A stretch of DNA of 64,000 nucleotides from Chelativorans sp. YIM 93263 (GTDB taxonomy: Bacteria > Pseudomonadota > Alphaproteobacteria > Rhizobiales > Rhizobiaceae). Every line of letters starts with the position of its first letter. Position 1 is the first letter of the stretch. The notes under the pieces were generated by a model that searched no databases, was not told where the DNA came from, and worked only from the letters and a program-made list of their open reading frames with translations. This document shows positions 1 to 64,000 of the stretch, one piece after another. Position numbers and translations under genes: made by a program. The DNA is taken from contig NZ_JAKCWP010000006.1 in the NCBI RefSeq assembly GCF_028767125.1, forward strand, positions 124,001 to 188,000, written 5' to 3'.

Positions 1-81
1 GAGGCTAAACCCGCCGCGCCCTTCCTCGTTGACGGAAGACGTGTCGTCCTGGTGCCGCACAACCGAACCTTTCAGTACCAG

Positions 82-99
82 CCCGCAACGCGTTGCGGG
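82..99. repeat. Perfect 18-bp palindrome downstream of chrA
   Basis: Two 9-base arms (cccgcaacg / cgttgcggg) abut with no spacer. It lies about 80 bp beyond the chrA stop. The rest of positions 1-180 shows no convincing gene. It could be a weak transcription stop or a protein site; there is no T-tract. Confidence 0.35.
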
Positions 100-180
100 A
101 CGCTGGGAACTATTTCGTACTCGAAACAGTCTCGGGCGTGTTCAGGTTCCGGGATTCGCGCGACGGCGAATTTTGTCGGC

Positions 181-1407
181 TCAGGTCAGCCCGATCAGCA
201 CTCCCCCGGTGGCGGCGACTATGACCACGACCCACGGCGGGCATTTCCAGGCTGCGAGCAGGACGAAACAGGTCAGCGCCAACGCAAATTCATATGGACC
301 GATGATCGCGCTCGTCCAGACCGGCTGATAGAGCGCCGCGCCAAGAATGCCGACGACCGCGGCATTGGCGCCGCGCATGAACGCCTGCGCCGCCGGCCGG
401 GCGCGAAAGGCATCCCAGAACGGGATAACGCCGATAAGCAGCAGAAAGCCCGGCAGGAAAATGGCCACGAGCGCGGTAGCAGCACCGGCCAAGCCGTTAG
501 GCTGCGGCCCGAGCACCGTACCGAGATAGGCCGCGAAGGTGAACAGCGGGCCGGGAATGGCCTGTGCTGCGCCATACCCCGCAAGAAATTCATCCGCCGA
601 AACCCACCCCGAACGGACCACTTCGGCCTCCAGAAGCGGTAGCACGACGTGCCCACCACCAAAAACGAGCGCCCCCGTGCGATAAAAAGCATCGAAGACG
701 GCAACCCACTGAAGCGAGAGCGCTCCAGCGACTAACGGCAGGCCGACGAGCAACAGGAAGAACGCCGCGAGCGCGAGCGCGCCCACGGTGTGCGAGACCG
801 GAAAGCTGACATGCCCGCTCACAGCCTCCCCCTGGGATCGGCACAACCACAGGCCGGCCAGCCCGCCAATGAAGATCGCTGCGACCTGCCCGACCGCGCT
901 CGCGGTAAGAACAACGATCAGCACCGCCGAGAGCGCAATGCTGGCGCGCTGCCGGTCGGGGGTGAGATTCCTCGCCATGCCCCACACGGCCTGTGCGATG
1001 ATGGCCACGGCGACCACCTTCAACCCGTGAATGATGCCGGAGCCGACCGGCCCTTCCAGCATGTGCGCCCCATAGGCGAACAGCACGAGCAGGATTGCCG
1101 AAGGCAAGGTGAAGGCCGTCCAGGCCGCCGCTGCACCGAGCGAACCGCCGCGCAGTAGCCCCAGCGCAAACCCAACCTGGCTCGACGCCGGCCCCGGTAG
1201 AAACTGGCTGAGCGCAACCAGATCCGCATAGCCTTTCTCATCGATCCAGCGCCGACGGACCACCAGCTCGTCACGGAAATAGCCGAGATGGGCGATGGGG
1301 CCGCCGAAGGAGGTCAGCCCCAGCTTCAGGAAAGCGGAAAAGACTTCTCCGGCACGCCCCCTCCGATCGTCATCGCCGGCTGCCGCCTTGATCACCGAGT
1401 CATTCAT
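181..1407 (-). CDS. chrA: ChrA-family chromate/anion transporter
   Basis: A 408-residue polytopic membrane protein of the CHR family, which exports chromate by proton antiport. The N-terminal half carries the signature LGLTSFGGPIAHLGYF (about residues 29-44), and FLPGPASSQVGFALG follows at about 69-83. The second half repeats the pattern (ALVFGGGHVVLPLLE, GYGAAQAIPGPLFTFAAYLG), so this is the long two-domain form typical of Proteobacteria. The start lies 3 bp beyond the acr3 stop, so it is the last gene of an arsR-arsC-acr3-chrA operon and is probably expressed under arsenic control. ChrA homologues also occur without chromate resistance, so the substrate is inferred. Confidence 0.9.
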   Translation of the reverse strand: MNDSVIKAAAGDDDRRGRAGEVFSAFLKLGLTSFGGPIAHLGYFRDELVVRRRWIDEKGYADLVALSQFLPGPASSQVGFALGLLRGGSLGAAAAWTAFTLPSAILLVLFAYGAHMLEGPVGSGIIHGLKVVAVAIIAQAVWGMARNLTPDRQRASIALSAVLIVVLTASAVGQVAAIFIGGLAGLWLCRSQGEAVSGHVSFPVSHTVGALALAAFFLLLVGLPLVAGALSLQWVAVFDAFYRTGALVFGGGHVVLPLLEAEVVRSGWVSADEFLAGYGAAQAIPGPLFTFAAYLGTVLGPQPNGLAGAATALVAIFLPGFLLLIGVIPFWDAFRARPAAQAFMRGANAAVVGILGAALYQPVWTSAIIGPYEFALALTCFVLLAAWKCPPWVVVIVAATGGVLIGLT

Positions 1408-1410
1408 CCG

Positions 1411-2493
1411 TCAGTGCCTGGTCCGCAAAGTGCCTTCATACCAGCCTTGGCTGCGATTGACGATCCAGACGAGTGAAAGCATCACCGGCACTTCGACCAG
1501 CACACCCACCACGGTGGCAAGTGCGGCGCCCGAGTTCAGCCCGAACAGCACGATGGCCGCGGCGACCGCGAGTTCAAAGAAATTGGACGCGCCGATCAAC
1601 GCCGATGGACCCGCCACGCAATGCTGCTCGCCGGTCACCCGGTTGAGCAGATAGGCGACCCCGAAGGTGAAATAGACCTGGATGAGGATCGGTACGGCCA
1701 GAAGTGCGATCACCAGCGGCTGGGCGATGATCTGCTCACCCTGGAAGCCGAAGAGAAGCACGAGCGTCGCCAGCAGAGCGATGAGCGACACGGGCTGGAT
1801 CCGGTCCAGAAAGGCGTCGAGCGAAGCCTGCCCACCTGTTTCCAATAGCCTGCGGCGCAGGAACTGGGCCACAATCACCGGCAGGACGATGTAAAGCACC
1901 ACCGACAGAAAAAGCGTCTCCCACGGAACCGTTATGGCCGAAAGACCGAGAAGCAGCCCGACGATCGGCGCAAAGGCGAAGATCATGATCGTGTCGTTGA
2001 GCGCGACCTGGGAGAGCGTGAAATTCGGCTCGCCGCGCGTGAGGTTCGACCAGACAAAGACCATCGCCGTACAGGGCGCTGCCCCAAGAAGGATGAGCCC
2101 GGCGATATAGGACTCGATCTGACCTGCCGGCAGGAGCGGGCGGAAAAGCCAGCCAATGAAAAGCCATCCCAGAAGTGCCATGGAAAAGGGTTTGATGGCC
2201 CAGTTGACCAGCAGCGTCACACTGATGCCGCGCCAATGCGCACCGACTTGCGCGAGAGAGGCGAAATCCACCTTGAGCAGCATCGGCACGATCATCATCC
2301 AGATCAGCACCGCCACGGGCAGATTGACCTGCGCGACCTCCGCAGCGGCTATCACCCCGAAGAGACCGGGCAGAGCATGACCGAGTGCGATACCGGCCAC
2401 AATGCACAACGCCACCCAGAGGGTGAGATATTTTTCAAAAAAGCTGATCCCAGCCGGAGCCGCTTCCGCGGTCTCCATGGTTCGGTCGGTCAT
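1411..2493 (-). CDS. acr3: Arsenite efflux permease, ACR3 family
   Basis: A 360-residue membrane protein with about ten hydrophobic segments, matching the ACR3 (bile/arsenite/riboflavin transporter) superfamily rather than ArsB. The segment GAAPCTAMVFVWSNL holds the conserved cysteine typical of ACR3 arsenite permeases. It would expel As(III) made by the upstream ArsC. It begins 21 bp after arsC and is followed at 3 bp by chrA. Length is normal for the family (about 350). Confidence 0.92.
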   Translation of the reverse strand: MTDRTMETAEAAPAGISFFEKYLTLWVALCIVAGIALGHALPGLFGVIAAAEVAQVNLPVAVLIWMMIVPMLLKVDFASLAQVGAHWRGISVTLLVNWAIKPFSMALLGWLFIGWLFRPLLPAGQIESYIAGLILLGAAPCTAMVFVWSNLTRGEPNFTLSQVALNDTIMIFAFAPIVGLLLGLSAITVPWETLFLSVVLYIVLPVIVAQFLRRRLLETGGQASLDAFLDRIQPVSLIALLATLVLLFGFQGEQIIAQPLVIALLAVPILIQVYFTFGVAYLLNRVTGEQHCVAGPSALIGASNFFELAVAAAIVLFGLNSGAALATVVGVLVEVPVMLSLVWIVNRSQGWYEGTLRTRH

Positions 2494-2514
2494 GACGGTT
2501 CCTGTTCTTTCGGC

Positions 2515-3024
2515 TCAGCCGGCCTTCGGCATGCTGCGACCGATCTCCTGCAGCCGCCGCTGCAGCGGCAGATTGTCGAGGGATCCGAGCGGCAGATTGG
2601 TGAAGATGGCGATGCGATTGTTAAGCATGCGATAGGCGTCGGCGAATGCAAAGTGCTTCTCCGCTTCCGTGCCCTCCGCCGCCGCGGGATCGGGAATGCC
2701 CCAATGCGCCGTCATCGGGTGGCCCGGCCAGACAGGGCAGGACTCGGCGGCCGCGCTGTCGCAGACGGTAAAGACAAAATCCATCTTCGGCGCATCAGCC
2801 CCGGCAAACTCCTCCCAGCTCTTCGAGCGGGCGAAAGAGGTGTCGTGGTTGAGCGAACGTAGGAGCTCCAGCGCATAGGGATGCACCTCGCCCTTCGGCT
2901 GCGAGCCGGCCGAGTAGGCCTTGAACCGCCCCGCCCCCAATTGGTTGAGAATGGCTTCGGCCAGAATGGAACGCGCCGAGTTGCCGGTGCACAGAAACAG
3001 CACGTTGTAGGATTTCACGCTCAT
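2515..3024 (-). CDS. arsC: Arsenate reductase, low-MW phosphatase type
   Basis: A 169-residue cytoplasmic enzyme that reduces As(V) to As(III). It has the CX5R phosphatase loop CTGNSAR at residues 12-18 and later cysteines at 88 (VFTVCDS) and 96 (ESCPVWPG), the three-cysteine arrangement of thioredoxin-coupled ArsC. The reading frame is open far upstream, but similarity starts at MSVKSYNVLFLC, which leaves an 11-bp gap to arsR; the 5' extension overlaps arsR and is not credible. The pairing with ACR3 is the usual two-step arsenic detoxification. Confidence 0.93.
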   Translation of the reverse strand: MSVKSYNVLFLCTGNSARSILAEAILNQLGAGRFKAYSAGSQPKGEVHPYALELLRSLNHDTSFARSKSWEEFAGADAPKMDFVFTVCDSAAAESCPVWPGHPMTAHWGIPDPAAAEGTEAEKHFAFADAYRMLNNRIAIFTNLPLGSLDNLPLQRRLQEIGRSMPKAG

Positions 3025-3035
3025 GGGATGTCCCT

Positions 3036-3368
3036 CTAGCACTCGCAGGTCACGGCCTCGATAACAGGCCGGCAAAGCTCCGGCGCGCCGTTGCAGCAAT
3101 CCTCCATGAGATAGGCAAGCAAGTCGCGGAACCCGGTCATGTCGGCGAAATAGCGGATAACGCGGCCCTCCCGCTCGGCGCGAACCAGTCCGGCATGGGT
3201 GAGGATCTTGAGATGGGTCGATACGGTGTTTTGCACTGCCCCCAAACGCGCGACGATCTCGCCGGCCGGCAGCCCCTCTGAGCCCGCCCTCACCAAAAGC
3301 CGGAAAATGTCGAGCCGGGTTTCCTGACCGAGCGCAGCCAGCGCGGCGAGAGCGGGTGTCTTTTCCAT
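3036..3368 (-). CDS. arsR: ArsR-family As(III)-responsive repressor
   Basis: A 110-residue winged-helix repressor and first gene of the ars-chr operon. The helix-turn-helix spans about residues 35-62 (AGEIVARLG...VSTHLKILTHAG). It lacks the ELCVCDL metal site of plasmid R773 ArsR. Instead, cysteines cluster at the C terminus (Cys91, Cys92, Cys99, Cys108, Cys110), resembling the ArsR subclass in which a Cys-Cys pair and a nearby Cys bind arsenite. It probably represses its own operon. No strong ribosome-binding site is visible before this ATG. Confidence 0.9.
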   Translation of the reverse strand: MEKTPALAALAALGQETRLDIFRLLVRAGSEGLPAGEIVARLGAVQNTVSTHLKILTHAGLVRAEREGRVIRYFADMTGFRDLLAYLMEDCCNGAPELCRPVIEAVTCEC

Positions 3369-3378
3369 ATATCGTCAA

Positions 3379-3397
3379 ATCCCGATGTAACGGGTAT
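3379..3397 (-). promoter_or_regulatory. Candidate ArsR operator
   Basis: Just upstream of arsR an imperfect inverted repeat reads cccg-N6-cggg within an AT-richer stretch. Its position between a plausible -10 region and the start codon fits an ArsR operator, but the symmetry is short. Confidence 0.3.
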
Positions 3398-3735
3398 CTA
3401 GCATTAGGGCACAAACCTGTAAAGGGCGGGGGCTGCGAAGATCGAGGCCATGTCACGTCAACGAGCGGACAGGCATTTGCGGGATAGAACGGAGGTACGA
3501 GCACCCCCCTCTGTCAGCCACAAGCGCCATCGTAACGCCGCAGGACCTGCTCGAAGGCGCAAGGCCGATCTCAAGATGGTTTTGTTTGTTTCTTCTGACC
3601 CCATGGTTAAAGGGCCAACAGGCCGATGCCCGAGAGAAGCGCGAGCCCGCAGGGGTACCCCGAAGGGACACTGACAGAACTTTGCCAGAAAGTGCTTACC
3701 TTATCGGCTAAATAGAGAGGCAGCTAAAATACGGC
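3398..3735. other. Intergenic, no credible gene
   Basis: About 340 bp between the ars operon and the next small gene. The part nearest arsR must hold the ars promoter. Short open frames here show no domain, signal peptide or convincing ribosome-binding site. No RNA gene or repeat was recognised. Confidence 0.4.
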
Positions 3736-3993
3736 TTACTCCTGAGTAGAATTTTCGACCGTATCTGCTTCGATCACAACCCCGCCATTCTCCTTGGAAA
3801 TGGAAGCGCTATCTAATTTGATAGTTGTTTCTCCATCGACGATGACAACATTGCCGGAAGCGCGCATCACGTCGTTGGTATCAACTTCAATGGAATCAGC
3901 ACTCACTTGCAGGTCGCCGAAATTATTGCTGGCAGCGATCGCTATGCTGTTTGCGGAGAGCAGGACAATGGCAACGCTTGCAAATCTAATCAT
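3736..3993 (-). CDS. Small periplasmic OstA/LptA-like protein
   Basis: An 85-residue protein with a clear Sec signal peptide (MIRFASVAIVLLSANSIAIAAS, cleavage near residue 21). The mature part, VSADSIEVDTNDVMRASGNV followed by VIVDGETTIKLDSASISKEN, follows the pattern of the LptA/OstA beta-jellyroll (adsieyd...a.GnV.i..g...l.ad). It covers only two or three strands, far shorter than LptA (about 160-200 residues). The ATG at 3993 is preferred because AGGAG sits 8 nt before it; an in-frame GTG at 4002 overlaps that site. It is isolated, with AT content higher than its neighbours. A lipid-binding role is inferred only from this fold signature. Confidence 0.65.
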   Translation of the reverse strand: MIRFASVAIVLLSANSIAIAASNNFGDLQVSADSIEVDTNDVMRASGNVVIVDGETTIKLDSASISKENGGVVIEADTVENSTQE

Positions 3994-4375
3994 GACGATC
4001 ACTCCTAAGACTCTGATACTATATTCATTGACTTTAAGCTCTAAGATGAGCCTGATCGTACATCAACCAAATACTGGATGCCACACATTCAGACTCTTTG
4101 CAAGGCGCCTGGACTCGACCTCCATGGCTCTAAGCTTGGGCTAACAAGGGTTTCAGGGGGTGTGTCACGCGATCGGCTACCGATCCTCGCCATGGCGCGG
4201 GTAGAGGCAGGCGCGGCAGCCGATCCCCTAACCGTCTATCTAACCGTCTATCGCGAAGCGGTTACCGACGGCGAATGGCCGAGACCCGCCCCGCCGCATC
4301 CAGCAGCGGCGGCGGGATCGTCTGAAATGCTGGCGGCGGGGCGGCGGCAAGCCGCCCTCGCCTTTCAAACCGGGC
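3994..4375. other. Intergenic, no credible gene
   Basis: About 380 bp between the small OstA-like gene and the 3' end of the TonB receptor. A plus-strand frame of 110 codons runs into the receptor gene antisense, has no recognisable domain and is judged spurious. The only structure seen is the 12-bp tandem duplication listed separately and GC-rich hairpin-forming sequence just after the receptor stop, without a T-tract. Confidence 0.4.
4228..4251. repeat. Tandem duplication of a 12-mer
   Basis: The 12-mer ctaaccgtctat occurs twice, perfectly and adjacently, in non-coding sequence. It is probably a replication slip. Confidence 0.5.
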
Positions 4376-6409
4376 TCAGCCGCCGAAGCGAAGCGTGGCA
4401 CCGACCTTGAAGCTTACGCCCGGCTGATAGATGGCGCCGCCTGCCGTATCGGCTACAGGGTGAATGTACTCTTCGTCAAAGACATTATCGACGCGGAAAT
4501 CGAGCCGGAGATCTTCGGTCGGCTTGTAGTTCGCATAGAGGTTCACGAGCGTATAGTCCTCCGCAAACTCCGATCCCTTCGGCGCCTTGTTATACTGAAC
4601 TTCACCGCCGAGCGTCAGCCGCTTTTGCAGGAAGCGCATTCCGAAATCGGCGGTGACGCTGGTCGGCGGAATGGTTGCAAGTTCCGAACGGGTTCCGTCC
4701 TGTTCAACCTCATGGCCGTCAATGACCGACAGGCTCAGGCCGCCATAATATTGGTTGGCATCATAATAGGATTCCAGTTCGAAACCGCGGATCTCGGCGG
4801 CCAGGACATTCTGGTACTGAACGCAGAATCCCATAGGCGAGAATGAGCATTGCGTGCCCGGTATCACCGGCAGGGAAGTCGTCGTTATGAAGTTATCCAC
4901 GTCGTTGTGGAAGTAGGCTGCCTTCAACCGCAATGCGTCGCCGGGCCGGGCAATGTCCTCCATGGTGTAGTTGATCCCCGCTTCCCAGGTCTTGCCGGTC
5001 TCAGGCTTCAGGCCCGGATTGGGCAGGAACGGAAAGGGCGGAATCGTATGCATTCCGCTGATAAATGCCTCTGCCGTCGTCGGCGCGCGATATCCTTCCG
5101 CATACGATCCGTAGACCTGCAACCCGGCAAGCGCACCTTTATCGAAAGGCGATACACCCACGCTGATGCGCGGCGACAAGCGATCGTCGGAGCTTTTCTC
5201 CGACGATTCCAGTTCGTAAGAATCGTATCGCAGTCCCGCGACCACCTCTAGCCAGTCATAGGTCAGCCTGTCCTGGACATAAGCGCCCCAGACCGTCCGC
5301 TTACCCGACGGGTTGAAGAGGTCACCGCCGCCTGAAGGCGTGCGCGATTCGAAATCGTCGTAAACCCAGTCGCCGCCGACCGTAAGCTCGTGCTGGATCA
5401 AACCCGTATCAAAATAGGAGCTATTCCAGACATCGAGGCTCGATGTGCGAAGGTCGTAGTTGGTGGCATCGCCCGACTCGGTTTCCGTTAGATCGATCGT
5501 ATTAGTCGCTCCCTTCACATTGAGGTTGAGCCACTTCTCCTCTTCGTCAGAAAGAGTGAACTCTCCAGTGAAGGTGTTGTCTTTGATCTCACTGTCGCTC
5601 GTGGGAGATGTGGACCACTCATTCCGGGAACCCGTCCAGCCCAGCGTCACTTCGCTCAACTCAGTGGGGTTGAATGTACCTTTGACATGTCCGCTCAGGA
5701 CATCGAAGCTGGAGTGCTCGACCGTATTGCCTGCACCGTCCTTGTAACTGCCGTAGTCCCGCCAGACGACATTGCCGAGAACGGCAGCATAGTCGGTGAA
5801 GCGGTAGGCGCCCGTCGCGCTCGTCGTCCAGCCGGAGCCGTTCGACTCGTAGCGCGCTGTAGTCGAAAGCGCATAGGTTTCGTCGTCACGAAGGAAATCG
5901 TTCGGATCTTTCGTATCGAAATAGACCACGCCGCCGATCGCGCCTGAGCCGAACGTGTTGGCGCTCGGCCCGCGCTGGACGTCAACCTCCTCGACTAGCG
6001 CCGGGTCGAGCCAGAACATTCTCGACGCGCCGTGCCCGCTCTTATGAAAGTTCTGGCGCGCGCCATCGATGATGACGGAGACACGGCCGGAGTCCTGGAG
6101 CCCGCGAATGTTCACATTGGTCACTGACGGATGCCCGTCCGAATAAATGCTGACGCCCGGCGTGCCGAACAGCATCTCGCTGGGTGTTGTCGCCATGCGC
6201 CGTTCGAGCTGCTCCTCGTCTACACGGCTGACGGAAGCCAGAGATTCCATCGGTGTCTCGCCCGTGCGGCTGAGAACCGTGATCCTGTCCAGAAGCGTTG
6301 TAGCCGCCCCCGGATCGACCTCTAGCTCCTGAGCCAGCGCCCCGTGAGGAACAATGAACACCGGAACCGCCGCTCCGTAAAGCAGCGCTCTTATACGAGA
6401 TCCCTTCAT
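4376..6409 (-). CDS. hmuR: TonB-dependent haem/haemoglobin receptor
   Basis: A 677-residue outer-membrane receptor. Residues 1-26 form a signal peptide (cleavage near GALAQE). The N-terminal plug follows (SEMLFGTPGVSIYSDG, NIRGLQDSGRVSVIIDGARQ, QRGPSANTFGSGAIGGVV) and then the 22-strand barrel, ending in VGATLRFGG with an aromatic-rich last strand. The barrel carries the haem-receptor signature YRAP...NPGL (FRAP/NPNL box) with a histidine between them (ISGMHTI), the usual axial haem ligand. It is transcribed away from hmuP-S-T-U-V across a shared control region with two RirA-type boxes, so it supplies haem to that importer when iron is scarce. Confidence 0.93.
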   Translation of the reverse strand: MKGSRIRALLYGAAVPVFIVPHGALAQELEVDPGAATTLLDRITVLSRTGETPMESLASVSRVDEEQLERRMATTPSEMLFGTPGVSIYSDGHPSVTNVNIRGLQDSGRVSVIIDGARQNFHKSGHGASRMFWLDPALVEEVDVQRGPSANTFGSGAIGGVVYFDTKDPNDFLRDDETYALSTTARYESNGSGWTTSATGAYRFTDYAAVLGNVVWRDYGSYKDGAGNTVEHSSFDVLSGHVKGTFNPTELSEVTLGWTGSRNEWSTSPTSDSEIKDNTFTGEFTLSDEEEKWLNLNVKGATNTIDLTETESGDATNYDLRTSSLDVWNSSYFDTGLIQHELTVGGDWVYDDFESRTPSGGGDLFNPSGKRTVWGAYVQDRLTYDWLEVVAGLRYDSYELESSEKSSDDRLSPRISVGVSPFDKGALAGLQVYGSYAEGYRAPTTAEAFISGMHTIPPFPFLPNPGLKPETGKTWEAGINYTMEDIARPGDALRLKAAYFHNDVDNFITTTSLPVIPGTQCSFSPMGFCVQYQNVLAAEIRGFELESYYDANQYYGGLSLSVIDGHEVEQDGTRSELATIPPTSVTADFGMRFLQKRLTLGGEVQYNKAPKGSEFAEDYTLVNLYANYKPTEDLRLDFRVDNVFDEEYIHPVADTAGGAIYQPGVSFKVGATLRFGG

Positions 6410-6478
6410 GCAAAACCCCTGTTGCTGGTGATGTTTGCTGGCTGGCTCTCGTGGCTCGCTGGCGTTGCCCTGCCGGGC

Positions 6479-6500
6479 TGAATGTTGACTTTGTTTATCA
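6479..6500. promoter_or_regulatory. RirA-type iron-responsive (IRO) box 1
   Basis: The sequence fits TGA-N9-X-N6-TCA exactly, the IRO motif recognised by the rhizobial iron regulator RirA. It sits between the divergent haem receptor gene and hmuP. Confidence 0.6.
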
Positions 6501-6510
6501 AGTATTGCGC

Positions 6511-6532
6511 TGACTATTTAAGTTGATTATCA
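6511..6532. promoter_or_regulatory. RirA-type iron-responsive (IRO) box 2
   Basis: A second exact TGA-N9-X-N6-TCA match, 32 bp (about three helical turns) from box 1. On the minus strand a TTGACA -35-like hexamer (6534-6539) lies just upstream of it, so it would cover the receptor promoter. Confidence 0.6.
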
Positions 6533-6607
6533 ATGTCAAGAAATCAGAACGCGACTTCGCCCAGCCAGCCCTTGCCAGCCAGGCGCGTCAAATGAGGGCA
6601 AGGAAAC

Positions 6608-6805
6608 GTGAACACTGAGATTCCTCTGGACCACACTCCAGCCCCGGGGAGGGGCGAAGACGAAAGTCTGCGCAGGAGGACGGGACCACGCACCGTGACC
6701 AGCGAGGAGCTGTTTCGCGGCGCCACTGAACTCACCATCGAACATGCCGGCTCGCTCTATCGATTGAAGATTACGCGTCAAGGCAAGCTGATTTTGAATA
6801 AGTGA
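6608..6805 (+). CDS. hmuP: HemP/HmuP haemin uptake protein
   Basis: A 65-residue protein of the HemP family. The conserved C-terminal half reads VTSEELFRGATELTIEHAGS followed by LYRLKITRQGKLILNK, the family signature. In rhizobia HmuP is the first gene of the haem operon and has been reported as a co-activator of haem-uptake genes. Translation probably starts at GTG 6608. It lies 7 bp before hmuS and about 75 bp after the second RirA-type box. Confidence 0.88.
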   Translation: MNTEIPLDHTPAPGRGEDESLRRRTGPRTVTSEELFRGATELTIEHAGSLYRLKITRQGKLILNK

Positions 6806-6812
6806 GGGCGAA

Positions 6813-7871
6813 ATGACAGGCGAAATGGCAGTGAGTCCGGAGGGAATCCGGAAGAAGCGTGCCGATAATCCGAAGATGCGCGAGCGCGACCTCGCCCGCA
6901 CGCTGGGTATCTCCGAGGCCGAGCTGATAGCGGCGCATTGCGGCGTCAGTGCGACCCGCATAGAACCGCGCGTACCGGAGTTCCTGAACGGCATGGAAGC
7001 CGTAGGCAGCGTCATGGCGCTGACGCGCAACGAAAGTGCGGTGCATGAGAAAATCGGTGTCTACGAGAACGCGTCGGCTTCCGAGAGAAACGCGATCGTT
7101 CTGGGCAAAGACATCGATCTCAGGATCTTTCCCAAGCAGTGGGCGCATGCCTTCGCCGTGGAGAAACGCGTTGAGGACACCACGCGCCATAGCCTGCAAT
7201 TCTTCGACGAGGCGGGCGACGCCGTCCACAAGGTGCATCTGCGCCCCGAATCGAACTTTGAAGCCTATCGCGCACTGGTCGACAAGCTGATTTCGCCTAA
7301 CCAGGAGCCGGGGATCACAGTCCAGCCGATTTCGACTGACGGCAAGGCTGAAGAGGCCGATGGTTCGGTTTCGGAGGTGCTGCGCGAGCGCTGGAGCAAG
7401 ATGCAGGATGTGCACCAGTTTGTCGGCATTCTGCGCACGCTCAATCTCACGCGCCGCCAGGCGGTGCACTTGGTCGGGGAGGAATTCGCCTGGCCGCTCG
7501 ATGGTGTTTCGGTACCGGTCATGTTCGAGCGGGCAGCCGAGCAGGAAACGCCCATCATGTGCTTCGTCGGCAACCGCGGCTGCATTCAGATTCATTCCGG
7601 ACCGGTGGCGAACGTGAAGCCTCTGGGGCCATGGCTGAATGTGATGGATCCGACCTTCCATCTCCATCTGAGGCTGGACCATCTGATGGAGCTATGGGCC
7701 GTGCGCAAACCTGTGAAGGAAGGCCATGTGACTTCGCTGGAGGCCTACGACGCAAACGGTCGCATGGTTATCCAGTTCTTCGGCAAGCGGCACGAGGGCC
7801 AGGACGAGCTGGCGGACTGGCGCACGCTCATGGAGGACCTGCCCCGTATCGCGCGCAGTTCAGCCGCCTAG
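6813..7871 (+). CDS. hmuS: HmuS haemin-degrading/chaperone protein
   Basis: A 352-residue cytoplasmic protein of the HemS/ChuX family with two tandem structural repeats (about residues 25-185 and 200-345), the normal length. The start motif GIRKKRADNPKMRERDLART and the C-terminal HLHLRLDHLMELWAVRKPV with SLEAYDANGRMVIQFFGKR are typical. It receives haem from the HmuUV importer and passes it on or degrades it to release iron. It is preceded by GAGGGCGAA before the ATG and spaced 10 bp from hmuT. Confidence 0.93.
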   Translation: MTGEMAVSPEGIRKKRADNPKMRERDLARTLGISEAELIAAHCGVSATRIEPRVPEFLNGMEAVGSVMALTRNESAVHEKIGVYENASASERNAIVLGKDIDLRIFPKQWAHAFAVEKRVEDTTRHSLQFFDEAGDAVHKVHLRPESNFEAYRALVDKLISPNQEPGITVQPISTDGKAEEADGSVSEVLRERWSKMQDVHQFVGILRTLNLTRRQAVHLVGEEFAWPLDGVSVPVMFERAAEQETPIMCFVGNRGCIQIHSGPVANVKPLGPWLNVMDPTFHLHLRLDHLMELWAVRKPVKEGHVTSLEAYDANGRMVIQFFGKRHEGQDELADWRTLMEDLPRIARSSAA

Positions 7872-7881
7872 GAGTAGTGAA

Positions 7882-8793
7882 ATGAAGTCGCCTTTCCGCG
7901 CACTCTCCTCCATCATAGGCCAGGGCCCCTGCGTATTCTTCTCGGCCCTGCTTTTGAGCGCACACGCCTGGGCCGCCGAAGATTTGCCGCAACCGTTCGA
8001 GGACCCTTCCAGACTGGTTGTCATAGGCGGCTCCCTGACGGAGATCGTCTATGCGCTTGGCGAGGAGGAAAATCTGGTGGCGCGAGACTCCACCAGCACT
8101 TTCCCGCCCGAGGCGGCAGAATTGCCCGATATCGGCTATATGCGTCAGCTTTCGCCCGAGGGGGTTCTGTCAGTCTCCCCGACAGCCATTCTCGCGCTGG
8201 AAGGAAGCGGTCCGCCCGAAACGGTGGACGTGCTGGAAAAGGCCAGCGTACCGATGGTGATCGTGCCGGAAAGCTTCCACCGCGAAGGTATATTGGACAA
8301 GATCCGCTTCGTTGGCGCGGCCCTCAATGCGCAGGATGAAGCGGAGGAGCTTGCAGCCGACGTATCGCAGGAAATAGCTGCCGCACAGCGGCAGACCGAA
8401 AACGTTACCGAGCGCAAACGCGTGCTGTTCGTTCTCAGCATGGAAGGCGGGCGCCTGCTCGCCTCCGGCACGGGCACCGCCGCTGACGGGATCATCGCCA
8501 TGGCCGGCGGCATCAATGCGGTCGGTGTCTTTCCCGGTTACAAGCAGCTTACCGACGAGGCGGTCGTCGAGGCGCGTCCGGACGTCGTGCTGTTGATGGA
8601 TCGCGGGGGCGATTTCGATACGGGCGACGAGGAGCTGTTTGCAAACCCGGCGCTTGCCGGCACACCGGCCGGGCAGAACAAGGCCGTCGTGCGCATGGAC
8701 GGCAGCTACCTGCTCGGCTTCGGTCCGCGCACGGCTGGCGCTGTCCGCGATCTGGCCACCGCGCTTTACGATACGAAGACGTTGGCAAACTGA
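7882..8793 (+). CDS. hmuT: Periplasmic haem-binding protein HmuT
   Basis: A 303-residue cluster-A substrate-binding protein with a signal peptide ending near residue 31 (HAWAAE). The start VVIGGSLTEIVYALGEEENL and the segment DIGYMRQLSPEGVLSVSPT are characteristic; the tyrosine of GYMRQLS aligns with the haem-ligating Tyr of ShuT/HmuT. It delivers haem to HmuU. A good ribosome-binding site (AGGAGTAGTGAA) precedes ATG 7882, and the stop lies 4 bp before hmuU. Confidence 0.93.
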   Translation: MKSPFRALSSIIGQGPCVFFSALLLSAHAWAAEDLPQPFEDPSRLVVIGGSLTEIVYALGEEENLVARDSTSTFPPEAAELPDIGYMRQLSPEGVLSVSPTAILALEGSGPPETVDVLEKASVPMVIVPESFHREGILDKIRFVGAALNAQDEAEELAADVSQEIAAAQRQTENVTERKRVLFVLSMEGGRLLASGTGTAADGIIAMAGGINAVGVFPGYKQLTDEAVVEARPDVVLLMDRGGDFDTGDEELFANPALAGTPAGQNKAVVRMDGSYLLGFGPRTAGAVRDLATALYDTKTLAN

Positions 8794-8797
8794 AGCC

Positions 8798-9889
8798 ATG
8801 GCAATGCAAATGCTCCTCTCGCGGCAACTCGCCGGGGCACCGGAAGGCGACCGCTCGGCGCTGGCGCGTCTCGTTCTGGGGCTGCTTTTGCTCCTGCTTG
8901 CCGCCGTTGCAGGGCTGAGCATTGCCACCGGCGCGTCCGATGCCTCCGCACTTTCCGTGGTCGAAAGCTGGTTCCTTGAAACCCAGGAAACCGCGCTTTC
9001 AACGCGCGACCGCCTCATCATCTATGACATCCGCCTGCCGCGCATCGTGCTCGGCATTCTGGTCGGCGCGTCACTCGCAGTATCCGGCGCGCTGATGCAG
9101 GGACTGTTCCGCAATCCGCTGGCTGATCCGGGCATCATAGGCGTGTCCGCCGGCGCCGGGCTCGGCGCCATCACCGTGATCGTACTGGGCGGTACGGTGT
9201 TGGGACCGGTGGTCGCGCTCCTGGGCATCTATACCCTGCCGCTGGCGGCATTCGCTGGCGGGCTGATAACAACCCTGCTTCTCTACCGTGTGGCAACCCG
9301 GCGCGGGCAAACCTCTGTCGCCACGATGCTTCTGGCCGGCATAGCGCTTGCTGCGCTCTCCGGCGCGCTTTCCGGCATCCTCATCTACCTTGCTGACGAC
9401 CGGCAACTGCGCGATCTCACCTTTTGGGGTCTCGGCTCCCTCGGCGGCGCCACCTGGACCAAGATCTGGGCCGCCGGCCCGATCATTCTCGCCGCGCTGG
9501 TGACGACACCCTTTCTGGCCCGGAGCCTCGATGCGCTCTCGTTGGGCGAAGCTTCCGCAAGGCATTTGGGCATACCGGTGCAACGCATGAAAGCCGCGGC
9601 GATCCTGTCTGTCGCGGCGGCCACCGGCGCGGCTGTCGCCGTGTCCGGCGGAATCGGCTTCGTCGGGATCGTCGTACCGCATCTTCTCCGGCTCATCATC
9701 GGCCCCGACCATCGCTATCTGCTTCCAGGGTCCGCGCTTTTGGGCGCGAGCCTTCTCTTGCTTGCCGATGCCGTCAGCCGCACCATCGTTGCGCCTGCGG
9801 AACTGCCTATCGGCATCGTCACAGCCGTCTTCGGCGCACCCTTTTTCCTATGGGTGCTGTTGCGCCGGCGCGACATGCTCGATTTGTGA
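8798..9889 (+). CDS. hmuU: Haem ABC transporter permease HmuU
   Basis: A 363-residue FecCD-family permease with about ten membrane segments. Signatures include IRLPRIVLGILVGASLAVSG, ALMQGLFRNPLADPGIIGVS and GGIGFVGIVVPHLLRLIIGP, the last being the coupling region. The frame is open 53 codons upstream inside hmuT, but similarity begins at MAMQMLLSRQLAG (ATG 8798). It forms the inner-membrane haem channel with HmuV. The gap to hmuV is 8 bp. Confidence 0.93.
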   Translation: MAMQMLLSRQLAGAPEGDRSALARLVLGLLLLLLAAVAGLSIATGASDASALSVVESWFLETQETALSTRDRLIIYDIRLPRIVLGILVGASLAVSGALMQGLFRNPLADPGIIGVSAGAGLGAITVIVLGGTVLGPVVALLGIYTLPLAAFAGGLITTLLLYRVATRRGQTSVATMLLAGIALAALSGALSGILIYLADDRQLRDLTFWGLGSLGGATWTKIWAAGPIILAALVTTPFLARSLDALSLGEASARHLGIPVQRMKAAAILSVAAATGAAVAVSGGIGFVGIVVPHLLRLIIGPDHRYLLPGSALLGASLLLLADAVSRTIVAPAELPIGIVTAVFGAPFFLWVLLRRRDMLDL

Positions 9890-9897
9890 GGGCGTAC

Positions 9898-10686
9898 ATG
9901 ATCGAAGCAAAGAATGTGAGCGTTTCCATTGGCCGCAAGCCTATCCTGCGGGGCGTGAACGCTTCCACCGCGCCGGGCGAGATAACGGCTATCGTCGGCC
10001 CGAACGGCTCCGGCAAATCCACGCTGATCAAGGCGCTCTCGGGGGACATAACCTATTCGGGCACAATCAGCTTCAACGGCCGGGACCTGGCCGAGATGCG
10101 CACGGGCGAGGCGGCCGCCCTGCGTGCCGTGTTGCCGCAGGCGACGACACTTTCCTTTCCCTACACGGTGCACGAGGTGGTACGGCTCGGGCTCTTGGGC
10201 GGGCGTTCGGGAGCGCCCCACGGGCTGGCAGATCTGCCCGAGCGCGCGCTCGCGCGGGTGGATCTCGCAGGATTTGCGGGCAGGTTGTATCAGGAGCTTT
10301 CCGGCGGTGAACAGCAGCGCGTTCAACTCGCACGCGTTCTCTGCCAGGTCTGGGCGCCCGTGCTGGAGGGTAGCCCGCGCTATCTCCTGCTCGACGAGCC
10401 GGTCTCCAGCCTGGACATCAAGCACCAGCTCCTGGTGATGCGCATCGCGCGCGAATTCGCCCAACAGGGCGGAGGTGTGGTCGCGGTCCTCCACGACCTC
10501 AACCTCATGGCGGCTTTCTCCGACCGAGCGATCCTCATGCAGCATGGGCAAAGCGTGGCCGCCGGCTCACCCCAGGAGGTGATGCAGGACGAACTTCTGT
10601 CGGAGGTTTTCGAGTGCCGATTAAAGGTCGGCACCGTCCCTACCGGGGTAACACCTTTCCTGTTGCCGCAGGCGGCCTCCATTTAG
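9898..10686 (+). CDS. hmuV: Haem ABC transporter ATPase HmuV
   Basis: A 262-residue ATPase: Walker A GPNGSGKST (about residues 37-45), signature ELSGGEQQRVQLAR, Walker B YLLLDEPVSSLD, and switch histidine in AVLHDLNL. The insertion CQVWAPVLEGSPR before Walker B is typical of HmuV. Start at ATG 9898, not the long upstream extension that overlaps hmuU. It ends the hmuP-S-T-U-V operon and converges with the HisD-like gene 11 bp away, with no room for an independent terminator. Confidence 0.93.
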   Translation: MIEAKNVSVSIGRKPILRGVNASTAPGEITAIVGPNGSGKSTLIKALSGDITYSGTISFNGRDLAEMRTGEAAALRAVLPQATTLSFPYTVHEVVRLGLLGGRSGAPHGLADLPERALARVDLAGFAGRLYQELSGGEQQRVQLARVLCQVWAPVLEGSPRYLLLDEPVSSLDIKHQLLVMRIAREFAQQGGGVVAVLHDLNLMAAFSDRAILMQHGQSVAAGSPQEVMQDELLSEVFECRLKVGTVPTGVTPFLLPQAASI

Positions 10687-10697
10687 GCAGCCGCTGC

Positions 10698-12044
10698 CTA
10701 TCGCCGCCCGAGCGCTTTTTCCCGTAGCGGCGAAACGGCGTTCGCGTGCCCATCGAAACCTTCGTAAACTGCGAAGCGGTGGGTATGCGGCGCCATCTCC
10801 GCATATCCCGTAGCCGAGACGTGCCCCACCGAGGCGCTCTTCATGAAATCGTAAACGCCAAGCGGCGAGCCGAACCGCGCGGCCCCCGCCGTCGGTAGGA
10901 CGGCATTCGGCCCCATGACATAATTCGCGATGGAGCCCGCCGCATGCTCGCCGAGCAGGATCTCCGAGGCATTATTGATATGGTTGAGGTGCTCGAAAGG
11001 CACCTGCGAGAGAATCTGCAGGTGTTCCGGCGCGTAATCGTTGACGAAGGCGTACGCCTCCTCAGGCGAACCGGCCAGTACGATGCCGCCATTGGTGCCA
11101 CCCAGCACTGCTCTGGAAAACTCGACGCGCCCTGCCCCCATCTCCCGCCAGTATCCGGGGATGGCTGCCCGCGCCGCCGCCGCGAAATCCGCGTCCCACG
11201 TCACCAGATAGACGGCGCTGTCCGCCCCATGCTCGGACTCGATCAGGAGGTCGAGCGCGGCGAGTTCCGGGCTCGTGGTCGCATCCGCCAGCACAATGCT
11301 CTCGCTCGGCCCCGCCGGCACACGCGAGGCGATCCGCCCCTGCAAAAACCGTTTCGCCGCGACCACCCAGGGGCTGCCCGGGCCTTCGAACTTGACGCAA
11401 CGCGGTATCGTCTCGGTGCCGTACGCCGCCGCCGCGACAGCCACCGCCCCACCGGCCTTGTAGACATGCGTGATGCCGGCAATCTCGGCCGCAACCAGCG
11501 TCGCGTCGTCTATGCCGCCATCGGGCTTGGGCGGCGTCAGCATGATCGGCTGCTTCACTCCCGCGACAACTGCGGGGATCGCCGTCATCAGTGCGACGGA
11601 AGGAAAGGAGCCCTTGCCGCGCGGCACATAGAGCGCGGCGCTGTCGACCGGCGTATGCCGCCCGCCCACGAGCACGCCCGGCCGGATCTCCTTCATCCAC
11701 ATTTCCTGCGGCCGCTGCGCCTCGTGATAGCGGCGGATATTGTCTGCCGCATATTCCAGGGTTCGGATCAGGTCCGGGTCCAAGGCGGCGCGGGCGCGCG
11801 CGAAATCCTCCGGCCCAGCGGCAATGCTCCCCGCGTCGAGGTCCGCACCATCGAATTTCCGGGCAAAGCGTATCACCGCCGCATCGCCTTCCGCGCGCAC
11901 GGCGTCCACGACCGGAGCAACCTTGTCCAGATAGTCCTGCAGGTCTTCTTCCGGACGGACGAGCAGTTCAGCCCGCTGATCCGGAGAAAGCTCCGCCAGC
12001 ACATGGAGCGCCACATCATCGGCTGTAAGGCGTTTCGCGTTCAT
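10698..12044 (-). CDS. HisD-family dehydrogenase, divergent
   Basis: A 448-residue member of the histidinol dehydrogenase superfamily, NAD-dependent enzymes that oxidise an alcohol to a carboxylate in two steps. The fold signatures are intact (VYKAGGAVAVAAAAYGTETI, VPAGPSESIVLAD, NDYAPEHLQIL with the catalytic Glu340-His341 pair). Aligned from memory with E. coli HisD, the zinc ligands Gln259, His262, Asp360 and His419 correspond to Glu269, His272, Asn374 and His433, a Gln-to-Glu and Asp-to-Asn exchange; the NH of TNHVLPT is NA here. It is the last gene of a set with a NitT/TauT importer and a dimethylformamidase-like enzyme, so a catabolic alcohol or amino-alcohol oxidation is more likely than histidine synthesis. 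Relatives include sulfopropanediol dehydrogenase (HpsN). Confidence 0.8.
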   Translation of the reverse strand: MNAKRLTADDVALHVLAELSPDQRAELLVRPEEDLQDYLDKVAPVVDAVRAEGDAAVIRFARKFDGADLDAGSIAAGPEDFARARAALDPDLIRTLEYAADNIRRYHEAQRPQEMWMKEIRPGVLVGGRHTPVDSAALYVPRGKGSFPSVALMTAIPAVVAGVKQPIMLTPPKPDGGIDDATLVAAEIAGITHVYKAGGAVAVAAAAYGTETIPRCVKFEGPGSPWVVAAKRFLQGRIASRVPAGPSESIVLADATTSPELAALDLLIESEHGADSAVYLVTWDADFAAAARAAIPGYWREMGAGRVEFSRAVLGGTNGGIVLAGSPEEAYAFVNDYAPEHLQILSQVPFEHLNHINNASEILLGEHAAGSIANYVMGPNAVLPTAGAARFGSPLGVYDFMKSASVGHVSATGYAEMAPHTHRFAVYEGFDGHANAVSPLREKALGRR

Positions 12045-12076
12045 GCCATTCCTTCCAGTGAATTGGCGAAGGCGCG

Positions 12077-12868
12077 CTACGACGCGCCTTCGATCGCCAT
12101 CATTTTCAGCGTCTCTTCGCGGATGTCATGCAGCACCCCGCGTTTCAGCTCCGCAAAGTGGGATTCGGTGATCACCTCGTAGGGCCGCGGACGCGGTATA
12201 TCGACGTTGAGGTCGTTCTTGATGCGCCCGGGCCTTGACGACAGTACCACCACCCGATCTGCCAGGAACAGCGCCTCGTCGACGTCGTGCGTCACGAAAA
12301 GAACCGTCGATTTGTGCTCATCCCAGACCTTGAGCAGAAGCTCCTGCATCATGCCTCGCGTCTGTGCGTCGAGTGCGCCGAAGGGCTCGTCCATCAAAAG
12401 CACGGACGGGCGGTAGACCAGCGCCCGCGCAATGGCGACGCGCTGGCGCATTCCGCCGGAGAGCTGCTTCGGCAGCGCCTTCTCGAACCCGGCGAGCCCA
12501 ACGGTCTGAATGTATTCCGAAACAAGCTCGCGCCGCTCGGCACGGCCCATCCGGCTCTTCTCCAGCGCGAAGTCGATGTTACGCTCCACCGTCATCCACT
12601 CGAAGAGCGAGTAATTCTGGAAGACGAAACCGCGGTCGCGGCCAGGCCCGATGATCGGCCTGTCGTCCAGAAGAAGCGTGCCGGATGTGGGCTCGGTAAG
12701 GCCGCCGACGATCGACAACAACGTCGATTTTCCGCAGCCCGAGGTCCCCACGATGGCCACGAACTCGTTCGTCGCCACGTCGAGGTTGAGCCCATCGATA
12801 ACGGTGAGCGGACCGCCCTCGGCCTCGAACACCATGTTGAGGTCGCGTATGGACAGTTTCGGTTTCAT
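12077..12868 (-). CDS. NitT/TauT-family ABC transporter ATPase
   Basis: A 263-residue ATPase of the SsuB/TauB/ThiZ group: Walker A GTSGCGKST, Q-loop FVFQNYSLFEWMTV, signature QLSGGMRQRVAIAR, Walker B VLLMDEPFGALD, and H-loop FVTHDVDEALFLADR. ATG 12868 overlaps the permease stop by 4 bp (ATGA), a sign of translational coupling; a longer frame upstream overlaps the permease and is rejected. It energises uptake of the compound bound by the solute-binding protein of this operon. Confidence 0.9.
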   Translation of the reverse strand: MKPKLSIRDLNMVFEAEGGPLTVIDGLNLDVATNEFVAIVGTSGCGKSTLLSIVGGLTEPTSGTLLLDDRPIIGPGRDRGFVFQNYSLFEWMTVERNIDFALEKSRMGRAERRELVSEYIQTVGLAGFEKALPKQLSGGMRQRVAIARALVYRPSVLLMDEPFGALDAQTRGMMQELLLKVWDEHKSTVLFVTHDVDEALFLADRVVVLSSRPGRIKNDLNVDIPRPRPYEVITESHFAELKRGVLHDIREETLKMMAIEGAS

Positions 12869-13668
12869 CGCGTCGTCTCCGCCCAGCCGAACATCTTTCG
12901 TCCGCCGACCTTGAACAGATAATCGGTGGCGAAGCCGAGAAGGCCGATAAAGATCGTCCCGAAGATAATCGTATCGGTTGCGAAATAGCGCTGCGCATCC
13001 ATGATGCGCCGCCCCAGCCCGTCCTGTGCGGCGACGAGCTCCGCAACCACCAGATAGGTCCATGTCCAGCCGATCGTGATCCGGAACGTATCCCAGATTC
13101 CCGGCATGGAGGCAGGCAGGACGATGCGCCGGAGGATCTCGCCATTGGAGAAACCGAGCGTCTGACCGGCCCTGATGAGGGTCATGTCGACGGCTTTGGT
13201 GTTGTTCATGATCATCAGCACCTGCTGGAAAAATGTGCCAATGAACAGGATCAGGATTTTCTGCGCATCACCGATGCCCGCCCACAAGATGGAAAGCGGG
13301 ATCAGCGCCACCACCGGCATGTAGCGGATGGTGGAAACGAGTGGTTCCAGCGCGCCTTCGACAAGCCGATAATTCCCCATCAAAATGCCGATGGGAAGAG
13401 CTAGCACCGTAGCAGCGGACCACCCTGCAACGATCCGGTAGATCGAGACGGAGGCGTCGCGCCAGAGGATGCCCTCCTCGATCTGCCGCCATCCTTCCGC
13501 GACGACCGATTGCGGCGAGGGAAGGAAAAGTGGCCGGACATAGCCGGCCGTCGTCACCCACCACCAGGCGATCAGCAGAACGAGTGGAAACGCGATGCTC
13601 GCGCCGACATATAGCCGGCGCGAGATCGGCGCCCTGAGGCGCATGAGTGAAGAGCTTCTCCGTGTCAT
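12865..13668 (-). CDS. NitT/TauT-family ABC permease
   Basis: A 267-residue inner-membrane protein of the BPD_transp_1 fold with about six membrane segments. The EAA-like loop is in AGQTLGFSNGEILRRIVLPA, followed by SMPGIWDTFRITIGWTWTYL. It overlaps both neighbours by 4 bp (ATGA), so the binding protein, permease and ATPase are translated as a unit. The substrate is unknown; related importers carry taurine, alkanesulfonates, nitrate, bicarbonate, riboflavin or thiamine precursors. Confidence 0.9.
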   Translation of the reverse strand: MTRRSSSLMRLRAPISRRLYVGASIAFPLVLLIAWWWVTTAGYVRPLFLPSPQSVVAEGWRQIEEGILWRDASVSIYRIVAGWSAATVLALPIGILMGNYRLVEGALEPLVSTIRYMPVVALIPLSILWAGIGDAQKILILFIGTFFQQVLMIMNNTKAVDMTLIRAGQTLGFSNGEILRRIVLPASMPGIWDTFRITIGWTWTYLVVAELVAAQDGLGRRIMDAQRYFATDTIIFGTIFIGLLGFATDYLFKVGGRKMFGWAETTR

Positions 13669-14624
13669 TCCGCCGCCAGATCGACAATGGATGTGTCCAG
13701 CGCCTCCGAGACATTCGGATAGCTCGGGACGTTATCCGGGTTGATCTCCATCATGATGGAGCCAATGGAGTCATAGGCCTCCTGGAAAGGGCCGGAGAAC
13801 TGTTCGATATTCTCCTCGAGATTGAACAGGCGCACGCCCTCGAACGCCACCTGGAATTGGTCAATGGGGCTGCCGACAGCATTGGCGATGATCTGTCCGC
13901 CCTCGTCCGGATTATCACGGATGAAGGAGACCGCGTCGTCCCAAGCCTTTACTATGGCCGCCAACGTGTCCTTGTTCTCTTCGATGTAGGACGTTTCTGC
14001 CACGAGCAGATCGCTGATCAGACCAGGTGCGGCGCTGGCGTCATAGATCACCTTAAAGTTGTTGTCCTCGGCAAGAGCCGTCGAGATATAGGGTTCGTAG
14101 GACACCGCGGCATCCACACGGCCGGCAATGGCTGCCAGACCCGCCTCGGAGGCGCCCATCGGCACCGGATCGATATCGTCGATCGACAGATCGTTCTCGC
14201 GCAGCGCATAATTGAGCAGAAGGTCGCTCGTCGCGCCCAATTCATACGCAACGCTCTTGCCCTCGAGATCGGAGACGCTGTCGACGCCCTCACCAGCGAT
14301 GATCGCATCGGCTTCGTAGGCGGCGTCCATGATCATGAAGCCCTTTAGCTCGATGCCGCTGTTCAGGAGGTTGATCATGGTGTTGGTGGCCGCGGCCTGA
14401 ACCTCGATGTTGCCGCTGACCAGCGCCGCATTGACGTCCTGGTCCCAGTTGAAGTTGATAAGTTCGACCTCGACACCACGATCTTCGAAATAACCTTTCT
14501 CGGCGGCGACCCACAGAGGCCCGTAACCGAGCCACGGCTGAAGACCGATGCGGACGGGCTCGGCCGAAGCCATCGAGACCGTCGCGGACGTTGCCAGCAA
14601 GGCAAAAAGCAGTTTCTTGAGCAT
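13665..14624 (-). CDS. NitT/TauT-type periplasmic binding protein
   Basis: A 319-residue protein with a signal peptide (MLKKLLFALLATSATVSMASA, cleavage near residue 21). The mature start EPVRIGLQPWLGYGPLWVAA and EKGYFEDRGVEVELINF are typical of the SsuA/ThiY group. Hinge motifs such as GVDSVSDLEGKSVAYELGAT follow. It captures the substrate for the adjacent permease and ATPase. It starts 28 bp after the dimethylformamidase-like gene in the same direction, which suggests the imported compound is, or yields, that enzyme's substrate. Confidence 0.88.
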   Translation of the reverse strand: MLKKLLFALLATSATVSMASAEPVRIGLQPWLGYGPLWVAAEKGYFEDRGVEVELINFNWDQDVNAALVSGNIEVQAAATNTMINLLNSGIELKGFMIMDAAYEADAIIAGEGVDSVSDLEGKSVAYELGATSDLLLNYALRENDLSIDDIDPVPMGASEAGLAAIAGRVDAAVSYEPYISTALAEDNNFKVIYDASAAPGLISDLLVAETSYIEENKDTLAAIVKAWDDAVSFIRDNPDEGGQIIANAVGSPIDQFQVAFEGVRLFNLEENIEQFSGPFQEAYDSIGSIMMEINPDNVPSYPNVSEALDTSIVDLAAE

Positions 14625-14652
14625 TTTCGTGTTCTCCTCTTTCGTTTGGTTT

Positions 14653-16701
14653 TCAGTTTTTGGCCGCCTGCCCCTGCGACAGGCGGCGGAGCAGGTTGCA
14701 GGTTATCCGCCCTACGTCGTTCATTCGTCCGTTTTCCGGCAGCGCACCGCACCAGGCGACCGAGCTTGCCGAGAAGATTATCGCGCCGTTGGGCAGATGT
14801 CGCAGGGTCATCTCGGCGCAGCGGCGTTCCGCTTCTTCCGTTTCGCCGCCCGAATACCAGCGCGTGGGATCGTGAAGATAGCTTTGCGGAAAACCATCGG
14901 CCCGCGCAATCACCAGCGTGTCGGGATGTGTGCCCAGATGCAGGTCAGTTGCGTCAACCTCGTAACCCGCCGCCCCGCCGAGCACCATGCCTTCCCCGCC
15001 GAAGTTCTCGCCGCCAACCCCTTCGAAAAGCCAGGTGCATTCGGGCCGCCGGCTCTCCTCCGTGCGGGTAAAGCTCCGGGCCGCCTCAAACCCCATCAGC
15101 GAAATCGCGACACCCACCAGCGAAAACTCGCCGCGCCCGCGGTGGCGCAGGAAGCCGCCGGGCTCATTGGTGATGGAAAGCGCCTGCTCGGCGACGGAGC
15201 CATCCCAGGTACGCCCCGCTTCCAGCGGTGAGCGCCTGAGCTCCATCAGATCCCCATCGAAGGCAGCAGTATTGGCAAACCCATTTCCTCCGAGATAGGC
15301 GATGCTGCCGCCAGCCGCGGTAAATGCACGTATCGCCTCTTCCATCTCAACTGACATGTATTCGGGATGGCTTCCCGTCATCAGCGCCTGATGGCCTTCG
15401 AGGCAGGCCAGACCGTCCGCATGCAGGTCATGGTCGGTCACGAGATCGAAGGCGATCCCGTTCTCATGACAAAACCGCAGCAGATGGAGATCGACCGGCA
15501 GATTGTGCGGACAGCCGCACAGCGGATAACGGTAGTCATCGCGCAGCGTCCCCTTGGGCTTCCTGTAGGAGGTGATCGACACACCGCTCAGGTCGTTGTG
15601 ATAATCGTAAAGCGAGCGCAACCCGTTCTCGCGGGCGAAGACATGGCCCCGGTCGCTGCATTTCCACTCGAAAAGATGCGGCGGCAAAGCTTCGTCTGCA
15701 TAGGCGAGATAGGTGGCCGTAGGCACGAGAAAGACAATGGGTGCCTTGGGCCGGCTGGAGCGGACGAAGAAAACGATCCGCTCGGATCCCTGCCGGGTCG
15801 CGACCTCGAAGGCATAGATGCCGGGCTCCGCCTCTTCCGGAACTTCCGCCCGGAACGAAGCCGGCCACTCCAGCGGTGCCATATCGTCGTCGTGGCAATG
15901 CACGGCGTCGTAATGATCCGGCACGAGACGCGGATCAAAGCTGCTCCCGTCCCATCGGGGTGACGTGACGCAGAAGGTAGGCTGGTTGAGAATGTCGAGC
16001 TTCGGCCCCGCCCCGCCCTCGGGCGCAAGGGCGCCGTGATGCAGCCGCGTCGGAAAGCGCCATAAGTAATCGCCTCCATTCGCCTGTAGACGGATCCGCC
16101 CCCATTTCGCGTTGAGCGTCGGCGCGTCCTCATCCGCCGAACTGCCGAAGAGAACCGGCTCGGGAGACGCATTCTGTGGGATCGGATCAAGGGAACGCTC
16201 CCACCGCCACGGCGCCAGCCGGTCGTGCGAGCGCGCCGATAGGCGCAACCCCCCGTCACCCCAGACGAGATCGAAATCGATCCAGACATTTTGGGGAACA
16301 GGTTCCGGGCCAAGCAGAAGTCGGCCACCGGTCTTCAGCGAAAGAGCGCCATCCTCCAATTCCAGGCGCAACTCCCCGACCGCAAGGACGGTCCGGCGGC
16401 CCGGATTGTGTGTCAATAAGAGCTCGAAGGCGATCGCCCGCACCGCTCCGGCTTTCGCCATCTCTCCCGCGCTCAAGCGCAGATACGAGCCCTGCTCGAA
16501 AGTGCGATGCGCTGGCTTCTCCAATTCTGAAACGGGCCAGTCGACCCGCTTTTCATCCGGCAGATCGAGGCGCAAGACACGCACGGCCTCGACAGGAGCC
16601 GCGCTGGAGAGGTGAAGGTCTAGCACCGCGCCGGACCGCACGCTCCATGGCGTGGTGTAGCCCGCCACGGGCATGGCATCGTGGGCGACCGCGCGCCTCA
16701 T
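14653..16701 (-). CDS. N,N-dimethylformamidase large-subunit homologue
   Basis: A 682-residue protein whose C-terminal two thirds match the dimethylformamidase beta-subunit-like domain: LVPTATYLAYAD (about 325-336), SLYDYHND (363-370), DLVTDHDLHADG (419-430), then MTGSHPEYMSVEMEEAIRAF (441-460). In the characterised DMF hydrolase a tyrosine in the HxEY segment is one ligand of a mononuclear iron with a second Tyr and a Glu; Tyr448 is the candidate here, the others cannot be assigned by eye. The N-terminal 220 residues look like a jelly-roll module. No gene for the small alpha subunit lies nearby. It leads a likely operon with a NitT/TauT importer and HisD-like dehydrogenase and faces a LuxR regulator. 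Substrate inferred to be an amide, not necessarily DMF. Confidence 0.8.
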   Translation of the reverse strand: MRRAVAHDAMPVAGYTTPWSVRSGAVLDLHLSSAAPVEAVRVLRLDLPDEKRVDWPVSELEKPAHRTFEQGSYLRLSAGEMAKAGAVRAIAFELLLTHNPGRRTVLAVGELRLELEDGALSLKTGGRLLLGPEPVPQNVWIDFDLVWGDGGLRLSARSHDRLAPWRWERSLDPIPQNASPEPVLFGSSADEDAPTLNAKWGRIRLQANGGDYLWRFPTRLHHGALAPEGGAGPKLDILNQPTFCVTSPRWDGSSFDPRLVPDHYDAVHCHDDDMAPLEWPASFRAEVPEEAEPGIYAFEVATRQGSERIVFFVRSSRPKAPIVFLVPTATYLAYADEALPPHLFEWKCSDRGHVFARENGLRSLYDYHNDLSGVSITSYRKPKGTLRDDYRYPLCGCPHNLPVDLHLLRFCHENGIAFDLVTDHDLHADGLACLEGHQALMTGSHPEYMSVEMEEAIRAFTAAGGSIAYLGGNGFANTAAFDGDLMELRRSPLEAGRTWDGSVAEQALSITNEPGGFLRHRGRGEFSLVGVAISLMGFEAARSFTRTEESRRPECTWLFEGVGGENFGGEGMVLGGAAGYEVDATDLHLGTHPDTLVIARADGFPQSYLHDPTRWYSGGETEEAERRCAEMTLRHLPNGAIIFSASSVAWCGALPENGRMNDVGRITCNLLRRLSQGQAAKN

Positions 16702-16741
16702 CGGATGCGCCTTTGCAATGGCTGCAGCTTCGGCATAACCG

Positions 16742-16812
16742 AATACCCCTCGAAGTGCTGCATCACACGCTATAAAAACAACGATAAGGGGTATATACCT
16801 CCATCGGGGTAT
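16742..16812. promoter_or_regulatory. Repeated GGGGTAT sites in divergent promoter
   Basis: Between the dimethylformamidase-like gene and the LuxR gene, ataccccT (16743-16750, inverted), the near-palindrome ggggtatatacctc (16788-16801, one mismatch) and ggggtat (16806-16812) share one core. A LuxR-type activator of the divergent genes could bind here. Confidence 0.4.
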
Positions 16813-16826
16813 GGGAGAACGCAGGG

Positions 16827-17612
16827 ATGCTCAAGGCCCTTGGCGAGACGATCGGCACGGCAGGCAGCGATGAATTCTACGCCGCCATGGCCCGCTATCT
16901 GCGCCATTGCATGGATTTCGACAACATCATCGTGATCCTCTACAATGGCGCCGAGCGGCCGGTGGTCGCCTATAGCTGGATACGCGGTCCGGATGTCTTT
17001 AGCTATCTGGAGCGGGACTATCTTCCGGCTGCCTATCTCCTCGACCCGGTCTATCATTTCCACCTGAACCAGCGCCGGCCGGGCATTTATCGCCTGCTCG
17101 ACATTGCTCCGGATAATTTCCGCCGCAGCCGCTATTTCAAATGGTATTACGGCCGCATCGGCATCATCGACGAAATCTCGGTCTTGCTGCCCGTGGAAGA
17201 CAACACCACCATCACGATCTCAATGGGCCGGGACGGATCTTCGGGTCAGCACTTTTCCGCGCGTGACGAAGAAGGCCTGCGTGCGCACGAACCGGTGATC
17301 ATGCCACTGCTGAAGAAACATTGGCAGGCGCAAGAGCAGCCGGAGCGTCAGCGCCTTGATTCCGCATCCATCGTCGACAGCCTGATCGCCGCCATGCGCA
17401 CACACAAGGACGTCACCCTCACGAGACGGCAGGCCGAGGTGGCGCTGCTCATCCTTCAAGGCCACTCCTCACCCTCGATCGGGCTGCACCTCGGCATCAG
17501 CACGCAAACCGTGAAAGTCTTCCGCAAACAGCTCTACCGGAAGTGCTACATCTCCTCCCAGGCCGAGCTCTTCAGCCTGATGATGCCGATGCTGGAGCGC
17601 CCGCGCGGGTAG
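16827..17612 (+). CDS. LuxR-family transcriptional regulator
   Basis: A 261-residue regulator. The C-terminal 60 residues hold a LuxR/GerE helix-turn-helix (TLTRRQAEVALLILQGHSSP, then SIGLHLGISTQTVKVFRKQL). The N-terminal 150 residues look like a GAF/autoinducer-type sensor (CMDFDNIIVILYNGAERPVV) without recognisable acyl-homoserine-lactone residues. It is transcribed divergently from the dimethylformamidase-like operon. In Paracoccus aminophilus the DMF hydrolase genes are likewise controlled by a LuxR-family activator, DmfR, which supports a matching role. It converges with the GH63 gene, leaving 2 bp. Confidence 0.85.
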   Translation: MLKALGETIGTAGSDEFYAAMARYLRHCMDFDNIIVILYNGAERPVVAYSWIRGPDVFSYLERDYLPAAYLLDPVYHFHLNQRRPGIYRLLDIAPDNFRRSRYFKWYYGRIGIIDEISVLLPVEDNTTITISMGRDGSSGQHFSARDEEGLRAHEPVIMPLLKKHWQAQEQPERQRLDSASIVDSLIAAMRTHKDVTLTRRQAEVALLILQGHSSPSIGLHLGISTQTVKVFRKQLYRKCYISSQAELFSLMMPMLERPRG

Positions 17613-17614
17613 CG

Positions 17615-18913
17615 TCAGATCCTCCCCAACTCCCCGTCCGCGCCGCGCAGGAATTCCAGCACCATTGCGGCGGTCCAGGTGAAACGGTCCCCGCCGCAGG
17701 GCTCGCCGGTCAGCGGATCGTAATACTCGGCAAAGCCGCTCTTTTCTATCAGCGCGAGACTGCCCGCGCGCAGGCTTGCCGCCTGTTCCGAGAGCCCGGC
17801 CGCCTTCAAACCGTCGGCAAGCAGATAGTTGACGATCAGCCAGACCGGACCACGCCAATAGCGCTTGGCATCGAAGAGCGGGTCGGACGGGTCGTGACTC
17901 GGCACCGGATAGGCACAGCGCGTCATAAGCGCTGCGATGCGATCACCGATGGCGCGTGCCCGTTCCTGCGGGATGGCAGCGAGAACGCCCAGCAAACCGC
18001 CCACCGACAAGCTCCGAACAAGGCGGCCGGTTGTACGATCAAGACAGAGATACTGGCCGTCCGCTTCACTCCAGAGGCTTTCCAGCGCCGCAAGCCCCTT
18101 TTCGGCGCGGGAGCGGTTGGCCTCGGCAATGTCCTCGGCACCGAGCATGCCCGCCAACTCCGACAGATCGGCGCAGGAGCGGATGAGGATGGCGTTGAAA
18201 GCCGGATCAACGACGCGAAACGGCGAGGCATTATGGAGCACTGCATTATTCCACGCATGGCCGCGGAAGTGCTCAACCAGCCAGATATAGCGATCGTACT
18301 GTGCCTTTGTCGGTCGGTGGGCTGGATCGGCGTGCTCGACATCGCGTCGCCGATAGGGAGTGATGCCCTCGCGCGGCACGTGCCGGAACGGTTCGTCCCA
18401 ATCGATCGTATTGTCCCGGCCGGACTCCCAAGGGTGGATGACGGCAACGAGCCCCTCCCCTTGCGGGTCCCGCGCGTCATAAAGGAATGCGTGCCAGCGG
18501 TCGATCTTTTCGATCAGGGAGCGTACGCGCGGTGCATAGGCTGTCCGGTCCTGCGAACGCTCGAAAATGCGCCGTGCGGCAAAGCCGGCCACCGGGGGCT
18601 GGGTGATGCCGGAGGTCGGTACCGGTCGGCCCGTCTGCCAGATTTCCGGACCGGGGAAATAGCCCTCGTCCGCCTGGTGAAAGATGATATGCGGCACCAT
18701 GCCATCAGGCCATTGGTGGGCAAAAAGCGTCTCCATCTCCCGCCAGGCACGATCCTCGTCGAGCGCGGCGAGGCCGAGTGCGCTGAGGCAGGAATCCCAG
18801 TTCCACTGAAAAGGATAGAGACCCTTGGTCGGCACGGTATAGTCACCGCGGTCGTTGTCGATAAGGATCTCGGATGCTTGTCTCGCAAGGCGGGTACGTT
18901 CGTTAGGGGTCAT
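17615..18913 (-). CDS. GH63-family glycoside hydrolase
   Basis: A 432-residue cytoplasmic enzyme (no signal peptide) with an (alpha/alpha)6-barrel of the GH63 type. Signatures are YPFQWNWDSCLSALG (near residue 33), HPWESGRDNTIDWDEPF (about 160-176) and YWRGPVWLIVNYLLADGL (about 343-360). These match bacterial mannosyl- and glucosylglycerate hydrolases, which cleave glycosylglycerate osmolytes to hexose and glycerate. As last gene of a LacI-controlled ABC importer operon it probably hydrolyses the imported glycoside. A trehalase or alpha-glucosidase role is an alternative; specificity cannot be read from sequence alone. Confidence 0.8.
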   Translation of the reverse strand: MTPNERTRLARQASEILIDNDRGDYTVPTKGLYPFQWNWDSCLSALGLAALDEDRAWREMETLFAHQWPDGMVPHIIFHQADEGYFPGPEIWQTGRPVPTSGITQPPVAGFAARRIFERSQDRTAYAPRVRSLIEKIDRWHAFLYDARDPQGEGLVAVIHPWESGRDNTIDWDEPFRHVPREGITPYRRRDVEHADPAHRPTKAQYDRYIWLVEHFRGHAWNNAVLHNASPFRVVDPAFNAILIRSCADLSELAGMLGAEDIAEANRSRAEKGLAALESLWSEADGQYLCLDRTTGRLVRSLSVGGLLGVLAAIPQERARAIGDRIAALMTRCAYPVPSHDPSDPLFDAKRYWRGPVWLIVNYLLADGLKAAGLSEQAASLRAGSLALIEKSGFAEYYDPLTGEPCGGDRFTWTAAMVLEFLRGADGELGRI

Positions 18914-18973
18914 GAGGGGTCTTCTGATGGGCGGTAGAGTTCGTGAAATGGAGCGGTAAGCGGTATCTCCACT

Positions 18974-20023
18974 CTAATGCATCCGCAGGGATTGTTCGGT
19001 CTCGGGATCGAACCAGCGAATGCGCTCCGGCGCGGGCGCAAGCCGCAACAGGTCGCCCCGTGACAGGTCGATATCGCTGTCCAGCACGGCGCGGAAAAGT
19101 TGACCCTCCACGTCGCAGGTGACCAGCATATGCGGCCCGAGCGGCTCGACCACGCGAACTTCAGCCGGAAGACCGTCATCCGCGGGGGCAAGGTCCTCCG
19201 GGCGGATGGCAAAGGCGATCTCATCGCGCTCGCTGGCCGGACCTTCGAAGGTGACCCCCGCCACGCGCCAAGCGCCGTTATCGGCTTTCCGCGCTGGGAG
19301 GAAATTCATGGGCGGATTGCCGATGAAGGAGCCGACAAAGCGCGCGGCGGGGTTCCGGTAGACCTCGATGGGGCGCTCGGCCTGGACAATGCGGCCCTTG
19401 TCCATGACCGCGATGCGGTCGGCCAGGCTCATCGCCTCCACCTGGTCGTGGGTGACGTAGATGGTCGTGGTCTTGCTCTCGGCCAAAACGCCCTTGAGTT
19501 CGGCGCGCATTTCCAGCCTGAGAAGCGCGTCGAGGTTGGACAGCGGCTCGTCCATCAGTATGACATCGGGTTCCATCGCCATCGCCCGGGCTACCGCCAC
19601 ACGCTGGCGCTGCCCACCGGACAATTGCCCGGAATAGCGCTTTAGAAGCTGGCCGATATGCATCAGTTCCGCCGTGCGGCCGACACGGCGCTTGATTTCG
19701 GCCTCCGGCAGCTTCTGCATGCGCAGGCCAAAGGCGATGTTCTCGAAGACCGTCAGGTGCGGGAAGACGGCATAGTTCTGGAACACCATTGCGATGCCAC
19801 GCTGGCGCGGCGGAAGATGGTCGACCCGCCGGCTCCCGATCCATACCTCGCCTTCAGACGGCGTTTCCAGCCCGGCGATAATGCGCAAAAGCGTGGTCTT
19901 GCCGCAGCCCGATGCACCCAGAAGAACCATGAACTCCCGGTCGGCCACGGTGAGGTCGATGGAATCGAGCGCTGTGAAGTCGCCGAAGCGCTTTGCGACG
20001 TTCCTGATGGAGATTTCAGCCAT
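18974..20023 (-). CDS. Sugar ABC transporter ATPase, MalK/UgpC type
   Basis: A 349-residue ATPase: Walker A GASGCGKTT, Q-loop FQNYAVFPHLTV, signature QLSGGQRQRVAVARA, Walker B VILMDEPLSNLD, H-loop YVTHDQVEAM, and a C-terminal TOBE/OB regulatory domain from about residue 240 (IGNPPMNFLPA, FAIRPEDLAPADDG). It powers the two permeases encoded just upstream. It begins 14 bp after the second permease and is followed at 60 bp by the GH63 gene. Confidence 0.93.
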   Translation of the reverse strand: MAEISIRNVAKRFGDFTALDSIDLTVADREFMVLLGASGCGKTTLLRIIAGLETPSEGEVWIGSRRVDHLPPRQRGIAMVFQNYAVFPHLTVFENIAFGLRMQKLPEAEIKRRVGRTAELMHIGQLLKRYSGQLSGGQRQRVAVARAMAMEPDVILMDEPLSNLDALLRLEMRAELKGVLAESKTTTIYVTHDQVEAMSLADRIAVMDKGRIVQAERPIEVYRNPAARFVGSFIGNPPMNFLPARKADNGAWRVAGVTFEGPASERDEIAFAIRPEDLAPADDGLPAEVRVVEPLGPHMLVTCDVEGQLFRAVLDSDIDLSRGDLLRLAPAPERIRWFDPETEQSLRMH

Positions 20024-20037
20024 GACTCAGTTCCCGT

Positions 20038-20886
20038 TCATCTGTTGGCGATGCCCCACATGGCGAAGAGGTATCGGCGCACCACAAAAATGAAGATGAG
20101 CGCGGGCGCCACCAATACGGCGCCGCCTGCAAATTTGAGGTGCAGCGGTGAGACATCGAGGCTCTGGAGCAGGAAGGCCGTCAGCGTTCGGTTCTCGATC
20201 GTCAGCACCGCCGCGGCGAAAACCTCGTTCCAGGAGATGACAAAGGCGAAGACGGCCGAAGCCGCAATGCCCGGCAGGATCAGCGGCAGCACCACCTTAT
20301 AAAACGCCTGGAAGCGCGTGCACCCGAGCGTCCACGCCGCCTCCTCAAGCTCCACCGGAATGCCGGAAAAGAGCGAGAAGGTAATCAGCACCGCAAAGGG
20401 CAGCGCCAGTGTTGTGTGCACAAGCGCCAATCCGAAGGCCGTATCGTCGAGTCCCGTACGGATGAACATCACCGCGAGCGGCAGCGCCAGAAGCGGCAGC
20501 GGAAAGGCGCGTGTCATGAGTACGAGAACCCGGAAAGTATCCTTGCCGTGAAAGTCGAATCGCGACAAGGCATAGCCCGCCGGCGCGCCGAGAAGGATGG
20601 ACAGGACCATGGTAATGCCGGCCACCAGAATGGAATTGAAGAGCGCCTTTCCCACCCCGGCAAAGCCAAGAAAGAAGTTGATGTTGTCAGTCTCGAACCC
20701 AGGCACGAAGCTCTTCGGAAACGCGTTCACCTGATCCGGTGAGGAAAAAGCGTTGATCGCGAGCAGATAGATCGGCACCAACACCCAAACGCACAGGATG
20801 ACAATCACAGTGACGAAGACGAGCCGGCCGCGACTGCGGATATCGGCGGCGGGCCTTGCCGCCTCGGTGGCGGTGACCGCGGTCAT
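20038..20886 (-). CDS. Sugar ABC permease, MalG/AraQ type
   Basis: A 282-residue permease with six membrane segments. The EAA loop PVELEEAAWTLGCTRFQAFY and KVVLPLILPGIAASAVFAFV are clear, and the terminal ALIFIFVVRRYLFAMWGIAN is the MalG-like end. It overlaps the preceding permease gene by 4 bp. It forms the importer channel with that partner. Confidence 0.92.
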   Translation of the reverse strand: MTAVTATEAARPAADIRSRGRLVFVTVIVILCVWVLVPIYLLAINAFSSPDQVNAFPKSFVPGFETDNINFFLGFAGVGKALFNSILVAGITMVLSILLGAPAGYALSRFDFHGKDTFRVLVLMTRAFPLPLLALPLAVMFIRTGLDDTAFGLALVHTTLALPFAVLITFSLFSGIPVELEEAAWTLGCTRFQAFYKVVLPLILPGIAASAVFAFVISWNEVFAAAVLTIENRTLTAFLLQSLDVSPLHLKFAGGAVLVAPALIFIFVVRRYLFAMWGIANR

Positions 20887-21728
20887 GGCTGCGCCTCCCT
20901 CGGCACGCGTAACGTGCGCAAGAAAACTAGCGTGAAGGCGATGGAAATGCCAAGGATCACAAGGGCGTAGGCTGCCGCGACGTTACGGTCCTGCAGATCG
21001 AACTGCCAGACATAAGTTTCGCCCATCAGCACCGGCAGATTGGTGCCACCGAGCGCCATAACCACTGCAAATACCTCAAAGGCCAGAATTGTGCGCAGGA
21101 TGAGCGCCGTTTGCAGGCTGGGGCGCAACATGGGCAAAGTGATGCGCACGAAGCGTTTCCACGGGCCGGCGCCGAACACCTCGGCCGCCTCGTAGTATTC
21201 TTTCGGGATGAGCCCCATGCCGGCAACGAGGATGACCAGAACGATGGCCGTCGCACGCCAGATTTCCGCTAGCACCACCGCCAGGAAAATGGTGGATTTG
21301 TTCTGGTAGCTAAGCCACGTGATCGGCTGCTCGATGATGCCTAACCCGGCGAGCATGCTGTTGAGAAAGCCTGTCTGCTCGAAAATGGCGAGCCAGATGA
21401 TCCCGGCGGCAAGGTCGGAGATGCCGAGCGGGATCGTCCAGATATAGAGGATGAGGTCGCGGCCGCTTCCCATCCGAGTGACCAGCGTGGCCATGAGAAG
21501 CGCCAGCGCGATCTGGACCGGCACAACCGCCAGCGCAAGCAGCATGGTGTTCCAGAAAGCGGTGGAGAACTTCCAGTGCCCAGCCATGGTCTGGAAGTGC
21601 TCGAGCGTGAAGCTACCGCCCTCGGAAAACGCCTGCCAAGCAACCAGAAGAAACGGATAGATGAAAAACACGCACAGGAAGAGCGTCGCCGGCAAAAGCA
21701 GCAGATACGGCAATACGCGCTGTTCCAT
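20883..21728 (-). CDS. Sugar ABC permease, MalF/UgpA type
   Basis: A 281-residue permease with six membrane segments and the EAA loop PKEYYEAAEVFGAGPWKRFV then RITLPMLRPSLQTALILRTI. The FQTM-like start ALLMATLVTRMGSGRDLILYI is typical of MalF partners. A 96-bp gap with two perfect palindromes separates it from the binding-protein gene, a common arrangement that lets the binding protein be made in excess. Confidence 0.92.
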   Translation of the reverse strand: MEQRVLPYLLLLPATLFLCVFFIYPFLLVAWQAFSEGGSFTLEHFQTMAGHWKFSTAFWNTMLLALAVVPVQIALALLMATLVTRMGSGRDLILYIWTIPLGISDLAAGIIWLAIFEQTGFLNSMLAGLGIIEQPITWLSYQNKSTIFLAVVLAEIWRATAIVLVILVAGMGLIPKEYYEAAEVFGAGPWKRFVRITLPMLRPSLQTALILRTILAFEVFAVVMALGGTNLPVLMGETYVWQFDLQDRNVAAAYALVILGISIAFTLVFLRTLRVPREAQP

Positions 21729-21762
21729 TGTCTATTCCTTCCTTGCCAGCCGCCGAACTTCC

Positions 21763-21808
21763 TTCCCTCGCGAGGGAAAGGTGCCTTCCCGAACGCGTTC
21801 GGGAAGGC
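21763..21808 (-). repeat. Two perfect palindromes between binding-protein and permease genes
   Basis: A 16-bp palindrome (ttccctcg/cgagggaa, 21763-21778) is followed by a 26-bp palindrome (gccttcccgaacg/cgttcgggaaggc, 21783-21808). In the transcript both would form strong hairpins just after the binding-protein stop. They probably protect the upstream mRNA or attenuate read-through; the longer one also resembles a short rhizobial palindromic repeat. Confidence 0.6.
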
Positions 21809-21824
21809 GGTGGGGTTGCTGCGG

Positions 21825-23105
21825 CTATTCGACCGGGCAGGCACCCTCGGACGGCTCGTCCGGAGCCCAACAGGATGCGCCGGATTCCTCCATGATGTCG
21901 CGGAGCACATCGGCCTGCTCGTCCAGCACCGTGCGCACATCCTGACCGGCCAGCACGATGCGCTCGAACGTATCGTTGAAGACCTGGTTGAATTTGCCGT
22001 TGTTCTCGCCGAGACCGACGGGCAAGAGGCTCGGATTGGCATCATCAGCGCCCGACATTGCGGCGATGGCTGTCCCTGATAGACGCACGGAATCCGGCAT
22101 GTCGTCGGGCAGATCCACCTCGACCACGGGGAAGAAGTTTGTCGCCTCCAGCGTCGCTATCTGTGTCTCCGGCCGCAGCATGTAGGCGGCAAGTTCTTTG
22201 GCCGCCTCCACGTCGGGAGCGGTTTCAGGGATAGCGAAACCGGCAATTACCGGCATGAAACCTCGCCCCGTGGGGCCCGCCGGTGCCGGAAAGGCGACAA
22301 AATCGTCCGGCCGCTGGTTGAAGGCATCCGCCAGTCGTGCGGTATGGTCCCAGGCGACCCAGACATCGCCCGTCAAAAGCTGCTCTTGCATGAATCCGTA
22401 GCCGGTTGAGGCGGGGTTTGTGTACTCCCACAGCTCCTTGAATTTGTTCCAGGCTTCCTCGGCTTCCGGCGAACGGAACTTTGTCACCGCCGAATCCGTG
22501 TAAGACGGATAGAGATACCCCTGGAAGAAGCGGTGCTTGAGCCCGCTCGGGCCGGCGGGAAAGCCGAATTTCGGCGAACCGGTCTCTTCCGCCATCACCC
22601 GCGCCCACTCGATAAGCTCATCATAGGTAAGCGCATTCACGTCGGCGCCCTCGGGCAGATAGTCCAGCGCCTCCCGGTTGGCCGCCATGATGTAGGTTGC
22701 CTGCATCCAGGGCAGGTATTTCTGCTCGTCCGTGCCAAGCTTGCCGAGTTCCTGGAACGTGGGATTGACCGTGACGTCGCCGAGATCGATGTCGGACATA
22801 TCGATGAGGTTGTCCGAAAGCGAGACGAACTCGCCGTGCAGAGCGCCCAAAAGACCGATCGTGCCGGAGCCGGCTTCCAGCTCCGCCTCGATCCGCGTGA
22901 GCCACGGGCCGCGATCGTCCGTTGCCTGATAATCGACCGTCTCGTTGAAGCCAGACAAAACCTGCTCGCGCATTGCCTGCGTCTCTTCCAAAGGTGCCGC
23001 CTGCGTGGACCAGAACAGGATATCGGCGTTTGCAGTCGCAGCGGTACCGACAACTGCTCCGGCCGCCAGCACGGCGCTTGTGAGTCGTGGAATCATAGCT
23101 TTCAT
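21825..23105 (-). CDS. Sugar ABC transporter binding protein, family 1
   Basis: A 426-residue extracellular solute-binding protein. The signal peptide runs to about residue 27 (VVGTAATANA-DILFWST). Type-1 features include AMREQVLSGFNETVDYQATD, EAGSGTIGLLGALHGEFVSL and WKFSTA-like hinge regions later. Normal length for the family. It is the second gene of the lacI operon, 14 bp after lacI, and delivers the glycoside to the two permeases that follow the palindromic gap. Confidence 0.9.
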   Translation of the reverse strand: MKAMIPRLTSAVLAAGAVVGTAATANADILFWSTQAAPLEETQAMREQVLSGFNETVDYQATDDRGPWLTRIEAELEAGSGTIGLLGALHGEFVSLSDNLIDMSDIDLGDVTVNPTFQELGKLGTDEQKYLPWMQATYIMAANREALDYLPEGADVNALTYDELIEWARVMAEETGSPKFGFPAGPSGLKHRFFQGYLYPSYTDSAVTKFRSPEAEEAWNKFKELWEYTNPASTGYGFMQEQLLTGDVWVAWDHTARLADAFNQRPDDFVAFPAPAGPTGRGFMPVIAGFAIPETAPDVEAAKELAAYMLRPETQIATLEATNFFPVVEVDLPDDMPDSVRLSGTAIAAMSGADDANPSLLPVGLGENNGKFNQVFNDTFERIVLAGQDVRTVLDEQADVLRDIMEESGASCWAPDEPSEGACPVE

Positions 23106-23119
23106 TGTCTCTCTCCCTT

Positions 23120-24178
23120 TTAGATTTGCCGAATACGCGGACGGGCGCCTTGTGGCGCCGGGCCATGGCTGCCGCGCGCGATGAAGCGCGGAACCTTGAG
23201 GCGTGAGAGGGGCGCCTGCGCCTCTCCTCCCACCAGACGGGCCAGCATGTCAGCGATTTCACGGGCGCTTTCGCGCGTTGCCTGATCAAACGTTGTGAGC
23301 CCCGGCGCCGAATAGCTCGCCGCGGGCACGTCGTCGAAACCGACCACCGAAAGCTCTTCCGGAATGGACAAACCCAGTTCCTGAGCTTGCCGCATCACCA
23401 TGAGCGCCAGCTCATCGAACAGGCCGATAATCGCCGTCGGGCGGTCCTCTCTCTCCAGAAGCTCGGAAATGGCGGCGCGGTGGCTCTCTTCATCGAAACG
23501 CGGTGAACGGGCCACACTGAGCCTCACCGTGGGGTCGTCCGCCTCCGCAATCGCCATTTGCAACCCGCTCTCGCGGTCTCGCCGGAATGTCATGGATTCT
23601 TCAATGGTCACAAGGCCGAAATGCCGGTGACCAAGGGCGTAAAGCTCCTGAAAAGCCTGCGCGAAAGCCGCCTCGCCGCTTGTATCCAGCCAGCTATAGT
23701 GAGCGCTGTCACTGCTCAGCCGGCCGTGCAGGACGAACGGAAAGCGCTGCTCCAGCAGAAACTTCACGCGCTCGTCCTCCTCGGCGATACGCGTCAGCAC
23801 CACGCCGTCGGCGCGCCCGGAGTGGACCAGATGTTTCAACACGTCGAGTTCCGACTGGCCGGGCGATGCCGTGGCGATCATCAGGTCGACGCCCTTGGCG
23901 ACAAACCCCTCGCCGAGCCCGGTGACGAACTGGCCGAGAAAGGAATCGACGAAGTTGGGACCGCGGACGGGCAGCACCAGACCGACAAAGCCGCTGCGGC
24001 CGGAAACCAGCATGCGGCCGGCCGTATTGGGCACATAACCGAGCTCGCGCGCTTTCTCCGCCACGCGCTGCCTCGTCTGGGGAGCGATGTCCTCATATCC
24101 CCCCAGCGCCCGCGATACGGTGGCCACCGATAGATCAAGCGCGGCCGCAACCTCTTTCAGAGTGCTCCTGCGACGCAA
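23120..24178 (-). CDS. LacI-family repressor of the glycoside operon
   Basis: A 352-residue LacI/GalR regulator. The helix-turn-helix is RRRSTLKEVAAALDLSVATV (residues 2-21), then SRALGGYEDIAP, with the ligand-binding core after residue 60 (FVGLVLPVRGPNFVDSFLGQ). TTG 24178 is chosen as start because GGGGAGG lies 6 nt upstream and LacI proteins begin this way; ATG 24196 would overlap that site. It is first in the operon, directly behind two palindromic operators, so autoregulation is likely. Confidence 0.9.
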   Translation of the reverse strand: MRRRSTLKEVAAALDLSVATVSRALGGYEDIAPQTRQRVAEKARELGYVPNTAGRMLVSGRSGFVGLVLPVRGPNFVDSFLGQFVTGLGEGFVAKGVDLMIATASPGQSELDVLKHLVHSGRADGVVLTRIAEEDERVKFLLEQRFPFVLHGRLSSDSAHYSWLDTSGEAAFAQAFQELYALGHRHFGLVTIEESMTFRRDRESGLQMAIAEADDPTVRLSVARSPRFDEESHRAAISELLEREDRPTAIIGLFDELALMVMRQAQELGLSIPEELSVVGFDDVPAASYSAPGLTTFDQATRESAREIADMLARLVGGEAQAPLSRLKVPRFIARGSHGPAPQGARPRIRQI

Positions 24179-24200
24179 GAAAATCCTCCCCAGCATTCCC

Positions 24201-24246
24201 AAAACGTTTTAGAACTCGAGTACGTGACTTCTAAAACGTTTTAGAA
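24201..24246. promoter_or_regulatory. Twin LacI operators in the operon promoter
   Basis: The 18-bp perfect palindrome ttctaaaacgttttagaa (24229-24246) and a second, shorter copy with the same aaaacgtttt core and following aga (24201-24213) are centred 32 bp apart, three helical turns. The ANCGNT-type centre is typical of LacI/GalR sites. Occupancy of both would block transcription of lacI and the whole operon. Confidence 0.8.
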
Positions 24247-24412
24247 AATGTGCCGCAAAAATACGGCCGCGTCAATCCCGGTCACGGCCGGCCAAAGGCA
24301 CGCCGGCTTCAGGTTTATGAGACAAGTCGAAAAGCTCTTATCGAGCGCTCTTCAGCGGGTACGCGTTGGAAACGTTCTATCCCGAGCAGGCGCCAGCCCG
24401 AAAGATACTTGA

Positions 24413-25903
24413 TCAGCGCTCACGAATCCCCGCTTCTATCGCCAGCCGGGAAGCGGTTTCATACCGTTGCCGCCGTTCCGCCAGTAGTTCAGCGAGATCT
24501 TCTTCCGGTTCAACGAGCCGCTCGGAGGCGGGCTCCACCGCCAGTATCTCCAGCGGGTCCCCGCCTGCGACGGCAGTCATCGCCAACCGCGCGGCACCGA
24601 TCGCGGCGGCGTTTTCCCGCCGCTTCGGCAGGTTCAGGGGTACATCGAAGAGGGCCGCAATCAGACGCGGCCAGAGGACCGATCGTGCCCCGCCGCCGAC
24701 AAGCTGCAGCCGCTCGCAGACGATGCCGTGGCGACGTTGCGTTTCCACGACCTCGGCAAAGTGAAAGGCCACACCCTCGAAAAGCGACCATGCTAGATCC
24801 TGGCGCGTGGTCGAGAGCGACAGCGCACTGGCAAGCCCGCGCAGGCCTGTGTTCCGGTGAGGCGTACGCACACCGTCGAGATAGGGCGCGATGATCGGTG
24901 CACCGCCGATTCTGGCACGACCTTCCGGCGAGGACAGAAGCTGTGCGGCCTCGATGTCCAGATCGCCCGCACAGGCACCAAGCAGGCGCGCCAACCAGTC
25001 GAGAGCGCTCGTGGCACTCATCACGACGCCTTGCGAGGAAAATTGTCCGGGAGCGGCATGCGGCGGCGTCTGCACGCCTTTTCCGGGAATGGGCAGGAAT
25101 TCAGCCGTGGAAACACACAGTACACCGGACGTGCCGATGGTCAGCACCCCGCGTCCGGGCCGCGCCGCGCCCACGCCCAGCTTGCAGGCCAGATTGTCGC
25201 CGGCCCCGCCGGCAACCACCACGCGACCGTCTATTCCCCACCGCTGTTTCAGCGCGGGTAAAAGGTCCCCGGCCGCCTCCCACGCGTTCATGAGCTGAGG
25301 CAGCTTTTCCATCGAGAAGCCTGCTGCCTCGACCAAATCCGAGGCAAAGCGCATTGTAATGTTGTCGAAGAGCAGAGTCCCGCTTGCATCGCTCGGTTCG
25401 CTCGCGCGTTCGCCGGTAAGCTTCAGACTGACATAGTCCTTGGGCAAGAGCAGGCAGGTGGTTTTCTCGATGATCTCCGGTTCATGCTTGTTCAGCCACA
25501 TGAGCTTGGGCGCGCCGAAACCTGGATCGGGATCGATGCAGGAGCGCGTGCCCAACCCCGGCACGACCTCGTCTAGCTCTCGCGCCTCACGCCACGCCCG
25601 CCCGTCATTCCACAGGATTGCCGGACGCAGCGGCTTGTCGTCTCGGTCGAGCAGGACTGTGCCGAGCATCTGGCCGGACAGACCAATGCCTTTCAGGGCG
25701 GAAAGTTCGCGCGGGTGCCTTTGCGCCAACTCATCGAAGACCTCGCAAAAGGCCTCCCACCAGAGATCCGGGTGCTGCTCGCTCCAGCCGTTGTAAGGTC
25801 GGCTCAGCGCAAGGGGCCGCGTTGCGGTCGCGACGACATTCTGATCCTCATCAGTTAGAATGGCCTTGAGACCCGACGTCCCGATGTCGACGCCCGCGAA
25901 CAT
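24413..25903 (-). CDS. xylB: Xylulokinase-like FGGY carbohydrate kinase
   Basis: A 496-residue FGGY kinase of the xylulokinase branch. N-terminal MFAGVDIGTSGLKAILTDED is the phosphate 1 motif; GIGLSGQMLGTVLLD and ILWNDGRAW follow; VVAGGAGDNLACKLGVGAA and LQLVGGGARSVLWPRLIAAL form the C-terminal nucleotide site. It phosphorylates a ketopentose (D-xylulose or similar) or polyol made from the imported substrate. The start is 5 bp after the SorC gene, and it is the last gene of the minus-strand polyol operon. Confidence 0.88.
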   Translation of the reverse strand: MFAGVDIGTSGLKAILTDEDQNVVATATRPLALSRPYNGWSEQHPDLWWEAFCEVFDELAQRHPRELSALKGIGLSGQMLGTVLLDRDDKPLRPAILWNDGRAWREARELDEVVPGLGTRSCIDPDPGFGAPKLMWLNKHEPEIIEKTTCLLLPKDYVSLKLTGERASEPSDASGTLLFDNITMRFASDLVEAAGFSMEKLPQLMNAWEAAGDLLPALKQRWGIDGRVVVAGGAGDNLACKLGVGAARPGRGVLTIGTSGVLCVSTAEFLPIPGKGVQTPPHAAPGQFSSQGVVMSATSALDWLARLLGACAGDLDIEAAQLLSSPEGRARIGGAPIIAPYLDGVRTPHRNTGLRGLASALSLSTTRQDLAWSLFEGVAFHFAEVVETQRRHGIVCERLQLVGGGARSVLWPRLIAALFDVPLNLPKRRENAAAIGAARLAMTAVAGGDPLEILAVEPASERLVEPEEDLAELLAERRQRYETASRLAIEAGIRER

Positions 25904-25908
25904 GCGCG

Positions 25909-26895
25909 TCAGCCCTCGCCTGTATCATAGGCCAGCACGGCTGCTGCTGTGTCGTGATCAGTGACGAGACAGCGAAACGCGCCCGTCTTCAACGCCGCCC
26001 GGATGATCGGAACTTTCCCCGAACCGCCGGCCGCCAAAATTGTCCCGCCGAGATTCGCCACGTCGCCAATCCCGATGCCGATCGCCCGGTCATTGATCTC
26101 ATGGTCGATGAGTTTGCCCTCGGAGCTCAGGAACTGCCCCTGAATGTCGCCGACAGCACCCGCTTCGACCAGCTCCGGAACATTGATGTCGGAGGGAACA
26201 GCATAGCGGATCAGCAGTGAATCGGTGGACATGTCGCCGGCACCGATCACACACGCATCGACGGAGCGTATGCGTTCGAGAATATCGTCGAAGAAGTCGG
26301 TTCCGAGAATGGCATCGCGCGCCGTTTTCGACGGCGCGTAGATCGGCGCGGTGAAATAGGTCCGCCGCGCATCGCATTGGGCAGCGAAAGCCTTGATGAT
26401 GTCGAACGAATTAACGTCAGAGCCTTGCGCGATGCCGCCGAGCAGCGAGACGAACTCGAGATCGGGGCGCGGAGCGGGGCGGAAGAAACGCGAGGCATTG
26501 TAGACCGTCATCCCCCAGGACAGCCCGAATCGCTTGATCTTCGGGTCCGCGATCAGGGGTGAAATCTCCATGGCAAGAGCCGCCCCGACCGTTGCCTGCA
26601 CTTTCCTGGGATCCTGAGGGCTCGGCACGATCCGCACGCGCGAAAGGCCAAAGCGCTCACGCAGCTGTGCCTCGAGTTCGACCGAGTTCAGAAAGGGGGA
26701 CTCGATTGTAATCCGCACGATCCCTTCCTTGCGGGCATCGCGCAGCGCCTGATTGATCCTCAACCGATTAGTGCCGAGACGGTCGGCCACCGCCTGCTGG
26801 TTGATGCCTTCCACGTAATAGTGCCAGGCGACACGGGCGAGGAAATGTGCCTCTTCATCGAGCCCGTCGTCCTCCGGCAATACCATGTCGGTCAT
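25909..26895 (-). CDS. SorC/DeoR-type sugar-binding regulator
   Basis: A 328-residue SorC-family regulator. The N-terminal helix-turn-helix is AWHYYVEGINQQAVADRLGT then NRLRINQALRDARKEGIV, and the C-terminal sugar-phosphate-binding domain includes KRFGLSWGMTVYNASRFF and CVIGAGDMSTDSLL. The frame is open upstream, but ATG 26895 has GGAGG 7 nt before it and overlaps the HAD gene stop as ATGA. It probably senses a phosphorylated intermediate and controls both arms of the divergent polyol cluster through TTTACA-N2-TGTAAA sites. Confidence 0.9.
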   Translation of the reverse strand: MTDMVLPEDDGLDEEAHFLARVAWHYYVEGINQQAVADRLGTNRLRINQALRDARKEGIVRITIESPFLNSVELEAQLRERFGLSRVRIVPSPQDPRKVQATVGAALAMEISPLIADPKIKRFGLSWGMTVYNASRFFRPAPRPDLEFVSLLGGIAQGSDVNSFDIIKAFAAQCDARRTYFTAPIYAPSKTARDAILGTDFFDDILERIRSVDACVIGAGDMSTDSLLIRYAVPSDINVPELVEAGAVGDIQGQFLSSEGKLIDHEINDRAIGIGIGDVANLGGTILAAGGSGKVPIIRAALKTGAFRCLVTDHDTAAAVLAYDTGEG

Positions 26896-27692
26896 CCCCT
26901 CGCCTCCAGAAGCAGCTTGGCGGCCTCGCAGAAACCGGCCGCGCCTGGAGCGTTGGTAATCCAGCGCGGCGGCGTTTCCAAGCGATAGTTCCGGACATTG
27001 GCCACACCGATGCCGTTGCGAAAAAACGCGAACATGGGCTGATCGTTGGGGCTGTCGCCAAGAAAGACGATGGTCGCATTCACCGCCGGATCGTCGATAT
27101 CGACATCGAAATTCTCTTTCAGGCACGCCCTGGCCATCGACAGCTTGTCGTAGCAGCCGAACCATCCATTGACGTGGATGGACGACACCTTCGCCGTCGC
27201 GCCCTCTTCCTCGAACATGGCAACGATCCGCCGGACGTCATCTTCTCCGAGTGGCGAAACGTCCTCGCGATAGTCGATGGCGAGATCGGCGATCCGGAAT
27301 TCCTGGTCGGAGGCAATCCCGCTCCCCTGCACCTCTTCGAGAATGCGTGCCCGCAGCCGCTCCAGCCGCGCCCGGTCGTCATGCCTTTCCTCTGGCGTTT
27401 TGGCGAAGCCGCTTAGCATCTTTCGCCGCTCCCGGTCATAAGCGAACCAGAACGCGCCGTTCTCGCCGACAACGGCGTCGACCGGCCACATGCGGGCGAT
27501 GTGGTCGCACCAGCCGGCCGGACGCCCGGTCACCGGTATGACCTTCAGCCCCGCGCGTGAGAGTTCCTCCAGCGCCGCAAGGCTGGCCGAAGGCAGTATG
27601 CCATCGCTCGTCAGCGTGTCGTCGATATCCGTGAGCACAAAGTCGACCGCGGCACGCTCGGCAGCGGGAAATTCCGCAATTGGCTGCATCAT
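26892..27692 (-). CDS. HAD-superfamily (IIB) sugar phosphatase
   Basis: A 266-residue HAD hydrolase. Motif I DIDDT is at 22-26, motif II VTGRP near 54, and motif IV GDSPND near 221, with a Cof-type cap between about 80 and 195 ([18 protein letters not shown]). It resembles sucrose-phosphate and mannosylglycerate-phosphate phosphatases. It overlaps the permease gene and the SorC gene by 4 bp each. It may remove toxic dead-end sugar phosphates or form part of the pathway; a HAD phosphatase (AraL) also sits beside AraM in the Bacillus subtilis arabinose operon. Confidence 0.85.
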
Positions 27693-28519
27693 TTCACGGC
27701 GCCCATGGTGAGGCCCCGCACGAGTTGCTTGGAAGCGATTAGCGCAAAGATGATGACCGGCACCACGATCAGCGTGGAAGTCGCCATGATCTTGCCGTAA
27801 GGCAGCGAGTAGCCCTCCATGAAGGAGACGGCCATGGCCGGCGCAGTCTTGGCCTGGTTGCGTGTCAGCACGAGGGCATACATCAGTTCATTCCACGAGA
27901 AGATAAACGAAAAGATCGCTGAAACCGCGATACCGGGTGCGGCGAGCGGCAGACACAGCGATCGGAATATCCGCCATTGCGACGCGCCCTCCAGGATTGC
28001 CGCCTCATCGATTTCACGCGGAATAGAGCGGAACTGGTCCGTGCAGATCCAGATGACGATCGGCAGGTTGAAGGTGAGATAGATCAGGATCAGCACGAGA
28101 TGCGTGTCGAGCATGTCCAGGCTGCGCACGATCAGAAAGAATGGCAGGGCCAGCACGATGGGGCTTACCATCCTGTTCGTGATGAACCAGAACCACAGTT
28201 CTTTCTTTCCCTTGAACTCGAAGCGGGCGAGCGCATAGGCCGCTGGCGCGCCGAGGCCAATCGCCAGGATAGTCGTGCAAACGGCCACGATCAGTGAATT
28301 CACAAGACTCCGACCGACATTGTCCTCGAACAACACCTCCGAGTAGTTCGAAAAGGAGACATCGAATATCCACGCCGGCGGTGTCTGAAGCGCGACGAGA
28401 TGAGTCTTCAGGCTGGTGAGAACCATCCAGTAGAACGGGAAGAGACAGAAGAGAATGACCGCCGCCAGAAGCAGCACCTGGGAAAAAAGGGAGGATCTGG
28501 TTGTCGTACCTTCGCCCAT
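27689..28519 (-). CDS. Polyol/sugar ABC permease, SmoG/MalG type
   Basis: A 276-residue permease with six membrane segments, EAA loop [20 protein letters not shown] followed by [20 protein letters not shown], and ending in [18 protein letters not shown], the usual SmoG/MalG C terminus. It lies 3 bp after the partner permease and overlaps the HAD gene by 4 bp. Confidence 0.92.
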
Positions 28520-28522
28520 TGA

Positions 28523-29470
28523 TCAAACCTCCCGATAGAAGAAGCGGATATAAAGGCGGCTCAGCACAATGGTGATCACCAGAAGCACCATTGCTTGCGC
28601 CGATGCCAGTCCCTGGTCGAAGGCGCGAAAGCCGACGCGTTGAATCAGGAGACTAATCAGTTCCGTTGACGATCCGGGCCCGCCGCGTGTCATGGTGAAG
28701 ACCATGTCGAACTGCTTCAGCGTGTCCGCCGTGCGCAGGATGAGCACCGCCGTGAGGCCGGGGATGAGAAATGGCAATTGTACGTTACGCAAGATGGTCC
28801 ACCAGTTCTTGGTCTCCAGCCGTGCCGCCTCTTCCACTTCCGGCGGAACCGTGGTCAACCCGGCCAGGAACACCAGCGCGCAGAACGGTGTCCACTGCCA
28901 GATGTCCCAGAAAATGATCGTGGCAAAGGCGAATTCTGGAACGCCCAGCCAATTGATCGGGCTGACGCCGGTGAAGCCCAGAAGCTGGTTCACCACGCCA
29001 TATTTGAGGTTGAACATCACCTGGCCGAGAAGCCCGACGACCGCATAGGTCGTCGCCATTGGAATGACCAGAGACAGGCGGGTGATCGTTTTAAGGAAGC
29101 CAATCCCCGGCCGGTGCAACAGAAGCGCGATGCCCATGCCCACCGCGATCTGAACCGGCAACGCAATGATGAGCAGCGTGAAGGTGCGGCCCATGGCCTG
29201 CCAGAATGCGGAATCGGAAAAGACGTTTGCGTAGTTCGCCAGGCCGATGAAGCGCATGCTGGCGAGCTTCGTCAGGTTGTAGTTGTAAAGAGACGTCCAG
29301 ATCGCAAACGCAAGCGGCGCGAGCCCGATCACCGCAAGAGAGATGACCGCCGGCCCCAGAAAGCCGAATTTTGTGCCGCGGGAAATGGTGTTGGTGTGAA
29401 TCAGTTCGGCGGATTGTGCCGGCGGGACGGCCTGCCCGAATCCCTGAGTTTCCTGCCTGAGCTTTTGCAT
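28523..29470 (-). CDS. Polyol/sugar ABC permease, SmoF/MalF type
   Basis: A 315-residue permease with six membrane segments and an N-terminal cytoplasmic arm. The EAA loop PPEVEEAARLETKNWWTILR then NVQLPFLIPGLTAVLILRTA and the end SRLYIRFFYREV match polyol importers such as SmoF. ATG 29470 (MQKLRQET) is preferred; a TTG nine codons upstream is possible, and GGGAGG lies 13 nt before the ATG, so the exact start is uncertain. Confidence 0.88.
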   Translation of the reverse strand: MQKLRQETQGFGQAVPPAQSAELIHTNTISRGTKFGFLGPAVISLAVIGLAPLAFAIWTSLYNYNLTKLASMRFIGLANYANVFSDSAFWQAMGRTFTLLIIALPVQIAVGMGIALLLHRPGIGFLKTITRLSLVIPMATTYAVVGLLGQVMFNLKYGVVNQLLGFTGVSPINWLGVPEFAFATIIFWDIWQWTPFCALVFLAGLTTVPPEVEEAARLETKNWWTILRNVQLPFLIPGLTAVLILRTADTLKQFDMVFTMTRGGPGSSTELISLLIQRVGFRAFDQGLASAQAMVLLVITIVLSRLYIRFFYREV

Positions 29471-29563
29471 CGCCTCAATGCGCCTCCCGCAAGCCAATGG
29501 GGCGCCGCATGTACCGCGGCTCTTTCGTCGATGCCCCAGGCTCCATTTCTACACGATTGGAAG

Positions 29564-29590
29564 GCCCGCGCAGTCCAAGACCGCGCGGGC
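29564..29590 (-). repeat. Stem-loop after the binding-protein gene
   Basis: The 8-base arms gcccgcgc and gcgcgggc enclose an 11-nt loop, 12 nt downstream of the binding-protein stop and before the permease gene. As in the neighbouring glycoside operon, it may stabilise the binding-protein mRNA; there is no T-tract. Confidence 0.5.
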
Positions 29591-29602
29591 AAATGCCGGT
29601 TG

Positions 29603-30946
29603 TTACTGGAGGAGCGGCTTGTCACCGTCGTAGTAACCGGCTTCCTCGAGCACTGCTTCCATACGCTCGCTGATCTCGCTGGCGCCTTCCTCGACAGAGA
29701 CCTCGCCGAGCATCATCCGTGTGCCCCATTCCTGCACGATTTCGGTGATCTGCGGCCATTCGGCGAAGCGCGGACGGAACTCCGGTACACCCTCCTGCCA
29801 GCTTTCGACCAGTGCCGGCACGAACGGATGCTCCTCAGCCACACCTTCCATCTCATAGACAGACTGACGCGCCGGAACGCCGCCGAGATCGAGATACTGC
29901 TTGGCGTTTTCCTTTGAGGTGATCCACTGGATGAAGAGCCATGCGGCGGCTTGTTCCTCCTCGTCCGCCTGGGACGCGACCGCGAGCGAGAAACCGCCAA
30001 GCGCGGGCTTGCGGCCGGCCGGTCCTTCCGGCTCCGGGGCAACGCCGAGGCAGTCGACGATTGCGGAGGTCTCGGGATTGGCGAGCGTGGGATAGAACGA
30101 GGACCACTCGGTAATCATCGCAACATCGCCCTGAGCCAGCGCATTCACCGCCTCGGCATGGTCATAGGCGACAATACCTTCGGGCATGTATTGCATCAGG
30201 TCCTGACGAAACTCCAGCCCAGTGAGGCTTTCCTCCGAGGTGAGGTTCGAGCGGAACTCTTCATCCAGGAACGAGCCTCCGAAAGGCCAGATCATGCGTG
30301 CAAAGCTGTCGGCCGACTGAGTCTCGTTGCGCTTTGATTGAAGCGCGAAGGCATGTTGGCCGTCCTGCGTCAGGGACGGGCCGTATTCATCCTTCAGTTC
30401 TCCCCAGGTCTCCGGCGGGCCGTCGAAACCGGCCTCCTCGAGCATGCAGCTGTTATAAAACAGCAGGCCGGAATAATTGTCGAACGGCAGCCCGTAGACT
30501 CTGCCATCCCAGGAGCCGAACGCGTCGAGGGTGAGCGGGAAGAAATCCTCAAGATCGAGTTCCGGGTCGGCCAGTTCCGGATCATTCATGAATTTCTCCG
30601 CCGGGACGATCCACTCGTTCTCGGCGAAATTGCCGATCCAGACGAGGTCGATAAGAGCGATGTCGAGATCGCCGCCAGCGACAAAATCGCGGACTTGCTC
30701 GCCCAGCGCGTTCTCATACGGCATATCCGTGACATTGACGGTAATTCCGGTCTTCTCTTCGAATTCCGGAATCATTTCCTTGGCCGCCTCGTAACCCGGA
30801 CGCAGCAGGAAAACGACGTCGATCGTCGTTCCCGCATAGGGCTCCGCCGCCTCTTCCAACGACCATGCCGAAGCAGTGGCCGGATAAAGAACAAGGGACA
30901 TCGCCGCGCCCGCGGCAAGGGCCTTGAGTCTGTTTTTTTGAAGCAT
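29603..30946 (-). CDS. Polyol/sugar ABC binding protein, family 1
   Basis: A 447-residue solute-binding protein with a signal peptide cleaved near residue 27 ([11 protein letters not shown]). The segments [40 protein letters not shown] and [20 protein letters not shown] are typical of the SmoE-like polyol and oligosaccharide group. It is the first gene of the minus-strand arm and faces the ATPase gene across a 190-bp control region. Confidence 0.9.
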
Positions 30947-30979
30947 CTGGTTCCTCCCAAGGACATCGCTTTGATGGAC

Positions 30980-31013
30980 TTTACATTTTTATCTTTTCAT
31001 TTACATTTGTAAA
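30980..31013. promoter_or_regulatory. Candidate SorC operator pair
   Basis: A perfect inverted repeat TTTACA-tt-TGTAAA (31000-31013) follows a related tttacattttta element (30980-30991), 20 bp apart in an AT-rich island between the divergent arms. DeoR/SorC-family regulators bind TTTACA-like sites, so the SorC protein of this cluster is the natural candidate. Confidence 0.6.
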
Positions 31014-31137
31014 AGTCAATCGGTTCGCCACGGGGGTTGCAAAATGCGTTCCGCTGCGAGCAGGAAAGAACGAGAAACACGCTGAAGCCGATGGAGGCGA
31101 ACGTCTCCAGCGAGCAGGACGGCAGGGAGGATTGCGG

Positions 31138-32247
<1,110 letters not shown>

Positions 32248-32249
32248 GA

Positions 32250-33644
32250 ATGGACAGGGCCAGTTCCGAGGGCGAGGCAACGCGCAAACGGCTTTATACG
32301 GTCCCCGGCATCGACCGGTCCGCCTCTATAGACCGGCTCGTCGTCGGTGAATCGGCACTGGAGGATACCGCGCAGATATTTCACGACCACTTCGGCGATG
32401 CCCCCGCGCTCATCATCGCCGATGAGTCGACCTATCAGGCTGCCGGCGCAGAAGTATACGAGCGCCTCTCGGCGGCAGATGTAGAAACACACACTGAAAT
32501 TCTTCCCGCCCGATCTCGGCTTGCTCCCGACCGCGAGCGCGGCGATGCTATTGCGGTCAGGATAAGGGAGCTCGACGCCAAGTCCTCCGGCTCCCGGCCA
32601 GTTCCGGTGGCTGTCGGCTCCGGCGTCGTTAACGACCTTACGCGTTATGCCGCGTTCAACGCCGAAACCGCATTCATGAGCGTTCCCACCGCCGTCTCGA
32701 TGGACGGCTACACGAGCGCCGGAGCCCCGCTGGTCGATAAAGGTTTCAAGATCACCATCCAATGCGCGCCGCCGCGTGTCATCCTCGCTGATCTGAACAT
32801 CCTGGCCACCGCGCCGGCGGAGATGAGCGGCTGGGGTTATGGGGATCTGGCCGGCAAGATACCGGCAGGCGGTGACTGGCTGGTCGCCGACGAACTCGGG
32901 ATTGAGCCGCTCGACGGGACGGTCTGGCCGCTTGTGCAGGACAATCTCCGCGGCTGGCTTTCGATGCCAGAGGGCGTACGGCGCGGGGAGCGGGCAGCCC
33001 TGGCCGAACTTTTCATCGGCCTCGCCGCCACCGGCGTAGCAATGGAGCTATACGGATCCTCCCGCCCGGCATCGGGCGCCGATCACCAGATCGCCCATAT
33101 CTGGGAAATGGAAGACCTTTCCCACCGGGGCGAAAAGGTCTCACACGGCGCCTGTGTGGCAATCGGCGGGCTGACGGTGCTCACGCTTTTCGATTGGCTG
33201 ATCCGGCAGGACCTTACCACGATCGATGCCGAAGCCACAGCCTCGCACGCGCCCAATTGGACTGGATTGGAGGGGATAGTCCAAGCGGCTTTCGCCAATG
33301 GCACCATTGCCGCCAGGGCACTGGAGGAAATGCAAGAGAAATGGGTGTCTGGCGCGGTACTCGTCGACCGACTGGAGAAAATGAAGGAAACCTGGCCCGT
33401 CCTGCAGGAGCGCCTGAAGCGGCATCTAATGCGGGAGCCGGATATGCGGGAACTTCTTTCCACCGCCGGCGCGCCGGTTCGCGTACGCGATATCGGTCTG
33501 TCGCCGGAGCGCCACCGCGCGACGGTGCGCAAGGCGCGATGGATCCGGAAACGCTATACCGTGCTCGACATTCTTGGCGAGGCGGGCCTGCTCGAACGCG
33601 CCATAGCCGAAAGCCTGCACGACGGGCACCCGCTCTACGCGTGA
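32250..33644 (+). CDS. AraM/EgsA-like glycerol-1-phosphate dehydrogenase
   Basis: A 464-residue NAD(P)-dependent enzyme of the sn-glycerol-1-phosphate dehydrogenase family within the iron-alcohol-dehydrogenase/dehydroquinate-synthase fold. The nucleotide motif GSGVVNDLTRYAA is at 123-135. Metal ligands are visible as Asp199 (GYGDLAGK), His279 or His283 (SGADHQIAHIWE) and His299 (VSHGACVAIG). The C-terminal 100 residues extend beyond archaeal EgsA as in Bacillus AraM. In this polyol cluster it may reduce or oxidise a phosphorylated polyol/ketose rather than make membrane lipid precursors; the substrate is inferred. Confidence 0.85.
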   Translation: MDRASSEGEATRKRLYTVPGIDRSASIDRLVVGESALEDTAQIFHDHFGDAPALIIADESTYQAAGAEVYERLSAADVETHTEILPARSRLAPDRERGDAIAVRIRELDAKSSGSRPVPVAVGSGVVNDLTRYAAFNAETAFMSVPTAVSMDGYTSAGAPLVDKGFKITIQCAPPRVILADLNILATAPAEMSGWGYGDLAGKIPAGGDWLVADELGIEPLDGTVWPLVQDNLRGWLSMPEGVRRGERAALAELFIGLAATGVAMELYGSSRPASGADHQIAHIWEMEDLSHRGEKVSHGACVAIGGLTVLTLFDWLIRQDLTTIDAEATASHAPNWTGLEGIVQAAFANGTIAARALEEMQEKWVSGAVLVDRLEKMKETWPVLQERLKRHLMREPDMRELLSTAGAPVRVRDIGLSPERHRATVRKARWIRKRYTVLDILGEAGLLERAIAESLHDGHPLYA

Positions 33645-33659
33645 ACGGGAGGAAAGCCG

Positions 33660-34229
33660 ATGTCTGACTTTTCCCATTTAGGCGCCAAGGCCACGGCCGA
33701 AATCGCCGAAGTTCTCTCAAGGGTTTCCGGAAAAGACATCGACCGGGCAATAGACATGATTGCCGGGGCGCGAACGATCGCGCTTTACGGTGTCGGCCGT
33801 GAGGGCCTGATGATGAAAGCACTCACCATGCGCCTCTTTCACCTCGGGCTGGACGCCCATGTGGCAGGCGACATGACCACGCCGCCGCTGGACTCCGGCG
33901 ATCTTCTGATCGTCAGCGCGGGACCCGGACAGTTCTCGACAGTCTCGGCGCTCCTCAAGGTGGCGCGCGAGGCGGGCGCGAAAACGCTTTGCATCACCGC
34001 GCAAGCCGAGGGTGAGAGCGCGCGTGCCGCGGACGCTACCCTGCTCCTTCCGGCCCAGACCATGGCCGACGATGTGCCGGCGGAAAGCCAGGCAGTTTCG
34101 GTGCTGCCGATGGGTAGCCTCTATGAAGGTGTGCAATATGTGGCTTTCGAACTATTAGTCCTGAAGCTGAGGGACCGACTGGGAGAGACGGCCAAGACGA
34201 TGCGCGCGCGGCACACCAATCTGGAGTAA
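33660..34229 (+). CDS. SIS-domain sugar phosphate isomerase, HxlB-like
   Basis: A 189-residue single SIS-domain protein like 6-phospho-3-hexuloisomerase. The core reads RTIALYGVGREGLMMKALTM, then HVAGDMTTPPLDSGDLLIVS with the SAGPG loop, and VLPMGSLYEGVQYVAFELLV near the end. It probably isomerises a ketose phosphate in the polyol pathway. No hexulose-phosphate synthase (HxlA) is nearby, so formaldehyde fixation is unlikely. It follows the AraM-like gene by 15 bp. Confidence 0.85.
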   Translation: MSDFSHLGAKATAEIAEVLSRVSGKDIDRAIDMIAGARTIALYGVGREGLMMKALTMRLFHLGLDAHVAGDMTTPPLDSGDLLIVSAGPGQFSTVSALLKVAREAGAKTLCITAQAEGESARAADATLLLPAQTMADDVPAESQAVSVLPMGSLYEGVQYVAFELLVLKLRDRLGETAKTMRARHTNLE

Positions 34230-34254
34230 GGCGCGGCAAGGGAGGACAATAGCC

Positions 34255-35025
34255 GTGAGCACGTGGCAGGAGCGGTTTTCCATCGCCGGCAGGAAGGCTC
34301 TGGTAACCGGGGCGACCAAAGGAATCGGCGCTGAGATCGCGCACGTATTCATGCAGGCGGGCGCCGATGTGGCGGCTGTCGGGCGCGACCACGAGGGTTT
34401 CGAGGCGGGGCGCCGGGCGGCGGCTGACACGGGCCGGGATTATTTCGCCATCAAGGCAGATCTTTCCACTGCCGACGGTCCGCAAGCGGCGGCGAAGCGC
34501 GCGCTTGAGCATTTCGGCCGGATTGACATTCTGGTGAACAGCGCGGGAGTTGCGCTGACCGATCCGATCCTGCAGGCTTCTGTGGGAGATTGGGACCTGA
34601 CGATGAACGTCAATCTACGCGCGCCCTTCCTTCTGGCGCGCGCCGTCGCGCCTGGAATGATAGAGCGCGAGGCTGGTAAAATCATCAATATTTCCTCGCA
34701 GACTGGGGTTATTGCGATGGAAGATCACGCCGCCTATGCGAGCTCCAAGGGGGCTTTGAACGCGCTCACCAAATCCATGACCGCCGAGTGGGCCCGCCAT
34801 AACATCCAAGTAAACGCGATCTGCCCCACGGTGGTGATGACGCCTATGGGCCGCAGGGTCTGGGGCCCGCCAGAAAAACGCGATCCCATGCTGGCCAAGA
34901 CGCCCGCCGGCCGCTTTGGCGAACCGGTGGAGATTGCCGATTGCGCGCTTTACCTGGCGTCACCCGCCTCAGACCTGATCAACGGGGCACTCATCATGGC
35001 GGAAGGCGGCTACACGTCGCTATAA
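34255..35025 (+). CDS. Short-chain dehydrogenase/reductase, polyol type
   Basis: A 256-residue classical SDR. Cofactor motif TGATKGIG is near residue 19, NNAG variant NSAG near 93, catalytic Ser in NISSQTG near 143 and YASSK near 160. The pattern after the first strand suggests NAD(P) use and oxidation of a secondary alcohol. GTG 34255 is the start with GGAGG 9 nt upstream. It ends the plus-strand arm and overlaps the convergent methyltransferase gene by 6 bp. Confidence 0.9.
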   Translation: MSTWQERFSIAGRKALVTGATKGIGAEIAHVFMQAGADVAAVGRDHEGFEAGRRAAADTGRDYFAIKADLSTADGPQAAAKRALEHFGRIDILVNSAGVALTDPILQASVGDWDLTMNVNLRAPFLLARAVAPGMIEREAGKIINISSQTGVIAMEDHAAYASSKGALNALTKSMTAEWARHNIQVNAICPTVVMTPMGRRVWGPPEKRDPMLAKTPAGRFGEPVEIADCALYLASPASDLINGALIMAEGGYTSL

Positions 35026-35685
35026 CGGCTTGCCAAAAAGCGCCACGTCCTTGGCCGGGATCTCGCAGTCCCACCCGAAGCGGCAACCGATATGCCGCAT
35101 CGTCTCCTCCTTGTAGAAGACGACATGCGTGGGATCGCGTCGATAATGCCAGGCGGCAAAACGATCATCTTGCGTGCGGAAGCAGGTCATGACGCCGACC
35201 CAGCCGCCCGGCTTCAAAAGCCCGTCGATCCGCTCGAACTCGGCAGCCGGGTTGTGAAAATGCTCCGCCACCTCGCTGCACGTGACGAAGTCATAGGTTT
35301 CGGCCAGCGCGTCGGCGTCCGGCGCGAAGAACGGGTCGTAGGTGCGCATGCGATGGCCCCGCTCCCGCAACATGGCTGCAAGGGCGGGACCCGGCCCGCA
35401 GCCGTAGTCGAGCCCCGAGCTTTCCGGATACAGCCGGGCGGCAAGCGGTTCAGCAAGCTTTGACAGGAAACGCCGGTAGTGCGGGTCGTCCGGATCGTTC
35501 TCATGGTTGAGATAATGCGCCTTTTCCCGGTCAGGCGGCGGCAGGTCCGTATCGTCCAGCAAAACGGCCTCGCATACCGCGCAACGCCAGTAATGTTTTT
35601 CGTCAACGGTCATGAATCGACGCAGCGGGGATGAAAGACAAACGCGGCAGATGAGTTCATTCGACCCCGCGGTGGAAGCGCTCAC
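35020..35685 (-). CDS. Class I SAM-dependent methyltransferase with Cys pairs
   Basis: A 221-residue protein. An N-terminal zinc-ribbon-like segment (CRVC at 14-17, CAVC at 35-38) precedes a Rossmann methyltransferase: motif I LDYGCGPGPALAAML near 93, motif II MRTYDPFF and VTCSEVAEHFHNP near 134, then LLKPGGWVGVMTCF. It resembles the class I methyltransferases found beside sugar or polyketide genes, and no substrate can be assigned. Its gene overlaps the upstream spermidine-synthase-like gene by 4 bp, so the two are co-translated. Confidence 0.85.
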   Translation of the reverse strand: MSASTAGSNELICRVCLSSPLRRFMTVDEKHYWRCAVCEAVLLDDTDLPPPDREKAHYLNHENDPDDPHYRRFLSKLAEPLAARLYPESSGLDYGCGPGPALAAMLRERGHRMRTYDPFFAPDADALAETYDFVTCSEVAEHFHNPAAEFERIDGLLKPGGWVGVMTCFRTQDDRFAAWHYRRDPTHVVFYKEETMRHIGCRFGWDCEIPAKDVALFGKPL

Positions 35686-36413
35686 GCGTCACCTTTGCCC
35701 TTCCGCGCCAGGTAGACAGCCTGCTGCACCTCCCGTTCCTGGAGCGGGTTGTAAAACACCACACGTTCGGCGCGGGCCTGCTCAAACACGCCTTGAAGCT
35801 CAGCCGTAAAGCCGAGGTCTTCAGGTTCGTTGGACCACAGCGCGAAGACACCGCCGGACGTGAGATGGTCAGAAAGCGTTTTCAGCCCTTGCGGCGTATA
35901 GAGGGTAGCATTCTCCGGATCCAGAACATGACGCGGCGAATGATCGATATCGAGCAAAATTGCATCGAACCGCCGGCCCGGTTCATGCGGATCGAAGCCG
36001 GTTTCGGGTTCGCGTGCCATGGCGAAGAAATCTCCATGCACGAGCCGGCATCGCGAGTCTGAGGCAATCGTGCTGCCGAGCGGCAGCATCCCTTGCTCGT
36101 GCCATTCGATAACGGGCCTGAGCGCGTCAACGACTACGAGCGATTGCACTTCCTGTTTTTCCAGCGCTGCGGCGGCCGTATAGCCGAGCCCGAGGCCGCC
36201 AACCACGACATCGAAACCGCCCCCGGACAGTTCGCCGAGCCCAAGCGTCGCCAGCGCCTTTTCCGACGTCGTGAACTGCGACGACATCAGGAAATCTTCG
36301 TTCAGCTTGATCTCGTAGATATCCTCGCCGCTGGCTAGATCACGGCGCCGGCGGAGGGAGAGCCCGCCAAGCGAGGTGATCTGATAGTCGAGCTCCTGGA
36401 AATACGCGCTCAA
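35682..36413 (-). CDS. Spermidine synthase-like protein
   Basis: A 243-residue protein with the spermine/spermidine synthase fold: DVVVGGLGLGYTAAAALE (the nucleotide loop, about 68-85), VVVDALRPVIEWHEQG, and DAILLDIDHSPRHVL (the DxDH region). Polyamine-aminopropylation residues such as the gatekeeper Asp of YXDP are not all visible, so it may be one of the many SpeE-like methyltransferase-fold proteins of unknown reaction. It pairs with the downstream class I methyltransferase. Confidence 0.82.
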   Translation of the reverse strand: MSAYFQELDYQITSLGGLSLRRRRDLASGEDIYEIKLNEDFLMSSQFTTSEKALATLGLGELSGGGFDVVVGGLGLGYTAAAALEKQEVQSLVVVDALRPVIEWHEQGMLPLGSTIASDSRCRLVHGDFFAMAREPETGFDPHEPGRRFDAILLDIDHSPRHVLDPENATLYTPQGLKTLSDHLTSGGVFALWSNEPEDLGFTAELQGVFEQARAERVVFYNPLQEREVQQAVYLARKGKGDA

Positions 36414-36473
36414 AACCCCTTGCCTTCCCTACTGGACCGAGCCGTAGAAAGGCATCGCCTGCCTTTCCGCTCA

Positions 36474-36995
36474 CTATTGCATCAGCTCGGTCATCCTATT
36501 GAGCGCAGCAGTAAAGCCGTTAAGGGAGACTGTAAATGCAATGCGCTGTTCCGCATTTACGGCATGCACCGTGATTTTCAGCGCATCACCTGTCTTGAGA
36601 TTCTCGAGACTACTGTGATCAAAGTTCACGGGCGCAACACAGCCCTGGGGCAAACAGGTGAGGAAAGGGAACGTCGGCCCCTCCGTTTCATCGATTGCCA
36701 GTGCAATGCCCTGCGCCAGCGCAAGACCGAACGGCATGAGAAGTGTTCCTTCCACCGCGCCGTCGGTTCCCGTTCGCAGCTCGGCTGTGAGTATATGCTG
36801 CCCCGTCTCCTGGTTATTCTGACTCTGTCGCATGACGCAAACGGTCTCTCCTTCCGGCGCCGCACAGGACACCACCCAGTCTTCGTAGGTCTCGACCAGC
36901 GACCCGGCGCCACCGGGAAGCGGAGCTGCGATAGAGGAAACGGCGAAAACAAGCCCAATCGCCAGCGAGGCAACGGCAAGAAGACATCTGCGCAT
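36474..36995 (-). CDS. IalB-family secreted protein
   Basis: A 173-residue protein with a signal peptide (MRRCLLAVASLAIGLVFAVS, cleavage after SIAA near 24). The mature part begins VETYEDWVVSCAAPEGETVC, the signature of the invasion-associated locus B family, with paired cysteines (Cys44/Cys53 and LTCLPQGC) that likely form disulphides. Members are common periplasmic proteins in Hyphomicrobiales, including non-pathogens, and their function is unclear. ATG 36995 is chosen because AAAGG lies 7 nt upstream and gives a proper signal peptide. Gene stands alone. Confidence 0.85.
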   Translation of the reverse strand: MRRCLLAVASLAIGLVFAVSSIAAPLPGGAGSLVETYEDWVVSCAAPEGETVCVMRQSQNNQETGQHILTAELRTGTDGAVEGTLLMPFGLALAQGIALAIDETEGPTFPFLTCLPQGCVAPVNFDHSSLENLKTGDALKITVHAVNAEQRIAFTVSLNGFTAALNRMTELMQ

Positions 36996-37268
36996 CAGGA
37001 AACCTTTAAATTCGGAGGACGTGCATTTGCAAAAGCCAATATCTCGGGTCCGTTCATTACAGTTTACTTTCCGATTCGGCTTCATCAGTGGTCAATTATA
37101 ACTGAAGGGTGGAAAACGTCATGACGAACCGTTGATCGTTACAAGACCCGCGACCGAGATGGCGCGACGGTAAAATGTCACTGTTATCCTGGAGGAAAGG
37201 CGCAAGTCGTATAAGAGATAAAGGCCAATATATGCGTGTTAGAGTGTCCTCGACACAAATCGAGACAT

Positions 37269-38162
37269 TCATTTTTCCAACCGCGTTTCCTCGATCAGGA
37301 AATCCACAAAAGAACGCACTTTGGGCAAGACATACTGGCGGGAAGGATAAACCACATAGATCGAGGTCTCGACCGGCGCCCAGTCATCCAGCGCTGTCGT
37401 AAGCCTTCCTTCCGCGATGTCCTTTTCCACATAGATTCGCGGAATGAGGCTCAGTCCGAAGCCGGCAAGCAGAGCGTCGCGAACCGCGAGGCTGGTCGTG
37501 ACCTTGTAGCGGCCGCTGATCACCACCCGCACAGTGCGACCGTGTCGCGTGAAAGACCATTCTTGAACATGGCCGGAGAGCGTGAATTGCACGCAATTGT
37601 GCGAACGCAGATTCTCCGGCTCGCGCGGCCGACCGGCACGAGCGAAATAGTCGGGCGAAGCGCAGACCACATGGCGTAGCGTCATCAGCTTGCGCGCAAT
37701 CAGGCTGGAATCCTCCAGCCGGTCGCTGCCGCGAATGGCAAGGTCAACTCCCTCCTTGACGAGGTCCACCCGGCGATCCTCGAGCTTCAGGTCGAGTGTC
37801 AGATCGGGATAGCGGTCAAGAAAGCCGACGATCGCATCCGACAGGCGCGTCAACGTGAAGGCCATCGGCGCGCTGACACGCAGGAGACCGCTCGGCATGC
37901 GCTGCATGGGGCCAAGCGAACTGTCGGCTTCTGAAAGGTCGTCGAGAATGCGGGCGATCTGCTCAAAGTAGCGCTCGCCGGCTTCCGTCAGGCTCATTCT
38001 GCGCGTAGTGCGATTGAGCAGGCGCACGTGTAAATGCGCCTCCAATTCCCGGATATTCTTGCTGACGGCAGCCGGTGAAAGCGCCATCCGGCGCGCGGCT
38101 TCCGCGAAGGAGCCCAGTTCCACGGCTTGGCGAAATACCCTTATGGCCTGCAATTGGTCCAT
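37269..38162 (-). CDS. LysR-family transcriptional regulator
   Basis: A 297-residue LysR regulator with N-terminal winged helix (MDQLQAIRVFRQAVELGSFA, then EAARRMALSPAAVSKNIREL) and a C-terminal effector domain of the CrgA-like group (SAPMAFTLTRLSDAIVGFLD). It is divergent from the nitroreductase and EamA exporter genes, which are its likely targets. Confidence 0.92.
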   Translation of the reverse strand: MDQLQAIRVFRQAVELGSFAEAARRMALSPAAVSKNIRELEAHLHVRLLNRTTRRMSLTEAGERYFEQIARILDDLSEADSSLGPMQRMPSGLLRVSAPMAFTLTRLSDAIVGFLDRYPDLTLDLKLEDRRVDLVKEGVDLAIRGSDRLEDSSLIARKLMTLRHVVCASPDYFARAGRPREPENLRSHNCVQFTLSGHVQEWSFTRHGRTVRVVISGRYKVTTSLAVRDALLAGFGLSLIPRIYVEKDIAEGRLTTALDDWAPVETSIYVVYPSRQYVLPKVRSFVDFLIEETRLEK

Positions 38163-38300
38163 GATTATTCACTACCAGTTACGAGTTCCGACACAAGATA
38201 GCGGATTATGGCGATACTTGTAACGAAATATCTTGGCTTCGTCAGCGGCGCGTTCGCCACGACAAAACGGGAATCTCCCGCGTTATAGAGGTCGATAAAG

Positions 38301-38918
38301 ATGAAGAATCCGATCATTGCCGCCATCGAAAGCCGTGTCTCCACAAACCTGTTCGATTCCGAAAAGGTACTCGACCCTGAGCATATCGAGGAGCTTACAA
38401 GGCTCGCAACGCGCGCACCCACCGCCTACAATCTCCAGAACTGGCGCTTCATCGCCGTCAGAACGCCCGAGGCGAAAGCGCGCCTTCAGGCCGCCGCATA
38501 CGGGCAAGCCAAGGTGAGTGAAGCAGCGGTCACCTACATCGTCTGTGGGCAGCTACCCTCGCACACGGTCATGGAAGAGTGCCTCCGTCCCTCCGTCGAG
38601 GCGGGTTTCATGCCAGCGCAGATGATCGACGCCTGGTCGGAGGCAGTGGAAAGCACCTATGGCGACAATCCGCAAATGCAACGTGACGAGGCGATTCGCA
38701 CGGCAACGTTGGGCGCCGCCTTTCTGATGTTCGCTGCGGAAGCCCATGGGCTTGCCACCGGGCCGATGGTTGGCTTCGACCCAGCGGCGGTCGCACGCGA
38801 ATTCGGTCTTGCCGCCCACGAAATCCCGGTTGTGCTGCTCGCGGTGGGACATGCTCGCCAAGGCAACTGGCCGCAAAAACCGAGACTGCCGATTTCACGC
38901 GTCCTGGAGACCATCTGA
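38301..38918 (+). CDS. Nitroreductase-family FMN oxidoreductase
   Basis: A 205-residue member of the nitroreductase family. The FMN-binding start IESRVSTNLFDSEK and RAPTAYNLQNWRFIAVR (about 37-53) are diagnostic, as is AAEAHGLATGPMVGFDPAAV. It would reduce quinones, nitro groups or flavins with NAD(P)H. ATG 38301 follows a GAGG site. It forms a unit with the EamA transporter 86 bp downstream and faces the LysR gene. Confidence 0.88.
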   Translation: MKNPIIAAIESRVSTNLFDSEKVLDPEHIEELTRLATRAPTAYNLQNWRFIAVRTPEAKARLQAAAYGQAKVSEAAVTYIVCGQLPSHTVMEECLRPSVEAGFMPAQMIDAWSEAVESTYGDNPQMQRDEAIRTATLGAAFLMFAAEAHGLATGPMVGFDPAAVAREFGLAAHEIPVVLLAVGHARQGNWPQKPRLPISRVLETI

Positions 38919-39004
38919 GCCATCCGGCGTCGCTTTTCCACGATTACAGTCCCCACCGGCCAAAGGGCATGACCGGGCCGCGCGTTCGATAAAGGAGAAG
39001 AACA

Positions 39005-39931
39005 GTGAACTACACTAGTGTGACGGGCGCGCATTTGGGAATGCTGCTCTGGGCCTTGATCGTCGGTGCGTCCTTTCCGGTCGTCGGTCTCCTGAGCGAC
39101 GGGCTCCCGCCGCTGCTTCTGACGGCGATGCGCTTTGCAATCGCGGCACTTGCGATGCTGCCGATGGCGTGGCGTGCGGGGCCGGCGGTGCCGAACCTGC
39201 GGGGCATGTTGCTTTACGCCGTCATGGGACTGTGCCTCGCCGGCTTCTTCGGCGTCATGTTCTGGGCTGCCCATCGGGTGAGCGCGCTTTCCATGTCAGC
39301 CTTGTTCGTTTCCATGCCGCTCTTGGCTTATGGGCTTGGCCGGGCTCTCGGTGTGGAAGCGCGCGCCCATCGCCTACTCGCCATCCTCGCCCTGGGGGCG
39401 GTGGGAGCCCTGGCGCTGGCGCTCGCCCAGAGCGGTGGTGATTTGACAAGGTTGCAACTCGGCTGGAGCGAGGCCGCGTTCTTCCTGGGATGCATCGCGT
39501 CGGCACTTTATCCGGTCCTGTCCAAGTGGGGGCTGGCACGGGGCATTCTGTCGACCGACGCGGCCGTGCGCACCTTCTGGAGTCTGGCGCTCGGCGGCGT
39601 TCTGATCGCCATTGCCGGGTTTGTCGCCGAACCGGTTGCCGCAATGTCGCGGATGGGGTTTGGAGACGTGTTGCTGGTTGCCTATCTCGGTGTCTTTTCA
39701 AGCGGTGTGACCTTCTGGCTGATGCAGCGTGGGACCGGCGTGCTCACGCCGGGCGCGGTGACGGCGTACAGCTATCTCGTTCCGTTCGTTTCGATGCTGG
39801 TGCTGTTCGTGACCCGTCCAGACGTCATCGGCTGGCATTGGCTGCCGGGCAGCCTGCTCGTAATCACGGCGATTGCTCTGCTCTCCCGTAATGCAGGGGA
39901 GCAGTCTGCAGTCCCCGCGCGGGTGCGGTGA
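39005..39931 (+). CDS. EamA/DMT-superfamily transporter
   Basis: A 308-residue membrane protein with ten hydrophobic segments in two EamA repeats (LLTAMRFAIAALAMLPMAWR in the first, GAVTAYSYLVPFVSMLVLFV in the second). It is probably an exporter of metabolites. GTG 39005 is the start, with AGGAG 7 nt before it. Confidence 0.9.
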   Translation: MNYTSVTGAHLGMLLWALIVGASFPVVGLLSDGLPPLLLTAMRFAIAALAMLPMAWRAGPAVPNLRGMLLYAVMGLCLAGFFGVMFWAAHRVSALSMSALFVSMPLLAYGLGRALGVEARAHRLLAILALGAVGALALALAQSGGDLTRLQLGWSEAAFFLGCIASALYPVLSKWGLARGILSTDAAVRTFWSLALGGVLIAIAGFVAEPVAAMSRMGFGDVLLVAYLGVFSSGVTFWLMQRGTGVLTPGAVTAYSYLVPFVSMLVLFVTRPDVIGWHWLPGSLLVITAIALLSRNAGEQSAVPARVR

Positions 39932-40137
39932 ACGTAGAGTTCAGCTAAGATAGTGCCAATGCATATCGTGATGGGGGTTCCCGTGCGAGTCGGCCTTCGC
40001 TGGGCTATCGTTCCTGCGAACTGGTTACTCGTCCGTTGGGCGAGAAGATCGGCATGTAAATATCGGCTTAACGGAAGCGACACTCCGGGATGTCAGTCTG
40101 CACACGACGACCCTTTGACAAAGCTGGGAAAACAAAC

Positions 40138-40296
40138 ATGCAACTGGGAGTTATGGACCTCGGTCGCTGGACAGTCATGGGAGCAATAGAGGAATCTAGC
40201 CCTGCCGAGGCCTTGTCCGCCGCCCTCTATGCTCGGCTTCTCTCGGCGATGCGCTTTAAGGTCGGCGGCCACGTCGAGCGTCCTTCAGGAGGTTGA
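40138..40296 (+). pseudogene. gnd: gnd remnant with large internal deletion
   Basis: A 52-codon in-frame relic of 6-phosphogluconate dehydrogenase. It starts [11 protein letters not shown], matching the enzyme's N terminus (MQLGMIGLGRMG), and then jumps to its C terminus: [19 protein letters not shown] and [18 protein letters not shown]. Roughly 270 codons are missing, with a second small gap between ALYARL and LSAMRF. The remnant keeps its start codon, its stop and an AGGAGG inside its last codons that serves zwf 6 nt later. It may persist as a leader that couples zwf translation. It cannot be an active enzyme. Confidence 0.85.
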
Positions 40297-40298
40297 TC

Positions 40299-41858
40299 AT
40301 GAAGTCCCCTGCCCCAGCCCGCCGACTCCCCGACAGCGCCGAACCGGCGCCACCCAGCACACTCATCATCTTCGGCGCTTCCGGCGACCTGACCAAACGG
40401 CTTCTGATGCCGGCCCTCTACAATCTCGCCAGGGAAAAGTCCCTCGATCCGGCCTTCGAGGTGATCGGCGTCGACCATATCGAGCGCAGCGAGGATGAAT
40501 TCCGCACCTATCTCACCAAGTCGATGCAGGCGCTTGTGAGCGAAGGCGGCGGGGAGTTCGAAGCGAAAGCGCTCGATATGGAGGCCTGGAACTGGATTGC
40601 CGGGCGGCTTGGCTATCTTGCGGGCGACTTCGAGGATCCCGAGACCTATCGCCGCCTCGGCGAGCGCTTGGACAAGCGTGCCGGAGAGAGCGGCCATTCA
40701 AACGCGGTCTTCTACCTCGCCACCGCGCCGCGCTTCTTCGGCATGGTGAGCGAACAGTTGGGCGATGCCGGGCTCATCAAAGAGACGGAGCAGGGCTTCC
40801 GGCGCATCGTCATCGAAAAGCCTTTCGGTTCCGATCTGGCCTCCGCCGAGGCACTCAACCGCCGCATCCTGAAGGTCGCCGGAGAGAGCCAGCTCTACCG
40901 GATCGACCATTTCCTGGGCAAGGAAACGGTCCAGAACATCATGGTTCTGCGCTTTGCCAACGGCTTCTTCGAGCCGCTGTGGAACCGCGATCATATCGAC
41001 CACGTGCAGATCACTGCCGCCGAGACCGTCGGCGTCGAGCACCGCGGGCGCTTCTACGAGGCCACCGGCGCGCTGAAGGACATGGTGCCGAACCACATGT
41101 TCCAGCTCCTTGCCATGACCGCCATGGAGGCGCCGAACTCCTTCGGCGCGGACGCGGTGCGCTCGGAAAAGGCGAAGGTGATCGAGGCGGTCCGCAGATG
41201 GTCGCCCGAGGAGGCCGTGAAGAACTCCGTCCGCGGCCAGTACGACGCTGGCACAGTACGCGGCCAACCCGTGCGTCCCTATACGAAGGAACCTGACGTC
41301 TCGCCCGACAGCAACACCGAGACATATGTCGCCCTCAAACTGATGATCGACAACTGGCGCTGGGCGGGCGTGCCCTTCTACATAAGGACCGGCAAGTCGA
41401 TGTCCGTCCGGCGCACCGAAATCGCCATACAGTTCAAGCGGGCCCCAAGCATCCTCTTCCGCGACACGCCGGCTGGCATGCCCGATCCGAACCTCTTGGT
41501 CTTCCGCATCCAGCCGAGCGAGGGCGTGTCGCTGCGCTTTGCGGCCAAAGTGCCAGGACGCACGGTGCGGCTCGGTGAAGTGGATATGGATTTCAGCTAT
41601 TCGGACTATTTCGCCGCAGAACCTTCCACCGGCTACGAGACGCTGATCTACGACTGCCTGATCGGCGATCCGACCCTCTTCCAGCGCGCCGACAACATCG
41701 AGGCGGGATGGAGCGCGGTCCAGCCATTCCTGGACAGTTGGGCCCAGGCCGGAGACGGTGTGCATCTTTATAAATCCGGAGGCAGCGGGCCGACCGCGGC
41801 CGATGCACTCATGAAGCGCGACGGCCGCGCCTGGCTGCCGCTCAACCCTGGTGCGTGA
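40299..41858 (+). CDS. zwf: Glucose-6-phosphate 1-dehydrogenase
   Basis: A 519-residue enzyme that oxidises glucose 6-phosphate to 6-phosphogluconolactone. NADP site FGASGDLTKRLLMPALYN is near residue 25, EKPFGSDL near 174, and the substrate motif RIDHFLGKETVQN near 202 with its catalytic His. ATG 40299 follows AGGAGG by 6 nt, and that site lies in the 3' end of the gnd remnant. The lactone feeds Entner-Doudoroff or the oxidative pentose pathway; loss of the local gnd favours the former. The fused gluconokinase gene follows by 15 bp. Confidence 0.95.
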   Translation: MKSPAPARRLPDSAEPAPPSTLIIFGASGDLTKRLLMPALYNLAREKSLDPAFEVIGVDHIERSEDEFRTYLTKSMQALVSEGGGEFEAKALDMEAWNWIAGRLGYLAGDFEDPETYRRLGERLDKRAGESGHSNAVFYLATAPRFFGMVSEQLGDAGLIKETEQGFRRIVIEKPFGSDLASAEALNRRILKVAGESQLYRIDHFLGKETVQNIMVLRFANGFFEPLWNRDHIDHVQITAAETVGVEHRGRFYEATGALKDMVPNHMFQLLAMTAMEAPNSFGADAVRSEKAKVIEAVRRWSPEEAVKNSVRGQYDAGTVRGQPVRPYTKEPDVSPDSNTETYVALKLMIDNWRWAGVPFYIRTGKSMSVRRTEIAIQFKRAPSILFRDTPAGMPDPNLLVFRIQPSEGVSLRFAAKVPGRTVRLGEVDMDFSYSDYFAAEPSTGYETLIYDCLIGDPTLFQRADNIEAGWSAVQPFLDSWAQAGDGVHLYKSGGSGPTAADALMKRDGRAWLPLNPGA

Positions 41859-41873
41859 AGGGAATTGGAGAGA

Positions 41874-44378
41874 ATGACCGAACTAGCCGAGATCGCCACT
41901 GGAAACGCAGCACCCATGGCTGCCTCTGAGCGGCCGAATCCCATTATCATCTTGATGGGAGTCTCGGGCGCCGGCAAGACGACCATCGGCAAGGCGCTCG
42001 CTGAACGGCTGAATTGGCCTTTCGAAGAGGGCGACGATTTGCATCCTTCAGTCAATGTCGAAAAGATGCGCGCCCACATCCCGCTCACCGATGCCGACCG
42101 CAAGCCCTGGCTCGAAAAAATCGCGGCTCGGATTGACGGTTGGCGGGAGGCCGGCCGTGCCGGCGTCATCACATGCTCAGCGCTGAAGCGCAGCTATCGC
42201 GACCTTCTCGCCCGCGGTCGGCCGGAGGTTCAGTTCGTGTATCTGCGCGGCGAGCAGATACTGATTTCGGCGAGGCTTGCCGCCCGCAAGGACCATTTCA
42301 TGCCGCCCGACCTGCTCACCAGCCAGATGGCGACGCTTGAGGCGCCTTCGCCGGATGAGCCCGCGATTGCAGTCGACATCGCTTCACCCACCGAAGCTGT
42401 CGTTGCCCGGATCATGGGCGAACTGGGGCAGGAGGACGTGCACGATTCCTCTGCCGAGGCGACCGGAAAGCCCGACCGGCCTCCCACCGTCTCCATCGAC
42501 GACCCCAAGCTCGAACATCGGCATCCCTCTGTCGAAAAGGGTTCTCAAACCGGGCCGGACCTGCCGCTCCCCATCGAAGACTATGCACTGATCGGCGACT
42601 GCACGACGGCCGCGCTTGTCGGCCGCAATGGTTCAATCGATTGGTTGTGCTGGCCGCGCTTCGACAGCGGTGCCTGCTTTGCGGCCCTGCTTGGTACGGC
42701 ACAGAACGGGCGCTGGCGGATTTCCCCCGCCGATTCGGCGGCTCGCGCACGCCGCGCCTACCGCGACGGCACCATGGTTCTGGAAACCGTCTTCGAAACG
42801 TCCGAGGGCGAGGTTGCCCTCATCGATTTCATGCCGCCCGGACAGCTGAACTCCTCCGTGGTCAGGCTGGTCGAGGGGCGGTCCGGCAAGGTAACGATGC
42901 GGCTCGACCTGAGACTCCGCTTCGATTACGGCTCTTCGGTTCCGTGGGTGACCCGGCTCGAGGACGGCTCGGGCCTCAACGCCGTCGCGGGGCCGAATGC
43001 CGTTGCCCTGCGCACGCCGATCGGATTGCGCGGCGAGAACCTCGCCACCGTGGCGGAATTCACCGTTGCCCAAGGCGAATGCGTCCCTTTCGTGCTGACC
43101 TACGGGCCATCTCACCTGCCCCCACCCCCGGCCTTCGACTGGCAGACAGCATTGAAAGCGACGGAGACTTTCTGGCGGGACTGGTGCAACCAGTGCACCT
43201 ATGAAGGCGCATGGAAAGAGCCAGTGCAACGCTCACTGCTTACTCTGAAGGCGCTCACCTATTCTCCCACTGGCGGCATCATCGCCGCCCCTACCACCTC
43301 GTTGCCCGAGCAGATCGGCGGCCCGCGCAACTGGGATTACCGCTATTGCTGGCTGCGTGACGCCACCATGACGCTCATCGCGTTCATGTCGGCCGGCTAT
43401 GTGGACGAAGCACGAGCCTGGCGCGACTGGCTGATGCGCAGTGCTGCCGGCAGTCCCGAGCAGATACAGATCATGTATGGCGTGGCGGGCGAGCGGCAGT
43501 TAAACGAATGGCAGGTGCCGTGGCTGGCGGGCTACCAAGGCTCCAGCCCCGTGCGCATCGGCAATGCGGCATCGAACCAAATGCAGCTCGACGTCTACGG
43601 CGAACTCCTTGATGCCCTCCATCAGGCGCGCAATCACGGCCTCGCGCCTGCCCCGTCGGGCTGGGCCCTGCAGGAGGCGCTAATCCAGCATCTGGAGGCG
43701 ATCTGGGAAGAGCCTGATGAAGGCATCTGGGAGGTCAGAGGCGGACAGCGCCATTTCACCTATTCCAAAGTGATGGCATGGGTGGCGCTCGATCGCGCCT
43801 TGCGCGACGCCGAACGTTTCAGGCTCGAAGCACCCACCGAGCGTTGGCGGGCGGTTCGCGACCGCATGCACGCAACCATCTGCGAGCAGGGCTTCGACAG
43901 CCGCCGAAACACCTTCACGCAGAGCTTCGGCAGCGAGGAACTCGATGCCAGCCTTCTTCTGATCCCGACCGTCGGCTTCCTGCCGCCCGACGATCCTCGG
44001 GTCCTCGGGACCGTTGCCGCTATCGAGCGCGAACTGGTGGTGGACGGCTTTGTCTTGCGTTACCGCACACAGCAGGGCGTCGATGGCCTGCCGCCCGGTG
44101 AGGGCGCCTTTCTGCCCTGCAGCTTCTGGCTGGCCGACAACTACGCCCTGCAGAACCGCGATGCCGAGGCTCGGGACTTGTTCGAGCGCCTTTTGGCGCT
44201 GCGCAACGATGTCGGGCTGCTCGCCGAGGAATACGACCCGCGCCTTAAGAGGCAAGTCGGCAACTTCCCGCAGGCCTTTTCCCATCTCGCCCTGGTCGGA
44301 ACGGCGTTGAACCTGCATGACATCGGCCCGGCACAAAAGCGCCGTCGCGGGTCGAGGACTACGTCCGGATCTTCGTAA
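41874..44378 (+). CDS. gntK: Gluconokinase-GH15 glycosidase fusion
   Basis: An uninterrupted 834-residue frame with two enzymes. Residues about 20-184 are a GntK gluconate kinase: P-loop [54 protein letters not shown] charged 45-residue linker follows (about 185-230). Residues about 231-820 form a GH15 glucoamylase/trehalase-like domain: [52 protein letters not shown] (likely acid Glu), [35 protein letters not shown] (likely base Glu). Both halves keep key motifs, and both genes are usually separate. No signal peptide, so a cytoplasmic glucan or trehalose would be cut. It lies in a zwf operon, linking glucose release to the 6-phosphogluconate node. Confidence 0.85.
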
Positions 44379-44725
44379 TCGCGGCGGCCGAATTCTGGCC
44401 TGGCATTAGCGGCATTCAGGGTGGTCAGCGCCCTTCACGACCTCTGCCTGCCGGACAGAGGGGTAGGAATGAGCACGCTCATTGCGGCATTTTTGCAAGG
44501 CAGCCATGCAGCTACATCTACGGCTTTCAAAATAAGGCGTCGATGGTTAAAGGACGGGGTGTTGCGCTGCAACAACCATCTCCTCCTGCGGTCTCAATGT
44601 CGCGTGTCTCGCGCTTTCCGCTCACACCTGTGGAGCCGCGGCGCTGCGTGAGAGCGCTCCGACATCCCTCCTGGTTCCACTGCCTCGGCACTGGAGCGCT
44701 CCTTTGTATTAGAGGTTTCTCTTTA
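44379..44725. other. Intergenic with candidate terminator and SulP leader
   Basis: Nothing protein-coding is credible here. aatgagc-ac-gctcatt (44468-44483) followed by TTTTT (44490-44494) could end the zwf transcript, though the loop is tight. The rest is a 5' leader for the SulP gene, including the inverted repeat listed next. Confidence 0.4.
44652..44701 (+). promoter_or_regulatory. Inverted repeat in SulP leader
   Basis: GAGCGCTCC (44652-44660) and GGAGCGCTC (44693-44701) form a 9-bp stem enclosing 32 nt that contain a further small tgcc/ggca hairpin. It ends 24 nt before the SulP start codon. Candidate leader RNA or protein site; alphaproteobacterial SulP genes are known to have a leader RNA class (sul1), to which this should be compared. 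Confidence 0.35.
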
Positions 44726-46207
44726 ATGTTCTTTTCCAGGGTCCGCGATGAGTGGTTTGGAAACATTCGCGGTGATCTTCTCGCCGGGCTGGTCGTTGCC
44801 CTCGCCCTCATTCCGGAGGCCATTGCTTTCTCCATCATCGCTGGCGTCGACCCGAAGGTCGGCCTTTACGCGTCGTTTTCGATTGCCGTAATCATTGCCT
44901 TTACCGGCGGGCGCCCTGGAATGATCTCGGCGGCAACGGCGGCCACCGCCGTCCTCATGGTCACGCTCGTCAAAGATCACGGGCTGCAATATCTGCTGGC
45001 GGCGACGGTTCTTGCCGGCGTGTTGCAGGTCGCCGCCGGACTCTTCCGCCTCGGGGATCTGATGCGCTTCGTCTCGCGCTCCGTGATCACCGGTTTCGTC
45101 AACGCGCTGGCCATCCTCATCTTCATGGCCCAGATCCCGGAACTCGTCGGAGTACCACACATGACATATGTGATGGTGGCCGGCGGGTTGGCGATCATCT
45201 ATCTGTTCCCGCGCCTGACCAAGGCAATTCCCTCGCCTCTCGTCTGTATCGTGGCGCTGACGGCGGTGGCTCTTTACTTCAACATGGATCTGAGGACCGT
45301 TGGCGACATGGGCGAGTTGCCTTCCACGTTGCCTGTTTTCCTGCTCCCAAACATTCCGATTAGCCTCGAGACTCTGACAATCATCCTTCCCTATTCAGCG
45401 GCGGTTGCCGTCGTAGGGCTACTCGAGTCCCTGATGACGGCCTCCATCGTCGACGAGCTGACGGACAGCCCGAGCGACAAGAACCGCGAATGTGTCGGCC
45501 AGGGCGTTGCCAACGTGGCGACCGGCTTCCTCGGCGGCATGGCGGGCTGCGCGATGATCGGTCAGTCCGTGATCAACATCAAATCCGGTGGACGCGGGCG
45601 CCTCTCGACCTTCGCCGCCGGCGTTTTCCTGCTCTTCCTGATCGTGGTACTGGGCGATTGGGTCAGCATCATACCGATGGCTGCGCTGGTTGCCATCATG
45701 ATCATGGTTTCCATCGGCACCTTCTCATGGGCCTCGATAAAAAACCTGCGCGACCACCCGCGCCGCTCTTCGACCGTGATGATCGCGACCGTGGTGACCG
45801 TGGTCTTCACGCATAATCTCGCGATCGGCGTGCTTGTCGGGGTGCTCCTGTCGGGACTCTTCTTCGCATCGAAGGTGGCGCAGATCTTCCGCGTGTCCTC
45901 GACGCTCTCTGAAGACCGGAAAGAGCGTTTCTATGTGGTCGAAGGCCAGGTATTCTTCGCCTCGGCGGATGCGTTCGTTGAAGCTTTCGATTTCAAGGAA
46001 GCATTGGAGCGGGTCCGCATCGATGTCGGACGCTCGCACATATGGGACTTGACCGGCGTTGCCGCGCTCGACACGGTAGTCTTGAAGTTCCGCCGCGAAG
46101 GCACTGACGTCGAACTGACCGGAATGAACGAAGCGAGTGCGACACTCGTCGACAAGCTCGCCATCCATGACAAGCCCGGCGCATTCGAACGCCTCATGGG
46201 CCATTGA
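44726..46207 (+). CDS. SulP-family anion transporter with STAS domain
   Basis: A 493-residue SulP protein. About eleven membrane segments include [20 protein letters not shown], the family signature, and [20 protein letters not shown] (a conserved mid-protein loop). The C-terminal STAS domain (about 400-480, [20 protein letters not shown]) is present. SulP members carry sulfate, bicarbonate or molybdate; the sequence alone does not tell which, and the neighbouring universal stress protein is more often seen with bicarbonate-type members. ATG 44726 is preferred over the long upstream frame, which has no membrane character. Confidence 0.9.
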
Positions 46208-46220
46208 GGGAGGAATCCGC

Positions 46221-47069
46221 GTGTCCAAGATACTGGCCCTGGTCGATGGGTCGATCTATGCTGACAGCGTTTGCGGGATAACCGGCTGGGCGGCAACGCG
46301 AACCGGTCTTCCCGTCGAGGTCGTCCACGTCCTCGGACGCCGCATGTCCAGCAGTTTCGATCTCAGCGGAGGGCTTGAACCAGGCGAACGCTCCGCACTG
46401 CTGGAGGAATACACCCGCCTCGATGAACAGCACGGCAAGCTTGCCCAACAGAAGGGCCGCGCCCTGCTCGAGGCCACTAAGACGGCGCTCGACGGCGCCG
46501 GCGTTGCGAAGGTGGAAACAACCCTGCGCCGCGGAGACCTGTTGGAGGCGCTGGCCGATCTTGAGGTCGATACGGAAATCGTCGTGATCGGGAAACGCGG
46601 AGAAGCCGCCGATTTCGCCAAACTGCATCTCGGCTCAAACCTTGAGCGGGTGGTCCGCAGCGCGAAGGTGCCGGTCCTAGTGGCTGCGCGCGCCTACACC
46701 CCGTTCAACCATTTTCTCATTGCTTATGATGGCGGCAAAAGCGCCAATCGTGCTGTCGACTACGTCGTTGCCAGTCCGCTCTTGGAGGGCATGCGGTGCA
46801 CCATCCTGTCGGTCGGTGCGGATACGCCCGAGAACCGTTCCCGGCTCGAAGCTCCAACCTTACGGCTCAAAAGCGCAGGTTTCGACGTTGACGCGCAGCT
46901 CTTGAATGGAGAACCGGAAGAGATCATCGGCACAAAGGTCGAAGCCGAAAACATTGGCTTGCTCGTCATGGGCGCCTACGGTCATTCCCGGATCCGCAGC
47001 TTGATCATCGGAAGCACCACGACCGAGATGGTGCGGCGCTGCAAAATTCCGGTCTTGATGTTTCGCTGA
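46221..47069 (+). CDS. Tandem universal stress protein (UspA)
   Basis: A 282-residue protein with two Usp domains (about 1-150 and 155-282). Each ends in an ATP-binding-like motif: GKRGEAADFAKLHLGSNLER in the first and GAYGHSRIRSLIIGSTTTEM in the second, so ATP binding is more complete in the second (G-x2-G-x9-G-S). GTG 46221 has GGGAGG 7 nt before it, and the gap to SulP is 13 bp, so the two are co-transcribed. Probably modulates the transporter or general stress survival. Confidence 0.88.
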   Translation: MSKILALVDGSIYADSVCGITGWAATRTGLPVEVVHVLGRRMSSSFDLSGGLEPGERSALLEEYTRLDEQHGKLAQQKGRALLEATKTALDGAGVAKVETTLRRGDLLEALADLEVDTEIVVIGKRGEAADFAKLHLGSNLERVVRSAKVPVLVAARAYTPFNHFLIAYDGGKSANRAVDYVVASPLLEGMRCTILSVGADTPENRSRLEAPTLRLKSAGFDVDAQLLNGEPEEIIGTKVEAENIGLLVMGAYGHSRIRSLIIGSTTTEMVRRCKIPVLMFR

Positions 47070-47145
47070 TCCATAATCACGGGTGATTTCGGTACACGCC
47101 TACCAGCAGCGTAGACGAAAGAGCACTTCACTTCGATTTGCTTCC

Positions 47146-47772
47146 TCAGGCAGCGAGACGGTCGGCCGAGCAGCCAGCGACCTTGAAGACCGCCATCTGG
47201 CTTGCGCCGCCATAGGCGGGATGCCGCCCGGCGATATCCTGGAAAACGACATCATAGCCGTTTCTCAAGGCAACACCGCGTGCCCACTGCTGGAATTTTA
47301 TCCGATCCCATTCGAAGCGATGGTCGGGGTGACGAAATCGGCCGGACGGAACGCCGAGCAGCGGATTGAACTCCGCGTTCGGCGTCGTCACGACCACGCC
47401 ACCCGGGCGCATGTGGCTAAAAATGGCCTGTTCCAAGGTCGACAATCGGTCGGGCGCGATGTGCTCGATCGTCTCGATCAGGATGGCGAGATCAAACCCG
47501 GTCAGCCCGGAATGTCTCTCGATCATCGAGCCGAGAACAAGATCGACCCTTGCCGTTGCTTCCTCTTTCATTGCGCTCAACCGTGTGCGAAGGCGGCCGA
47601 GGGAGACATGGCAGAGATCGATGCCGACGATGCGCTCTATCTGCGGTTCCAACACCAGACGGACGAGCAGATCGCCATCGCCGCACCCAAGATCAAGCAC
47701 GCTGGTCGCTCCGCTCTCAAGGACGATCTGGCGCACCGCCTCCAACCGCTGCTCATGCAACCATGTTGTCAT
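47146..47772 (-). CDS. hen1: Hen1-type RNA 3'-end 2'-O-methyltransferase
   Basis: A 208-residue protein equal to the methyltransferase domain of bacterial Hen1. SAM motif VLDLGCGDGDLLVRL is at 25-39. The Hen1 metal motif ETIEH (Glu100, Glu103, His104) is followed by VVVTTPNAEFNPLL (127-140) and RHPDHRFEWDRIKFQQWA (147-164), which supplies the fourth ligand (His148 or His151). Family members methylate the ribose 2'-OH at an RNA 3' end, marking repaired tRNA in the Pnkp-Hen1 system. The N-terminal half of typical Hen1 (about 240 residues) and the partner Pnkp are absent here. It is a single-gene unit. Confidence 0.85.
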   Translation of the reverse strand: MTTWLHEQRLEAVRQIVLESGATSVLDLGCGDGDLLVRLVLEPQIERIVGIDLCHVSLGRLRTRLSAMKEEATARVDLVLGSMIERHSGLTGFDLAILIETIEHIAPDRLSTLEQAIFSHMRPGGVVVTTPNAEFNPLLGVPSGRFRHPDHRFEWDRIKFQQWARGVALRNGYDVVFQDIAGRHPAYGGASQMAVFKVAGCSADRLAA

Positions 47773-47992
47773 GCGCTACCTCCGCAAAGCCGATGTCTCT
47801 GCATCCGAGCCAGATGCTCACGACCAACGCAGTCCTCAATGTCAAGCGCACGCGGCTCTCGAACCTTCCCGGCGAGCCGACGGTCAGACCCAAAAATACT
47901 TGTAGGATGATTGCCTCTATCAGTGATCGGGGAAAAATCAAGAAAACATCTTCATCTGAATGCATCCGCAGGGACACGTGTAAGGGTGTTGA

Positions 47993-49402
47993 TCAGGCTG
48001 CGGTTCCGGTTAGCCGCCATGCCGCCCAGGCGCCCGCAAGCGCAAGTGGCAATGCGGCAACGAATACCCAGACCGAGACGGATTGCGCCGAGGCCAGCGT
48101 CAATCCGTAGCCAAGTCCTGCGAGGTTTGCCGCCACGCCGGCAATCGCGGCGCCAACGGCGGCGCCCGTCTGCCTGACCGCGATGAGAGCGGACGAGCCG
48201 ATCGCACGATCCTCGTCGGCAAGCGCGCGCAGAATCCGCCGATTCGTGAGGCTTGAGGAAAGGCCGAAGCCAGCGCCGATCACGGCAGCTCCAACGATTA
48301 CGGCACCGGGTTCCGCTTCCCGCATCAACAACGCCAGGAGCGCGACGCCTGCCAGGATACAGCTACCGCCAAGCCGGATCCAGCGGCGCTCACGCTCCTG
48401 TGAGGCGCCGGAAACGGCGAGGCCGACAACGGTCCATGCCATCGCCTGGACCGCAACCACATAGCCTGCCGAAAGCGGAGACAAACCCCGCACAGTCTGA
48501 AGAATTGCGGGACCATAGACGATGAGTCCCATTGAAGCCGCCGTCAAGGCAAACAGAGACGCATAACCGGATCCGCAGATCGTCTTCAGATTGCCCGCCC
48601 CGCGCGGCAGAAGGCGCACCGGCGCACGCCCGTCTATACGCAAAACGAGACCAACGCCTGTAAGGCCTGCCAAAACCAGAAAAGCAGCTGCCGTCGCTGA
48701 TGACGCCGCCATATCGGCAAGCGCGATCGCGCTAACACCCAAGCCAAGGACGCATAGCTGGCGCCAAGGGACACCCGGCGTGCGCTCCGACGATGTGGTC
48801 GGATTTTTCAAGAGCCGGACCGAGGCAGCCGAGAACAACAATGCCTGCAGGGTAAAGATCCAGAAAACGGCCCGCCAGTCTCCGGCCTGCGCAAGCAGTC
48901 CACCTATCAAAGGGCCAAGTACCGTGGCAACGCCCCAGATGGCCGTTGCCGAGGCGAAGACGCGCGCAAGATGCCGCTCGGGAAAAACGAGAGCCGCGGC
49001 GACCATGACAAACCCAGCAATCCAGCCGCTGCCCATCCCCTGTAGCAGACGGCCTGTCAGAAAGACGCCCATGTTTGGTGCCGCAGCACTCAGGATACAG
49101 CCGGCAGCCAAGATCAGACCCGCAAGAGCGGTGGCCGTTCGTAAGCCCAGGATCTCCGAAAGCCGACCGGCACTGGCAACCGCCAGAACCGTTCCCACCA
49201 GAAACCCGGCCACGGCCCATCCGAAATAAGTATGGCCGCCAAGTTCGCCAGCCACGCTCGGCATGATCGTCGCCGTGATCAGACTCTCGACCGCACCCAG
49301 CCACACGCCAAGGCAGATCAGTACGAATCGCGGTAACCGCCCTTCCGACAGAAGATCTCCCCAGCCGGATTCCGCCGCTTGCTGCATTCTGCAAGTGCTC
49401 AT
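47993..49402 (-). CDS. MFS multidrug efflux transporter (14-TM-like)
   Basis: A 469-residue major facilitator. Conserved signatures include AGRLSEILGLRTATALAGLI (loop 2-3 motif) and AVFWIFTLQALLFSAASVRL. The N-terminal start MSTCRMQQAAESGW (ATG 49402) is chosen because the upstream extension lacks membrane character and would enter the operator; MQQ (49387) is possible. It is divergent from the TetR gene, separated by a 26-bp operator, and probably exports the inducer of that regulator. Confidence 0.88.
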   Translation of the reverse strand: MSTCRMQQAAESGWGDLLSEGRLPRFVLICLGVWLGAVESLITATIMPSVAGELGGHTYFGWAVAGFLVGTVLAVASAGRLSEILGLRTATALAGLILAAGCILSAAAPNMGVFLTGRLLQGMGSGWIAGFVMVAAALVFPERHLARVFASATAIWGVATVLGPLIGGLLAQAGDWRAVFWIFTLQALLFSAASVRLLKNPTTSSERTPGVPWRQLCVLGLGVSAIALADMAASSATAAAFLVLAGLTGVGLVLRIDGRAPVRLLPRGAGNLKTICGSGYASLFALTAASMGLIVYGPAILQTVRGLSPLSAGYVVAVQAMAWTVVGLAVSGASQERERRWIRLGGSCILAGVALLALLMREAEPGAVIVGAAVIGAGFGLSSSLTNRRILRALADEDRAIGSSALIAVRQTGAAVGAAIAGVAANLAGLGYGLTLASAQSVSVWVFVAALPLALAGAWAAWRLTGTAA

Positions 49403-49496
49403 TGTGCTATGTCTCGTTGGCCACGCCGTCAGTTCGAAGAATACCGGAAAGGACGGTGATTTCGGCTGGAGCGCCAATATGCTTATGTTGCCGCCC

Positions 49497-49522
49497 TTTT
49501 ATGATACATACGTATCATAAAA
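49497..49522. promoter_or_regulatory. TetR operator, 26-bp inverted repeat
   Basis: Perfect 11-base arms TTTTATGATAC and GTATCATAAAA surround ATAC, between the divergent MFS and TetR genes and 28 bp before the tetR start. Size and place fit a TetR dimer-pair site that controls both genes. Confidence 0.8.
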
Positions 49523-49550
49523 TCGAGATGCAAGCCTGTAAGAGGGAACC

Positions 49551-50177
49551 GTGCCGAAAACAGTCGATCACGAAGAACGTCGCGCACAGATTGCCGATGC
49601 CCTTGTTCTATTGGCTGCGCGTGAGGGGCTGCATACCGTGACGATGCGTGCGGTAGCGGCCGAAGCAGGCGTCTCGCTCCGCCTCGTACAGTACTACTTC
49701 AAATCTAAAGGACAGTTGATGCAAGCCACCCTGCAGCGTCTCGAACGGCGGAGCCAGGAAAGGTGGGACAATCGACTGGCGCGCCTACAGCAGCCCGTGG
49801 ACTTGCGTGACTACCTCGAGGCTTTTCTAGCCGAGGCTCTGCCCGAAGATGGCGAAAGTCGCACCTTTCATCTTGTCTGGACCTCGTATGCCATCCTGGC
49901 GATGACCGATCCCGAACTGTCGGAGCAGCCTTTCGTTGAGGGACCCAATCGTCTCGAGCGACAACTCGCGGATGCCCTGAAGCAAGGACGGGCCGCAGGC
50001 AAACTTGCCGCGGATCTCGATCCTGCGTACGAAGCCGCGCGGCTGCTGACGCTTAGCCATGGGCTCGGCACGAGTGTACTGGTGGGCCAGCGCTCGGCGG
50101 AGAACGCGATGTCCATCATGCAGCAGCACCTCGACGAGTTGTTTCAGCGAACTCGGGAGGAGAGAGCACTCTCTTGA
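49551..50177 (+). CDS. TetR-family repressor of the MFS pump
   Basis: A 208-residue TetR regulator. The N-terminal helix-turn-helix is VTMRAVAAEAGVSLRLVQYY with FKSKGQLM after it; the C-terminal ligand domain resembles the BetI-like group (AFLAEALPEDGESRTFHLVW). GTG 49551 lies behind AGAGGGAACC. It faces the MFS gene across the 26-bp inverted repeat. Its stop converges with btuD 4 bp away. Confidence 0.9.
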   Translation: MPKTVDHEERRAQIADALVLLAAREGLHTVTMRAVAAEAGVSLRLVQYYFKSKGQLMQATLQRLERRSQERWDNRLARLQQPVDLRDYLEAFLAEALPEDGESRTFHLVWTSYAILAMTDPELSEQPFVEGPNRLERQLADALKQGRAAGKLAADLDPAYEAARLLTLSHGLGTSVLVGQRSAENAMSIMQQHLDELFQRTREERALS

Positions 50178-50181
50178 TAAT

Positions 50182-50991
50182 TCATCCTTCCACCCGCAAG
50201 GAATGAACCCTGCCGCTTGCGATTGAGGTCTCGAGAGGCACGAAACGCATGACGCTGGTGCCATCTTCGGGGTCGTGCAGAAATCGCGCTCTCACCCGGA
50301 ACACCTCACGCAGAATATCGACAGTAAGAATGTCGGAAGGCTCGCCCAATGCGACCATCCGGCCGCGATGAAGCACACAGACCCGATCGCATTCCATTGC
50401 CTGATTGAGATCATGCATGGCGATGACCGTGGTCACCGGCAGTTTGCGGACGAGCCGGAGAATGCTCATCTGGTGCTCAATATCGAGATGATTGGTCGGC
50501 TCATCGAGCAAAAGCAGCCGTGGCTCCTGAGCGAGCGCACGCGCAATGTGAAGCCGCTGACGCTCGCCACCCGAGAGTGTGTGCCACAAGCGCTCGGAAA
50601 ATGATGTCATATCCACGGCTGCAAGAGCCTCCGATACGATTTCATCGTCATGCTCCGACCAGGGCTGCGGCGCCGAAAGCCAAGGCGTGCGACCAAGCTC
50701 AACGGCGTCGCGTGCGCTCAGACGCTCTCCAGTCTCCGCCTGCTGTTCAACAAGCGCGAGCCGTTGGGCGGCCTCTCTCCGCGAATAGGCATGCAGCGGT
50801 CGACCCTCCAGAAACACCTCGCCGTCGTGCGGCGGCAGAATACCCGGCAGAAGGCGCAGTAGGGTCGACTTGCCCGATCCGTTAGGCCCAATCAGGCCGA
50901 GCGTCTCACCTTCAATCACATTGAGGGTGATGGAATCGACGATCGGCTTACCCCGGATACCCCAACCAAGGTTGCGCGTGGAAAGGATCAT
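50182..50991 (-). CDS. btuD: Cobalamin ABC transporter ATPase
   Basis: A 269-residue FecE/BtuD-class ATPase: Walker A GPNGSGKST (about 36-44), signature TLSGGERQRLHIARA, Walker B LLLLDEPTNHLD, H-loop IAMHDLNQAMEC. ATG 50991 overlaps the permease stop as ATGA, and a longer upstream frame is rejected. Cobalamin is assigned because the operon leader has a cobalamin riboswitch; the ATPase itself resembles siderophore and haem systems equally. Confidence 0.88.
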   Translation of the reverse strand: MILSTRNLGWGIRGKPIVDSITLNVIEGETLGLIGPNGSGKSTLLRLLPGILPPHDGEVFLEGRPLHAYSRREAAQRLALVEQQAETGERLSARDAVELGRTPWLSAPQPWSEHDDEIVSEALAAVDMTSFSERLWHTLSGGERQRLHIARALAQEPRLLLLDEPTNHLDIEHQMSILRLVRKLPVTTVIAMHDLNQAMECDRVCVLHRGRMVALGEPSDILTVDILREVFRVRARFLHDPEDGTSVMRFVPLETSIASGRVHSLRVEG

Positions 50992-52049
50992 CCCGCCCTC
51001 CGCGCACGCACGAGAATGATCGCGAAGGCTGGTGCTCCGACCAGGGCGGTGACAACGCCGATCGGCAGCACCTGACCGGGTATAATCGTCCTCGAAACGA
51101 TGTCGGCCAGCACCAGAAAAATACCTCCCGTTACCGCCGCGACGGGCAAGAGGCGGGCGTGGCGGACACCAACCAAAAAACGGGCGGCATGCGGGATGAC
51201 GAGGCCGACGAAGCCGATCGAGCCAACGATGGAGACCATGCAGGCCGTCATCAAGGCGACCGCGCCTATAAGGATAACCTGCACCCGGCGAACCGGCACG
51301 CCGAGAGAGGCAGCCGAATCCGCCCCGAAGGCAAAGGCATCGAGCTCGCGACGATACCACAGGCACAGGAGTACGCCGCACAGCGCCACCGGAACGGCGA
51401 GGCGCACGTCGGGCCAGCGTACAGCGCTGAGATTCCCGAGGAGCCAGAACATGATCCCACGCACCTCCTCTGCGCTCGCCGAATGGGTGATAATGAAAGA
51501 GGTGAGCGCATTGAAGAGTTGTGAACCGGCTACACCGGCCAGAATGATATGCCCCGCCGCCATTCGCGTCGTCCCACCACCAGCGGCGCGGGCGAGAAGA
51601 GCGACAAACGCGAAGGCGACTATCGCGCCGGCGAAGGCTCCAAGCGAGACGCTCAGCACGCCGGCACCAAGGCCGATCACCAGGACACCGACAGCGCCGG
51701 TCGAGGCGCCGGCCGAAATCCCGAGAATATAGGGGTCGGCAAGCGCATTTCTGAGAAGCGACTGCAGAACGAGACCAGAGACGGCAAGCGCCGCACCGCA
51801 GCTAAGGGCAACGATTGCACGCGTCAGGCGATAGTTCCAAACGATACCTTCATCGATCGGGGCGATCGGGTGAGCGCCGCCGAAGAGCCGGTTTCCGAGC
51901 GTCGCGATGACGGTCTCGAAAGGAATGTTCGTCTCGCCGATCGCCGTCCCCAACAGGATAGCGGCCAGCATCGCCAAGGGCACAACCGCGAAGGGCGCCA
52001 AGCGACGCAGAGCGGGGCGTCGCGGAAAGCTGGCCGCGGACAGCGTCAT
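50988..52049 (-). CDS. btuC: Cobalamin ABC transporter permease
   Basis: A 353-residue FecCD-family permease with about ten membrane segments. Signatures are YRLTRAIVALSCGAALAVSG, LVLQSLLRNALADPYILGIS and GSIGFVGLVIPHAARFLVGV. The ATG overlaps the btuF stop by 4 bp. With btuF and btuD it forms the inner-membrane cobalamin importer implied by the upstream riboswitch. Confidence 0.9.
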   Translation of the reverse strand: MTLSAASFPRRPALRRLAPFAVVPLAMLAAILLGTAIGETNIPFETVIATLGNRLFGGAHPIAPIDEGIVWNYRLTRAIVALSCGAALAVSGLVLQSLLRNALADPYILGISAGASTGAVGVLVIGLGAGVLSVSLGAFAGAIVAFAFVALLARAAGGGTTRMAAGHIILAGVAGSQLFNALTSFIITHSASAEEVRGIMFWLLGNLSAVRWPDVRLAVPVALCGVLLCLWYRRELDAFAFGADSAASLGVPVRRVQVILIGAVALMTACMVSIVGSIGFVGLVIPHAARFLVGVRHARLLPVAAVTGGIFLVLADIVSRTIIPGQVLPIGVVTALVGAPAFAIILVRARRAG

Positions 52050-53059
52050 TGCAACAGCGTCGAGGCTTCCAGCGCCTCGACGATCGTTTCCATGCCGTCG
52101 AACATGCGCACAGACGCGTGAACGGCATGGGCATCGACGACAACGATCCGGCCTTCCTTGACCGCAGTCATCTGACTTGTCACAGGATCGGAGCGCAGAA
52201 ATGCGATCTTCTTTTCGTGATTGTCGGCTGCATAGCGGCGACGGTCCATACGCGCGATCATGATCACGTCGGGATCGGCGCGTGCAATGGTCTCCCAGCC
52301 GACCGTTGGCCATTCCTCGTCCGATTCGATAACGTTGCGCATGCCGAGCGCGTTCATCATGAAGGCGGGGATGCCGCGTTGTCCGGCGACGAAGGGATCG
52401 GAGCCGTCCTGCGCGCTGGAAAACCAGAAGACGCCTGTCACATCACCGAGAGCGAGCGCAGTGGCATCCGCCATGGCTTCCTCCTGCCGCCCGCGGAGCT
52501 TGGCCGAGAGCGCCTCACCACGCTCCTCGACATTGAAGATGGTGGCAAGCTCTTCCACGGCCTGATAAACCGTACCGACGGAAAAGTCCGTTGAGCGCAC
52601 GCCATCGCCCGCGCGATTGTCCTTGCCGAGGCAATCGGCCGGCATGACATAGGTCTGGATGCCGAGTTCATGGAGTTGCTCGCGCGTGCTGACCGTCCCC
52701 TGAACGCCAACCTGGCTTCCAAATTGCGCAACAACGAGCTGCGGATGCTTCGCCACAACACTTTCGAGACTTGGCTCGTTGTCGGCCAGGCGCGGGACGT
52801 CCGCATTCTCTTCGGCAAACTCGCCGGGAATGTCATTGAACCAGACCGAGGTGCCGACGACCGCGTCGCTGAGACCCAGCGCATAGAGCATCTCGGTGGC
52901 CGACTGGCCGACCGTCACCACACGTTCCGGCGGTGCATCGAACGTAACTTCGGAGCCACAATTCTCGAGCGTCAGCGGGTAGTCGGCTGCCGCAGCTGGA
53001 GCTGGCTGTGTGAAGGCGGGCGTGACGGCAAGAAGAAAGGCAAGTTGTTCAAACTTCAC
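52046..53059 (-). CDS. btuF: Periplasmic cobalamin-binding protein
   Basis: A 337-residue cluster-A binding protein of the BtuF/FecB type. The signal peptide runs to about residue 24 (PAPAAAA-DYPLTL). The helical-backbone start is VVTVGQSATEMLYALGLSDA, and the C-terminal half has DPDVIMIARMDRR. GTG 53059 is the start, with GGAGGG about 9 nt upstream. It is the first gene behind the cobalamin riboswitch, so it is likely a corrinoid-binding protein. An outer-membrane receptor is not in this window. Confidence 0.88.
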   Translation of the reverse strand: MKFEQLAFLLAVTPAFTQPAPAAAADYPLTLENCGSEVTFDAPPERVVTVGQSATEMLYALGLSDAVVGTSVWFNDIPGEFAEENADVPRLADNEPSLESVVAKHPQLVVAQFGSQVGVQGTVSTREQLHELGIQTYVMPADCLGKDNRAGDGVRSTDFSVGTVYQAVEELATIFNVEERGEALSAKLRGRQEEAMADATALALGDVTGVFWFSSAQDGSDPFVAGQRGIPAFMMNALGMRNVIESDEEWPTVGWETIARADPDVIMIARMDRRRYAADNHEKKIAFLRSDPVTSQMTAVKEGRIVVVDAHAVHASVRMFDGMETIVEALEASTLLQ

Positions 53060-53209
53060 TGGACGATCCCTCCGATCGGATAATCCGGCGGATGGGGTGC
53101 AGGCGAAGGATTTCGGAAGTCGCTAGCCACGGTTGAAACTCTCACCATGACCATTCGAACAACAGATACCGCTTCTGACCGGGCACCCCGCCGGTGTTAA
53201 CGTTCAAGC

Positions 53210-53377
53210 TGTCGGTAGGTCTCCTGACTGACGGGTCGCTGCATCTCCCCTCCTTCCCGAACGCATGCGTCCAGTGGAACTGGGGATCGCTCGCCGCCTA
53301 CAGTTGCGGGGGCAGTTTCGTTTAACGGCTGGAGCCGTCGCGAATTCCCTGTTACTTCCTTACGGAAACCGACACGC
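53210..53377 (-). ncRNA. Cobalamin riboswitch
   Basis: Read on the minus strand, the leader upstream of btuF holds the conserved cobalamin-element blocks in order: GGTTTCCGTAAGGAAG (53356-53371 region), GGGAA, the B12-box core GCCCCCGCAACTGTAGGCGG, CCACTGGACGC, CGGGAAGG and the closing AGTCAGGAGACCTACC (53215-53230 region). About 150 nt separate it from the btuF start. When adenosylcobalamin is ample it should reduce expression of btuF-C-D. Confidence 0.93.
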
Positions 53378-53521
53378 TATTCGTAGATGAGCGCACGCAA
53401 TCGGGCAATCCTTGGCGACGCAAAACTTGGCGACATGATCTCTCGATCGACCGATCTTCCAAGGCAATCTTTCTGGTGCAGGTTTTATCGCTGCACATGG
53501 CCATGCGGCTCCCACATCTGT

Positions 53522-53554
53522 TGAAAAATGACGGTCCGAGGGGGGACCGGACCG
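53522..53554 (-). terminator. Rho-independent terminator of aztD
   Basis: On the minus strand a CGGTCC/GGACCG stem (53532-53554), 12 nt after the aztD stop, is followed by TCATTTTT. Form and position fit an intrinsic terminator that separates aztD from the riboswitch and btu operon. Confidence 0.65.
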
Positions 53555-53565
53555 CCCTGCAGCCC

Positions 53566-54852
53566 TCAGTCGTGACGATGCTCTTCGGCCTCGTCATCCT
53601 CATGCGCATGGTCGTGGCTGGCGGAGGCCTCGTGATCGTGGTCGCCGTCGTCATCGACCGCGCCGGTTCCGCCGACCGAGACGATGTTGAAGGGCTTGCC
53701 CTCAACTTCGATCTCTCCGGCCTTCTCGAGACCGTCGCGTTCAACGAGATGGAGCTTCCCGGCAAGCGGATCGGTGACGACGACGTGATCACCGGCCACC
53801 GCCACGCGCGGGCGCGGATCGCTCCAGTGACCGTCCATCGAATAGGGTTCCGTCAGCGAGGCCGTGTTCACGATCTTGCCGGCAAGCACATCGATCTGAT
53901 GCAGCGCGCCATCCTCGGTGAAGACATATGCGAACTTGGCGCGAATGGGATCGACGGCGAAATGAACCCGCCGCGTCAGCAACTCAACGAGACGGAAAGC
54001 GTCGTCGTCCATCGGGTCAATCAGCACGACGGCGCTCGCACCGTAATTGCCCAGGAAATACTGCAATCCCCGCCCGCCAATCAGTATCGTGACCTTGCCT
54101 TCCGGCAGGTCGTCGGAATAGGCGAGCTGCTCGATGTGCGGTTGGTTATTCTGTGACTGAACGATGAGGAGGCCCTTGGCACAGGCGAACGCCATAATGT
54201 TGCCCGTGGAAGCCTCACCATGAAGGTCGGGGCACTCATGGAGATCGCCGATGGCCTCGCCCGACATCGCCAGAACCCTCACACCGACGGGCAGGTTGGA
54301 CGGGTCTTCCGGATGGGGCTCGGTGATCAGAACGTGGTTTGCAAAAGCCGCCGCCGCGCCATGGTGCGGCGCCCCACTGTCGAATTCAAGGACCTCGGCC
54401 GAGCCATCGAGAATAGCGCGTTCAGTGGTGGTCATAGCCCTGCCATCGCCGTCGAAAAAGATGGCGATGTCGCCACCGTGTTCAACGAAATGGGACGGCT
54501 TGCCGCCCTCGAAGGCGACATCGAGCAGGCGCGCATCCTCGACCTCGATGTCGGCATGATCCCCGTGATCGTCAAAGGAGATGCCGCTGGCGATCGCCGT
54601 AACCCTGTCGGCCGCGCCCTGGACGGCAAAGACTGTCTCACCGCTGTCGGAGCGGTAGAGAGATGCTGGACCGTGGATATCGAAAGAAGCAAGTGTCTCG
54701 CGCGCGTCCGGATCGACCACGGACACGACGCCGCGCTCATGATCGGAGACGAAAAGGCGCCAGGCGGTCACCCCCTCATCGGCAAGCGCCGGACTCAAGA
54801 GCGCCGTCAATAGCAGCGATGCTCCCAGGGCTTTCAACCCATGATGTGTCAT
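53566..54852 (-). CDS. aztD: AztD-like periplasmic zinc chaperone
   Basis: A 428-residue secreted protein with a signal peptide (cleavage after ALA near residue 24). The body is a beta-propeller-like fold with regular strands (FVSDHERGVVSVVDPDARET, LFVSDHERGV at the start, YVFTEDGALHQIDVLAGKIV later). The C terminus is rich in His, Asp and Glu (about 405-428, HDHEASASHDHAHEDDEAEE). This matches AztD of Paracoccus, which passes zinc to the binding protein AztC. No aztABC importer genes are adjacent. AAGGAG lies just before ATG 54852. Confidence 0.85.
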   Translation of the reverse strand: MTHHGLKALGASLLLTALLSPALADEGVTAWRLFVSDHERGVVSVVDPDARETLASFDIHGPASLYRSDSGETVFAVQGAADRVTAIASGISFDDHGDHADIEVEDARLLDVAFEGGKPSHFVEHGGDIAIFFDGDGRAMTTTERAILDGSAEVLEFDSGAPHHGAAAAFANHVLITEPHPEDPSNLPVGVRVLAMSGEAIGDLHECPDLHGEASTGNIMAFACAKGLLIVQSQNNQPHIEQLAYSDDLPEGKVTILIGGRGLQYFLGNYGASAVVLIDPMDDDAFRLVELLTRRVHFAVDPIRAKFAYVFTEDGALHQIDVLAGKIVNTASLTEPYSMDGHWSDPRPRVAVAGDHVVVTDPLAGKLHLVERDGLEKAGEIEVEGKPFNIVSVGGTGAVDDDGDHDHEASASHDHAHEDDEAEEHRHD

Positions 54853-55131
54853 CGATATCTCCTTCTTTCGGTTGATCTCTATTGGCGAGCGCGTACGCGT
54901 TCGTGATCGTGCATGTGACGCATCACGGGGATCGAAGCGGCGCGGGGTCCGTCACGGGCTCAGCATGCCCGCTATGCCAATCACGACGACTTGCCGGAGC
55001 CGTTCGCCCCCACCACTGCTGATCAGCCGTCCGTGCTGGAGACAGCCATAGCCAAGTCTCAGGTCGCGAAAAGTCGGACAGGCCATCATTCATCCATTCC
55101 CACCCACGAGCTACGCTCACGACGGCCGAAT
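54853..55131. other. Intergenic leader upstream of aztD
   Basis: About 280 bp between aztD and the Zur-like sites. A minus-strand frame of 79 codons has no recognisable domain. No RNA motif was recognised. If the Zur-like boxes control aztD, this is a long untranslated leader. Confidence 0.35.
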
Positions 55132-55175
55132 ATGTTATGTTATTACGTTCGTCAATAACCACGTAATGCTATTAC
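55132..55175. promoter_or_regulatory. Two candidate Zur boxes
   Basis: ATGTTAT-gtt-ATTACGT (55132-55148, imperfect symmetry) and GTAAT-gct-ATTAC (55163-55175, perfect) resemble the AT-rich alphaproteobacterial Zur palindrome. They lie in an AT-rich island upstream of the zinc chaperone gene aztD. Confidence 0.45.
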
Positions 55176-55454
55176 ACAGCAATCGCACGGCAGTGGGAGC
55201 CAATATGCGCAACGCTTCCGCCAAGGAACGGCTGGCCGGAGACGTCGAGCGGGCCGCCACCCAAGGCTGGACGGGTTCTTCTTCACCACCTAAGTTGAAC
55301 CGTGGATTCCGTTCTCATGAACAGTCCCGAGCAGATTGCAAGGAACTGGGCAGGACGCGTCTTCTCTTGATGAAGTACGTTTTAACACGGGCAGCGACGA
55401 CGGCTGGTCGAGCTTCGGCTTGTGTGCCATGCCTGCCGAAACACAGGACTGCTT
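55176..55454. other. Intergenic upstream of flavoprotein, unexplained
   Basis: About 280 bp between the Zur-like sites and the flavoprotein. Several short plus-strand frames occur (one starts at ATG 55204, one 17-codon frame at 55317 is followed directly by two stops) but none resembles a known family. A truncated small gene or leader-peptide region is possible. Confidence 0.3.
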
Positions 55455-56564
55455 ATGTCTGAGCCCCAACCTGCCACCACCGAGCCGACCGCCGTCATCA
55501 AGGTTCAGATCGTGGTCGTTGGCGCCGGCCAAGCTGGGCTCTCAGCCGCCTATCATCTGAAGAGGCGGGGCTTGGCCCCGCATAAAGACTTCGTGGTTCT
55601 TGACAGGTCACCGGAGCCGGGCGGCGCATGGCAGCACCGGTGGCCTTCGCTGACGCTCAGCACCGTAAATCGCATTCACGACCTGCCGGGACTGCCCTTT
55701 TCCGAGACGGTCAACACCGACGCAACCGAGGTGCAGGCCAGCACCGCCGTGCCGGCCTATTTCGCTGCCTACGAGAAAAGGTTCGCGCTTCCCGTCTACC
55801 GGCCGGTAACCGTAAAGGTCGTTTGCGGCCGAGGCGACCGCTTCAGGATTGAAACGGACCGCGTCCAGTTCTCCGCACGCGGGCTCATAAACGCCACGGG
55901 AACCTGGGAGAGCCCCTATATTCCCGACGTCCCCGGGCGCGAGCAGTTCAAGGGCAGGCAGCTGCACACGAAGGACTACCGCACGGCCAATGAGTTCAAG
56001 GGCCAGCATGTCGTCGTCGTGGGAGGTGGCATCTCGGCGATCCAGTTGCTCGACGAGATCTCTCAGGTAACCACGACAAGTTGGGTCACGCGGCGGCCTC
56101 CGCGATTTCGGCAGGGTCGCTTCGACGCTGAGGCCGGCCGCGCCGCCGTGGCAATGGTGGAAGACCGGGTGCGCCGCGGCCTGCCGCCCGCGTCCGTCGT
56201 GTCTGTGACCGGGATTCCCGCCACTCCCGTCATTGAAGAAATGCGGGCGCGCGGCGTTTTGAACCGGCTTCCCATGTTTAGCGAGGTTGCGAGGGACGGC
56301 ATTCGCTGGCCGGACGGAAGAGCGCTTCGTGCAGATGTGATCCTCTGGTGCACCGGCTTTCGCAGCTCGCTCGACCACCTCGCGCCACTGATGCTGCGCG
56401 AGGAAGGCGGGGGCATCACCATGACGGGCCGTCTGGCGACACAGGTCGCCAAGGACCCGCGCGTGCATCTGGTGGGCTATGGCCCCTCCGCATCCACCAT
56501 CGGTGCAAACCGTGCAGGCGGGGCTGCCGCACGAGAGCTTTTGGCATTGCTGGATCTTGCATGA
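55455..56564 (+). CDS. FAD-dependent NAD(P)H oxidoreductase, CzcO-like
   Basis: A 369-residue flavoprotein of the CzcO/flavin monooxygenase group. FAD motif VVVGAGQAGLSAAYHL is near residue 21, and the second Rossmann motif VVVVGGGISAIQLLDEI near 191. The segment GAWQHRWPSLTLSTVNRIHD lies between them. ATG 55455 (MSEPQPATTEP) is chosen as start; the upstream extension has no FAD fold. The reaction is unknown: such proteins oxidise thiols, ketones or act in metal resistance. It converges with the MFS gene 11 bp downstream. Confidence 0.85.
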   Translation: MSEPQPATTEPTAVIKVQIVVVGAGQAGLSAAYHLKRRGLAPHKDFVVLDRSPEPGGAWQHRWPSLTLSTVNRIHDLPGLPFSETVNTDATEVQASTAVPAYFAAYEKRFALPVYRPVTVKVVCGRGDRFRIETDRVQFSARGLINATGTWESPYIPDVPGREQFKGRQLHTKDYRTANEFKGQHVVVVGGGISAIQLLDEISQVTTTSWVTRRPPRFRQGRFDAEAGRAAVAMVEDRVRRGLPPASVVSVTGIPATPVIEEMRARGVLNRLPMFSEVARDGIRWPDGRALRADVILWCTGFRSSLDHLAPLMLREEGGGITMTGRLATQVAKDPRVHLVGYGPSASTIGANRAGGAAARELLALLDLA

Positions 56565-56575
56565 AGATATCGAGC

Positions 56576-58150
56576 CTACTGATCGCCGCCAATAATTCCG
56601 ATGTGCCGCAGTGCGACAGCCGACAGCACCGCAAGCGCGACAATGCCGATCATGGCCACAGTGGCCGAAACACTGAGCCCGGAGACAAAGGCTGCCTTCG
56701 CGTGATCGACCAGCGACTGTGGGACCTGTTCGGAAGCCGATGAAACCGCCCAGAGGCTGTCTTCAGCCGCACGCACGACGCCCGCTGGCAGATCGGCCGG
56801 GATGTGCTCAAGAATAGCACTGCGGTACACCGCCGTGGTGAGACTGCCGAGCGTGGCGACACCCACCGCCACTCCGAGTTCCTGAACGGTTTCCGACATA
56901 GCCGAAGCGGAACCGGCTTTTTCGGGTGGTGCGGTGCTGACCACGAGATCCGTGCCTAACGCGGCGATTGTGCCGAGGCCGAGATAGACGAGCGAGTAGC
57001 CAGCCACGACCAATTCGATGCCGGCCATGTGCGGAAGCAGTGCCAGCAGTGCATAGCCCACCGCCGACAGCCCGAGCGCACCGGCCATGACGAAGCCCGG
57101 ACGTACGCGCCGTGCGAGGAGCGGGGCCGCCACTCCCGCCACCAGCATCATCAGCGCCGGCGGGCCCAACCACAGGCCGGCCGCAACCGGCGCCAGCCCC
57201 ATCACCAGTTGCAGATATTGCGTGACCAAAAGCATGGCGCCGCCGACGGCCACGAGGCCAATGAGCAGGATGCTCAAGGCCACGCTGAAGGCGCCGTTCC
57301 GGAAGAGGCCGACATCAAGCAACGGGTCCGACAGAAGGCGCTGCCGCCTGACGAAGACAATCCCGAAGACCACACCGAGCATCAGCGCAGCCACCGTGCC
57401 GAGTGAGAGGCCGGCCTTCGCGCTTTCCTTGACGAAATAGATCACCGGCAGGATGGCGGCGAGCGAGAGCATCACGCTGAGAAGGTCGAAGCGCCCGCTC
57501 TTACGCGCGCGATATTCCGGCAACAATAGCGGTGCCGAAATCAGCACGACAGCCACCACGGGAACCGCTACCAGGAAGGCGGAGCCCCACCAGAAACGCT
57601 CAAGGAGTATGCCCCCGACCAGCGGCCCCGCCGCCATCCCGAGTGCGAACATGGTCGCCCAGACACCGATCGCCAGCGAACGCTCGCGCGCGTCGGGAAA
57701 CATGTTGCTGATCAGCGCCAGCGTTGAAGGCATCAGGGTCGCGCCGGCCAAACCCAGTACAGCACGTGCCGCGATCAGCATGCCGGCACTGGTGGAATAG
57801 GCGGCCAGGACCGAGGCAAGGCCGAAGGCCGCACTGCCGATCATCAACAGGCGCCGGCGGCCAATCCGGTCGCCCACGGTGCCCATGGTGATAAGGAAGC
57901 CGGCGATCATGAAGCCGTAGGCATCCATGATCCACAACGCCTGGGTGCTGCTCGGCTTGAGGTCCGCCGCGAGCGCCGGCAGCGCGAGATAGAGCAGCGT
58001 CACATCCAGCCCGAGTAGGGCCGTCGGTAGCGCCAGGACCGCGAGCCCGCCCCATTCGGCCGGTCCGGCCTTCTGCCGGCACTCAAAACCGGTCTTTTCT
58101 GAACGCGCCGCCGGGACGTCGATGAGGTTCTGATCGCAATCGATGGACAT
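56576..58150 (-). CDS. DHA2-family MFS drug efflux pump
   Basis: A 524-residue, 14-segment transporter of the EmrB/QacA (DHA2) family, near SmvA. Signatures are LDVTLLYLALPALAADL in the first segment, WIMDAYGFMIAGFLITMGTV and GDRIGRRRLLMIGSAAFGL (loop 2-3). ATG 58150 begins the N-terminal cytoplasmic tail. It is divergent from an XRE-type regulator that probably controls it. Confidence 0.9.
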   Translation of the reverse strand: MSIDCDQNLIDVPAARSEKTGFECRQKAGPAEWGGLAVLALPTALLGLDVTLLYLALPALAADLKPSSTQALWIMDAYGFMIAGFLITMGTVGDRIGRRRLLMIGSAAFGLASVLAAYSTSAGMLIAARAVLGLAGATLMPSTLALISNMFPDARERSLAIGVWATMFALGMAAGPLVGGILLERFWWGSAFLVAVPVVAVVLISAPLLLPEYRARKSGRFDLLSVMLSLAAILPVIYFVKESAKAGLSLGTVAALMLGVVFGIVFVRRQRLLSDPLLDVGLFRNGAFSVALSILLIGLVAVGGAMLLVTQYLQLVMGLAPVAAGLWLGPPALMMLVAGVAAPLLARRVRPGFVMAGALGLSAVGYALLALLPHMAGIELVVAGYSLVYLGLGTIAALGTDLVVSTAPPEKAGSASAMSETVQELGVAVGVATLGSLTTAVYRSAILEHIPADLPAGVVRAAEDSLWAVSSASEQVPQSLVDHAKAAFVSGLSVSATVAMIGIVALAVLSAVALRHIGIIGGDQ

Positions 58151-58196
58151 GCCGCCTCCTTTTGAATCGGAGGGCTTTCTCTCATCGAATTTTAAG

Positions 58197-58227
58197 TGTT
58201 ACAATCTAGCTGTTTATGCTGTTACAA
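58197..58227. promoter_or_regulatory. Direct repeat TGTTACAA before XRE gene
   Basis: TGTTACAA occurs at 58197-58204 and 58220-58227, 23 bp apart (about two helical turns), between the divergent MFS and XRE genes. It is a candidate binding site for the XRE regulator. Confidence 0.45.
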
Positions 58228-58241
58228 AAGGCAACACTGTC

Positions 58242-59036
58242 ATGTCCGCCCGAACGCTCGAACGCACCCGAACGGACCTCTCGGCGTTTCTGCGAAAGCA
58301 TCGCGAGCGGCTGACGCCCGCCGATGTCGGATTGCCGAGCAGCGGCCGCCGCCGCACCCCAGGTCTGCGGCGCGAGGAGGTCGCTGCACTGGCCGGTGTC
58401 GGCATCACCTGGTACACATGGCTCGAGCAGGGGCGCGAGATCGGCGTGTCGGAGGATTTTCTCCTCCGGCTCTCGAAAATTTTGAAGCTCGACGATGCCG
58501 AGTGCTGCCATCTCTTTCTCCTGGCGCATCAGCGCCCTCCGCCGCCGGCGGCACATCATTGGCCGTCCGTCTCGCCGCACGTCCAGCAGATGATGGACGA
58601 TCTTACGACGCGGCCGGCCTATGTCACCAATTTGCGCTGGGATGTCATTGCCTGGAATGCGGCGGCCGATCGCCTGTTCGGCTTCTCCGGCAAGGAGCCC
58701 TCCGCACGCAACATGCTGCGCATGGCTTTCGCCGATCCCGATCTGCGTCGGCGGCTCATCGCCTGGCGCAGCGAAGCCCCGCGCCTGCTGGAGAACTTCC
58801 GGTGCGATCTCGCGCTCGTGCCTAAGGATCCCCCCATGCTGTCACTCATTGAGGACCTGAAAAAGCTCTCCCCTGACTTCCGACGCTGGTGGGAGGCCAC
58901 GCCCCAACACACTCCGTGCCGTGGCTTTGAGACCATTGCCACCGGATCCCGTTCCACCTCATATCAGCACGAGGTGTTCACCGTGGACGAGCACCGGCAC
59001 CTGCGCATGGTGGTGTACTTCGCATCGAGCGTGTAG
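58242..59036 (+). CDS. XRE-family regulator with MmyB-like ligand domain
   Basis: A 264-residue regulator. The N-terminal XRE helix-turn-helix is RRTPGLRREEVAALAGVGIT then WYTWLEQGREIGVSEDFLLR, and the C-terminal 150 residues follow the MmyB-like pattern (PAYVTNLRWDVIAWNAAADR, EFRRWWEAT-like DFRRWWEATPQH). Members commonly repress a divergent efflux or oxidoreductase gene. ATG 58242 is the start. The TGTTACAA repeats lie just upstream. Confidence 0.88.
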   Translation: MSARTLERTRTDLSAFLRKHRERLTPADVGLPSSGRRRTPGLRREEVAALAGVGITWYTWLEQGREIGVSEDFLLRLSKILKLDDAECCHLFLLAHQRPPPPAAHHWPSVSPHVQQMMDDLTTRPAYVTNLRWDVIAWNAAADRLFGFSGKEPSARNMLRMAFADPDLRRRLIAWRSEAPRLLENFRCDLALVPKDPPMLSLIEDLKKLSPDFRRWWEATPQHTPCRGFETIATGSRSTSYQHEVFTVDEHRHLRMVVYFASSV

Positions 59037-59313
59037 TCATAGCGGTGCAGTCAGCGTCGCCATCACCCGCCCAACGCTTCCTGAATGGAAACGGTTCTGC
59101 CCATGTAGCAGATGGTGACGCGCAGCGGCGTTGAGGCATCGCCGCTTCGCTACCCCGAAGGCCTTGGTCTAATCTCAGCCGAACGCAACAGAGGCGGGCA
59201 GCGCCGCTTTCCCCCGTTCGATGCCGCGCCGGATTGCATTCATTGTCTTTGCGCAGCGCGTAGGCTTAAGTCTGGACCTGTGGAAGCGACGACAACTGTT
59301 CGGCGATCCGCGA

Positions 59314-60600
59314 CTACATCTCTAGCCGAGCGCGTGCGAGAGCACCGCGCTTTTTCAATGCATCCAGATCAACGGCATCCTCGATGGACCTTGAGCCAGC
59401 TGCAAGCACCAGTTCAACGTGCCTTAGAAGCGCTTCGCGGTGCTCTTCACGGCGAACCTGCTCCGCTAACAATACCAGCGCCGTCATCAGCCGGATAAGG
59501 ACGGCAGGTTGAGTTGTCGATTGCCGTATCTGATTGAAGGCCGCGTCGACGATCCCGTCAAAGGTGGTGACTTTGCCTGTTACCCGGATGGTCCCATCCT
59601 CATCGCTCCAGGCCGTCTGTGCTCGGCCGCGGCGCATGACGAGCGCCAGTGAAAGCGCGAGCCGATCGATCGCCGCAACGGCCGTAAAGGGATCGTTGAT
59701 CCCCGGCGAGAGTGCTCGCAGGGCAACTTCGACCAACTGCCGAACAGCGAATTCGACGTCCTGGGTGGCAGTTCGCTGATTGCCGATGACGACATACTCC
59801 GAAATGTTGTCCAGCATCTCTTCGTCCAACGCAGAAACGTCATGAACCCGCCCATGGTCTCCCTGCGCAAGGAGGAACTGCCCTGGGCGGAAGCCCAGAT
59901 CGATGACGGCACCCGCCTTACGCGCACAGGAGACCAGTCCCTTATAGTCTATGGCCTGCACATAGCCGCCATTCGGTAAACTCAGATTGATGCCTCCCTG
60001 GAGCGGCGGCCGTTCGTGCTGGAGGCTGTCGACCTTCGCCTCGGGCAGCAGCCCAAGGATGGCTGCATCGAGATCGCGCCCGACCCGCTCGATAACCGTG
60101 TCGGAAACGATCGACCGCGCGAGATGATGGACGAAGAGCAGCAGCAAGATCACGCACACCAGCACAAGCGCGGTCGCGATCGTTATAGCCAGATGAGGCG
60201 CGCCGCCGTCCTGACGGCCATCGTTCAGAAGGCGGAGCACAAGGATAAGATAGAAGACCGTAGCCAGGAAAAAGCCCAGCATGAGTTGCGTTGGCACGCT
60301 GGCCATGAAATTTCGGATCAGTCGCGGTCCGAGCTGGCCAGCCGCCAGAACCAGGACCACCATGGTGATTGAAATCACCAGTGTAGCCATACTGATCATC
60401 GCGGGAAGAAGTGCCGAAAGCAATGTCGATGCGTCCTCGGCACTGCCACTGTGCAACCACCGGGTGGCGGTACCTCCCGTATCGACGTCGATAGATGACG
60501 CAGACCAAGCGAGCAGGACGGCACCGAAAACCATCAGGCCGGGAACGAACCACAAGCTGGTGCTAACGCTCTCCCACAAGGTCCTAAAGCGAGCAATCAC
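59314..60600 (-). CDS. DUF2254 membrane protein
   Basis: A 428-residue protein of the DUF2254 family. Four membrane segments fill the first 165 residues (LWFVPGLMVFGAVLLAWSAS, ALLPAMISMATLVISITMVV, LMLGFFLATVFYLILVLRLL, ITIATALVLVCVILLLLFVH). The cytoplasmic C terminus has the conserved GYVQAIDYKGLVSCARKAGA and LRALSPGINDPFTAVAAIDR. The function is unknown. It ends a group of independent genes; 277 bp to the XRE gene hold no recognised feature. Confidence 0.88.
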   Translation of the reverse strand: MIARFRTLWESVSTSLWFVPGLMVFGAVLLAWSASSIDVDTGGTATRWLHSGSAEDASTLLSALLPAMISMATLVISITMVVLVLAAGQLGPRLIRNFMASVPTQLMLGFFLATVFYLILVLRLLNDGRQDGGAPHLAITIATALVLVCVILLLLFVHHLARSIVSDTVIERVGRDLDAAILGLLPEAKVDSLQHERPPLQGGINLSLPNGGYVQAIDYKGLVSCARKAGAVIDLGFRPGQFLLAQGDHGRVHDVSALDEEMLDNISEYVVIGNQRTATQDVEFAVRQLVEVALRALSPGINDPFTAVAAIDRLALSLALVMRRGRAQTAWSDEDGTIRVTGKVTTFDGIVDAAFNQIRQSTTQPAVLIRLMTALVLLAEQVRREEHREALLRHVELVLAAGSRSIEDAVDLDALKKRGALARARLEM

Positions 60601-60639
60601 TATAAGCTCCAGGTCGTATAAGCATCTTAGATGGCCCGG

Positions 60640-62439
60640 CTACTCGTCCTGCGAGAAAATGAGTGCGCTGTAGGGCCCGACCGCGATCTCTCCTGACCAC
60701 GCCAGACCGTCGCATTCGCCGGGTTCAGCGATGGCATCATGGCTGGAGAAATCACCGAAATCGGCACTGTAGCCGACCCAATCGGTGTTTAGGCGGAGTT
60801 TCCAGAGGCCTTGACGGGGAAAGCCAATGTGGTGGGCCTCTCGCGGCGCGTGGCTGAAGCTCGCGACAACAACCACATCATCCCCTGGCCCACTTTCCGC
60901 CGACCGATGGAAGGTGAGAAGCTTCCGCTCTTCGTCGATGCGAAGGATCTTCATATTGCGTCCGAGCAGGCCTCGGGTGACGGCAGAATGGTTGAGGCGG
61001 AGACGAATGAGGTCGCGATAGAGCCGAACGATGCCGCTGAATTCGTCGCTCTGATCCCAGTCGAGCGGCACGGTGTCCTGGAACCACTCGCCCTGCAAAA
61101 ATTCCTGGCCCTGGAAGAGCATCGGAATGCCCGGCGCAGTAAACGTCAGCGCCGCCCCGAGGGTCGAGCGCTTCTGTGCCGCCCAGTGGGAGGAATCGTC
61201 CGGAGCGATCTCATGGGGAACGCGCGCCCGGCCATTGGCCACCTCGTCGTGCGATTCAGTATAAACCACCCGCTGGAACGGATCGCCGTTGTAGGAATGC
61301 TGGAGCGCATGGGCGACTGTCGCCATGTGGCGCGCTTCGTCGTCACCGGCGATCAAAACCTGGCGGATGGGGTGCACGAACTCCGAGTCCCATTGAGCGC
61401 CGAAGGCCGCACCGCCTTGCTCGACCGCCGCTGTGATCTCCGCCTTGTTGCGCAGGTCCTCGGCTATGGTTATGCGGCCCGGAAAGCGTTCGCGGATCTC
61501 GCCGTTGATCCACTGCATAAGGCTCCAGCCTTCCGGAAGGGCGTCGCCTTCGTCTGCCTCATCTCCACGCACGTTGCGGATATAGAGCGTCATGTCGAAG
61601 CGCAGCCCGTCGAGGTGGTATTCCTCGAGCCAGAAGAGGGCGTTGTCCCGGATGAACTGCCGTACCTCGCCGCGGCCGTAGTCAGGGCGTGTCTCGCCCC
61701 AGGGGGTTTCGCTGCGCCAGTCATTGTAGAAGTAGATTCCGCCCTTGCCATCTTCACTCCAGCCGTCGAACTGCCAGAGATCGAGGTCGCTCGGGCCGAA
61801 GTGGTTGTAGACCACGTCGAGGATCACCGCGATTCCGTACTGGTGCGCCGCCTTGATGAAGGCCTTCAAACCGTCCGGCCCGCCATAGGCGCTCTCGACG
61901 GCAAAGATGTGAGCGGGATTGTAGCCCCATGAGATGTCGCCGGCGAACTCCATCGCCGGCATGATCTGCACCGCGTTCACGCCCAACCGCTTCAAATGCG
62001 CGAGCTTTTCGATCGCGTCTTCGAACGTCCCCGGCTGTTCCTCGCTCGGGCGATAGAACGTGCCGATATGCATTTCATAGATGACCATCTCATTCCAGGT
62101 CGGGGTCTGGAAGTCGACATCATGCCAATTGTCGTCCGGCTCCACGACAATTCCGTTGCCGACGGAGCTCGTCACTGCACGGGCATATGGATCGATGCGC
62201 GACAGGATCTGCTCACCATTACGTATCAGGAACCGATATTCGTCGCCGGGTTTTACTCCGGCAACATCGGCGTACCAGATCCCATCCCCCTCCGCCGCCA
62301 TTGTGACTTCATCATCCGACCAGCCATTGAATGAGCCGGTGACAAATACCGCGTCGGCATGCGGCACCCACACACGAAATGCGACGCCGTCGTTGTGGGC
62401 GATGGCGCCCATTCCCTTCCGGACAACTGGCTCGGACAT
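60640..62439 (-). CDS. GH13 alpha-glucan enzyme, branching-enzyme-like
   Basis: A 599-residue GH13 enzyme. An N-terminal CBM48-type module (GVAFRVWVPHADAVFVTGSF, residues 18-37) precedes a TIM barrel. Region I is DVVYNH (208-213); nucleophile Asp282 in DGLRFDM; acid/base Glu327 in ITIAEDL; transition-state Asp398 in TESHDEV. ATG 62439 follows GGAGG by 6 nt. It resembles 1,4-alpha-glucan branching enzymes and maltooligosyltrehalose-type enzymes; exact specificity is uncertain. It stands apart from any glg or tre operon, but the window also encodes a GH15 domain and a GH63 enzyme. Confidence 0.82.
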   Translation of the reverse strand: MSEPVVRKGMGAIAHNDGVAFRVWVPHADAVFVTGSFNGWSDDEVTMAAEGDGIWYADVAGVKPGDEYRFLIRNGEQILSRIDPYARAVTSSVGNGIVVEPDDNWHDVDFQTPTWNEMVIYEMHIGTFYRPSEEQPGTFEDAIEKLAHLKRLGVNAVQIMPAMEFAGDISWGYNPAHIFAVESAYGGPDGLKAFIKAAHQYGIAVILDVVYNHFGPSDLDLWQFDGWSEDGKGGIYFYNDWRSETPWGETRPDYGRGEVRQFIRDNALFWLEEYHLDGLRFDMTLYIRNVRGDEADEGDALPEGWSLMQWINGEIRERFPGRITIAEDLRNKAEITAAVEQGGAAFGAQWDSEFVHPIRQVLIAGDDEARHMATVAHALQHSYNGDPFQRVVYTESHDEVANGRARVPHEIAPDDSSHWAAQKRSTLGAALTFTAPGIPMLFQGQEFLQGEWFQDTVPLDWDQSDEFSGIVRLYRDLIRLRLNHSAVTRGLLGRNMKILRIDEERKLLTFHRSAESGPGDDVVVVASFSHAPREAHHIGFPRQGLWKLRLNTDWVGYSADFGDFSSHDAIAEPGECDGLAWSGEIAVGPYSALIFSQDE

Positions 62440-62568
62440 GGAAAACCTCCGCGGCACCGACGCACTATCCGGAACGCTGGCCGGACACGACGGCATATCC
62501 GAACAGCCGGCGAGCCGTTTGGTTCCGATGCTGCTGACGGTCGCCACTGCTCGGAAGCCGCCGAATGT

Positions 62569-63624
62569 CTAGTTCGCAGTCTTGCCCTCGGCGATCTTTT
62601 CTTGAGCTTCTGCGTAGTTGGCCTGGTCGGCTTCCGGTGCTTCCTGCTCTTCGGTCGCGCTGGGGCTGTAATGCAGTTCCGCGAGGACCGGGAAGTGATC
62701 TGAACCGATATCGCGCAGGCGCTGCAGGCGGACAAGCGTGTACGAGGCGTCGTGAAATATGTGGTCCAGAGGCCACCGAACCAGAGGGTAGCGGGCAGGG
62801 AAAGTACTGAACATACCGCGCCCGCGTCGCGGATCGAGAGTATCACTGATGCGCTGGAAGAGACGTGTGGTGTGGGACCATGCGACATCGTTGAGATCGC
62901 CCGCAACGATAGCGGGCCGGTTCTGCGCCTTCACCTGCTTGCCCACGATCACGATTTCAGCGTCCCGCTCCTCGGTATCGGCTCGTGGCTCCGGCGGTCG
63001 CGGGTGCACGCCGAAAAATTTGATCCAGCGGCCGGATCGCAAGCGCACGGAAGCACGAATTGAGGGCACGTCCTCTTCCACCAGGAACCGCACTTCGGGC
63101 GAACCAAGTTCCAGTTTTGAAAACAGGTGCATCCCGTAGTGGTTTTCTTGTGGTTGCTTAACGGAATGCGGATAGTCGCCGTTCAACTCGCGCAACTGCT
63201 CGTCCCACCAGGCGTCGGTCTCCACCGCCAGGATGATATCCGGCCGGGTTTCCTGCACAAGAGCCAGAAACCTGTGAGCGCCACGGTTCTCCATCAAGAC
63301 ATTCGCGATCAGCAGGCGGACTGAGTTTTCCGCGTCTGCACTGTCAGGAGCCCTCGAAACTTCTCGGGGCGCCAAAACCGTATAAGGGAATATCCGAAAA
63401 CTCTGGTAGCCGAGGGAACCTGCCAGAGTGATCAGGAAAATGGAGTCCCATGTGCCTTCCGCTCCATAGAGGAACAGGTAGACGCACAGCACAATGGCGC
63501 TCGCGAAGGCGATCTGCAGGCGCGGAAAGTCCGCCCCACGAATCCACCACTTCGCACTTTTCACGAACGACAGTAGCGTCACTGCGACGAGCAGGCATCC
63601 GGAAGCGACGAGAATGGATTTCAT
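62569..63624 (-). CDS. Membrane-anchored endonuclease/exonuclease/phosphatase protein
   Basis: A 351-residue protein. Two or three membrane segments occupy residues 1-75, and a catalytic EEP domain follows from about 100. Conserved active-site residues are visible: Asn108 (IANVL), Glu135 (AVETD), His207 (GVHPRP), Asp243 and Asn245 (AGDLND), Asp309-His310 (GSDHFPV). The C-terminal tail is acidic. Substrate unknown: such membrane EEP proteins may cleave lipids or nucleic acids at the outer face. Confidence 0.85.
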   Translation of the reverse strand: MKSILVASGCLLVAVTLLSFVKSAKWWIRGADFPRLQIAFASAIVLCVYLFLYGAEGTWDSIFLITLAGSLGYQSFRIFPYTVLAPREVSRAPDSADAENSVRLLIANVLMENRGAHRFLALVQETRPDIILAVETDAWWDEQLRELNGDYPHSVKQPQENHYGMHLFSKLELGSPEVRFLVEEDVPSIRASVRLRSGRWIKFFGVHPRPPEPRADTEERDAEIVIVGKQVKAQNRPAIVAGDLNDVAWSHTTRLFQRISDTLDPRRGRGMFSTFPARYPLVRWPLDHIFHDASYTLVRLQRLRDIGSDHFPVLAELHYSPSATEEQEAPEADQANYAEAQEKIAEGKTAN

Positions 63625-63699
63625 CAGCGTTGAGAATCCGCCTAAGGGTGCTTCAGGTTGAATGGATCCATAAGCCTAGCATCGTATGTCTGCAGGAAC

Positions 63700-64000
63700 C
63701 TAGGGCGATTCAGCGGTTTTGTTCTCCTCGTCTTCCTGCGCCTGCGGCACGTCGCGCCCAGCCAGGAACTCTCCTAAGGCCGCCAGGCCATCAACGTGAT
63801 CGGCGAACACCTTCAGAGTAACGAGTAGCGGAACAGCGATCAGCGCGCCGACTATTCCCCACAGCCAGCCCCAAAACGCGATCGCCAAGAAGATCACGAC
63901 CGGGTTCATCTCAAGCCGGCGACCGATGACCAAGGGGGTGACCAACTGTCCCTCGACCGTGGTGCAGGCAAGATAGATCAGCGGCGCAAGGAGCGCGGGT
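63700..64000 (-). CDS. AI-2E family transporter, partial
   Basis: The 3' end of a gene that runs past the window edge; about 100 codons are visible. The membrane segment VIFLAIAFWGWLWGIVGALI and the preceding VEGQLVTPLVIGRRLEMNPV are the family signature of AI-2E/PerM transporters. The C-terminal tail is acidic (QAQEDEENKTAESP). Its start and first two thirds lie outside the window. Confidence 0.85.
   Translation of the reverse strand, partial: PALLAPLIYLACTTVEGQLVTPLVIGRRLEMNPVVIFLAIAFWGWLWGIVGALIAVPLLVTLKVFADHVDGLAALGEFLAGRDVPQAQEDEENKTAESP

Follow-up and report, generated by a model that had tools for sequence, protein, structure and literature searches.

The question raised by this locus is why a gene for a histidinol dehydrogenase (HisD)-like enzyme should lie with those for an amide hydrolase, an importer and a regulator, and upon what compound such a set of proteins might act. 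The window, the whole 64,000-nucleotide stretch from Chelativorans sp. YIM 93263 that was analysed, carries the six genes at 10698–17612, and reading frames and Pfam profiles place each of them at the position and on the strand given by an earlier sequence-only reading. Five lie on the reverse strand: the HisD-like dehydrogenase (10698–12044; 448 aa; PF00815, 431 bits), a NitT/TauT-type ABC ATPase (12077–12868; PF00005, matched on the longer frame 12077–13063), a TauC-like ABC permease (12865–13668; PF00528), an NMT1/SsuA-like periplasmic substrate-binding protein (13665–14624; PF09084, 92 bits) and an amide hydrolase of the dimethylformamidase (DMFase) fold, here termed DMF (14653–16701; 682 aa; PF20254, 210 bits). 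The sixth, a LuxR-type regulator (16827–17612; PF00196, 40 bits), is on the forward strand and divergent from DMF. Of the 4-bp overlaps that had been described for the unit, those between binding protein and permease and between permease and ATPase are present, whereas gaps of 28 bp and 32 bp separate DMF from the binding protein and the ATPase from HisD, respectively. The limits of the unit were kept as originally drawn because the neighbours on either side are convergent, an ABC-ATPase-type frame on the forward strand ending at 10686 and a glycosidase on the reverse strand ending at 17615.

The neighbourhood is more than a chance arrangement. Thirty DMF-clade loci were compared, made up of the window, 18 plus 4 loci from searches and 7 plasmid loci; L059, which duplicates L040, was left out, as were L057, L058 and L064 (about 30–32% identity); contig ends truncate three loci (L039, L042 and L048), and each member of the near-identical pairs L054/L065 and L056/L066 was counted separately. 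Twenty of the 30 have a HisD-like gene in the same locus, no more than about 9 kb from DMF; the three importer genes are present in 19 and all six genes in 12, with the exact order of the window in six. Where the DMF locus has no HisD, a HisD with Glu and Asn at two metal-ligand positions (Glu/Asn HisD, described below) is found elsewhere in eight of nine such genomes (L042 not being among them), and the genome search returned none in the remaining DMF genome, L037/G297. In total, a Glu/Asn HisD was found in 51 of the 297 genomes from the order, including 6/6 with the DMF clade against 45/291 others, the first three or first five candidates having been scored per genome. The same association holds by genus (5/5 against 17/118, p 1e-4) and is stronger than that for other DMF-family proteins (best E 1e-40 to 1e-100), where HisD occurs in 16/51 such genomes against 35/246 (p 0.004), although these Fisher p values overstate independence because the genomes are related. 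In addition, the window HisD query is matched over at least 80% of its length in 376 plasmid records, not all of them belonging to the Glu/Asn clade. This co-conservation, across both loci and genomes, supports the proposal that the genes serve one pathway, and gene linkage together with the PF00815 match upholds the HisD-family dehydrogenase as the partner of the hydrolase.

Several DMF loci have other neighbours. Genes for ggt and a DadA-like enzyme, which had suggested gamma-glutamyl metabolism, occur in only three Shinella/Rhizobium plasmid loci (L054, L055 and L065), and a glutamate mutase operon is found at an Ensifer locus; this reading was not used because none of these genes is general. 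Six Mesorhizobium DMF loci lie beside genes for FtsZ-like, MurA and SIS-domain proteins, the last interpreted as MurQ-like. A role in cell-wall recycling was rejected and these genes were treated as mere neighbours, because those Mesorhizobium genomes keep HisD elsewhere.

PMC7686228 describes the DMFase iron site as a 2-Tyr-1-carboxylate arrangement of Y399, Y440 and E521, with H519 and N547. Alignment places Y334, Y365, H445, E447 and N473 of the window protein at Y399, Y440, H519, E521 and N547 of parDMFase, and these five residues of the iron-site region are invariant in 13 aligned sequences. The assignment to the DMFase type thus stands on fold family and residues, and the enzyme may be iron-dependent. 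It shares the C-terminal domain family, the Tyr/Tyr/Glu ligands and the His and Asn with the large subunit of Paracoccus N,N-dimethylformamidase (PDB 6lvb), which its model matches with Z 24.2–24.8 and 25% identity in the structural alignment. Unlike DMFase, the window enzyme has 682 residues and is linked to HisD and, in other genomes, to histidine utilisation (Hut). The closest solved sequence is an N-acetyl-(R)-beta-phenylalanine acylase (PDB 8huy, E 9.5e-59), which has the same fold as the model (Z 24.8) and a sequence match confined to residues 237–680; a narrow literature search found no paper on it. The remaining fold matches are mainly LamG-like and fall on residues 66–265. Only fold-level matches are quoted because the structure models are mediocre (mean pLDDT 63.6 and 67.7).

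The fold, the iron-site residues and the linked LuxR-type regulator would all suit a cluster for the degradation of dimethylformamide or other formamides, as in Paracoccus. The window DMF, however, is equally similar to an N-acyl amino acid acylase, and dimethylamine and formate need no HisD. A homologue of the small subunit, which DMFase needs for activity, was also not found, the query being a single 146-aa gene that neighbours a DMF homologue in Paracoccus and whose own match to the solved small subunit reaches no better than E 0.022; no significant match appeared in the window or the DMF loci. Its absence may be unremarkable, because the acylase 8huy is listed under one molecule name. A formamide cluster is hardly credible here. 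The Paracoccus DMF locus on pAMI5 (L146) is, we assume, not the described dmf locus.

The dehydrogenase is a HisD by fold, its model matching L-histidinol dehydrogenase with Z 36.1, and it retains the catalytic Glu-His pair (within the sequence APEHL), the two His metal ligands and an aromatic residue after the Asp/Asn position. In PMC5585171 the HisD metal ligands are given as Gln259, His262, Asp360 and His419 and the catalytic pair as Glu326-His327. By alignment the window enzyme has E/H/N/H in place of Q/H/D/H, so that the axial Gln becomes Glu and the equatorial Asp becomes Asn, and it differs from HisD in its catabolic neighbourhood as well. Both replacements are found in 68/68 aligned rows (at least 48% identity), whereas three paralogues in the same genome have Gln and Asp; the best PF00815 match of this genome, L001, is a HisD with the usual ligands. 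The alignment thus defines a distinct clade with two swapped metal-ligand positions, to which the hisD2 of Sinorhizobium meliloti probably belongs.

Another HisD-family enzyme of catabolic clusters is HpsN, the R-DHPS 3-dehydrogenase, which acts with HpsO and HpsP (PMC11382572 and PMC11131964). The resemblance raises a sulfonate pathway, in which a sulfonated amide would be imported, hydrolysed and oxidised in the HpsN manner, as in DHPS degradation. This was at first the favoured interpretation, given the TauT-like genes and HpsO/HpsP-like pair: related loci hold short-chain (SDR) and medium-chain (MDR) dehydrogenase-type companions that complete an hpsN/hpsO/hpsP-like trio, and the window has a NitT/TauT importer with an SsuA-like binding protein. 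The importer has the full layout of its type, an NMT1-type binding protein, a TauC-type permease and a TauB-type ATPase in one unit, and the curated models of its relatives cover sulfonates, taurine and nitrate. Its binding protein falls below the cut-off of every curated model matched (best TIGR01728, 135.5 bits against 163.5), as do the permease (TauC, 156 bits against 342) and the ATPase (SaoA and NtrCD) with their best NCBIfam matches. HpsN itself, according to PMC11382572, keeps the Gln and Asp ligands and uses His126 and Lys353 for the sulfonate. In 68/68 rows of the present clade, GKG(S/A/F)F (GKGSF in the window enzyme) stands in place of the motif GRY(A/S)H, and Y/F in place of Lys353. 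With these residues absent, and with the Hut neighbourhood and operators set out below, a sulfonate pathway was dropped and is considered very improbable.

The Glu/Asn HisD clade is well supported as belonging to histidine utilisation. Urocanase is present in 49 of 51 genomes with this HisD against 103 of 246 others (odds ratio 34), the exceptions being G204 and G280, while a control catabolic gene, hmgA, is present in 29/51 against 68/246 (odds ratio 3.5). In 11 of the 51 genomes no more than 15 kb separates HisD from hutU (19 have both on one contig), whereas one of the 29 genomes with both hmgA and HisD has those two that close. Urocanase was also found in 11/11 whole DMF genomes examined. 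Loci L140 and L149 have the order hutI-H-G-U-HisD, and in L062/L148 hutI-hutH-hutG-hutU-DMF run in one direction. This last arrangement, and the fact that DMFase cuts a formamide, might suggest that DMF replaces HutG in the release of formate and glutamate from N-formylglutamate, with the HisD linkage secondary. That substitution was rejected as highly improbable, since the HutG family (PF05013) is found in 8/8 genomes tried and, in L062, hutG itself adjoins hutU, one gene from DMF.

Regulation points in the same direction. PMC12977541 gives the measured HutC consensus as TGTA-N2-TACA. HutC-type sites of the form TGT[AC]TA[GT]ACA number 53 in 1.61 Mb of loci (shuffle mean 1.0), in loci chosen around these genes and including some that overlap or are near-identical, and 51 of the 53 stand where hut, HisD-cluster or DMF genes begin. 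They occur at DMF in L054, L055, L065 and L067 and at the organism's own hut operon (L147). In other genomes, therefore, the HisD and DMF clusters share HutC-type operators, HutC-like regulators and linkage to hut, whereas in this organism the hut operon is on another contig, HisD is not beside it, and a pattern scan found no strict-form HutC site at the DMF promoter of the window. In a study of the HutC regulon (PMC5343134), the words "hisD" and "histidinol" do not occur in the main text. A common nitrogen control, rather than a common pathway, could account for the proximity to hut. The Hut link and the changed metal-ligand positions go beyond what the sequence-only reading had recognised.

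Between DMF and the LuxR gene lies a composite operator, ATACCCC-N4-GGGGTAT-ATACCCC with one mismatch (16788–16812, reverse strand), which presumably is the site of the linked regulator. It is the only match with three or fewer mismatches in its own genome, and ten shuffled windows gave no match with up to five; of seven genomes searched, two contain a second match with three mismatches, and G297 contains no match. The linked LuxR-type regulator that had been proposed is borne out by this conserved operator and by its co-occurrence with DMF in 14 of the 30 loci, where its relatives are 57–67% identical. LuxR relatives at about 43% identity in Leisingera and Roseovarius adjoin aminotransferases and not DMF.

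The five-gene operon, which occurs in relatives of the root-nodule rhizobia, probably imports an amide-bound histidinol-like compound, cuts the amide and oxidises the alcohol for histidine-like breakdown. The computation establishes the gene set, its co-conservation, the active-site residues, the Hut linkage and the operators, while the individual reactions, the imidazole substrate, its amide partner and the pairing of LuxR with its operator are inferred. The NitT/TauT-type importer would take up the amide-bound imidazole alcohol and the DMFase-fold hydrolase would split the amide to free the alcohol. The Glu/Asn HisD, with NAD+, would then convert R-CH(X)-CH2OH to histidine (X = NH2, histidinol) or imidazole-lactate (X = OH, imidazolyl-propanediol), and the product would be passed to the usual Hut pathway, whose genes lie elsewhere in the genome (L147). 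In genomes with longer clusters, the configuration at C2 may be inverted by the SDR and MDR, imidazole-pyruvate made by a lactate-type dehydrogenase (LldD-like or LutABC) and histidine by a HisC-like transaminase. Among the substrates suggested previously, N-acyl amino alcohols fit and include N-acyl histidinol, which would be the favoured class, whereas the absence of the HpsN sulfonate-recognition residues from the HisD-like enzyme makes sulfonated amides unlikely. Formamides and pantothenate-like compounds find no support in the present data. We know of no abundant natural amide of histidinol, which counts against the proposed substrate.

Within the same Hut branch, HisD may instead always act on a 2-hydroxy compound, taking imidazolyl-propanediol to imidazole-lactate, with DMF acting on another amide that supplies Hut directly, a histidine dipeptide or N-acyl-histidine for example. 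In favour of this, the SDR and MDR beside HisD mirror HpsO and HpsP, whose site of action is the C2 hydroxyl; genes for LldD-like or LutABC-type enzymes are also found in the vicinity, and DMF follows hutU in L062. Yet direct release of histidine would not need the Glu/Asn HisD found in 6/6 DMF-clade genomes, the window locus itself has no SDR, MDR or LldD, and a kinase-like companion is absent from the window genome and from those of L035, L037, L038, L046, L047, L048 and L052; we regard this division of labour as unlikely. On balance we lean, modestly, towards the operon being a peripheral branch of histidine utilisation, induced by its substrate and fed by an amide-bound imidazole alcohol.

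Among the matches listed, the titles and abstract openings in the open literature gave no description of such a pathway. A broader proposal, about which doubt slightly outweighs belief, is that Alphaproteobacteria possess an undescribed Hut front end, in which a Glu/Asn HisD paralogue salvages imidazole C3 alcohols into histidine and DMFase-fold iron amidases unmask their amide-bound forms, under a HutC or a LuxR/ATACCCC operator according to lineage. The interpretation lends itself to concrete tests, for which it names a few imidazole alcohols, a specific operator and the swapped metal site of a textbook enzyme. If true, it would provide a function for a widespread HisD subfamily annotated as histidinol dehydrogenase, and a further natural role for the DMFase fold.

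The gene for a DMFase-fold amide hydrolase (DMF; 14653–16701) is followed on the reverse strand by the binding protein and permease genes of a NitT/TauT-type importer, its ATPase gene (12077–12868) and a HisD-like gene (10698–12044), with a LuxR-type gene (16827–17612) divergent from DMF. From DMF to HisD the intergenic distances are 28, −4, −4 and 32 bp; the 4-bp overlaps named by the sequence-only reading thus hold within the importer and not at its borders with DMF (28 bp) and HisD (32 bp). Convergent genes flank the operon on either side. A glycoside hydrolase gene of the mannosyl/glucosylglycerate hydrolase type (17615–18913; 365 bits, below the 550-bit cut-off) adjoins Ugp/MalK-type ABC transporter genes. 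Between LuxR and DMF lies the composite ATACCCC-N4-GGGGTAT-ATACCCC with one mismatch (16788–16812), which is found once in the genome. Of the 14 LuxR-bearing loci, 12 have it with no more than two mismatches and the remaining two with four.

The sequence-only reading had asked whether the gene set is conserved in other genomes, and to a large extent it is. Among 30 DMF-clade loci (identity at least 41% across almost the full length, excluding L057, L058 and L064 at about 30–32% and the duplicate L059), HisD shares the locus with DMF in 20, the three importer genes in 19 and LuxR in 14; all six genes are present in 12 and the exact order of the window in six. The five loci that share this order with the window come from Aestuariivirga (L038), Phyllobacterium (L047), two Rhizobiales isolates (L046, L052) and an Ensifer plasmid (L053). 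Where the DMF locus lacks HisD, the latter is located elsewhere in eight of nine genomes tested, the sole exception being a Chelativorans (L037) in which it was found neither at the locus nor in the rest of the genome. Across 297 genomes of the order, scoring the first three candidates per genome for DMF and the first five for HisD, the HisD-like gene is present in 6/6 DMF-clade genomes versus 45/291 others (p 2e-5; by genus, 5/5 versus 17/118). The converse fails: 45 of the 51 genomes with HisD gave no match to the DMF clade. DMF therefore looks like an optional entry step to a pathway centred on HisD. In Mesorhizobium L043 the DMF frame (8001–10082) carries one in-frame stop, which may mean a defective copy, a sequencing error or a different start. 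Six further Mesorhizobium loci (L040, L041, L044, L045, L049, L051) have an FtsZ-like gene on one side of DMF and, on the other, a GntR regulator, a glutamine-synthetase-like gene, MurA, a BadF-type kinase and a SIS-domain (MurQ-like) gene.

The Paracoccus DMFase residues Tyr399, Tyr440, Glu521, His519 and Asn547, as given in PMC7686228, align with Y334, Y365, E447, H445 and N473 of DMF, which are invariant in 13 aligned sequences. The structure model scores the same against DMFase as against N-acetyl-(R)-beta-phenylalanine acylase (Z 24.8 for both). From the aligned residues and the likeness of the model, DMF is therefore likely to be an active amide hydrolase of the DMFase fold.

The modelled HisD-like enzyme is closest in fold to HisD (Z 36.1), followed by HpsN (Z 33.6). 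The metal ligands of E. coli HisD are Gln259, His262, Asp360 and His419. In the clade, the axial Gln is replaced by Glu and the equatorial Asp by Asn in 68 of 68 aligned rows at 48% identity or above, the window protein being counted twice (ligand types after PMC11382572 and PMC5585171). Solved HpsN, unlike the clade, retains Gln and Asp, as do all three HisD paralogues of the window's own genome. The clade has the loop GKG(S/A/F)F, matching neither GSAPL of HisD nor GRY(A/S)H of HpsN, and the sulfonate-binding Lys of HpsN is Tyr or Phe. The paralogues L002 and L004 of that genome (the latter nearest solved HpsN, 372.8 bits) have the HpsN Lys, but their loop is GKFPM.

In other genomes HisD recurrently neighbours an SDR, a Zn-type MDR, a HutC-like repressor, an LldD-like FMN dehydrogenase or LutABC-type genes, a HisC-like transaminase and a protein of about 430 residues; none of these was matched at HisD loci such as L123, L128, L138 and L142. 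The HisD/SDR/MDR trio resembles HpsN/HpsO/HpsP, in which, according to PMC11382572 and PMC11131964, the SDR and MDR work at C2 and the HisD-family enzyme at C1. The 430-residue protein (L061:2969–4282, L056:13945–15234, L062:3269–4594) has no Pfam match, and its L061 copy no PDB match; it occurs in 18 of the 297 genomes, each of them one of the 51 that carry Glu/Asn HisD, and its HGDAHNANV and DPAFAG motifs read like those of a small-molecule kinase. At L123 (6322–10224) a HisD-like gene, a PuuE-type allantoinase gene (540 bits, above cut-off) and an acetolactate-synthase-like TPP enzyme gene form one run, and a weaker PuuE-like gene is seen in the HisD or SDR loci L035, L039 and L042.

Urocanase is present in 49/51 HisD genomes versus 103/246 others (odds ratio 34, p 3e-14), the control hmgA in 29/51 versus 68/246 (odds ratio 3.5). 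HisD lies within 15 kb of hutU in 11 of the 51 genomes, and one contig holds both in 19. HutH, HutI, HutF, HutU and HutG families were confirmed on representative proteins and the remaining loci assigned by tblastn. In L140, L149 and L150 the hut genes are followed by HisD in one direction, and in L153–L155 and L130 the hut operon adjoins the HisD cluster. One genome (G099, L152 plus L061) contiguously holds hut genes, importer, LldD, the kinase-like gene, MDR, HisD, SDR and DMF; in another (G250, L062:8174–15468/L148) hutI-H-G-U-DMF form a series on one strand with DMF directly downstream of hutU, and HisD, MDR, SDR, kinase-like and LutABC-type genes lie at the same locus. Urocanase is found in 11/11 whole genomes with DMF tested, a twelfth record being a single plasmid. 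The window organism's own hut operon (L147) is on another contig, with no HisD adjoining.

The HutC consensus is TGTA-N2-TACA according to PMC12977541. The related TGT[AC]TA[GT]ACA occurs 53 times in 1.61 Mb of fetched loci, which were chosen for these very genes and are in part overlapping or near-identical, versus a shuffle mean of 1.0. None of the 53 sites reaches more than about 10 bp into a labelled gene, and 51 of them mark the beginning of hut, SDR/HisC-like, PotA, HisD, kinase-like, binding-protein or DMF genes. In L054, L055, L065 and L067, whose DMF operons include a HutC-type gene, a site lies 61–67 bp upstream of the DMF match; window-type DMF loci lack it. According to PMC2912261, SMa0387 (hisC3), SMa0391–0396, SMa0398 (hisD2) and SMa0402 are down about 8- to 24-fold in a Sinorhizobium meliloti 1021 tolC mutant; the table that gives these values also lists ntrBC, hutU and hutG. 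The pSymA locus of another strain (L068) has the same gene set, the tags being equated by order and names.

The HisD clade can thus be assigned with confidence to histidine utilisation, and DMF, with equal confidence, is tied to that clade. With moderate confidence, the HisD substrate would be an imidazole C3 alcohol; an amide-bound form would be imported, cut by DMF and oxidised by HisD, the product entering Hut. For the short window-type operon with DMF and HisD only, histidinol would best fit as the alcohol released, because its oxidation gives histidine directly.
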